Shown here one piece after another: positions 1 through 34,341 of a stretch of DNA of 34,341 bases; positions within the stretch are counted from its first letter, which is position 1, and each line of letters begins with the position of its first letter. The translations under genes and the position numbers were made by a program. The DNA comes from Oscillospiraceae bacterium (GTDB taxonomy: Bacteria > Bacillota > Clostridia > Oscillospirales > Oscillospiraceae). Under the pieces are notes generated by a model. It saw nothing but the letters and a program-made list of their open reading frames with translations, was not told the DNA's origin and did no database searches. Location of the stretch: NCBI GenBank assembly GCA_009783555.1, contig WRDH01000032.1, positions 1-34,341 of the forward strand, read 5' to 3'.

Positions 1-125
1 AATATAACAATCGGGCAAGACGTTTTTATGAAAAATACGGATTTGTTTTAGATGGGGCGAACAAAGAAATAGAAATTGGTGAAACTTTAATTGAAGTAAG
101 ATATGTGTTTTACCTAACAAACTGA
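1..125 (+). CDS. GNAT-family N-acetyltransferase, C-terminal fragment
   Basis: The window opens inside a gene. Reading from base 3, the frame gives about 40 residues beginning YNNRARRFYEKYGF and ending VRYVFYLTN before a TGA at 123-125. The pattern N-x-R-A-x-x-F-Y-E-K-x-G-F is the acetyl-CoA-binding motif B region near the C-terminus of GNAT acetyltransferases, and a short beta-strand tail follows it as expected. The substrate cannot be told from this fragment and the start lies outside the window. The gene converges on the response regulator that ends at 141, with only 15 bases between them and no clear terminator. Confidence 0.75.
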   Translation, partial: YNNRARRFYEKYGFVLDGANKEIEIGETLIEVRYVFYLTN

Positions 126-140
126 ACATTAAGCTGTTGC

Positions 141-761
141 TCACTTTGTTTGCCAGTAGAACACTGCCAGTTGGGTTCTGTCTCTTAGTTTCAATTTTTC
201 CAGAATTACGCTTAAGTAATTTCTCACAGTACCTTCGCTCAGAAACAGAGCGTCGGCAATTTCCTTGTTATTGAGACCTTTTGCCACTTGCTCAATGATT
301 TCCATCTCGCGTTCGTTTATATCGTAGTTTGATAAATCGGTTTTATTCTGACCTCCCAGAAAAGACGGAAGCTTGGCAACAATCTCATTACCAAATACGC
401 TTTGCCCTGACATCACTGACTTTAACGCCGGAATAATAGCTTCGGCGTTTTGTTTAACTAAATAACCTTTTGCGCCTATTTGCAATGCTTTGACTATATA
501 CTCATTATCGGAAAATGTCGTTAACAGCAAGACTTTTGCATCCGGATGCTTGCTCAAAATACGTTCTCCGGCATCCAACCCGCTAATCCCGCCCATTTGA
601 ATATCCATAAGCAGAATATCAGGCATGAAGCTCTCATAAAGCTCTATTGCCTCTTCGCCGCTTGTACCGACAGCCACCACCTCAATCTCAGAATCAGATT
701 GTAAAATGGTCTTTAGCGATGTGCAAATAAAAGAATCATCGTCTACAATAATTATTTTCAT
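141..761 (-). CDS. NarL/LuxR-family response regulator (LnrK-like)
   Basis: A 206-residue response regulator. The receiver domain (about 1-120) has the acidic pocket VDDD at 6-9, the phospho-acceptor Asp53 in LLMDIQMGG, the Thr in LLLTTFSD and the Lys in GYLVKQN. A LuxR-type helix-turn-helix follows at about 143-206 (LNNKEIADALFLSEGTVRNY). Its ATG overlaps the stop of the upstream kinase by four bases (ATGA, 758-761), so the two are translationally coupled. The protein should bind DNA after phosphorylation by that kinase. The facing ABC exporter operon at 2094 is the likely target. Domain architecture and size match LnrK/YfiK and LiaR-type regulators; the exact signal is inferred. Confidence 0.92.
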   Translation of the reverse strand: MKIIIVDDDSFICTSLKTILQSDSEIEVVAVGTSGEEAIELYESFMPDILLMDIQMGGISGLDAGERILSKHPDAKVLLLTTFSDNEYIVKALQIGAKGYLVKQNAEAIIPALKSVMSGQSVFGNEIVAKLPSFLGGQNKTDLSNYDINEREMEIIEQVAKGLNNKEIADALFLSEGTVRNYLSVILEKLKLRDRTQLAVFYWQTK

Positions 762-1954
762 AACACGCTCCTGTTATTGATTTTTGGCACTGATATGAAA
801 ATTTTAAATCCTCTTGTCTGATTTATGCGGAAAACACCGTTTAAGGCATCTACACGTTCTGACATGTTTTGCAGACCAATCCCACCGCCGCCGCTGCCAA
901 CGTTTCTGCTGCCCTGCACAGCACCGTTATCAGAAATAACCAGTTGATAAAATGAAGGATGCTCCATCAATGTAATGTTCGCCTCAGTAGCACTGCTATG
1001 CTTTGCTATGTTGCTGAGTGCCTCACGGACAATAGCGGCGAAGCAAAGCTTTATCGGAGTCGGCAAATCCCCGGCATCATAACGCAATTTAACGGGACAG
1101 AACATAAATCCGACAATCATAGCTTCCAATCTGCTTTTAAGGTCAATCGATTCATCATGCAAATCATGCACGCTGCTTCTGATGCTATCCATTGCATCAG
1201 ACAATGTGCCTTTTATCATATCAAGTTCATCGGTCAATTCTTCATCATCGGTATGTGTCACACGCAATGCACTTACTTGCAAAAGCGAGCGTGTCAGCAT
1301 ATGTCCGACGTTATCGTGAATCTCACGGGCGATACGGTTTCTTTCGGCAAGAGTGGCTAATTTTATCTCGTAGTCTTGTTTTCCTATAAGCTCACGGTTT
1401 CTCTGCTCCAAGCTTTCAGCCCGCTCCTTCGTACTGTCCCTCAACGCAAATAACTCATCGCGTCCTTTTATTTGAGTTTCGGTTCTGTACCGCAGCAAGA
1501 CTGCTATACCTGACGAGAATGTAATGACAATTGCCGATTGCAAAACAGATGTAGTAAAGCTGACCGGTAACGCAACAACCCAAAAGAAACGAAGAAACCA
1601 ACTTTTCCATAAGATACTTTCACTGTTATCGGTACTGTCGCTGTCACCTGTTTGTTCTCCCTCAACTTTTTCTGCTCCGGCTCCTGCTCCGGTTTTCGTT
1701 TCGGCTCTTGCCCCTGAGCTTGCACAGTCATAGGCAATGAGCGGCAGAAAAATTAGAAAATCCGAAACAAACAGGCAAAGAACAACATACCCGATACAAA
1801 GACTTATAGAGAGCCTGTTTTCAAAAAATCCGCTCAGCGAACTAACCGCCAGAGCAATAAACAGCGTGACAATTGATGCCCACCCAATCTCAGTAAACGA
1901 CATCGCAAGCATACAAAGCCCAAGTAATACAATTTTATCAATAAACTTCTGCAT
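758..1954 (-). CDS. DesK/NarX-type sensor histidine kinase (LnrJ-like)
   Basis: A 398-residue membrane histidine kinase. The N-terminal 150 residues hold several hydrophobic segments, interrupted at about 75-110 by a hydrophilic, low-complexity Ala/Gly/Glu/Ser/Asp stretch that is unusual between membrane helices. A coiled-coil linker leads to the HisKA_3 dimerisation motif ERNRIAREIHDNVGHML with the phospho-acceptor His213. The HATPase domain has an N-box-like SNIAKHSSATEANI and a glycine-rich GGGGIGLQNMSERV. The ATG at 1954 follows a GGGGTCGGG stretch. The gene is coupled to its regulator at 761 and stands back to back with the ABC-2 exporter. In the LnrJK-LMN family such kinases sense amphipathic antibiotics; that role is inferred here from context. 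Confidence 0.9.
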   Translation of the reverse strand: MQKFIDKIVLLGLCMLAMSFTEIGWASIVTLFIALAVSSLSGFFENRLSISLCIGYVVLCLFVSDFLIFLPLIAYDCASSGARAETKTGAGAGAEKVEGEQTGDSDSTDNSESILWKSWFLRFFWVVALPVSFTTSVLQSAIVITFSSGIAVLLRYRTETQIKGRDELFALRDSTKERAESLEQRNRELIGKQDYEIKLATLAERNRIAREIHDNVGHMLTRSLLQVSALRVTHTDDEELTDELDMIKGTLSDAMDSIRSSVHDLHDESIDLKSRLEAMIVGFMFCPVKLRYDAGDLPTPIKLCFAAIVREALSNIAKHSSATEANITLMEHPSFYQLVISDNGAVQGSRNVGSGGGGIGLQNMSERVDALNGVFRINQTRGFKIFISVPKINNRSVL

Positions 1955-1981
1955 CCCGACCCCTAAATCAGACCCGAAAAA

Positions 1982-2003
1982 GTGACATTTGTCACATAGT
2001 ATA
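1982..2003 (-). promoter_or_regulatory. candidate promoter and palindromic operator of the two-component operon
   Basis: GTGACA-TT-TGTCAC (1982-1995) is a perfect 6-bp inverted repeat in the divergent region between the kinase and the ABC operon. On the minus strand it lies directly downstream of an extended -10-like sequence TGG-TATACT (TATACT at 1998-2003). No good -35 is visible. The arrangement would suit a regulator site near the transcription start, for example for the adjacent NarL-type regulator. The function is inferred. Confidence 0.4.
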
Positions 2004-2093
2004 CCATGAAACTAATGACTATGCTCACTGTTTTTCCTCGTAGCGGTTTGCTAGAATACGGACATACAAAAGTTTGAAAGGAAGAAAATAAAC

Positions 2094-3023
2094 ATGATTC
2101 AAGTAAATAACCTTGTAAAACGTTACGGTGATTTGGTCGCGCTTGACCATTTTAACCTCGAAGTACGCGAGGGAGAAATATTCGGGCTTTTAGGACCTAA
2201 TGGATCAGGCAAAACTACCGCCATTAATTGTATGCTTTCCTTACTGAAATTCAGCAAGGGTGAAGTGAAGCTTTTTGGCGAACCTATGAGACCCGGCAAT
2301 TACTCGAGCAAAAGACGCATCGGTATAGTTATGCAAAATGTAGCCGTATTTAACGAACTGACTGTAATCGAAAATATTGATTACTTTTGCGGGCTTTATG
2401 TACCCGATAAAAATGAACGCAGACCGCTTGTTGAAGAAGCGATTGCATTTACGGGGCTTCATGATTTCCGCAAGTTTTTACCAAAGAAACTAAGCGGCGG
2501 CTTGCTGCGGCGTTTGAACATAGCTTGCGGTATAGCACACAAGCCCGACCTTATATTCCTTGATGAGCCTACGGTCGCTGTTGACCCGCAAAGCCGAAAC
2601 CACATCCTTGAAGGCATTGTGAATCTCAACAGAAACGGAGCAACCATAGTCTACACGTCACATTATATGGAAGAGGTTGAACAGATTTGCACCCGCATCA
2701 TGATTATGGACAAAGGGAAAGCAGTTGCAACGGGGACAAAAGAAGAACTCAAGGCAATGATCCGTGCCGGCGAGAAACTAACCGTGGAGATTTTTGACTT
2801 GTCCGACACTGTTTTGAATGAGATAAAGTCGCTTAGCGGACTGATTGAAGCTGAATATGACAATCAATTGTTAACGGCTCGTTGTGTTAATGAAAGCTAC
2901 TGCTTGAGTGCGGTGCTTGATACACTCCGACGCAATAATGTCGGTTTCGGGCGAGTATTCTCTGAGCCGCCGACTCTCAACGATGTTTTTCTTGAAATCA
3001 CCGGTAAAGACTTAAAAGACTAG
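2094..3023 (+). CDS. ABC-2 exporter ATP-binding protein (LnrL-like)
   Basis: A 309-residue ATPase that should power the two following permeases. It has Walker A GPNGSGKT (34-41), the Q-loop region IGIVMQNVAVFNELT, a signature LSGGLLRRL in which the usual LSGGQ Gln is Leu, Walker B LIFLDEPTVAVDP and the H-loop TSHYMEE. The C-terminal 80 residues form the extension common in drug/lipid exporter ATPases (DrrA/NatA type). AAGGAAG lies upstream of ATG 2094. Only 14 bases separate it from the first permease, so it is the first gene of a three-gene operon. Its length is close to that of LnrL. The substrate is not visible in the sequence; toxic amphiphile export is inferred from the operon layout. 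Confidence 0.93.
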   Translation: MIQVNNLVKRYGDLVALDHFNLEVREGEIFGLLGPNGSGKTTAINCMLSLLKFSKGEVKLFGEPMRPGNYSSKRRIGIVMQNVAVFNELTVIENIDYFCGLYVPDKNERRPLVEEAIAFTGLHDFRKFLPKKLSGGLLRRLNIACGIAHKPDLIFLDEPTVAVDPQSRNHILEGIVNLNRNGATIVYTSHYMEEVEQICTRIMIMDKGKAVATGTKEELKAMIRAGEKLTVEIFDLSDTVLNEIKSLSGLIEAEYDNQLLTARCVNESYCLSAVLDTLRRNNVGFGRVFSEPPTLNDVFLEITGKDLKD

Positions 3024-3037
3024 GAGAGTGGGAAAGA

Positions 3038-4171
3038 ATGTTTAGAAATATTTACGGAAAACGCATCCTCTTTAGTCTTCGTGACAGGAGCACCATGATT
3101 TGGACATTAATCTTCCCTCTTGTGCTTGGAACTTTATTCTTCGCTGTTTTTGGCGGTATTGATACATCAGGTTTGCTTGAGACTTCCCCGCTTGGTGTTG
3201 TAAACGATGAAGCCTTCAGACAAGATGAAGCATTTAAAGTAGCTCTGGAATCTGTATCCGGTGAAGATGGTTTGTTTGAGCTCCATATTTTTGAGAATAC
3301 ATCAGATGCAGACTCTGCACTCGAAAATGGCGATATCACGGGGTATGTCATTGCAGGGGACATTCCTACACTCATCATCACAAGCGATGGCATTTCACAA
3401 ACAATCGCTAAAAGCTTTTTGGACAGATTCATTCAAACAAGAAGCAGCATAATACATGTGATTGCAACAAATCCCGCAGCGGCAGCCGATTTACCGGCAC
3501 TTCTCGCTCCGGTAACTTTCACCGAAGAAATAACGCTTTCAAACAACCCTCCGAGCAATGTACTTAATTACTTTTATGCTCTTTTTGCTATGGTCAGTAT
3601 GTATGGGGGATTCCAAGGGCTCAATACCGTTGTGTATCTGCAAGCAAACATGTCCGCTCTGGGTGCACGCCGCACAGTATCCCCGGCAAAGCGCTGGAAG
3701 CTGGTTCTCTATGATCTGCTCGGCGGACTGACGATACAGTTTGCGTGCCTTGTAATACTTGTAGCATATCTATCTTTGGTGCTTGGAATCGATTTCGGGT
3801 CTCAAGTGGGTCTTATTTTGTTGACATGCCTTGCAGGCAGTATGCTTGGCGTATCGTTCGGCGCAATGGTCAGTGTGTCTTCAAAGTTTAAAGAGAATGC
3901 TAAGGTTGCTATATTGATATCCGTTTCGATGTTAAGTGTTTTTCTTTCAGGCTTAATGGTTGGCGGTATTAATTATATCATAGCTCAAAGAGCGCCGATC
4001 GTCGCATGGATTAATCCTGCCGCCCGTATCACCGATGCATTTTACAGCCTCTATTTTTACGATACATACGGGCATTTTTTCCTGAACATCGGTATCGTCT
4101 TTGGTATGTCGGTTATCATGTTCATTATAACGGCAGTATTTTTAAGGAGGCAACGTTATGAAAGTATTTAA
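3038..4171 (+). CDS. ABC-2 type permease, first subunit (LnrM-like)
   Basis: A 377-residue membrane protein with the ABC-2 plan: one N-terminal membrane helix (about 20-40, MIWTLIFPLVLGTLFFAVF), a large hydrophilic extracytoplasmic domain (about 45-175), then five or six C-terminal helices (about 180-370). It follows the ATPase by 14 bases behind a GGAGAG site and overlaps the next permease by 14 bases. It probably pairs with that permease as a heterodimer. Positively charged residues end the protein (RRQRYESI). The family assignment is firm; the transported compound is unknown. Confidence 0.9.
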   Translation: MFRNIYGKRILFSLRDRSTMIWTLIFPLVLGTLFFAVFGGIDTSGLLETSPLGVVNDEAFRQDEAFKVALESVSGEDGLFELHIFENTSDADSALENGDITGYVIAGDIPTLIITSDGISQTIAKSFLDRFIQTRSSIIHVIATNPAAAADLPALLAPVTFTEEITLSNNPPSNVLNYFYALFAMVSMYGGFQGLNTVVYLQANMSALGARRTVSPAKRWKLVLYDLLGGLTIQFACLVILVAYLSLVLGIDFGSQVGLILLTCLAGSMLGVSFGAMVSVSSKFKENAKVAILISVSMLSVFLSGLMVGGINYIIAQRAPIVAWINPAARITDAFYSLYFYDTYGHFFLNIGIVFGMSVIMFIITAVFLRRQRYESI

Positions 4172-5369
4172 GGCGTGTATGCTTGTCATAAAGCATTATT
4201 ATATGACTTATGTCATCAACATCGTGATATTCATGGTTCTGGCAATAGTTCTCTCCGGTTTTATGGCACAGCAGTTCGACACCAATTTCTTTGCTGTCAG
4301 ACCCAATTTGGCTATTGTTAACCGGGATGGTGAAAGCCCTATAGTCGACGGGCTAATAAAACACCTTCGTGAAAACAGCAACGAGGTAGAGCTAAATGAT
4401 GACAAAAGAGCACTGCAGGACGCAACCTTCTACCATGCTGTAGACTACATTCTGATTATCCCTCAAGGATTTCGCGACAGCTTTATAGAAGGTACGCCAA
4501 AAACTCTTGAGACAGTCAAAACTACACAAACCGCGAGAGGTTTTGTGGCTGATAGTCTTGTCGAGCAGTACCTAAATCTGGTTCGTGTGTATATGGCGGC
4601 GGGTGGAGATAAAAGTGAAGAATCTATAGTATCGACTGCTCTGCATGATTTGTCCAATGAAGCTACCGTGGTAAAAAAGCAGTTTGGCACAAGTGCTCCT
4701 GTAGATCAGGTTTTCATTATGTATGTGCAGATGCTGAATTTCATCTTGGTAACTCTGGTTTTCCTCAGTGTCACAAATGTAACTATGGTATTTAAGCGTT
4801 CGGATTTGAGAATGAGAAATCTTTGTGCTCCGCTGAAACCACGCGCTCTGAATCTGCAACAAGTTCTTGCATGCGCAGCTATGAGCACTTTTGTTTGGAT
4901 GCTATTGGTGACGGTGGGAGTTATAATGTACGGCGGAAATCTCGGTGGAGTCGATACACGCATAATTGTACTGATGCTGCTTAACAGCTTTGTAATCACG
5001 ATTTTCGCTTTGGCTCTGGCTGCACTGGCAAGCAACTTTGTCAGCAGTGGTAACGCTCAAAATGCCGTTGCGAATATAATGACTCTTGCTCTTTGCTTTC
5101 TCGGCGGTGTGTTTGTACCTCGCTATATGTTAAGTGACAGCCTTCTGGCGGTGTCCCGGTTCCTGCCGACTTACTGGAATGTAATAGCACTGGAAAGGGC
5201 AACAGAACTAACTTCGTTCGATTCAAGCACATTGGCACCGTTTTGGCAGGCAATTGCGATACAGTTGGCGTTTGCGGCTGCGGTATTCTGCGTTTCTCTC
5301 CTCGTCGGCAAGCACATCAATCAATCCGAACGGTTTGTCAACAGCGTTCGCACTGAGCTCGAGGGGTAA
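4158..5369 (+). CDS. ABC-2 type permease, second subunit (LnrN-like)
   Basis: A 403-residue membrane protein with the same architecture as its upstream neighbour: an N-terminal helix (about 15-38), an external domain (about 40-180) and a cluster of helices to about residue 385. The start ATG 4158 has a perfect AGGAGG seven bases upstream, inside the end of the previous gene, which indicates translational coupling. It completes an ATPase-permease-permease operon. The 3' end faces ileS and is followed after about 45 bases by a 27-bp-arm inverted repeat that could also stop transcription from either side. Confidence 0.9.
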   Translation: MKVFKACMLVIKHYYMTYVINIVIFMVLAIVLSGFMAQQFDTNFFAVRPNLAIVNRDGESPIVDGLIKHLRENSNEVELNDDKRALQDATFYHAVDYILIIPQGFRDSFIEGTPKTLETVKTTQTARGFVADSLVEQYLNLVRVYMAAGGDKSEESIVSTALHDLSNEATVVKKQFGTSAPVDQVFIMYVQMLNFILVTLVFLSVTNVTMVFKRSDLRMRNLCAPLKPRALNLQQVLACAAMSTFVWMLLVTVGVIMYGGNLGGVDTRIIVLMLLNSFVITIFALALAALASNFVSSGNAQNAVANIMTLALCFLGGVFVPRYMLSDSLLAVSRFLPTYWNVIALERATELTSFDSSTLAPFWQAIAIQLAFAAAVFCVSLLVGKHINQSERFVNSVRTELEG

Positions 5370-5412
5370 GGGGCTTGAGGGAGTTGCAAGTCACGCAGGT
5401 ACTTCCAACTAC

Positions 5413-5516
5413 GTCATTCTGCGCGTCAGTCGCAGAATCTATTGTCGTATGTAGTTGTTCTTCCGGACATACCGCATCGTCGCAACATGGATTCTGCGAC
5501 TGACGCGCAGAATGAC
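5413..5516. repeat. MITE-like palindromic element, copy 1
   Basis: Two perfect 27-bp inverted arms (5413-5439 and 5490-5516, beginning GTCATTCTGCGCGTCAGTCG) enclose 50 bases. A second copy with the same left arm lies at 27189-27289. It sits between the convergent ABC operon and ileS, where it could form a hairpin in either transcript. No open reading frame lies inside, so it would need a transposase supplied elsewhere. No clear target-site duplication is seen. Confidence 0.85.
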
Positions 5517-5534
5517 CGGGGCTTGTTTTATTAA

Positions 5535-6596
5535 TTACGGGAATTCCTTACCAATCCTTATAACAATCGCATCACCGTTATCATCTTGAAGCTCTACGGT
5601 TGTCAATGCATTTGCCATCTCATCAGTAATGCGACACAAGGTCTCTGTTTGGATATAGTCTGCCCATTGTTTTGGATAGTCTCCGGTTATTGCTATCACT
5701 ATTCTGTCCATGATGTCGCAGCCCATTTGTTTTCGGGCTTCCTGGACGTGCCTGACTATATCGCGAGCCAAGCCCTCGCTTCTAAGTTCATCTGTTATCG
5801 TCAGGTCTAATGATACTACTGTGCCGCGGTCGCCGGCTACGGGGACGTTTTCTTTTGATTGGTAGGTGACAAGGATTATTTCAGAGTCAAAGTCTTCATC
5901 TACCCCGTTGATTTTCAAAACAACCTTATCATCTTTTAGCTCATATTGACCTGACTTTACTGCTTTGATGATTTCCGGAACCCTGTCAGGATAGCGGTTT
6001 CTGATTTCATTGAAGTTCGGGTCATATTTTAGTGTCGCGATATCGCTGACATCTTTTAGAATCTCGATAGATTTGACATTTAGTTCTTCTGCAATGGTAT
6101 CACCGAACTCGGTTAGCAGCTCATTTGCTTCCGCATCAACGAAAGCGACTTTCATCATACTGAGCGGCTGACGGTTTTTGATGCTATTTTTGTTACGTAC
6201 CGATCTGGCGAGAGTAATGATGCTTTGTACTCTCTCCACCTGCAAAACCAACTCTTCGTTTTTGTATGAAAACGGTACTCGGGGCCAATCTGTTAAATGT
6301 ACTGAGTAGCCGCCTGTCAATGTTTTATACAGCATTTCCGAAATTATCGGAGCAACAGGTGCGAGCAGCTTTGTTATATTTACAAGAACATAATAAAGCG
6401 TTTCGTAGGCGTTTTGTTTATCGGCGGTCATATCAGAACCCCAGAAGCGTCTTCTCGAACGCCTGATGTACCAGTTTGTCAAGCCATTAATCAATGACAC
6501 AAGAGGAGCAACATACTTGTCGATATGATATTCATCCATACTTAGTTCGATGGTTGTTGCTTTATCATATAATTCCGCAAGAATCCATTTGTCAAG
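5535..6596 (-). pseudogene. ileS: ileS 3' part: anticodon-binding and C-terminal region after an in-frame stop
   Basis: This stretch continues the isoleucyl-tRNA synthetase reading frame directly after the TAA at 6597-6599. It starts LDKWILAELYDKATTIEL, the first helix of the class Ia anticodon-binding domain, and runs 353 codons to the normal C-terminus. The first ATG in frame is at 6539, nineteen codons in, so independent translation would lose the first helix; no ribosome-binding site stands out there. Conserved motifs such as NGLTNWYIRRSRRRFW and LTITDELRSEGLARDIVR are intact, and no further stop or frameshift occurs. Together with the upstream part the protein would be about 1040 residues, the normal size for this IleRS type. 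The break is therefore one nonsense codon, either a real mutation or a sequence error. Confidence 0.85.
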
Positions 6597-8657
6597 TTAA
6601 TTATCTGAATTAGGCTCTTTCAACTCGCCCGGATGGAATTTGTCGATATTAGCATATGAAATATAGAAGTTGCAGGCATTCCAGAACGGCAGAAGGATTG
6701 ACTGATACATTTCGGGGATACCTGAATCACTGAACAACAAATCACCTATCAGCATTGCGTTCGATTGATACATATAGAGCCTGAAAGCATCCGTTCCGTA
6801 TTTAAGCATCAAATCCATCGGGTCGGAGTAGTTTTTAGAAGATTTTGACAGCTTTTTACCATCGCCCGCGAGTATTGTACCGTGTACGATACAATTCTTA
6901 AACGCAGGCTTGTCAAACAACGCAACCGATAGCACATGCATATAATAGAACCAGCATCTTATCTGCCCTGTGTACTCGACTATAAAATCGCTCGGATAAT
7001 GCGATTCAAACCACTCTTTGTTTTCAAACGGGTAGTGCTTTTGCGCAAATGTAACAGAACCGCTCTCAAACCAGCAATCGAGAACTTCCGGTATACGGTA
7101 CATCGTACCGGTGCATTTTTTACATCTAAAAGTTACTTCGTCCATAAACTGCCTGTGCAAATCAGTCATCCGTACTCCGGATGCCTTATAGATATCATCA
7201 ATGCTTCCTAATACAACCTGCTCTGAGCATGCATCACAAACCCATATCGGCATGGGCGTACTCCAGTATCTGTTTCGCGAAATATTCCAGTCGCGTGCGT
7301 TTTCCAACCAATTACCAAAACGTCCGTGTTTTACCGTTTCGGGAACCCAGTTAATTTCTTCGTTAACTGCAAGCAAGCGATCTTTTATTTTCTCAATGCT
7401 AAAGTACCACGCATCCATTGCACGGTATATCAAAGGCTCTCTGCATCTCCAGCAATGCGGATAATTATGCTCCATTGTTCCATCCTGCACAGCCTTTCCG
7501 CTAGCGTACAGATGACGGACTATTGATGAATTCGTATCAATAACGTTTTTCGGGTCATCCTTTGAATGGAAATCAAATACATCCTCCGTAAACCGTCCCC
7601 CCGCATCAACGGGGTTTACAAACGGGATTCCGTGCTTTTTGCAAGTCCAATAGTCATCTTCACCGAATGCCGGTGCTGTATGTACAATACCGACGCCATC
7701 TTTTGAATCGACATAATCGACTGTTACTACTTTAAATGCACCTTGTGTTTTGTATTTTGCAAAATAGGGAAAAAGAGGCTCGTAATTTATTCCTGCCAGT
7801 TCCGATCCATGGCTTTTTTTTACTGTAACCGGCTCATTCCCGAATATTTTTTCGTACATTGGGATTGTATCTGTGCTTGCGACGTATATTTCATCTCCGA
7901 CTTGGATAAATGAATAGTTGATAGCCGCCCCGACAGCAAGACACATGTTTGATGGCAGTGTCCACGGTGTTGTTGTCCATGCCAGAAAGAAAACCGGTTT
8001 GCCTTCAACTTCAATATCTGCCTTGAATTTGACAATGACCCATCTGTCCTGCCTCGGACGTGTCGAGTCAGATTCTCTTGTGTCTGAAATTGATAATGAT
8101 GTCTCACATTTCATACAGTACGGCGTGACCCGGTAGTCTTTGTATATTAACCCCTTGTCATAGCATTGCTTGAACACCCACATAACGCTTTCCATAAAAC
8201 CGATGTTCATCGTCTTATATGCGCCGTCATAATCCACCCAACGCGCCATTTGCTCAACATATTTTCGCCAGGCTTCATTACTGCTCGAAACAATATCAAA
8301 ACAAGCATCGTTAAATCGCCCGATATCACTATCAATCTCGTGTTTATTATCAATACCCAATACTTTTTCCGCTTGATTCTCAATAGGCAATCCATGGCAA
8401 TCCCATCCCCAGACACGGGGAACAGAGTACCCCTTCATTGTCCAATAGCGGGCTATCATATCCTTAATAAACGATACTAGAACTGTCCCATGGTGGGGGC
8501 TTCCTGTCGGGAACGGAGGCCCGTCATAAAAAACTATTTCGCCTTTATTTTCCTTCTCAACGGATTTCTCAAAAACTTTCTCATCTTTCCAGAACTTTAA
8601 GACATCCTTCTGTATCCTTGTAAAATCCGGTTTTCCGCTCAACTCGGTATAACTCAT
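6597..8657 (-). CDS. ileS: isoleucine-tRNA ligase, N-terminal catalytic and editing part (ends at premature TAA)
   Basis: A class Ia synthetase that attaches isoleucine to tRNA-Ile in the cytoplasm. The 686 residues include the HIGH-type motif PTGSPHHGTVL (about 50-60), the CP1 editing region with TTPWTLPSN, cysteine pairs that may bind zinc (CDACSEQV and CKKC), and the KMSKS-type motif GKKLSKSSKNY near the C-terminus. This motif set belongs to the eukaryote/archaea-like IleRS branch found in many Firmicutes, which is often mupirocin tolerant. The ATG at 8657 has GGAGG upstream. The frame stops at TAA 6597-6599 just before the anticodon-binding domain, although the same frame continues perfectly behind it. 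A product ending here could not be a normal synthetase. Confidence 0.93.
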   Translation of the reverse strand: MSYTELSGKPDFTRIQKDVLKFWKDEKVFEKSVEKENKGEIVFYDGPPFPTGSPHHGTVLVSFIKDMIARYWTMKGYSVPRVWGWDCHGLPIENQAEKVLGIDNKHEIDSDIGRFNDACFDIVSSSNEAWRKYVEQMARWVDYDGAYKTMNIGFMESVMWVFKQCYDKGLIYKDYRVTPYCMKCETSLSISDTRESDSTRPRQDRWVIVKFKADIEVEGKPVFFLAWTTTPWTLPSNMCLAVGAAINYSFIQVGDEIYVASTDTIPMYEKIFGNEPVTVKKSHGSELAGINYEPLFPYFAKYKTQGAFKVVTVDYVDSKDGVGIVHTAPAFGEDDYWTCKKHGIPFVNPVDAGGRFTEDVFDFHSKDDPKNVIDTNSSIVRHLYASGKAVQDGTMEHNYPHCWRCREPLIYRAMDAWYFSIEKIKDRLLAVNEEINWVPETVKHGRFGNWLENARDWNISRNRYWSTPMPIWVCDACSEQVVLGSIDDIYKASGVRMTDLHRQFMDEVTFRCKKCTGTMYRIPEVLDCWFESGSVTFAQKHYPFENKEWFESHYPSDFIVEYTGQIRCWFYYMHVLSVALFDKPAFKNCIVHGTILAGDGKKLSKSSKNYSDPMDLMLKYGTDAFRLYMYQSNAMLIGDLLFSDSGIPEMYQSILLPFWNACNFYISYANIDKFHPGELKEPNSDN

Positions 8658-8690
8658 CTTTATTCATTCCTCCAATATAGATGTAAGTGA

Positions 8691-8719
8691 TTTTATTAGA
8701 AAGCTGAACGCTTTGTCAA
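8691..8719 (-). promoter_or_regulatory. candidate ileS promoter
   Basis: On the minus strand a perfect TTGACA (8714-8719) precedes AT-rich -10 candidates at 8691-8698 (ATAAAA with a 17-bp spacer, or TAATAA with 15). The resulting leader would be only about 30-40 bases before ATG 8657. That leaves no room for a T-box leader, which commonly controls ileS in Firmicutes. Confidence 0.45.
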
Positions 8720-8735
8720 GTGTAAGTTGTCAGAG

Positions 8736-8826
8736 GTTGTCAGGGGGACGGTTCTCTTGACAAACTATGGTGAAATTTCAACATAAGTTGTCAAGAGAAC
8801 CGTCCCCCTGACAACTTATGTTGAAA
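8736..8826. repeat. compound inverted repeat of the ACCGTCCCC family
   Basis: Arms 8736-8763 and 8788-8815 are perfect 28-bp reverse complements around a 24-base loop and contain the core CAGGGGGACGGTTCTC. A second, overlapping 18-bp inverted repeat (8776-8793 and 8809-8826, TTTCAACATAAGTTGTCA) uses the right arm as its loop. The two hairpins are mutually exclusive. The element lies between the divergent ileS and nitroreductase genes. It belongs to the dispersed repeat family also found at 12242, 13065, 13711, 21390, 24253 and 33092. Confidence 0.85.
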
Positions 8827-8878
8827 AAGCTGACTGTATGAAGTATACTTGCAGAAAAAACAATGGAGATTTATCATC

Positions 8879-9589
8879 ATGACTACTAAAGAAATAATCA
8901 GGAAGAGAAAATCAATTCGAAAGTATGACCAAATGCCATTAGATGATAGCATACTTGATACAGTACGTGAGCAAATCTTAAATCTTAAGCCCTTGTATCC
9001 CGATATTCGTTACTCGATCGAAATTGTCAGCAAAACCAAGGGTCTTTTCAATATTAAAGCACCTCATTATCTGGTGTTCAGGAGTGAGGAAAAGGACGGT
9101 GCTTACGAAAATATCGGGTTTATCGGTCAGCAGTTAGACTTGTTCCTGTCCGGGTCAGGACTTGGCACTTGTTGGCTTGGAGCCTCAAAGCCGACAGAGA
9201 AGGGCGACACCGCAGATTCTTCTATCATCTGCATGTCCTTTGGGAAGCCCATCGGTTCGTTATATCGAACAGTTGAAGAATTTAAGCGAAAATCGCTATC
9301 GGATATCAGCGAAGGTAACGATGAACGGCTGGAGGCTGCAAGGCTCGCACCGAGTGCAATGAATTCACAAAACTGGTATTTTGCTGCTGCGGATGGTAAA
9401 ATCCATTGCTACCGCAAAAAAACAAACGCTCTGCTGAGTTTTATCTATGAAAAAATGCACTGCATAGACATGGGTATCGCCCTGTGCCACATAGCTGAGG
9501 AAAGCGATAATTTCAATTTTGCAAAAGAAGAAAACATACCCGCCCGAAAAGGATATGTTTACACGGGGAGTGTCTATGGAAAAGATTAA
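8879..9589 (+). CDS. nitroreductase-family protein (TM1586-like)
   Basis: About 236 residues resembling the flavin-dependent nitroreductase fold. The N-terminal KEIIRKRKSIRKYDQMPLD is the typical first helix with R-x-S-x-R-x-[YF]. The second half repeats a similar signature, LAPSAMNSQNWYF, which contacts FMN in this family. The two-part layout fits the putative TM1586-type nitroreductases. I chose ATG 8879 because GGAGA lies about ten bases upstream; a TTG at 8849 would add ten residues. Its last 14 bases overlap the transporter gene, so the two are cotranscribed. The substrate is unknown; the partner gene suggests work on an imported small molecule, which is inference. Confidence 0.8.
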   Translation: MTTKEIIRKRKSIRKYDQMPLDDSILDTVREQILNLKPLYPDIRYSIEIVSKTKGLFNIKAPHYLVFRSEEKDGAYENIGFIGQQLDLFLSGSGLGTCWLGASKPTEKGDTADSSIICMSFGKPIGSLYRTVEEFKRKSLSDISEGNDERLEAARLAPSAMNSQNWYFAAADGKIHCYRKKTNALLSFIYEKMHCIDMGIALCHIAEESDNFNFAKEENIPARKGYVYTGSVYGKD

Positions 9590-10997
9590 AAAATTGTCTC
9601 GCGGCAGGATACTGGCGTTTGCGTCGGGTGATATTTTTGGCGGCGGGTCGTTTAATATTACCAACTTTCTTTATCCCGGATATGTGGCACTGGCTGTAGG
9701 TTTGCCTGCCCGGACTGCGGGTTTGATTATGATGGCGGTCGGAATTTTTGATGCAATTACCGACCCGATAATGGGATTTCTCTCCGATAAAATGCGCGTT
9801 CGGTTCGGAACACGACGGGGCGGGCTGCTTATCTCTGCACCGCTCATAGTTATTTCGTTGGTATTAGCGTTTTACCCTTATACGAACCCTGATAATACGA
9901 TACGGTTTTGGATGGTTTTGGCATCATATATATTCTTTACGGCAGTACAGACCTCAATAATGATTCCATACATTTCTCTTTCCAGCGAAATGACGGAGGA
10001 TTATACCGAACGTGCCCGCCTGATGTCGGTGCGGCTTGGTTTTTCTATATTTTCTTCAATTATCTGCGTTGCTGTTCCCGGTATTATTGTAGGAGCTTTT
10101 GACGGTAATGACGGATATATCGTCATGAGTTTAACTTTCGGAATTCTTTTTGCGATATGCGTTGCGATTACCGGATTGTTTGCGAAAGAAGGTATTCCCG
10201 CACCTAAGAAGGCTGAGCCGTTAATAGTCAAGGATTTTTTCAGACCCTTTAATGTAAGGTCATTTCGTCAGTATTTATGGTTGTTTCTTTGTTGTCAGAT
10301 GACTATGGCTATTATGAGTGCTTTGTTTTTCTTTTATGTTGATTTTTACTTCTGTGCAGAAGTAACGGCACGCGGGGAGACCAATATTGTAGGTATGCTT
10401 GGTGCGGCAATCATGTTCAGTATGCAGATTGTTGCACTTCCGATTTATATGAAGCTGGTAAAAAAATTCAGCAAGACGTTTGTGTACATTCTTGGTTCTG
10501 TTATTTGGATTGTCAGTGCTCCGGTGATTTTGTTAATCCCTCCCGATACAAATGCTGTTTATCTTTATATCATTGCGGCTATAATGGGGTTCGGCATTAG
10601 CGGACCGGGTTTGATTCCGCATGCTATCTTTGGTGATGTTGTAGATGTCGGGCATTTACAATTTGGTGCCCGTGTAGCGGGCGCATTTTCGGGAATCGCT
10701 AATTTTGTAAACAAAATTGCACAATCAATCGGTTTAGCGGTTGTCATGGGCATAATCGGGCTGGCGGGTTTCGTTGAGCAAGATATAAGCGAGGGTGCGG
10801 CAAAGGTTGTAGCGCAGCCGTTCGCGGCGCAAATGGCGATTGTTCTGCTAATGGCATTTGCACCTCTTGTATTTATGTCGTTCGGCTGTTATATATGCAC
10901 ACGCTATAAACTGGATAAGAACAGGCATGCACAGGTATTGGCGGCAATAGAAAGCGGAGATGAGGCAGAGAGGGAAGCGGTGCTTGCTTCGCTGTGA
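9576..10997 (+). CDS. GPH/MelB-type sugar or drug:cation symporter (MFS)
   Basis: A 473-residue membrane protein with about twelve hydrophobic segments. The motif FDAITDPIMGFLSDKMRVRFGTRR matches the D-x-x-x-D-P-x-x-G-x-x-x-D...R-x-G-x-R-R signature of the glycoside-pentoside-hexuronide:cation symporter family. I chose ATG 9576 because GGGGAG lies five bases upstream; a farther start at 9519 would add 19 hydrophilic residues inside the nitroreductase gene. It overlaps that gene by 14 bases and is followed after 26 bases by an acyltransferase. Family members move sugars with Na+ or H+, but many Firmicutes paralogues have no known substrate. Confidence 0.88.
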   Translation: MEKIKKLSRGRILAFASGDIFGGGSFNITNFLYPGYVALAVGLPARTAGLIMMAVGIFDAITDPIMGFLSDKMRVRFGTRRGGLLISAPLIVISLVLAFYPYTNPDNTIRFWMVLASYIFFTAVQTSIMIPYISLSSEMTEDYTERARLMSVRLGFSIFSSIICVAVPGIIVGAFDGNDGYIVMSLTFGILFAICVAITGLFAKEGIPAPKKAEPLIVKDFFRPFNVRSFRQYLWLFLCCQMTMAIMSALFFFYVDFYFCAEVTARGETNIVGMLGAAIMFSMQIVALPIYMKLVKKFSKTFVYILGSVIWIVSAPVILLIPPDTNAVYLYIIAAIMGFGISGPGLIPHAIFGDVVDVGHLQFGARVAGAFSGIANFVNKIAQSIGLAVVMGIIGLAGFVEQDISEGAAKVVAQPFAAQMAIVLLMAFAPLVFMSFGCYICTRYKLDKNRHAQVLAAIESGDEAEREAVLASL

Positions 10998-11023
10998 TTA
11001 AGTTGAAAGTTGAAAATTAAGAA

Positions 11024-12241
11024 TTGAAAGTCAGAAAACCCAATGCTTTAATCTACTTCATCATATACATTCTTTTCTACCCTTTTTTAAAATTGTTTTT
11101 TCGGTTAAGGGTTGAGCGTAGTAATTATATTCGTCCTGAGGGGGCGTGTATTGTTGTTTCCAATCATTCTTCTTTTATGGATTTTCTGGTTGTTATGCTT
11201 TCGCTTTATCCTATGAAGGTTAATGCTGTTACGGCGCAGAAATTTTTTCTTTATAAGCCTCTTAATAGGCTTTTACCTATGATGGGGTGTATTCCTAAAA
11301 ATCTATTTGACCCTGATGTGCGGTCGATTATCGGGATTAAGACTGTGCTTAACCGCGGGGATGATATATTGTTGTTTCCCGAAGGGCGCTGTTCTTGTGA
11401 CGGTTTTTATGCGGGCATGCATAGGTCAACAGGTAAGCTTATTAAAAAGCTTTCCGTTCCCGTGGTTAGCTGTTGTATTGAGGGTTCTTATACCTGTATG
11501 CCGTTTTGGCGTGACGGAATCAGAGCAGGGCGGGTACAAATTACTATTTCAAATTTGTTCTCACCTGAGAACTTGCAATCATTGTCCATTGATGAGATAA
11601 ATATGGTTGTTGATAACAGGCTTAGCGGAGAAGACAGGGGGACGTTTCGCACTTTTGGCACAAGACGGCTGGCTGAGGGTTTACAATATATCCTGTATTG
11701 GTGTCCTAAATGCGGACAGGAGTTTACAACGGAAACAAAAAAGTGCCGCATCTACTGTACAGCTTGCGGTAATGCCGCTGATCTTGACCGGTATGCGATG
11801 CTCAACCCGACACCGGGCAGCGTGGTTCCTAAGGATATTCACACTTGGTACAAAGAGCAGGCACGTTATGAAGCGGAGCAGTTACATGATGATATGAAGC
11901 CTATAAACGTTCATGTTAGTGTGAAGTTGCCCTCTGATGTGCCGGGCGGCGGTATGGTTACATGTGGTTCAGGTGTAATTAGTATCGACCCAAAAGGGTG
12001 GTGTTATGAGGGTGAACTCAAAGGGGAGCAAGTCAGTTTATTCTTCCCGATTGATACTGTCCCTGCATTGCCTATAGACCCCAACGATGTCTTCCAAATA
12101 TATGCACACGGAGCATTCTATATGTTTTCTCCGGATAATAAGCGCGAATGCATAAAATATTCGGTAATCGGTGAATGTGCATATTGGAAATTCGCTTCGA
12201 ACGTACAGATGACACCAAGAAAAGACAGCGGTTTTTGTTAG
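11024..12241 (+). CDS. PlsC-like acyltransferase with zinc ribbon, tandem copy 1
   Basis: A 405-residue protein. The first 200 residues form a lysophospholipid acyltransferase-like domain: an N-terminal hydrophobic segment (8-26), the catalytic H-x4-D as NHSSFMD (His48, Asp53), and the acceptor-binding block FPEGRCS (118-124). CPKC (227-230) and CTACG (245-249) then form a zinc ribbon, followed by a C-terminal domain of about 150 residues that I do not recognise. Such enzymes move acyl chains onto lysophosphatidate or related lipids at the membrane; the zinc ribbon is not part of standard PlsC. The TTG start aligns exactly with the ATG of the downstream paralogue. The ribosome-binding site is weak and lies in a simple repeat of GTTGAAA units. 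Confidence 0.82.
   Translation: MKVRKPNALIYFIIYILFYPFLKLFFRLRVERSNYIRPEGACIVVSNHSSFMDFLVVMLSLYPMKVNAVTAQKFFLYKPLNRLLPMMGCIPKNLFDPDVRSIIGIKTVLNRGDDILLFPEGRCSCDGFYAGMHRSTGKLIKKLSVPVVSCCIEGSYTCMPFWRDGIRAGRVQITISNLFSPENLQSLSIDEINMVVDNRLSGEDRGTFRTFGTRRLAEGLQYILYWCPKCGQEFTTETKKCRIYCTACGNAADLDRYAMLNPTPGSVVPKDIHTWYKEQARYEAEQLHDDMKPINVHVSVKLPSDVPGGGMVTCGSGVISIDPKGWCYEGELKGEQVSLFFPIDTVPALPIDPNDVFQIYAHGAFYMFSPDNKRECIKYSVIGECAYWKFASNVQMTPRKDSGFC
11631..11646 (+). repeat. half copy of the ACCGTCCCC repeat core inside the acyltransferase gene
   Basis: AAGACAGGGGGACGTT within the codons for SGEDRGTF matches the left half of the dispersed repeat (AAGACAGGGGGACGGTT). The paralogous gene carries a full repeat at the equivalent place. 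It may be coincidence, because the upstream bases code the conserved SGEDR. Confidence 0.4.
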
Positions 12242-12268
12242 AAGACAGGGGGACGGTTCATCTGTCTT
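12242..12268 (+). repeat. ACCGTCCCC-family palindromic repeat
   Basis: AAGACAG (12242-12248) and CTGTCTT (12262-12268) flank GGGGACGGTTCAT, giving a 7-bp stem. The element begins directly after the stop codon of the first acyltransferase gene and matches the copies at 13065, 13711, 24253 and 33092 almost base for base. Confidence 0.8.
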
Positions 12269-12283
12269 TATATCCGTAGGAGA

Positions 12284-12342
12284 TAAAAAAGATGGCCCGT
12301 CCCCACAACTAACTAAAAAGATGGCCCGTCCCCACAACTAAC
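12284..12342 (+). repeat. tandem direct repeat, two 29/30-bp units
   Basis: Two adjacent units, 12284-12313 and 12314-12342, each contain AAAGATGGCCCGTCCCCACA and end ACTAAC. They differ only by one A. The CCCGTCCCC core resembles the neighbouring palindromic repeat, so they may be a variant of the same family. They fill most of the gap between the two acyltransferase genes. Confidence 0.85.
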
Positions 12343-12440
12343 ATTGTTTTATTTTCAATAAAATGGTAAACTATTAACCGGCATAGTTCAAATAATTGAA
12401 CTTATCCCTCTTGCACCAGAAAGGATTAAACCTGACATAT

Positions 12441-13709
12441 ATGAAAGTAAAAAGTCCGAGCAAAATATTGTACTTTATTGCATATACCTTAATATACCCT
12501 TTATTGAAGATATGCTTCAAGTTTGAAGCGGACCGCAGCAACTTTACTATGCCCGAGGGAGCGCATATTATTTTAGCCAACCATTTTACAATGGTTGATT
12601 TTTTATTTGTAATGCTGTCGCTTTATCCTCACCGGCTCAATGCGGTGACTGCACAAAAGTATTTTCTTTTCCACCCGCTTAATAAGCTTCTGCCTGTTGT
12701 AGGTTGTATACCAAAAAACATGTTTGATCCCGATGTTCGTTCGATAATGGGTATGAAAACCGTTTTAAACAGAGGAGACGGGCTGCTCATGTTCCCGGAG
12801 GGGCGGTGTTCGAGCAGTCAGGCTTATGCGGGAATACATAAATCTACAGGCAAAATGATAAAAAAGTTTAACGCGCCTGTGATTACCTGTTATATTGAGG
12901 GTGCAAACATCTGCCTGCCGCACTGGCGCAAAGGATTCCGGTTCGGACGTGTTCGTGCAACTTTTAGTAATCTTTTTTCGGAAAGCGATACAGTAAACCT
13001 TACCATAGATGAGATAAACGCCGCAATTGACGCAAGATTGAGCGGGGAAGACAGGGTGGCTTACAAGACAGATGAACCGTCCCCCTGTCTTGAAGAGAAC
13101 CGTACCCCTGTGTTCCAAACACGTTGGGCGAGACGGCTGGCGGAGGGGTTGCACCTTATTCTATACTATTGTCCGAAATGTCATATGGAATTTACAATGA
13201 CAACAAAGGGCAACTCTATTCGTTGTACGGCTTGCGGTAATGAGGCAATTATGGGGCGTGATGCACGTCTCACTCCTACTCACGGCAGTGTTGCTGAAAA
13301 TGAAATATCCCTATGGTTCAGGGATCAGGTTCGGCATGAGATGATCTCGATAAGTGAGGTCATGGAGCCGATTGTTGATAATGTCAGGGTTCGGACGCCA
13401 TCACCGAAGCCCGGCGGCGGCTTGGTTGAGAGCGGGTTCGGGACAATGCGGATTGACCCTAAAGGTTGGCATTTTGACGGCGAGATTTCAAACGAGAAGG
13501 TCAGCAAGTTTTTCCCCGTTGAAGCTGTGCCGGCTATGTCTTATGATCATAACGACGGCTATCAGATTTACTACGGCGGCGAGTATTTTATTTTTGTCCC
13601 CGAAGACCCCCGCAAGAGTATAAAATATGTGATTCTGGCAGAATGCTTACATTGGAAGTTCTCAACCAATGTGCTATTGACCCCCGGAGTCAACAGCGGA
13701 TATGCGTAA
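12441..13709 (+). CDS. PlsC-like acyltransferase with zinc ribbon, tandem copy 2
   Basis: A 422-residue paralogue of the preceding gene, alignable over its whole length. It has NHFTMVD (His48, Asp53), FPEGRCSS (118-125), the zinc ribbon CPKC (244-247) and CTACG (262-266), and the same uncharacterised C-terminal domain. Relative to copy 1 it carries 17 extra residues between SGEDR and RRLAEG, coded by an inserted palindromic repeat (KTDEPSPCLEENRTPV) that keeps the frame. ATG 12441 is chosen because it aligns with the paralogue's start; a TTG at 12396 would add 15 residues. AAAGGA lies 15 bases upstream, which is rather far. Two adjacent copies suggest a duplication followed by divergence, perhaps with different acyl donors or acceptors. 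Confidence 0.85.
   Translation: MKVKSPSKILYFIAYTLIYPLLKICFKFEADRSNFTMPEGAHIILANHFTMVDFLFVMLSLYPHRLNAVTAQKYFLFHPLNKLLPVVGCIPKNMFDPDVRSIMGMKTVLNRGDGLLMFPEGRCSSSQAYAGIHKSTGKMIKKFNAPVITCYIEGANICLPHWRKGFRFGRVRATFSNLFSESDTVNLTIDEINAAIDARLSGEDRVAYKTDEPSPCLEENRTPVFQTRWARRLAEGLHLILYYCPKCHMEFTMTTKGNSIRCTACGNEAIMGRDARLTPTHGSVAENEISLWFRDQVRHEMISISEVMEPIVDNVRVRTPSPKPGGGLVESGFGTMRIDPKGWHFDGEISNEKVSKFFPVEAVPAMSYDHNDGYQIYYGGEYFIFVPEDPRKSIKYVILAECLHWKFSTNVLLTPGVNSGYA
13065..13111 (-). repeat. ACCGTCCCC-family repeat inserted in frame in an acyltransferase gene
   Basis: AAGACAG (13065-13071) and CTGTCTT (13085-13091) flank ATGAACCGTCCCC. A second degenerate core, GAGAACCGTACCCCTGT, follows at 13095-13111. The stretch codes for extra residues missing from the tandem paralogue, so the repeat entered or expanded within the coding sequence without breaking the frame. 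Confidence 0.8.
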
Positions 13710-13710
13710 C

Positions 13711-13736
13711 AAGACAGATGAACCGTCCCCCTGTCC
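13711..13736 (-). repeat. ACCGTCCCC-family repeat between convergent genes
   Basis: AAGACAGATGAACCGTCCCC followed by CTGTCC starts two bases after the acyltransferase stop and lies before the convergent response regulator end at 13752. It has a stem of GACAG/CTGTC but no T-run. Confidence 0.8.
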
Positions 13737-13751
13737 TGCCCTGTCCTGCAG

Positions 13752-14441
13752 TTACCACTTGGTAAAGATATAACCCTTGCCGCGGAGGGGTTCTATTACG
13801 TAGCCGGAGTGTTCTATTTTGGTTCGCAGTCTTGACAAAACTGTCCGTACTGCGTTGTTGTCGTCTATCAGCGGTTGTCCCCACACTTTTTCGTAGATGG
13901 ACTCCGTGCTTAGAAGACCGTCTTCGTTTTGCGCAAGCAGAAGGATTGTATCAAACTCCTTGCGTGTCAAGTTAAGATTTTCACCGTTGAGCAGAGCTTG
14001 CCCTGAATATGTTTCCAGTTTAAGCGCACCTTTCGTTACGGTTTCGGGAACACGCCCGGCACGGCGGAGTAGTGCCTCTAAACGCGCAGCCAGCACATTA
14101 TTCTCGTACGGCTTTGCCAAATAGTCGTCCGCGCCTTCTTCCAAAGCCCGGACTTCATCGCGGCTCTCGGATAATGCAGTCAGCAACAGTACCGGTATGT
14201 TCAAGCCTTGACTCTTCAGTTCGTTTAAAAAGTCCAATCCGCTGCCGTCCGGCAGCATGACATCAAGCACTATGACGTCCGGTTTGTTTTCTTCCATCTC
14301 TTTTCTCGCCTGAGCAAGTGAAAACGCAAGCCTTACGGCATAGCCGCGTCTTTTCAAAAACCGCCGGTTCATTTCTTGTATATCTTCGTTATCCTCAACC
14401 AGTAAAATGTTGTAGATATTTTTCAATTCATCCGTATTCAT
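13752..14441 (-). CDS. OmpR/PhoB-family response regulator
   Basis: A 229-residue DNA-binding regulator. The receiver domain (about 10-125) has the acidic VEDNED cluster, phospho-acceptor Asp60 in VIVLDVMLPDGSG, and the conserved Lys in DDYLAKPYE. A winged helix follows (about 130-229), with LTRKEFDTILLLAQNEDGLLS and VRTVLSRLRTKIE typical of OmpR members. The ATG overlaps the kinase stop by four bases (ATGA, 14438-14441), so it is coupled to and probably phosphorylated by that kinase. It is the last gene of the minus-strand cluster. Targets are not visible; the cluster itself is a candidate. Confidence 0.93.
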   Translation of the reverse strand: MNTDELKNIYNILLVEDNEDIQEMNRRFLKRRGYAVRLAFSLAQARKEMEENKPDVIVLDVMLPDGSGLDFLNELKSQGLNIPVLLLTALSESRDEVRALEEGADDYLAKPYENNVLAARLEALLRRAGRVPETVTKGALKLETYSGQALLNGENLNLTRKEFDTILLLAQNEDGLLSTESIYEKVWGQPLIDDNNAVRTVLSRLRTKIEHSGYVIEPLRGKGYIFTKW

Positions 14442-16477
14442 TCTAACTTCTCTCTCCCAAAAATATTATTTCCAAAAACCGGTACGGTGAACGTGACTCT
14501 CGTTCCCTCACGGGGTTCGCTTGCCAGCTCTATTGTTCCGCCGTGTGATTCGATTATTTCTTTGCAAATTGGCAATCCTATGCCCGTTCCGTCACTGTAA
14601 GATATGCCGCGCTTGAAAATCGCAGATAAAATATCAGCGGGTATTCCTTCACCTGTGTCGTTTACGCAGACACGCACAAATCGAGAATCACCCTTTTCAA
14701 CTCTCAACACAATATAACCGTTGTGTGTATGTTTATTTGCGTTACTAAAAAGATTTGCAAGTACCTGATTTAACAGGTCGGCGCTTCCATATACAGCCGG
14801 CAAATTATCCATCACTTGTATTACTAATGTGTTATTATTCTTTTCTATTACTTTATTGTACAACTCGGCGCTTTCAGTGAAGAATTTAGCTGTGTCAAGT
14901 ATCTGCATACGCTCACGGCTTTCCTGCATGGATGATATCCGCAAGGAATTTTCTGTAATGCGTGTCAGGCGCAGTATTTCACTTTGGGCTTTTTGCAAAG
15001 AACTCAGGATGGTTTCACCATCAACTATTGCAACTCCGTTTTCCACCCGCAATTCATCGAACAGCTCGGTTGCTTCCTGTATATTACCGTAAATAACCGT
15101 CAGCGGCGTTTTTATTTCGTGGCTGATGTTGGATAAATACTCGGTTTTCATACGAGCAAGGCTTTCGAGTGCAGCATTTTCGTTGGATATTTTTCGTTCG
15201 CGCTCCTTTGCCTCCTGCTCATGCTGTTTGGTTTCCTTCATTTCATTCATAGTTGCAATAAAAATGGACGCTGCTTGACAAAGCAAAAATCCTATGACAC
15301 CAACCCTTGCAAAGTTAGCTCCTCCAAAAGGCGGGAGTAGAATATCAATGCCGCCGACATTAAGATTTAAGTAAGTTAAAATATCTCTTATTGACGGATA
15401 ACCTAAGATTATGAAGCCTATAATGAATACCGTTGTCAATATATCCGGTTTACGAACTTTTATTAGCATAGTGATAATCCCATACGCAACAATCACTGCC
15501 GCCATACTCATACAAACCAAAAGCCCATATCTGAGAATAAATCCAATATCCGCAATCATAAAACAGATTATCCAAGCGGAAAACAGTCCTATCACTGTGC
15601 GAATGATGTATTTATGAAAAATTCCGGGAAACATATCGCTGATGATTGCCGCCATCAGCACCACCGTTATAGGTGTGATGTTAAGCATCAGGCGTATCCT
15701 TAACGGGTCTGTAAACCACGGCATAATGGTAACAAAAACTTTTGCGCCCATTGCACCCGTGTAAAAGAACCATGCCAAACACAACAGGGAAAAGAGCAGC
15801 ACGGGGCGGTAGCTGTGAAGCAGCATAAAAATCAATAAGGAAACGATTGTCAACGAGATTAATACGCCGAGAATTATATTAGTGGTGTATGTCACTGTGC
15901 TGATATCGTTTCCGATATTATACTCATCCGGCATGCCGCTTTCATAAATACCATGCACATGGTAAATGAAGTTAGAATCCTGATGGATGATTTCAATAAC
16001 ACCGTTTACGGGTTTGGCTATGAATGTAATCGTCGGTGAATATAGAATACCTGCCGCCTCCGGCGAGGTATCGCCTATATCCTGCATCCACTCCCCGTTT
16101 ACGTAAATCCTGTCCGCATAGCCTGTGCTGATACGGCTGATTATATAGTATTCATCATACGGAAGCAGAAAACGAACGCGAACTGTAGACGGAGTACTTC
16201 CAATCGACGGGTATCGTCTTGAAATTTCATCCTCCCGCGTTGAAAATTCGTCAGGCAAGAGGAAAGGGGCGGATATATTATCTACCCGCCCATGGATGCT
16301 TGCCGTTGCATTGTCAAAATTAAATGACCGTAAATCCCATGTGCCGCTCTTACTGTATACAGACGAATACTGTCCTTCCGGCAGACCCAACCACAGAGCA
16401 TATATTACAAGAATGATGAGCGGCAATGCAGCGAAAGGGCGATACCTTTGTACATTGTTCTTTAGGTGCTTACTCAT
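14438..16477 (-). CDS. sensor histidine kinase with extracellular domain and seven predicted membrane helices (7TMR-DISM-like)
   Basis: A 679-residue kinase. After one N-terminal helix (about 15-35) comes an external beta-rich region (about 45-190). It starts GTWDLRSFNF and resembles the jelly-roll DISM extracellular domains. Seven hydrophobic segments follow (about 198-410), then a coiled coil (EMKETKQHEQEAKERERKIS), HisKA with NISHEIKTPL (His about 453) and an HATPase with NLFSNANKHT, DTGEGIP and GTGIGLPICKEI. DISM-type receptors are thought to bind carbohydrate or similar ligands. I chose ATG 16477, with AAGGAG six bases before it, over TTG 16480. The gene follows the four-TM protein by 17 bases and overlaps the regulator. 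Confidence 0.9.
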   Translation of the reverse strand: MSKHLKNNVQRYRPFAALPLIILVIYALWLGLPEGQYSSVYSKSGTWDLRSFNFDNATASIHGRVDNISAPFLLPDEFSTREDEISRRYPSIGSTPSTVRVRFLLPYDEYYIISRISTGYADRIYVNGEWMQDIGDTSPEAAGILYSPTITFIAKPVNGVIEIIHQDSNFIYHVHGIYESGMPDEYNIGNDISTVTYTTNIILGVLISLTIVSLLIFMLLHSYRPVLLFSLLCLAWFFYTGAMGAKVFVTIMPWFTDPLRIRLMLNITPITVVLMAAIISDMFPGIFHKYIIRTVIGLFSAWIICFMIADIGFILRYGLLVCMSMAAVIVAYGIITMLIKVRKPDILTTVFIIGFIILGYPSIRDILTYLNLNVGGIDILLPPFGGANFARVGVIGFLLCQAASIFIATMNEMKETKQHEQEAKERERKISNENAALESLARMKTEYLSNISHEIKTPLTVIYGNIQEATELFDELRVENGVAIVDGETILSSLQKAQSEILRLTRITENSLRISSMQESRERMQILDTAKFFTESAELYNKVIEKNNNTLVIQVMDNLPAVYGSADLLNQVLANLFSNANKHTHNGYIVLRVEKGDSRFVRVCVNDTGEGIPADILSAIFKRGISYSDGTGIGLPICKEIIESHGGTIELASEPREGTRVTFTVPVFGNNIFGREKLE

Positions 16478-16494
16478 CAAAAACTCCTTGAATA

Positions 16495-17136
16495 TTATTC
16501 GATAACTAAATCCTTGACATCACTTTCTTCGACATCAATACCTTCGACAGCGTCAGCTTTAATAGCATCATATTCATCATCTTCGTCTGTGTCTTCGTCC
16601 TTTTTCCTTTTAAATCCTTTTACTGAAACTGTGATAGAGTCGAGGATTAAACCAATTAGCATTATGCCGATGATAATAAGATTTGGTCTGACGAGAATTT
16701 CTCCAAACCACTCCGCGTTGTCAGTGAAATGCGTGTTTATCCAATTTATATACTCAATATTAACTATTCTGACGGGTATGAATATGACAAGTGTGCATAT
16801 TAACGCAAGAACATTTCCAATCAGTGTAGTGATAGCGAGTCTTTTTGTATAGCGATGTTCTACAATGTAAAAGACTTCGATAGCTATGCGGAAAATTGCC
16901 CAAAGGATTATGGGGACCCATAAGCTTCTTATCACTTCAGTATTGAAAGTCGGGATAACGGGACCGCTGACAAAAACAACAGCAATTATCTCCGGAAACC
17001 CTAAGAAAATCACGGTGGCAACAACTGCAAATATTATACCCGCAATCGGCTCAAAATACGAGAATTTCTTTATTTTTTTTTCTTCATTTACATCTTCAAT
17101 TTCTTTGCTCTCTTTGTTTTCTTCCAAGTTGCTCAA
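16495..17136 (-). CDS. four-TM membrane protein of unknown function
   Basis: About 213 residues with a charged N-terminal tail (EENKESKEIEDVNEEKK), four hydrophobic segments (starting near FEPIAGIIFAVVATVIFLGF, SLWVPIILWAIFRIAIEVFY, RLAITTLIGNVLALICTLVI and PNLIIIGIMLIGLILDSI) and an acidic C-terminal tail rich in Asp and Glu. The membrane part recalls the C-terminal module of Firmicutes proteins that carry an N-terminal HAAS/DUF1700-type domain, but that domain is missing here. I favour the TTG at 17136 because GGAGG lies eight bases upstream; ATG 17151 overlaps that site, and TTG 17202 would be longer. It lies between the GGDEF protein and the kinase, so it may take part in their signalling; this is inference. 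Confidence 0.7.
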   Translation of the reverse strand: MSNLEENKESKEIEDVNEEKKIKKFSYFEPIAGIIFAVVATVIFLGFPEIIAVVFVSGPVIPTFNTEVIRSLWVPIILWAIFRIAIEVFYIVEHRYTKRLAITTLIGNVLALICTLVIFIPVRIVNIEYINWINTHFTDNAEWFGEILVRPNLIIIGIMLIGLILDSITVSVKGFKRKKDEDTDEDDEYDAIKADAVEGIDVEESDVKDLVIE

Positions 17137-17220
17137 AATAACAACCTCCATTCTATTTTCAATTAAGTGATTGCGAACCCTCTCGGCTTTTGCAGCCGTC
17201 AATATCCCAAACTGTATAAA

Positions 17221-18078
17221 TTATGCGTAAACTATTGTGCTTTTGCTTGATTCTTTTGATTTTACATAACAACTATATGCTTTGTCAATAAACTCGACAG
17301 GTTGATCGCCGAATTCCGGTGCATACACATTAACACCCATGGATACTGTAGCTTTGCCGCCTTTTTCAGGCGTACCCGGAATGTTTAAGGCGGTGATTTC
17401 CGCAAGAATCCTTTCGGCAACGGTCGAAGAGCCTTTTACATCCGTTATAGGCAGTAAAATGGCAAATTCATCATCGCTCCAGCGTGAAATAAAATCAGTA
17501 GAACGTTTTATTGATTTGTTGAGCATCTGCGCAACATCATTTATCATTTCATCATGCTTTGCTTTATCCTCTTGCCCGGAAAAACCATCCACTCCAAAAA
17601 CCATGATGCCTAGAGTTGATTTGTCTCTGCAGGCTCTGTTCCATTCCAGAACTATACGGTTATCAAAACCATACCGGTTTGAAAATCCCGTAAGGTTATC
17701 CTTTGTGCTGAATGCTGCGATTTCTAAAATAGTGTCGGCAGTAGCCATATAGTCTTCTATGAATTTTTCATCAGTCTCTCCGGGTTTTACGTCTCCGGTT
17801 TCAAGATGTCTTATCATTACATTGATGTTGTCTATGAATTTTTGCATGAATCTTACAAAGCTCTTTATTTCGGATATATCCATTTGTGCTGCCGAAGTGT
17901 TTTTCTCGCTTAAGTCAGCGGGAACACCACCGAGCTTTTCACCGGCTTCCGATGTTTGCATTTTGTCAACAGCATTTTTTAGCAGGTCCCCGATCATGTT
18001 CTGAATCGCCTGCATTATATCTTCTGATTCCATTTCAGCTACAGCATGCAGTTCTGTTACGTTATTATTTTCGCTCAT
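17221..18078 (-). CDS. degenerate GGDEF-domain protein
   Basis: A 285-residue cytoplasmic protein. Residues 1-120 are mostly helical and unrecognised. Residues about 128-285 form a GGDEF domain, beginning NLTGFSNRYGFD (usual LTGLPNRR-x-F). The signature loop is RWSDDEF (199-205) instead of R-[FY]-GGDEF. The upstream metal-binding D-x-D is GVD (162-164), so its first Asp is Gly. The GTP-contacting Asn of the usual F-K-x-x-N-D is also absent. The inhibitory c-di-GMP site R-x-x-D is kept as RSTD (192-195). Catalysis therefore looks lost, while ligand binding may remain. ATG 18078 has GAGG upstream. It follows the 573-residue coiled-coil gene after 143 bases that hold a strong hairpin. Confidence 0.85.
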   Translation of the reverse strand: MSENNNVTELHAVAEMESEDIMQAIQNMIGDLLKNAVDKMQTSEAGEKLGGVPADLSEKNTSAAQMDISEIKSFVRFMQKFIDNINVMIRHLETGDVKPGETDEKFIEDYMATADTILEIAAFSTKDNLTGFSNRYGFDNRIVLEWNRACRDKSTLGIMVFGVDGFSGQEDKAKHDEMINDVAQMLNKSIKRSTDFISRWSDDEFAILLPITDVKGSSTVAERILAEITALNIPGTPEKGGKATVSMGVNVYAPEFGDQPVEFIDKAYSCYVKSKESSKSTIVYA

Positions 18079-18120
18079 TGAAATTTACCTCATATTCAAT
18101 AATGTGTTGTCATTCCGATG

Positions 18121-18155
18121 AGCAGACCTATGGAAGTTTATGCCATAGGTCTGCT
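18121..18155. terminator. strong hairpin between the coiled-coil gene and the GGDEF gene
   Basis: AGCAGACCTATGG (18121-18133) and CCATAGGTCTGCT (18143-18155) form a perfect 13-bp stem with a nine-base loop. No T-run follows on the minus strand, so it is a weak terminator candidate. It may instead protect the 3' end of the coiled-coil transcript or reduce expression of the genes downstream. Confidence 0.5.
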
Positions 18156-18221
18156 GCTATCAGTATGTTTTATTAGCTTTGGTTTGTTTTATTGCGATTA
18201 TTCCCATTAAACTTCTTGCTC

Positions 18222-19943
18222 TTACGCTTCCTCGTCTGCTTCTTCAGTTCTCATCTTGCGGATTGAGTTGCCTACGACTGCGGCAATCAGTGTCGCAAGG
18301 ATAAGTCCCGTGGTTATAAATCCTGCTACTTCACCTGCGGGCAGGTTTGCAAGCGGTACAGGTGCATCGGGAATTTCGATGCCCGGTACATAATCATCAA
18401 CCTCGGGCGGCGCGAAAGCAAGCGGTACGGGTGCATCGTCTATTTCGAACTCCAGTTCGTCTTCTACCGGGTCTTCGTCATCTGCAACTGCTTCTGCTGC
18501 GACGACGTCTGCTACGACGACATCTGCTACGACGACGTCTTCTGCGGGTGCTTCTTCTGCGACGACATCTTCTGCAGGTTCATCTTCTGCGGGTTCATCC
18601 GGGGCTTCTTCATCAACAATTTCTTCTATCGGGTCAACAGGTTCGGGTTCAACGACTGTTGTTGGTATATCCGGTACGAAAATGTACTCAAACGTTCCGG
18701 GGATGAATGTGAATGTGCCGGGTACGAATTCACCCTCGATGAATGCAAATGTGTCTCCTTCAAATACTGCCGGATTAAAGTTGAACGGGGCACGTACGAA
18801 AGTCTCGCCATTGAATATAAAAGGCTCGAATCCACTAAATTCAAATTCTTCAGCGACGAATTCCGGTGGCTCGGGTTTGTCTCCGGGTTCATTAAATGTT
18901 GGTCTTGCACCCGGGTCATTTGTCGGTGCTGTCGGTGCGTTGGGAGCATTTACTGTTAATACCGGCATATTATCCGATACAAAACCGCCTCTGAGTTCAA
19001 AACCGTTTATGTCAGATTGAGTCATTACATTACCGTTAGCATGTGTAAATGTAAACTCATGTACACCTTCGCCAATGACTGAAAAATTATACACATTGCC
19101 GGTTGATCTTTCAATTATTGTAAAGGATCCTTGTGAGGCACCACTACTGACAGTTAGCCTGAATATGTTACTGTTTTCACTTACTCTTGCAAGCGAAATC
19201 CCTGTGGATATATTAAATGTTCCATTGCCGTTGAAGTCATTGCTTGCATTGTTACGTCCAATATTACCATTTATAGCGACAGTAAACTCTTTGAGGGAGC
19301 CATCTTCGACTGCGTCCCTTTGTAATTGCCATGCTGCAAGTGCTATTTCATGAGCTGCTTTTGCAGCATTATATGCAGCGAGGTCACTTTGATATTGTAA
19401 TAATGCTGTGTTATATGCAGTGAGGTCTTCTTGATATTGATCCCATGCTGTCTCCCATGCTTCTTCATCGCCGCCAAATTCTTCTATTAACCGGTCACGA
19501 TTAAGATTCCATAATCTAAGATTTTCCAGGTATGCTAAATACTCCGCACTGGTTTCCCAGTTATCTTCTCTATCTTGTTCAATCCTATTCCATTCAGCTT
19601 CGTCTTCGTCTCTGCGTATTTTTTCCAATCGCCAGTGTTCTGCTTTTTCTTCTGCTTCACGCGCGGCTTCGTCAAGTTTGAATTGCTCGTATCGGTCATC
19701 TTCAGCTTTTTCATGTGCTGCTTCAGCTCCGGGTTTTAGTAATTCCTCTAAAGCGTAGTGTTCCGCCTCGAGACGAGCTTGTTCTGCTTCAAATTCTTCA
19801 AGCTCTGCTATTTCGCGTGCTGCTTCTTCAGCTTCAAACTCCGCCAGTCTTTCTGCTTCGGCGGCTTCAAACAATGCTAGTTCTTCGGCTTCCCTTGCTG
19901 CTTCTGCAGCGTCAAATGCTGCTCTTTGTTCTTCGTATGTCAT
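18222..19943 (-). CDS. large coiled-coil protein with Pro/Val-rich C-terminal region and C-terminal membrane anchor
   Basis: A 573-residue protein I cannot assign to a family. Residues 1-210 are a long Glu/Ala-rich helical region. Its end has Tyr-spaced repeats (WDQYQEDLTAYNTALLQYQS) like the helical repeats of streptococcal antigen I/II. Residues about 220-330 look like a beta domain (FTVAINGNIGRNNASNDF). A segment of short beta repeats follows (GEFVPGTFTFIPGTFEYIF), then an acidic Pro/Ala/Val repeat (AEDVVVADVVVADVV). DAPVPLA occurs twice near the C-terminus, followed by LPAGE, one membrane segment (GFITTGLILATLIAAVV) and a basic then acidic tail. No N-terminal signal peptide is seen, which is odd for a surface protein. 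ATG 19943 has GGGGAGAG upstream. Confidence 0.75.
   Translation of the reverse strand: MTYEEQRAAFDAAEAAREAEELALFEAAEAERLAEFEAEEAAREIAELEEFEAEQARLEAEHYALEELLKPGAEAAHEKAEDDRYEQFKLDEAAREAEEKAEHWRLEKIRRDEDEAEWNRIEQDREDNWETSAEYLAYLENLRLWNLNRDRLIEEFGGDEEAWETAWDQYQEDLTAYNTALLQYQSDLAAYNAAKAAHEIALAAWQLQRDAVEDGSLKEFTVAINGNIGRNNASNDFNGNGTFNISTGISLARVSENSNIFRLTVSSGASQGSFTIIERSTGNVYNFSVIGEGVHEFTFTHANGNVMTQSDINGFELRGGFVSDNMPVLTVNAPNAPTAPTNDPGARPTFNEPGDKPEPPEFVAEEFEFSGFEPFIFNGETFVRAPFNFNPAVFEGDTFAFIEGEFVPGTFTFIPGTFEYIFVPDIPTTVVEPEPVDPIEEIVDEEAPDEPAEDEPAEDVVAEEAPAEDVVVADVVVADVVAAEAVADDEDPVEDELEFEIDDAPVPLAFAPPEVDDYVPGIEIPDAPVPLANLPAGEVAGFITTGLILATLIAAVVGNSIRKMRTEEADEEA
18500..18600 (-). repeat. short tandem repeats coding acidic Val/Ala/Pro units
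   Basis: Units of about 15-18 bases such as TCTGCTACGACGACG recur in tandem in the 573-residue gene and code for DVVVADVVVADVV and AEDVVAEEAPAED. Such in-frame repeats can change copy number by slippage and so change the length of the stalk. Confidence 0.65.
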
Positions 19944-20010
19944 TATAATCTCTCCCCTATTTAAATAATCTTTTAATAGTCTGAATTTGTTCTAGGGTTT
20001 TCATCCCTGT

Positions 20011-20098
20011 CGTCTTGTTAAGACGTTTTTCAGCCTCTTTTATTCTCCGGTTGGGGTTCCGGGGTTGTCCCTAAGGACGTTTTTCAGCCTCTTTTTTT
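20011..20098. repeat. two direct repeats with small hairpins upstream of the coiled-coil gene
   Basis: GACGTTTTTCAGCCTCTTTT occurs at 20022-20041 and again at 20076-20095. On the plus strand each copy follows or overlaps a small hairpin (CGTCTT-GTT-AAGACG at 20011-20025, GTCC-CTAA-GGAC at 20067-20078) with a T-run directly after, like a mini-terminator. No plus-strand gene ends here. On the minus strand they lie in the leader of the 573-residue gene. The rest of the 213-base gap has no other clear feature. Confidence 0.6.
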
Positions 20099-20156
20099 AT
20101 GGAGTTGCGGTTCTCCTTTAACCAAATTTTAATGCTTGGATATGTTCCGGATTCTC

Positions 20157-20447
20157 TTAGTCTTCTGATAACTCATGTCCGCAAACGGGACAGATAGTTT
20201 GTTCGCTTTCTGCAAGTGTGTCCGGAATAGACGCCGCGAGCGGTATTTGCGGATCGTCAATGTGTATATAAGCCGGGTCGTTATTATGCGGTAATATACC
20301 TGATGATAATGTAAACAAGAAAACGCAAAGACCTGTTGCACAAACGCCGGATATAATAGTTAAGCGTTTTCTTGTGAGTTTTTGTCTTACTTCTGTTTCT
20401 TCGGCGCGTTGAAGTGCTTGTCTTGCGATTTTCCCCTTGTCAAACAC
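20157..20447 (-). CDS. small single-TM protein ending in a CPVCG zinc-knuckle-like motif
   Basis: A 96-residue protein starting at GTG 20447, with GGAGG seven bases upstream. The first 28 residues are basic and helical (RQALQRAEETEVRQKLTRKR), then comes one membrane helix (LTIISGVCATGLCVFLFTL). The remaining 46 residues include DDPQIPLA and end CPVCGHELSED, a single C-x-x-C pair. The sigma factor gene lies directly upstream, so an anti-sigma role is possible: a short cytoplasmic head, one helix and an outer tail. However, the typical anti-sigma zinc motif H-x3-C-x2-C is absent. No family recognised. Confidence 0.7.
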   Translation of the reverse strand: MFDKGKIARQALQRAEETEVRQKLTRKRLTIISGVCATGLCVFLFTLSSGILPHNNDPAYIHIDDPQIPLAASIPDTLAESEQTICPVCGHELSED

Positions 20448-20648
20448 TTGGATTCCTCCTCCCGTATAGTACTTCGTATTTTTCCTACCCGAGTATTAGT
20501 GTATATAAAGAGAAAAAAGTCGCAGTTTTTGTGATAAATTTGTGAAGAATTTTGCTATTATTCACAAATATTTAATATTTAAGTTTAGAAAAGGTCTGCG
20601 TTTCTGTAAAAATAAGTGACTTTGTAAATCTAATCAGAAAGTAGTCTA

Positions 20649-21215
20649 CTAAAATGTGCCATTGTGTTCCAGCTTCTTTTTAAGTGCAGCTTTTGCTCTG
20701 TATGCCAAATCCTTAATTTGCTTTTCGCTTTTTTTCATTGCTTCCCCGGCTTGCCTGTAGCTCATACCTTCAAAGTAAAGTAATACCAAAACAGCATGGT
20801 ATTCCTTTTTTAGTTCCTGCATAGCAGCAATCAGGTTATCTTTCCGATCGCTTTTTTCTACTAAGCTACACATGGTCTCGCCATTGTCAAAGTTCAAATT
20901 CGATATTTCTTCAAATGATATATGTTGTTCCCGCTTGCGTTTTTTCATGTGCTGCGACATCAGGTTTTTTGCGATTCCGAAAATGTAGGTTTTTAATGTC
21001 GAACTTCCTTTAAACGCTTTTTTGTTAAGTATAAGCTGAGTGAAAGTATCAATAACGAGGTGCTCTGTTTCGTGGAAATCACGAATGGTGCCGTAGATAA
21101 ACTGCGACAGTTCATCTTCATACATATATACCAGCGTCTCGAAAGCGTCGTTGTCCCCGTCCCGGAAGCTATTATAGAGGTCTTCACCTGACCGGAGCGT
21201 CATTGTGCTTGACAT
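20649..21215 (-). CDS. ECF-type RNA polymerase sigma factor
   Basis: A 188-residue sigma-70 family protein lacking regions 1 and 3. Region 2 (about 12-95) includes DAFETLVYMYEDELSQFIYG and the -10-binding part STLKTYIFGIAKNLM. Region 4 (about 125-185) includes the helix-turn-helix YFEGMSYRQAGEAMKKSEKQ followed by IKDLAYRAKAALKKKL. Sigma factors of this kind direct RNA polymerase to small regulons, often for envelope stress. The ATG at 21215 has AGGGA upstream. The next genes on the same strand are the small CPVCG membrane protein and the large coiled-coil protein, which may be controlled by it or may control it. About 200 bases without a clear promoter separate it from the next gene. Confidence 0.9.
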   Translation of the reverse strand: MSSTMTLRSGEDLYNSFRDGDNDAFETLVYMYEDELSQFIYGTIRDFHETEHLVIDTFTQLILNKKAFKGSSTLKTYIFGIAKNLMSQHMKKRKREQHISFEEISNLNFDNGETMCSLVEKSDRKDNLIAAMQELKKEYHAVLVLLYFEGMSYRQAGEAMKKSEKQIKDLAYRAKAALKKKLEHNGTF

Positions 21216-21339
21216 ATATTACTATTTCCCTGCTGCTAATCTTCGAATGTAGAATTTCTGCCATGATAAAACCATTAAAAATACTTCCAAAATGGTTATA
21301 TGCTACACCTTTATACCATTTTTTTGTGTAACATTAAGA

Positions 21340-21363
21340 AAAGATTGCGCAAACGCAATCTTT
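21340..21363 (-). terminator. terminator-like hairpin after the zinc-ribbon gene
   Basis: AAAGATTGCG (21340-21349) and CGCAATCTTT (21354-21363) form a 10-bp stem with a four-base loop. On the minus strand the stem is followed by TTCTTAATG. It lies between the zinc-ribbon gene and the sigma factor gene and probably ends the transcript of the former. Confidence 0.6.
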
Positions 21364-21389
21364 CATTCTTTAGGTATGCCGTGTATGCA

Positions 21390-21413
21390 GACAGGGGGAC
21401 GGACGGTTCATCC
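21390..21413 (+). repeat. ACCGTCCCC-family repeat, diverged copy
   Basis: GACAGGGGGACGGACGGTTC matches the dispersed core with GGAC duplicated in the middle. Its right stem is degenerate (CATCC instead of CATCTGTC). It lies just downstream of the zinc-ribbon gene. Confidence 0.7.
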
Positions 21414-21441
21414 GCACCGTGATGATTTAATTTTATTGTTA

Positions 21442-21933
21442 TCAAACTGCAGTCTTACAGTGGGGGCATGTGTGATAATCGAAATCGATTTCTTCGTTGC
21501 AGTTAGAGCATTGCTTTTGCGGTATGCCGTCTACCACGTTTTGTGTCGTCACATCAGGTGAATATTCAGGTGCGACGAATTCTGCCTTATTGAACTTCCA
21601 TATCAAGAAGAGAGCATCCTCTTTTTCTTCCGGTCTGACGTAAATGGATTGAACCTCGTTAACTTCTCTGCCCTTGTTCTTGAATTCTGTTTCTATGCCG
21701 TATTCTATGCCGTTATCATCAAACAGTTCATGGATCCATGTTCTTTTCTTGATTGTCTCATCCTTTTCAGAAATACTTGTAGTCACTTCAAATACTTTTA
21801 CCAAGCCCTCGACTCCGCCATCTACATTTAATGTAGACTTTGCTTGCGATTCTTTTTCTATACCATTCTTGCATTTATCGCACTCCGGTTTTTTTCTGCT
21901 AAATAACCGCATATTTCCACATTTTCCTTCCAT
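21442..21933 (-). CDS. zinc-ribbon protein with a DUF2007-like middle region
   Basis: A protein of up to 163 residues of unknown function. Near the N-terminus is CDKC and at the C-terminus CSNCNEEIDFDYHTCPHC, a clear zinc ribbon. The middle (KVFEVTTSISEKDETIKKRT to PEEKEDALFLIWKF) has the alternating strand-helix pattern of DUF2007-type putative signal-transducing domains; this resemblance is tentative. Two starts are possible, ATG 21933 (behind a weak site) and ATG 21912, which begins MRLFSRKKPECDKC. It is followed by its own hairpin terminator and preceded by the strong groEL terminator, so it is probably a single-gene unit. Confidence 0.7.
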   Translation of the reverse strand: MEGKCGNMRLFSRKKPECDKCKNGIEKESQAKSTLNVDGGVEGLVKVFEVTTSISEKDETIKKRTWIHELFDDNGIEYGIETEFKNKGREVNEVQSIYVRPEEKEDALFLIWKFNKAEFVAPEYSPDVTTQNVVDGIPQKQCSNCNEEIDFDYHTCPHCKTAV

Positions 21934-21980
21934 AGTATATAATGCCAGTTATTCTACCAAAATAGGAATGACAACGCAAG

Positions 21981-22019
21981 AAAAAGTGAAAACCCTCAAA
22001 ATGAGGGTTTTCACTTTTT
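21981..22019 (-). terminator. rho-independent terminator of groES-groEL
   Basis: AAAAAGTGAAAACCCTCA (21981-21998) and its exact reverse complement (22002-22019) form an 18-bp stem with a three-base loop and a T-run after it. It works from both sides. It lies 28 bases downstream of the groEL stop. Confidence 0.92.
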
Positions 22020-22047
22020 ACATTATATCTTTGATTCGCCTGCCGTA

Positions 22048-23984
<1,937 letters not shown>

Positions 23985-24042
23985 ATTTCATAACCTCCTA
24001 ATTATTCTTCTCGCTGAGCATAGTTCAGCGTAGACAGTTTGG

Positions 24043-24079
24043 TTGCGTTAGCACTCTCTGACCTTGAGTGCTAACGCAA
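24043..24079 (-). promoter_or_regulatory. CIRCE operator (HrcA binding site)
   Basis: TTAGCACTC (24048-24056), nine bases, then GAGTGCTAA (24066-24074) is a perfect match to the CIRCE consensus. The arms extend to 14 bp (TTGCGTTAGCACTC and its complement, 24043-24056 and 24066-24079). It lies at and after the predicted transcription start of groES-groEL. HrcA should repress here until heat or unfolded protein inactivates it; hrcA itself is not in the window. Confidence 0.98.
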
Positions 24080-24084
24080 TTATA

Positions 24085-24113
24085 ATAATAATATATGTTC
24101 GTGTATTTAGCAA
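24085..24113 (-). promoter_or_regulatory. groES-groEL promoter
   Basis: Minus-strand TTGCTA (24108-24113), a 17-bp spacer and TATTAT (24085-24090) form a housekeeping-type promoter whose start would fall at the edge of CIRCE. The rest of the 307-base gap between groES and the antitoxin gene (24114-24291) holds one dispersed repeat and no gene that I can support. Confidence 0.7.
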
Positions 24114-24252
24114 TACGGATTTTTGCAATAATCTGTGTATATTCTTCTATTATCCCCGATTCTCGTTTGTTATGTTAGAGGTTCTTCCTATATCTAATTA
24201 TTGCACCGTATTTCGCCGAATTACTTTGAAGGCAACACCCAAGACAGGGGGG

Positions 24253-24283
24253 AGAAGACAAGGGGACGGTTCATCTGTCTTCT
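24253..24283 (+). repeat. ACCGTCCCC-family palindromic repeat
   Basis: AGAAGACA (24253-24260) and TGTCTTCT (24276-24283) flank AGGGGACGGTTCATC in an 8-bp stem. A degenerate half copy (AAGACAGGGGGG) precedes it at 24241. The element lies just beyond the antitoxin stop and might end that transcript. Confidence 0.8.
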
Positions 24284-24291
24284 TTCTTTGA

Positions 24292-24609
24292 TTATTGCCT
24301 TTCTATCAACTGTTCAACAAGTGTGCTGTTTTGAATAAAAAGATATAGTAGATTGCGAGCTGATCCATTGGGAGTATTGCGTCCAATTTCCCATGATTCA
24401 ACAGTTCGGGTCGAGACACCCATTGCGTAAGCGAATCCTCGTTGTGAAAGGTTCAAAGACGAGCGTAAACTTCTGACATCCCCGGCTGTATACTCTGGTA
24501 TTTTTAGCTCTCGAACAGACACACGCACCCTGCTTTTATCGCCCCTGCTATGATCTGCAGCTTGCTTCAAGCTCTCCGTGAGTCTCCCGTAATAATCGTA
24601 CTGTTTCAC
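24292..24609 (-). CDS. HigA-like antitoxin, XRE-type helix-turn-helix
   Basis: A 105-residue DNA-binding protein. The C-terminal half has an HTH of the Xre/HigA type, LRSSLNLSQRGFAYAMGVST followed by RTVESWEIGRNTPNGSARNL, with the typical W-E-x-G-R-x-x-P ending. The N-terminal 45 residues are less conserved and may wrap the toxin. The GTG start at 24609 follows GGAGGG that lies inside the toxin's last codons, and only three bases separate the genes. Toxin-first order is typical of higBA. It should neutralise the toxin and repress the shared promoter at 24961-24989. Confidence 0.87.
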   Translation of the reverse strand: MKQYDYYGRLTESLKQAADHSRGDKSRVRVSVRELKIPEYTAGDVRSLRSSLNLSQRGFAYAMGVSTRTVESWEIGRNTPNGSARNLLYLFIQNSTLVEQLIERQ

Positions 24610-24612
24610 CTT

Positions 24613-24948
24613 CTACCCTCCCTTAATCTCCGCTATTAACTTATTGAGCAAATCCTTTTGCTTTGAAGTTAAATCTGCTTTTACATTTTTTGGATACGCA
24701 AGCAATAGATATATATGCTCACGAACAACTATATCTATATAAATAACACGAACTCCCCCTGACTTACCACGCTCACCCACTGCAAAACGCAACTTGCGTC
24801 CGCCTGACAAATGCGGTATTACTACACCTGCTTTTGGATTTCTCAGTAGTATTTCTTCAAGATCATTTAAGTTATTATCATCAAGACCTGCATCTTTCCA
24901 GTCCTCTTCAAAAATATGAGTTCTTATGAATTCACGCTTCATTGCCAA
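24613..24948 (-). CDS. HigB/RelE-like toxin
   Basis: About 109-111 residues of the RelE/HigB superfamily of ribosome-dependent mRNA interferases. The middle contains NPKAGVVIPHLSGGRKLRFA followed by GERGKSGGVRVIYI. It is the G-x-R-K-x-R...R-V-I-Y pattern of the Gp49/HigB-2 type. The C-terminus is Lys-rich (SKQKDLLNKLIAEIKGG). Start is uncertain between TTG 24948 and ATG 24942. A promoter with an overlapping operator lies directly upstream. The pair is likely a chromosomal type II toxin-antitoxin module. Confidence 0.87.
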   Translation of the reverse strand: MAMKREFIRTHIFEEDWKDAGLDDNNLNDLEEILLRNPKAGVVIPHLSGGRKLRFAVGERGKSGGVRVIYIDIVVREHIYLLLAYPKNVKADLTSKQKDLLNKLIAEIKGG

Positions 24949-24960
24949 ATTCTTTCAACC

Positions 24961-24989
24961 ATTATATACGCTTATATCGTATATAGCAA
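24961..24989 (-). promoter_or_regulatory. toxin-antitoxin promoter with operator in the spacer
   Basis: On the minus strand TTGCTA (24984-24989), a 17-bp spacer and TATAAT (24961-24966) form a good promoter. TATATACG (24963-24970) and CGTATATA (24978-24985), separated by seven bases, make an inverted repeat that covers the spacer and touches both promoter boxes, as expected for autorepression by the antitoxin. Confidence 0.72.
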
Positions 24990-25028
24990 GCATTATTTTA
25001 TGATACTTTAGACCTTAACATAATCTCA

Positions 25029-25042
25029 ATATTCCGGAATAT
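25029..25042. repeat. perfect 14-bp palindrome ATATTCCGGAATAT
   Basis: The palindrome lies directly beyond the lipid-kinase stop codon and about 40 bases upstream of the toxin promoter. It may be a protein binding site or a short hairpin; its function is unknown. Confidence 0.5.
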
Positions 25043-25044
25043 CT

Positions 25045-25953
25045 TCAATATAACCCCTCCGGGAATATAAAATTTACCCCTTTCGGGACAATCTTAAAAG
25101 CAATCTCTTTTGCATAAAGTGCCTCACCGTCAACATTTATTACAAATGTGCGGTCACACTTTATTTTCATACCGCTGCCTCGTACATATGTAAATATCTC
25201 CGGAAATTCGCGGAACTGTCCTTTTGAGTATCTGCCTACTATTTTTGCTACCTGAAATCTGGATACCGGTTCAACAAGAAGCATATCAAGAAGACCGTCG
25301 TCGGGGATTGCTTCGGGTATAGGATTAAACCCGCCGCCGTAGTATTGACCGTTGCAAACGCAGGCAAGAGTGATTTTTTTATCAACCACCGTGTCGCCTA
25401 ATGTTATATGGAATTTCTGCGTCACGCCCTTGATAACGTTGATAACCATAGAAACAACATATCCTGTTGCTCCCCCGATAATCGGTATACTACTATACTT
25501 ATGTACATCTGTTCCTATTCGTGCATCTATTCCCACCGAGCAGATGTTAATGCCGTATCGCCCGTTGCAGTCGATGAGGTCTATTTTCCGGATTGTACCT
25601 GATGATAATGCTTGTAAATCACGAAACTTATTGACGTTTTCTTTGCCGAATGATTTTAAGAAGTCGTTTCCGGTGCCGCACGGATAGTGCGTAATCGCAA
25701 CATTGTCACGGTTCGCTGCACCATTTGCGCACTCGTTTAAAGTTCCATCTCCTCCACATGCGTATACGCGCAGATCATCTGTTTTCTCTGCATCCTCGAT
25801 GATTTTCCGGCAGGCATCCATGCGCTCTCTGGTTACATAGATTTCATACGGAGCTTTAAGTGTCTGCGCGACCTCCCTGATACTGCGCCCGGTTTCCTCG
25901 ACTTGATTCTTCCGCCCCCCGGCAATAGGATTGATAATGAATAGATGCTTCAT
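25045..25953 (-). CDS. diacylglycerol kinase-family lipid kinase (DagK/YegS-like)
   Basis: A 302-residue cytoplasmic, membrane-associated lipid kinase. The N-terminal motif IINPIAGGRKN, the nucleotide-binding loop VYACGGDGTLNECANG, and HYPCGTGNDFLKSFG define the DAGK catalytic fold. The C-terminal beta domain contains NICSVGIDARIGTDV and IPEAIPDDGLLDMLLV. In Firmicutes DgkB returns diacylglycerol to phosphatidic acid for phospholipid synthesis, a job that would suit this gene. ATG 25953 has AAGGGG upstream. It is not clearly in an operon with its neighbours; the methyltransferase gene upstream ends 116 bases away with hairpins between. Confidence 0.9.
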   Translation of the reverse strand: MKHLFIINPIAGGRKNQVEETGRSIREVAQTLKAPYEIYVTRERMDACRKIIEDAEKTDDLRVYACGGDGTLNECANGAANRDNVAITHYPCGTGNDFLKSFGKENVNKFRDLQALSSGTIRKIDLIDCNGRYGINICSVGIDARIGTDVHKYSSIPIIGGATGYVVSMVINVIKGVTQKFHITLGDTVVDKKITLACVCNGQYYGGGFNPIPEAIPDDGLLDMLLVEPVSRFQVAKIVGRYSKGQFREFPEIFTYVRGSGMKIKCDRTFVINVDGEALYAKEIAFKIVPKGVNFIFPEGLY

Positions 25954-25998
25954 ATGTTAACAGCCCCTTATAACAAAGATTTTACTACAACATCACCC

Positions 25999-26021
25999 TT
26001 TGGGTTTCGTAAGCACCCAAA
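25999..26021. repeat. small inverted repeat TTTGGGT/ACCCAAA
   Basis: TTTGGGT (25999-26005) and ACCCAAA (26015-26021) flank nine bases. The stretch from CACCCTTTGGGT is similar to the hairpin at 31715-31742 after the tRNA, so the two may be members of one small repeat family. Confidence 0.45.
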
Positions 26022-26042
26022 AATACCCGGCGTAACACTCCA

Positions 26043-26060
26043 CCCTCTTCGGGAAGAGGG
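26043..26060 (-). terminator. hairpin downstream of the rRNA methyltransferase gene
   Basis: CCCTCTT (26043-26049), loop CGGG, AAGAGGG (26054-26060) form a 7-bp stem just after the methyltransferase stop. No T-run follows on the minus strand, so termination is only a possibility. Confidence 0.4.
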
Positions 26061-26069
26061 CTTTCAAAT

Positions 26070-27179
26070 TTAGTAGTACATAAACAAATCGCATTTTATC
26101 ATGCCATTGTAGAGTTTTCGTTTTTTAACTGCTGTTTTTCCGAAGGTTCTTTCAAATTCGGTGTGTGATGATAAAATGTACATTTTCCAGTCAATGAGCT
26201 TGCGCGTTGCCACTCCGAATCGGCGGTAGAGGTCTTCCGCTTCTTTTTGCTGCATTACCCGCTCCCCGTACGGAGGGTTTGTCATTATTATGCCGTTTTG
26301 GGTTTCTCTTTGAAAACTTGTTGCATCAGATGTTTCAAACCTTATTAATTCCGCTACTCCTGCCCGTTTTGCGTTTTCATTTGCTATTTTAATACACTGC
26401 GGGTCGATATCCCCGCCCCAAATGTCGTAATCTCCTTGAAATTCCCGGCTTCTTGCTTCCTTCTTCGCTTCGCTCCATATGTCGGTACTTATCCAATCCC
26501 ATTTTTCTGCCGCAAACTCCCTGTTTAGCCCCGGTGCACGATTTATAGCAGCCAGAGCCGCTTCTATCGGTATTGTCCCCGAGCCGCAAAACGGGTCGCA
26601 AACAGGCTCACGTCCTCTGTATCTTGACAGTTTTACTATTGCGGCTGCAAGTGTTTCTCTAAGCGGTGCCGTACTGCCGACCGGTCTGTATCCTCGTTTG
26701 TGAAGCCCCGCTCCCGATGTATCGATGTACAAGGTTGCGATATCGTCCATGATTGCAAACTGTATTTGATATTTTGCGGCGGTTTCATCCAGTTGCTGTG
26801 CTTTATGTTCCAATTTCAAGCGTTCGACCACTGCTTTTTTGATTATTTTCTGACAGTCGGGTATCGAGTGTAGCTTTGAACCGAGCGAGTGTCCTTTGAC
26901 CGGAAAGGCTCCGGTTACAGGAATGTATTTTTCCCAAGGCATGGCACGCACACCTTCAAATAGCTCATCAAAGCTGTTTGCTGCCGTTTCGCCGATAATA
27001 AGCAAAACCCTCTCTCCGGTTCTGGTATTTATGTTCGCTTTTGCTATATCGCGGATACCTCCGGTAAACATAACTTTTCCGTTTTCCGCTTTGACATTAT
27101 CATGATTTAATCGTTTAAGCTCATCGGCGCAAAGCCCCTCAAGCCCGAATAGGCATGGTATGCAAAAAAGTAAATCCAT
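26070..27179 (-). CDS. THUMP-domain class I SAM-dependent RNA methyltransferase (RlmL/YpsC-like)
   Basis: A 369-residue enzyme. The N-terminal THUMP region (about 40-155) binds RNA. The catalytic domain has the SAM-binding motif VCDPFCGSGTIPIEAAL and the catalytic IIMTNPPYGERV, an N-P-P-Y that marks exocyclic amine N-methylation. The family (COG0116) makes N2-methylguanine in 23S rRNA, as in the N-terminal half of E. coli RlmL. ATG 27179 has GGGGGAG just upstream. A MITE-like repeat starts nine bases beyond the ATG, so the promoter must lie inside or behind that repeat. No partner genes are evident. Confidence 0.92.
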   Translation of the reverse strand: MDLLFCIPCLFGLEGLCADELKRLNHDNVKAENGKVMFTGGIRDIAKANINTRTGERVLLIIGETAANSFDELFEGVRAMPWEKYIPVTGAFPVKGHSLGSKLHSIPDCQKIIKKAVVERLKLEHKAQQLDETAAKYQIQFAIMDDIATLYIDTSGAGLHKRGYRPVGSTAPLRETLAAAIVKLSRYRGREPVCDPFCGSGTIPIEAALAAINRAPGLNREFAAEKWDWISTDIWSEAKKEARSREFQGDYDIWGGDIDPQCIKIANENAKRAGVAELIRFETSDATSFQRETQNGIIMTNPPYGERVMQQKEAEDLYRRFGVATRKLIDWKMYILSSHTEFERTFGKTAVKKRKLYNGMIKCDLFMYY

Positions 27180-27188
27180 CGCTCCCCC

Positions 27189-27289
27189 GTCATTCTGCGC
27201 GTCAGTCGCAGAATCTATTGCTGTGTAAATGTTCTCCCGGATATAAAGTATAATTGCGACATGGATTCTGCGACTACGCGCAGAATGAC
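27189..27289. repeat. MITE-like palindromic element, copy 2
   Basis: The left arm 27189-27215 is identical to copy 1 (5413-5439). The right arm 27264-27289 is its reverse complement with one base deleted. The 48-base centre is diverged but recognisable. It lies directly upstream of the RNA methyltransferase gene, between it and the TS-like gene, so it is in the leader or promoter of the former. Confidence 0.85.
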
Positions 27290-27339
27290 GTGCTGGTTTC
27301 CAGAAATAGTTGCTTGACAGGTGACATTTGTACAGTAAC

Positions 27340-28077
27340 TTACTTATTCTTCAGTTCCTCTACCATTTTCGCAATCTCCGGCTTTGCTTCTTCCATCATT
27401 TCGTCCCACTCGTCTTCAAAGTCATATGTCAGCTCGCCACCGGCTTTTATGCGGCGGACGTAGCCGTCGAACATTTCGTAGTCACGCTCGTATACATGGA
27501 AGCTGTTTGCTCTGTGGGTATAGCTGCCGACCGATACATTCAATGCTTCGGCTATACGCTTTTGGAGCATTATTAATGCAAAAGCGTTCATAAATGTAGC
27601 TTTTGTTGAGTCGTTGGAACGAAACAACACTTTACAATGAAGTGCTCCGCCCCGGATAAGGTATTGCATGTGCTGCAAACACGCAGGTGCATCTGTTGTC
27701 ATGTCGTAATCTGTACGTATTAGAACAACAGCTCTGCGAGACTCCGCATTTCGTTTTAAATCCTCTATAACGAACGGTATATGCTTTTCCATGCGTTGAT
27801 GATATGTATAGTCCCAATTACCTTTTTCAACCTCGAAATCCAGTATTCCGTCAAGCATTTCCTGCCTGTATTGTTCAAGAGAGCGAGGGTCGCCAATGAA
27901 CATTTTACTTATCATCGGTTCCGATAACGGTTCTTCTACAACAAATGTCATAGACGCTTCTTTTTGTCGCGTGTCATAATCGGGGCATGGTACTTCATCA
28001 TTATTCTCATGAAGCGCAACAAGTGCATTATGATATGCCTCCGGTAATGTTTTGCCTTTTACGAAAAGTTCAAACAT
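27340..28077 (-). CDS. divergent thymidylate synthase-family protein
   Basis: A 245-residue protein with the thymidylate synthase catalytic constellation at conserved spacing. These are ESRRAVV (Arg114-Arg115), the nucleophile Cys133 in APACLQH, FRSND (Arg153, Ser154, Asp156), Asn164, and HVYERD (His194, Tyr196). Distances from Cys to Arg, Asp, Asn, His and Tyr equal those of E. coli ThyA (146, 166, 169, 177, 207, 209). Asn164 points to a uracil rather than a cytosine base, since dCMP hydroxymethylases have Asp there. The N-terminal third lacks the usual G-P-x-Y-G-x-Q-W-R motif. So it may make dTMP as in archaeal short ThyA, or act on another pyrimidine. ATG 28077 has GAGAGG upstream. Confidence 0.82.
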   Translation of the reverse strand: MFELFVKGKTLPEAYHNALVALHENNDEVPCPDYDTRQKEASMTFVVEEPLSEPMISKMFIGDPRSLEQYRQEMLDGILDFEVEKGNWDYTYHQRMEKHIPFVIEDLKRNAESRRAVVLIRTDYDMTTDAPACLQHMQYLIRGGALHCKVLFRSNDSTKATFMNAFALIMLQKRIAEALNVSVGSYTHRANSFHVYERDYEMFDGYVRRIKAGGELTYDFEDEWDEMMEEAKPEIAKMVEELKNK

Positions 28078-28186
28078 AGCTAATATCCTCTCTGTGCGAC
28101 ATAATGCCGTTTAGGCATTCTGCTTTGGTATTCCGCTACAGTATATCCACTGGGACGTGAAATAACAATAGTGAATCATAAATTTA

Positions 28187-28215
28187 TTCCAATCTCCACA
28201 AAATCTTGCTATAAT
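28187..28215 (+). promoter_or_regulatory. promoter of the hybrid kinase gene
   Basis: TTCCAA (28187-28192), a 17-bp spacer and a perfect TATAAT (28210-28215) preceded by the extended -10 TGC give a good housekeeping-type promoter about 65 bases before ATG 28281. Confidence 0.68.
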
Positions 28216-28280
28216 ACTGTTTGTTACCGTTACATGATTTATAGATAAGCAATCAACCAATCGGAAAGGTACAGTATTTT

Positions 28281-31200
28281 ATGAAAATAAGTATGTTCAG
28301 TAATAAGCTGTTTGATAAGGAAGAACTCCACTTAAAAAACAGGTTCGTTGCCTTTTCTATTATTCTATTTTCGATAATCCTTGTTTTGGGTAGCGCGGCC
28401 TTTATTTTGTCAATGCAGCAGATTATCAGGGTGAGTAAAGGCGTAGAGTTGTCTCAACTGCTTAGTACAGAACGGTTACGCCTTGAAAGCGCAGTTGAAG
28501 GAAAAATCTCTATGGTGCTGAAAATGGCTAAATCACCGATTATTATACGGCATTTTTCAGATCCCGAGCACTCTTTATTTAGGGTATTGGCATTGGATGA
28601 AATAGACTCATTTCGTAGTTTTTTTTCCGAAGGTTACGAGATTTCCTGGGTTAACGATATAGACAGAATTGTTTACAGTACAATAAGAAATGATACATAT
28701 GTGCTTGATGCTGATAGCCCTGCCAATTATTGGTACTATGCGACCCTTTATGAAACAGAAGAATATAGCTTTAACGTTAATTATAACCCCATTACTCAGG
28801 CATTTAAACTGTGGATTAATGCACCGGTTATTGACAATGAAGGCAAGCCTGTGGGAATGGTGGCTGTAGGTCTGGAGATTTATACATTTATCGACATAGT
28901 TTATATGAACACTGACGATGAGGTGGATCTTTTCATTTTCAATTCTGCGGGAGAAATTACCGGTGCAAGGGATGCTGAAATAGTAATGCACAATGCACAT
29001 ATAATGGACGAGATGAGCGAATTGGGTATTGACATTGATATTTATGCTAAAGCTCTTAAACCCGGGGAAACTCATGTCTTTAATGTTCGTCAAGGGACAG
29101 TTGTTATCGGGACTGTTCCTTTACTTGAGTGGTACACTATCGCGTTTAAGCACGACAGTATAAGTGATTACAATACCCCCATGACCACATTGTTTCTTGT
29201 AGTGCTTATTGCTATCTCACTGATATTTATAATATTTAATATATTTATCGCCAGAACTTCAAAATACCTGCGCACAACAATGGACTCATTGATAGACGCC
29301 CGAAGCGAAGCGGACAATCAATTACTGGAATTAAACCTGATGGTGAGAGCAACAAAAATCGGTTTATGGAATATGAATTTTACATTTGCCGATACGGACG
29401 ATCCCATAGAATCTGTCACTTGGTCGGACGAGTTCAGGAAACTGCTGGGTTATACCGACACAACTGATTTCCCTGACATCTTCAACAACTGGCTTGATTG
29501 CGTACACCCTGATGATGAAGACAGGGTGCTTGAAAGTTTTGATAGACACCTTAAGGACACAAGCGGGAAAACACCATTTGATGTTGAATACCGGATGAAA
29601 AAGAAAAATGGAGAATGGGGGTATTATCGTGACACAGGCGAAACTATCCGCGACGAGAACGGCAAGCCCCTTCATGTAGCCGGCGCGCTTTTGGATATAA
29701 CAGAAACAAGAAACCTTATCAACGAAATCGAGTATCAACGCCTTGAAGCCGAAAACGCAAATAACGCCAAGAGCGCTTTTCTCAGCAGGATGAGCCATGA
29801 GATACGTACACCGATGAATGCTGTTTTAGGCATTACAGAGATACAACTCTATAAAGAAACACTTGACGCAGACACACGGGAAGCTCTTGAAAAAGTTTAT
29901 GTTTCGGGTGAAATGCTGCTCGGCATTATCAATGACATACTTGACCTTTCGAAAATAGAAGCCGGTAAGCTGGAAATTCAAAAGTACAGGTACGATATTG
30001 CCAGTCTTGTCAGCGACACGGCTCAACTGAATATGATGCGTATAGGCAGCAAGCGGGTTAACTTTGAGTTGAATATCAACGAGCATATGCTCGCACAACT
30101 GTCGGGCGATGAGTTGCGAATAAAACAAATATTTAATAATCTGCTTTCGAATGCCTTTAAGTATACGGATACAGGAACGGTAAGCCTTACAATCAACACA
30201 GTGGAAACCGAAGAAAACAGCGGTAAGATAATGCTGGTAGTCACCGTTAGTGACACGGGACAAGGTATGACTGAAGAGCAGGTGAGCAAGCTCTTTGATG
30301 AATATTCCCGGTTTAATTTGGAAGCCAACAGCGCAACCGAAGGCACCGGGCTTGGTATGAATATCACGCGAAATCTGATTGATTTGATGGGTGGCCGCAT
30401 CACCGTACACAGTGAACCGGGCGTAGGCTCCACCTTTACCGTGTATCTGCCGCAGGACTTTGTAAGCGACGATGAATTGGGTCCGGATGTCGTTGAAAAC
30501 CTTCAGCAATTCCGTGCTTTCAGCAGAGCGCAAATGAGTAAGATAAAAATAACGAGAGAACCGATGCCTTATGGCAGGATTTTAATCGTTGACGATGTGG
30601 AAACAAACATATATGTAACAAAAGGGCTTTTGACACCATACCGGCTAACAATGGAATCGGCTGAAAGCGGGTTTGCTGCGATTAATATAATAAAGAGCGG
30701 AGAAGTATACGATATTATACTTATGGATCATATGATGCCGCAGATGGATGGCGTTGAAGCAACGAAAATCCTGCGCGATATGGGATACAAAGAACCGATT
30801 GTGGCATTGACCGCAAACGCTGTTTCGGGGCAGGCGGATATGTTTTTGGAAAACGGTTTTGATGACTTTGTATCCAAACCTATAGACCTGAGGCAAATGA
30901 ATCTCGTCCTGAATAAGTTTATTCGCGATAAGCAGCCGCCCGAAGTGATTGAAGCGGCAAGGCAGGAGGCAGCAGCAGAAAATTCAAATGAACAAGGCAG
31001 CTCCGGACAGCAGGGTGATGAACAAGCCGGGCAGTCTGTGTTAAGCAGCGAAGTAGCCGGGTTGGATATAGCAAAAGGACTCGAAAGATATCACGGCGAC
31101 GAAAAAACATACTTGAAGATTCTAAGCTCATATGCAAAAAGCGTCCGCGCCATGCTCGAAGCGGTTGAGACTGTCACCGAAGACGAAATTGCGGACTATA

Positions 31201-31607
31201 AGATTAAAGTACATGGAATCAAAGGCGCAAGTTATGATATTTTTGCGGATGAAATCGGTAAAGAGGCTGAACTCCTTGAACATGCGGCAGTTGACAAAAA
31301 CCTTGATTTAATCCTTGAACGTAACCCGGCATTTCTGGAAGCGACAGGGAGATTTATCGATGATATCGACGATGTGCTATCATTGTTCGTTGAAGATGAC
31401 ACATCAAAGCCAAAATTGGCTAAACCGAACAGCGACCTGCTCTCAAAGCTCCTTGAGGCCTGTAAAGTTTATGACATGGGAATCGCAGAAGAAGTCATGG
31501 CAGAAATCGATAAATATCAATACACGGCAGACAACGGTCTTGCAGTTTGGCTGCGAGAAAACGTCGATATGATGAACTTCAAGGAAGTCGAAGAAAGGTT
31601 GTCGTAA
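28281..31607 (+). CDS. Cache-PAS hybrid sensor histidine kinase with REC and HPt domains
   Basis: An 1108-residue phosphorelay protein. It has a membrane helix (about 25-48), an external dCache-type ligand domain (about 50-290, with NYWYYATLYETEEYSFNVNY), and a second helix (about 298-322). A PAS_3 domain follows (about 350-470), with HPDDEDRV and WGYYRDTGETIRDENGKPLH. Next come HisKA with His506 in SRMSHEIRTPMNAVLG and an HATPase (SNAFKYTDTG, DTGQGMTEEQ, GTGLGMNITRNL). The REC domain has Asp816 in IILMDHMMPQMDG and Lys in FVSKPID. The HPt domain has His978 in KVHGIKGAS. A 120-residue tail ends the protein. The four-step layout His-Asp-His implies a further response regulator, which is not encoded nearby. 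AAAGG lies eleven bases before ATG 28281. Confidence 0.93.
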   Translation: MKISMFSNKLFDKEELHLKNRFVAFSIILFSIILVLGSAAFILSMQQIIRVSKGVELSQLLSTERLRLESAVEGKISMVLKMAKSPIIIRHFSDPEHSLFRVLALDEIDSFRSFFSEGYEISWVNDIDRIVYSTIRNDTYVLDADSPANYWYYATLYETEEYSFNVNYNPITQAFKLWINAPVIDNEGKPVGMVAVGLEIYTFIDIVYMNTDDEVDLFIFNSAGEITGARDAEIVMHNAHIMDEMSELGIDIDIYAKALKPGETHVFNVRQGTVVIGTVPLLEWYTIAFKHDSISDYNTPMTTLFLVVLIAISLIFIIFNIFIARTSKYLRTTMDSLIDARSEADNQLLELNLMVRATKIGLWNMNFTFADTDDPIESVTWSDEFRKLLGYTDTTDFPDIFNNWLDCVHPDDEDRVLESFDRHLKDTSGKTPFDVEYRMKKKNGEWGYYRDTGETIRDENGKPLHVAGALLDITETRNLINEIEYQRLEAENANNAKSAFLSRMSHEIRTPMNAVLGITEIQLYKETLDADTREALEKVYVSGEMLLGIINDILDLSKIEAGKLEIQKYRYDIASLVSDTAQLNMMRIGSKRVNFELNINEHMLAQLSGDELRIKQIFNNLLSNAFKYTDTGTVSLTINTVETEENSGKIMLVVTVSDTGQGMTEEQVSKLFDEYSRFNLEANSATEGTGLGMNITRNLIDLMGGRITVHSEPGVGSTFTVYLPQDFVSDDELGPDVVENLQQFRAFSRAQMSKIKITREPMPYGRILIVDDVETNIYVTKGLLTPYRLTMESAESGFAAINIIKSGEVYDIILMDHMMPQMDGVEATKILRDMGYKEPIVALTANAVSGQADMFLENGFDDFVSKPIDLRQMNLVLNKFIRDKQPPEVIEAARQEAAAENSNEQGSSGQQGDEQAGQSVLSSEVAGLDIAKGLERYHGDEKTYLKILSSYAKSVRAMLEAVETVTEDEIADYKIKVHGIKGASYDIFADEIGKEAELLEHAAVDKNLDLILERNPAFLEATGRFIDDIDDVLSLFVEDDTSKPKLAKPNSDLLSKLLEACKVYDMGIAEEVMAEIDKYQYTADNGLAVWLRENVDMMNFKEVEERLS

Positions 31608-31615
31608 ACATATGC

Positions 31616-31704
31616 GGAAGAGTATCGAAGTGGTCATAACGAGCCGCACTCGAAATGCGGTGTAGGGCAACCTACCGTGGGTTCGAATCCCACCTCTTCC
31701 GCCA
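31616..31704 (+). tRNA. tRNA-Ser (anticodon CGA)
   Basis: GGAAGAG (31616-31622) pairs with CTCTTCC, followed by discriminator G and an encoded CCA (31702-31704). The D stem is TCG/CGA. The anticodon stem is CCGCA/TGCGG around loop CTCGAAA, giving anticodon CGA for UCG codons. A long variable arm GTAGG-GCAA-CCTAC and the T arm GTGGG-TTCGAAT-CCCAC complete a class II serine tRNA. It starts only nine bases after the hybrid kinase stop. Confidence 0.95.
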
Positions 31705-31714
31705 AATTTTTCAT

Positions 31715-31742
31715 CCCTTTGGGTATTACGCACCCCAAAGGG
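31715..31742 (+). terminator. hairpin after tRNA-Ser
   Basis: CCCTTTGGG (31715-31723) and CCCAAAGGG (31734-31742) form a 9-bp stem ten bases after the tRNA. No T-run follows, but a T-run (ATTTTT) comes before it. It could end the tRNA transcript or serve in 3' processing. A related hairpin is at 25999-26021. Confidence 0.5.
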
Positions 31743-31802
31743 TGAAAGGAATTTAATTCGACAATCTTGGTGTTTAACAAATAATTATAAGGAATCAAAA
31801 AA

Positions 31803-33101
31803 ATGAAAAAACGCTATGCGCAAGTTGGAATAGGAGGCAGAGCTCGCTTTTTCTATGAAGCAATAGCTTCGGACTTTATGGAAACAAGTGAGATTGTTGC
31901 GTTCTGTGATATTTCGCAGACACGAATGGATTATGCCAATAAGCTTCTGAAGGAAGAGTATGGTGTTTCATCTGTTCCGACATATTTCTATACTGAGTTT
32001 GATAGGATGCTCGACGAAACAAAACCCGACTGTGTCATTGTCACAAGTGTTGACAGAACACATGACCATTACATAATCCGCGCTATGGAAAAGGGTTGTG
32101 ACATAGTAACCGAAAAGCCTATGACAACCGACGAGGAAAAGGCTCAAGCGATTATAGACTGTCAAAAACGCACCGGTCGTGATTTGCGCGTTACATTCAA
32201 CTACCGTTATGCACCACATAATACTAAAGTTCGCGAATTACTTGTGAACGATGTGATTGGCGAAGTTTTTTCGGTACACTTTGAATGGTTGCTCGACACA
32301 AGACACGGCGCGGATTATTTCCGTCGCTGGCATCGCAACAAGATTAACTCCGGGGGGCTGTTGGTGCATAAATCCACCCACCATTTTGATCTTGTAAACT
32401 TCTGGCTCGATACACACCCGTCAAAGGTATTCGCTTATGGTGATTTGAAGTTTTATGGCAGAAGCAACGCAGAAAAGCGCGGTGTGGACAAGTTCTATTC
32501 CCGATGTTTGGATAGCGAAGCAGCAAAAGACGATCCGTTTGCAATTGACCTTAAGAGTGATGAAACACTGCGTGAGCTTTATCTGAACGCCGAAGAGGAC
32601 AGCGGCTATATCCGTGACCGTAGCGTTTTTGCAGATGATATCTCAATAGAGGATACGATGGGGGTGTTGGTAAAGTATAAAAACGGCACAATCCTGACCT
32701 ACTCCTTAAATGCATATATGCCGTGGGAAGGCTTTAATGTCAGCATTAACGGTTCAAAGGGCCGCATCGAGCTTAATGTGAAAGAGAACTCATATATAAA
32801 CGCAGGTGGCGAGAAGAAAAATGAAGGTGCGCTAGGTGAGACAGCGTTAAGAGTGTACCCTATGTTCGGCAACCCTTACACAGTTGAAATCACAGAAAAG
32901 GAGGGAGGTCACGGCGGTGGTGACCCTATCCTCCTAAACGATATATTCGGTATCCCCGAACCTGACCCGCTTAACCGTGCCGCTTCACATGTCGCAGGAG
33001 CTATGTCTGTACTGACAGGTATTGCAGCGAATAAATCAATTGCATCGGGTTTGGAAGTGAAAATTGATGATTTGATTAAATTCCCGGATCAGGACAGATG
33101 A
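31803..33101 (+). CDS. Gfo/Idh/MocA-family oxidoreductase
   Basis: A 432-residue NAD(P)-dependent oxidoreductase. The Rossmann start is QVGIGGRARFFYEAI, a G-x-G-G-R-A variant of the dinucleotide loop. The family E-K-P motif is present as DIVTEKPMTTDEEKA, and the second domain begins RVTFNYRYAPHNTKVRELL. HKSTHHFDLVNFWL holds the usual catalytic-region His. Members oxidise or reduce sugars, inositols or sugar acids; this longer form (430 against about 340) resembles glycoside-processing relatives. The last codons QDR and the TGA stop lie in a dispersed repeat. AAGGAA lies nine bases before ATG 31803. It stands alone between the tRNA and the convergent calcium-binding gene. Confidence 0.9.
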   Translation: MKKRYAQVGIGGRARFFYEAIASDFMETSEIVAFCDISQTRMDYANKLLKEEYGVSSVPTYFYTEFDRMLDETKPDCVIVTSVDRTHDHYIIRAMEKGCDIVTEKPMTTDEEKAQAIIDCQKRTGRDLRVTFNYRYAPHNTKVRELLVNDVIGEVFSVHFEWLLDTRHGADYFRRWHRNKINSGGLLVHKSTHHFDLVNFWLDTHPSKVFAYGDLKFYGRSNAEKRGVDKFYSRCLDSEAAKDDPFAIDLKSDETLRELYLNAEEDSGYIRDRSVFADDISIEDTMGVLVKYKNGTILTYSLNAYMPWEGFNVSINGSKGRIELNVKENSYINAGGEKKNEGALGETALRVYPMFGNPYTVEITEKEGGHGGGDPILLNDIFGIPEPDPLNRAASHVAGAMSVLTGIAANKSIASGLEVKIDDLIKFPDQDR

Positions 33102-33117
33102 ACCGTCCCCTTGTCTT
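33092..33117 (-). repeat. ACCGTCCCC-family repeat forming the 3' end of the oxidoreductase gene
   Basis: GGACAGATGAACCGTCCCCT followed by TGTCTT overlaps the last three codons of the oxidoreductase gene and supplies its stop TGA (33099-33101). It lies in the 21-base gap between two convergent genes and extends into it. Confidence 0.8.
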
Positions 33118-33122
33118 TCCGG

Positions 33123-34298
33123 TTAGATCATCATGTCAATATGTGACACGGTTCCGGCTCCGCCGCATTCCTTCAGGAAAAAGCTTGTGGAGCGCATGAT
33201 TCCCAGTGTTTGGTTATTTTCGTCCTTAAAGGAGAACTCGGTAGCTATATCGCCGAGGTATATTGCGCCAATTCCAAGCTCTCTCAAGGTGAAGACTGTG
33301 TCATTACCGTCTTTGTCTCTGTGCCAGACAACGAGTTTGTCGAAAATCTCATCATTTGCGTCGATCCAACCGTTTCCGTCCTTGTCATATTGCCGGAGTT
33401 CGCTGAATCCGCAACCGGTGCTTGGTCCGAAAAGTTGACTGCCGTCATGGATTTTACCGTCACCATTCCAATCAATCGCCAAAAATCCACTGCCTTCACC
33501 AAGAACCGCAAGGCTGTCCAAATTGCCGTCCGATGTAAGATCAAACATGAATCTGTCACCCATCAGAGACGCCGCCGTACCGCCGTAATTAATAACGAGC
33601 GGGTCTATCGGTCTGGTTGTCTCAATATTTATTCCCATATATGAGACAAACTGCCGTGACATAAACATGTTGATATCTACATTGATCGTTCTTCCGTCTG
33701 CTGTTTTCACTATGCCTTGTGCCTGATAGGAAACCTGCTCGGATTCAAATTGGAAATGCTCAACACGCCAGCCATCAGTGACTTGAGGCCGGTTTGCTGC
33801 ATTGCCGAATCCAATGCCGAATCCACCGCCAAAGAAGCTCGATAAATCAAAATTGCTCCTTCCGGTTTCATTTTCCGGCTTTTCCGGTGACTTGGATGAA
33901 TTAGAGTTTTTTCCGGTAAGCAGTTCAATCATCATCCGCATAAGCTCTGCTTTCAGCTCCTGCGGAGTGCGTGGCGGTCTTCTGTTTTGTGTTCTTCTTG
34001 AGCTTGTTCCTTGTGTTGATGATGCAAGCTTTCTTGCCAGTTCTCTGATTCTTTCATCAACGCTCTCTCTGTGCATTCGTCTGAAATGCCCGTCTTCGCC
34101 TCCTCTTCTGTGGTGTCTGCCGTGTAGTCTCTCCAACTGTAAATTTGCTTCGTCCGGTCCGGGTGCTTGCCCTGCGTGCTGTGGTTGATTTGCATTTTGC
34201 GGGATACGGATTTCGCGTGTTGCCAGCATATTTGTCGATTCAACCGACAAAAAAGTGCGCTGTGAGCTGGTCTTGACCTCGTAGCTCTGGATAACCAT
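33123..34298 (-). CDS. EF-hand/RTX-module-like calcium-binding protein
   Basis: About 391 residues, no signal peptide and no membrane segment. The N-terminal 100 residues are basic and rich in Arg, Gln and His (RLHGRHHRRGGEDGHFRRMH). A Ser/Asn/Pro linker and a Gly/Phe patch (FFGGGFGIGFGNAA) follow. Residues about 165-240 are beta-rich. The C-terminal part has calcium-loop-like motifs DWNGDGKIHDG (near 278), DKDGNGWIDANDE (near 307) and DKDGND (near 330), followed by FTLRELGIGAIYL. The order of motifs, including SQLFG, matches the module beside the repeats of FrpC-like RTX proteins. ATG 34298 is chosen because GGAGG is eight bases upstream; ATG 34304 is too close to it. Function unknown. Confidence 0.78.
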   Translation of the reverse strand: MVIQSYEVKTSSQRTFLSVESTNMLATREIRIPQNANQPQHAGQAPGPDEANLQLERLHGRHHRRGGEDGHFRRMHRESVDERIRELARKLASSTQGTSSRRTQNRRPPRTPQELKAELMRMMIELLTGKNSNSSKSPEKPENETGRSNFDLSSFFGGGFGIGFGNAANRPQVTDGWRVEHFQFESEQVSYQAQGIVKTADGRTINVDINMFMSRQFVSYMGINIETTRPIDPLVINYGGTAASLMGDRFMFDLTSDGNLDSLAVLGEGSGFLAIDWNGDGKIHDGSQLFGPSTGCGFSELRQYDKDGNGWIDANDEIFDKLVVWHRDKDGNDTVFTLRELGIGAIYLGDIATEFSFKDENNQTLGIMRSTSFFLKECGGAGTVSHIDMMI

Positions 34299-34341
34299 TG
34301 TCATTTCCTCCTTGAATTTTGATCCCAGCGCGCACTAGAAT

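Follow-up and report, generated by a model that had tools for sequence, protein, structure and literature searches.

How should an in-frame TAA in the middle of an essential gene be read? The question is raised by ileS, the essential gene for isoleucyl-tRNA synthetase (IleRS), in a 34,341-nucleotide stretch of DNA from an Oscillospiraceae bacterium, analysed here at its full length and called the window. The original prediction had named three readings: a sequence error, a very young nonsense mutation with a spare gene elsewhere, or recoding at the UAA. The window corresponds to contig C32 in a 2.75-Mb draft genome (G000; 79 contigs, 92.07% complete, 0.94% contaminated), and the genus comparison set comprised 19 genomes.

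One gene interrupted by one stop codon

On the minus strand, the TAA lies at 6599-6597 and is flanked by ...AATTCAGATAAT and CTTGACAAATGG.... It is codon 687 and the single internal stop of the ileS frame at 5535-8657 (-), which has 1041 codons including its terminal TAA (1040 without it). The 686 residues before the stop (6600-8657, minus strand) hold the catalytic and editing domains (PF00133, 406.8 bits) and match profile positions 5-687 of 861 in the IleRS family TIGR00392 at 730.3 bits. The part after the stop (5535-6596, minus strand; 353 residues and the terminal TAA) resumes the same profile at position 696 and carries the anticodon-binding domain Anticodon_1 (PF08264, 112 bits) and DUF5915 (PF19302, 111 bits). 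At the junction there is neither shift nor loss, and the frame is identical on both sides. Because the two pieces are continuous on the profile, they belong to a single gene interrupted once in frame, as had been proposed from the letters of the window, and the open frame bears out the further proposal that the whole matches a normal IleRS of ~1040 residues. Read across the stop in a genome-wide search, which flagged '1 TAA', the whole gene scored 850.9 bits, above the family's curated cut-off of 621.4 bits.

Among solved structures, the best match was 8c8u (723.7 bits over residues 18-1009), which we take to be an IleRS2, while 1ffy, presumably an IleRS1, reached only 296.9 bits. Identity between the window gene and the type-1 ileS genes of the genus is 27-30%, and by these scores the window gene appears nearer to the long-type (IleRS2) enzymes than to type-1 enzymes. 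In 75 of the 76 aligned rows, including that of the window, the class I signature is HHGT; the remaining row does not contain that stretch. The signature falls at roughly 8479-8514 of the minus strand, in the region of codons 48-60 (coordinates approximate), and the threonine at its fourth position is found lineage-wide.

Conservation and constraint

We aligned the window ileS with 75 relatives (at least 50% identity over >880 residues), after dropping three duplicate loci. At the 300 columns that are invariant in the other sequences, the window gene has no violations, compared with 0 in G009, 1 in G006 and 3 in G003. Between the window and G009, pN was 0.11 and pS was 0.74, with synonymous sites near saturation. 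Past the stop, pN was 0.230 between the window and G006, against 0.247 between G009 and G006, and is therefore not raised in the window. Neither the 300 invariant columns nor post-stop pN gave a sign of further decay or relaxed constraint, making an old pseudogene improbable. Judged by these substitutions, the gene has been under strong constraint up to the present. A recent origin of the stop, as originally suggested, is supported by the intact invariant columns.

Codon 687 itself encodes Gln in 61 of the 75 relatives, Leu in 5, Glu in 5, Gly in 2, Ala in 1 and Pro in 1, and is a stop in none of them; G009 and G006 have Gln and G003 has Gly. With six residue types and no stop among relatives, the position is tolerant and the stop private to the window genome. 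One base change from AAA, CAA or GAA had been put forward as the origin of the TAA. Of these residues the counts favour glutamine; glutamate occurs in 5/75 and lysine in 0/75. Among named records, the closest ileS sequences over residues 1-686 were those of Oscillospiraceae bacterium Emb289P3bin50 (86%) and Emb289P3bin58 (80%). Both are termite-gut style metagenome-assembled genomes.

Search for a second ileS

No second ileS, or fragment of one, was found in the 79 contigs of G000 (92.07% complete), and the further matches of this search were other class I synthetase-like genes. The nearest genus members with long-type ileS, namely G009 (98% complete), G006 and G003, carry one ileS each, so that descent gives no reason to expect a spare. 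Most other genus genomes carry the short type 1 gene. G010 has a type-1 ileS together with a divergent long-type gene (G010:C209) of 1036 codons, which shares 29.9% identity with that of the window. Two type-1 genes are present in each of G008 and G015, whose contamination is 4 and 6%. Neither tRNA-Lys nor tRNA-Asn was among the 41 tRNAs of G000, which indicates that the unassembled ~8% of the genome holds essential genes. A spare copy, one of the possibilities raised at the outset, is thus not supported so far, with ~8% of the genome missing from the assembly.

Defects at ileS are not unique to the window among drafts of this genus. The sole ileS of G011 (type 1; G011:C7:44300-47700) is frame-shifted, with frames of 429 and 584 codons overlapping by 49 bases, and no ileS was found in G013.

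Genetic code, tRNAs and release factors

In 431,050 sampled bases of G000, 320 ORFs of at least 100 codons ended in TAA (n = 168), TAG (n = 84) or TGA (n = 68). The genes prfA and prfB are open, as are rpoC, alaS, uvrA and four further genes resembling class I synthetases. Apparent internal stops in prfA and prfB of G004 and in prfB of G006 fall outside the open genes. TAA as the commonest terminator, together with the open large essential genes, led us to reject general reassignment, and UAA is not a sense codon in G000. The original prediction had judged reassignment improbable because groEL ends on TAA; that terminator was confirmed, and the ORF counts, the open release-factor genes and the tRNA set all agree with the judgement.

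A suppressor tRNA reading UAA had been proposed as a check. ARAGORN found no UUA or CUA anticodon among the 41 tRNAs of G000, an incomplete set, and there was likewise none among 37 tRNAs of G009, so no suppressor is present among the tRNAs detected in the two genomes. For G006, we considered only tRNAs with a locus read, which do not amount to a full control. G000 does have a tRNA-Sec with a UCA anticodon. In G009, a 72-base GCT tRNA called as tRNA-Ser (G009:C46 605-676) is too short for the usual long variable arm, and a normal GCT tRNA-Ser is present elsewhere in that genome.

Readthrough, restart and the upstream region

Recoding at the ileS UAA gained no positive support at codon 687. The 123 bases of RNA from the stop onward fold like their shuffles (z = 0.33; 131 of 200 shuffles at least as stable), and we rejected a stimulatory readthrough structure on that basis. 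The hallmark of programmed readthrough, a stop kept in relatives, was seen in 0 of 75.

The first in-frame start past the stop is Met707 (6537-6539, minus strand), which is Met in 74 of the 75 relatives. Restarting there would skip 19 codons, six of which are invariant in relatives, and no Shine-Dalgarno-like run was seen ahead of it, in contrast to the GGAGG that precedes the genuine ileS start. A split enzyme is unlikely on these grounds.

No T-box or other Rfam leader was found in the window or at 7 ileS loci of relatives. The interval between ileS and its upstream neighbour contains a REP-like palindrome of inverted repeats (8731-8826), close ahead of the ileS Shine-Dalgarno sequence. It has 48 matches genome-wide, 24 per strand, at up to 2 mismatches (0 for the backward control), many of them paired in opposite orientation ~50 bases apart. 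A pattern search found none in the samples of G009 and G006.

A second interrupted gene in the same genome

A U32 gene of G000 also contains an in-frame TAA, at G000:C4:10628-10626 (-), a position occupied by Tyr in the five closest relatives listed. Both pieces match the model of TrhP, a tRNA uridine-34 hydroxylase, below cut-off. In the sister genome G009 the frame is intact at this place and is instead interrupted elsewhere by a TAG (G009:C3 10850-10852, plus strand), again at a Tyr position. With a pN of 0.070, a pS of 0.567 and no other decay, the gene was under constraint until recently in both genomes. A U32 gene of comparable length is missing from 8 of the 19 genus genomes, so the TrhP-like gene looks dispensable; according to the available part of PMC6599085, E. 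coli tolerates loss of trhP provided that trhO is present. The simplest account of these stops is therefore that a dispensable gene was recently lost twice. If both were errors, their location in the same gene would be a coincidence; leaky codons in both cases would form a pattern that the ileS stop also matches.

How common such interruptions are

We scanned composition over 431,050 bases of G000, 392,581 of G009 and 385,200 of G006, the latter two samples purposely including ileS and U32. These scans gave 32, 37 and 19 candidate stops, respectively. Pfam searches on ten candidate pairs identified a single interrupted gene, the U32 pair; each of the remaining nine consisted of separate genes or lacked a domain spanning the stop. 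A homology scan, which reached those parts of the samples that homologues cover, returned 28 rows with stops, of which three were accepted (ileS and U32 in G000, U32 in G009). The 25 dropped rows comprised 14 that were antisense to ileS and 11 judged by eye to be antisense or end effects. Pairing matches that lay in different frames, with filtering, revealed no frame shift in 86, 84 and 75 matched places of G000, G009 and G006, respectively.

For the conserved genes beside rpoC, we assume the gene names, except that of rpoC itself. Odd residues in these genes numbered 19 of 2939 in G000 and 18 of 2938 in G009, a weak test that faintly suggests that G000 is not visibly error-rich. No inner stops were found in the genes beside rpoC across 17 genomes; the rows with stops in that scan lay at or before gene starts, save one weak match at 56% identity. 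A family-wide search matched ileS in 362 of 400 genomes at E 1e-100, and none of the matches listed, which were the best-scoring part and came from genomes other than G000, had an inner stop.

At 24292-24948 of the window (minus strand), two small genes in the same frame are parted by a TAA. The second resembles a NadS-type antitoxin (51.6 bits, below cut-off), and the first had no NCBIfam match. This is an ordinary gene pair rather than an interrupted gene.

Weighing the explanations

The stop is truly present in the assembled sequence, and its likeliest meaning is an ordinary one. With a probability of roughly 0.6, we consider the TAA to be a single-base slip in the metagenome consensus or a base that entered from a mixture of strains. 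It would then not be a working feature, the ileS around it would be functional and serve as the housekeeping gene of an uncultured gut bacterium resembling Oscillospiraceae, and we infer that the living population would carry a sense codon at position 687. This reading is favoured because there is no decay, the stop is private (0/75), no spare ileS was found and no change of decoding is in sight; other large genes of G000 are open as well, and G011 and G013 show that ileS defects occur in further drafts of the genus. Against it stand the second in-frame stop in G000, in the TrhP-like gene, the other in G009, and the lack of an excess of odd residues in G000. The available part of PMC7024585 reports Illumina HiSeq sequencing at a mean coverage of 38.6-fold for a survey with Emb289P3-type names, and a random consensus error would be rare at that depth if the window genome stems from such a survey. 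In our judgement, a true and very young nonsense mutation comes next and is unlikely: the window copy would be a fresh pseudogene, and a second ileS would be among the genes missing from the assembly. There is space for one, given 92.07% completeness and an assembly without tRNA-Lys and tRNA-Asn, and two ileS genes do occur in G010 (type-1 plus divergent long-type), G008 and G015 (two type-1 each). However, G008 and G015 are the contaminated genomes, the nearest long-type genomes have one copy each, and G000 has neither a fragment of a second gene nor decay beyond the stop.

Lower still in our judgement, and quite improbable, is a real stop codon at which near-cognate tRNAs or an undetected suppressor allow sufficient readthrough to provide the cell with IleRS. 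A sole, in-frame and undecayed gene would be expected of it, most insertions would do no harm at a position where Gln, Leu, Glu, Gly, Ala or Pro can stand, and an in-frame UAR is also found in the TrhP-like gene of G000 and, elsewhere in the gene, of G009. However, that gene looks dispensable (absent from 8/19 genomes), TAA is the main terminator (168/320) beside open prfA and prfB, neither 41 nor 37 tRNAs include a UUA or CUA anticodon, and the downstream RNA is no more stable than shuffles. A broader version, for which there is very little probability, holds that leaky UAR codons are tolerated in the lineage, with the ileS UAA, the U32 UAA of G000 and the U32 UAG of G009 all real and partly decoded. 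Near-cognate Gln and Tyr tRNAs would decode them part-time, so that IleRS would be made without a dedicated suppressor, and loss of the wobble-uridine hydroxylase might itself contribute by altering decoding. The U32 case is the only positive evidence for this version, and thin evidence; it also argues against treating every stop here as an error. Split class I synthetases exist, and fragments of IleRS complement one another in vitro. A two-piece IleRS, in which the stop ends a first polypeptide and a restart makes an anticodon-binding piece that assembles with it, would suit a stop falling between the catalytic and anticodon-binding domains, but we hold it to be highly improbable given the 19-codon gap with its six invariant residues, the missing Shine-Dalgarno-like run before the restart and the 0/75 relatives split at codon 687. 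The chance that UAA has been reassigned to glutamine in this organism is next to nil: Gln is the commonest residue at 687 in relatives, but TAA ends 168 of 320 ORFs, five large essential genes have none, the in-frame TAA of U32 stands at a Tyr position and no tRNA for UAA was found among the 41 detected.

If the TAA is a slip, the case serves as a caution: a single wrong base is enough for an essential gene in a draft genome to seem dead. The frame on both sides together with invariant-site counts distinguishes such a slip from decay. If instead the stop were real and read through, a bacterium would have its sole gene for an essential synthetase dependent on UAA suppression, which would be surprising in a cell using UAA as its main terminator.

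Comparison with known systems

A limited literature search found nothing in print on this case. As an enzyme, the window ileS is like IleRS2, the eukaryote-like second bacterial type, in its length, its IleRS family score and its match to 8c8u. It differs in the class I signature: IleRS2 is described in the available part of PMC10485003 with HXGH or G/AXHH, and the HHGT of the window ileS conforms to neither. The reassignment screen of Shulgina and Eddy (PMC8629427), as far as its available text goes, is similar in dealing with in-frame stops at known-residue positions of critical genes, and it cautions against inferring reassignment from pseudogenes and contamination. In contrast to the reassignments screened there, one codon is affected here, and it is still widely used as a terminator. 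Premature stops also occur in essential genes of draft and metagenome-assembled genomes. Although those are usually proven by a sense allele in the reads and this one is known from the assembled sequence alone, the ileS stop resembles them in being single, in-frame, set in an otherwise normal gene and private to one assembly.
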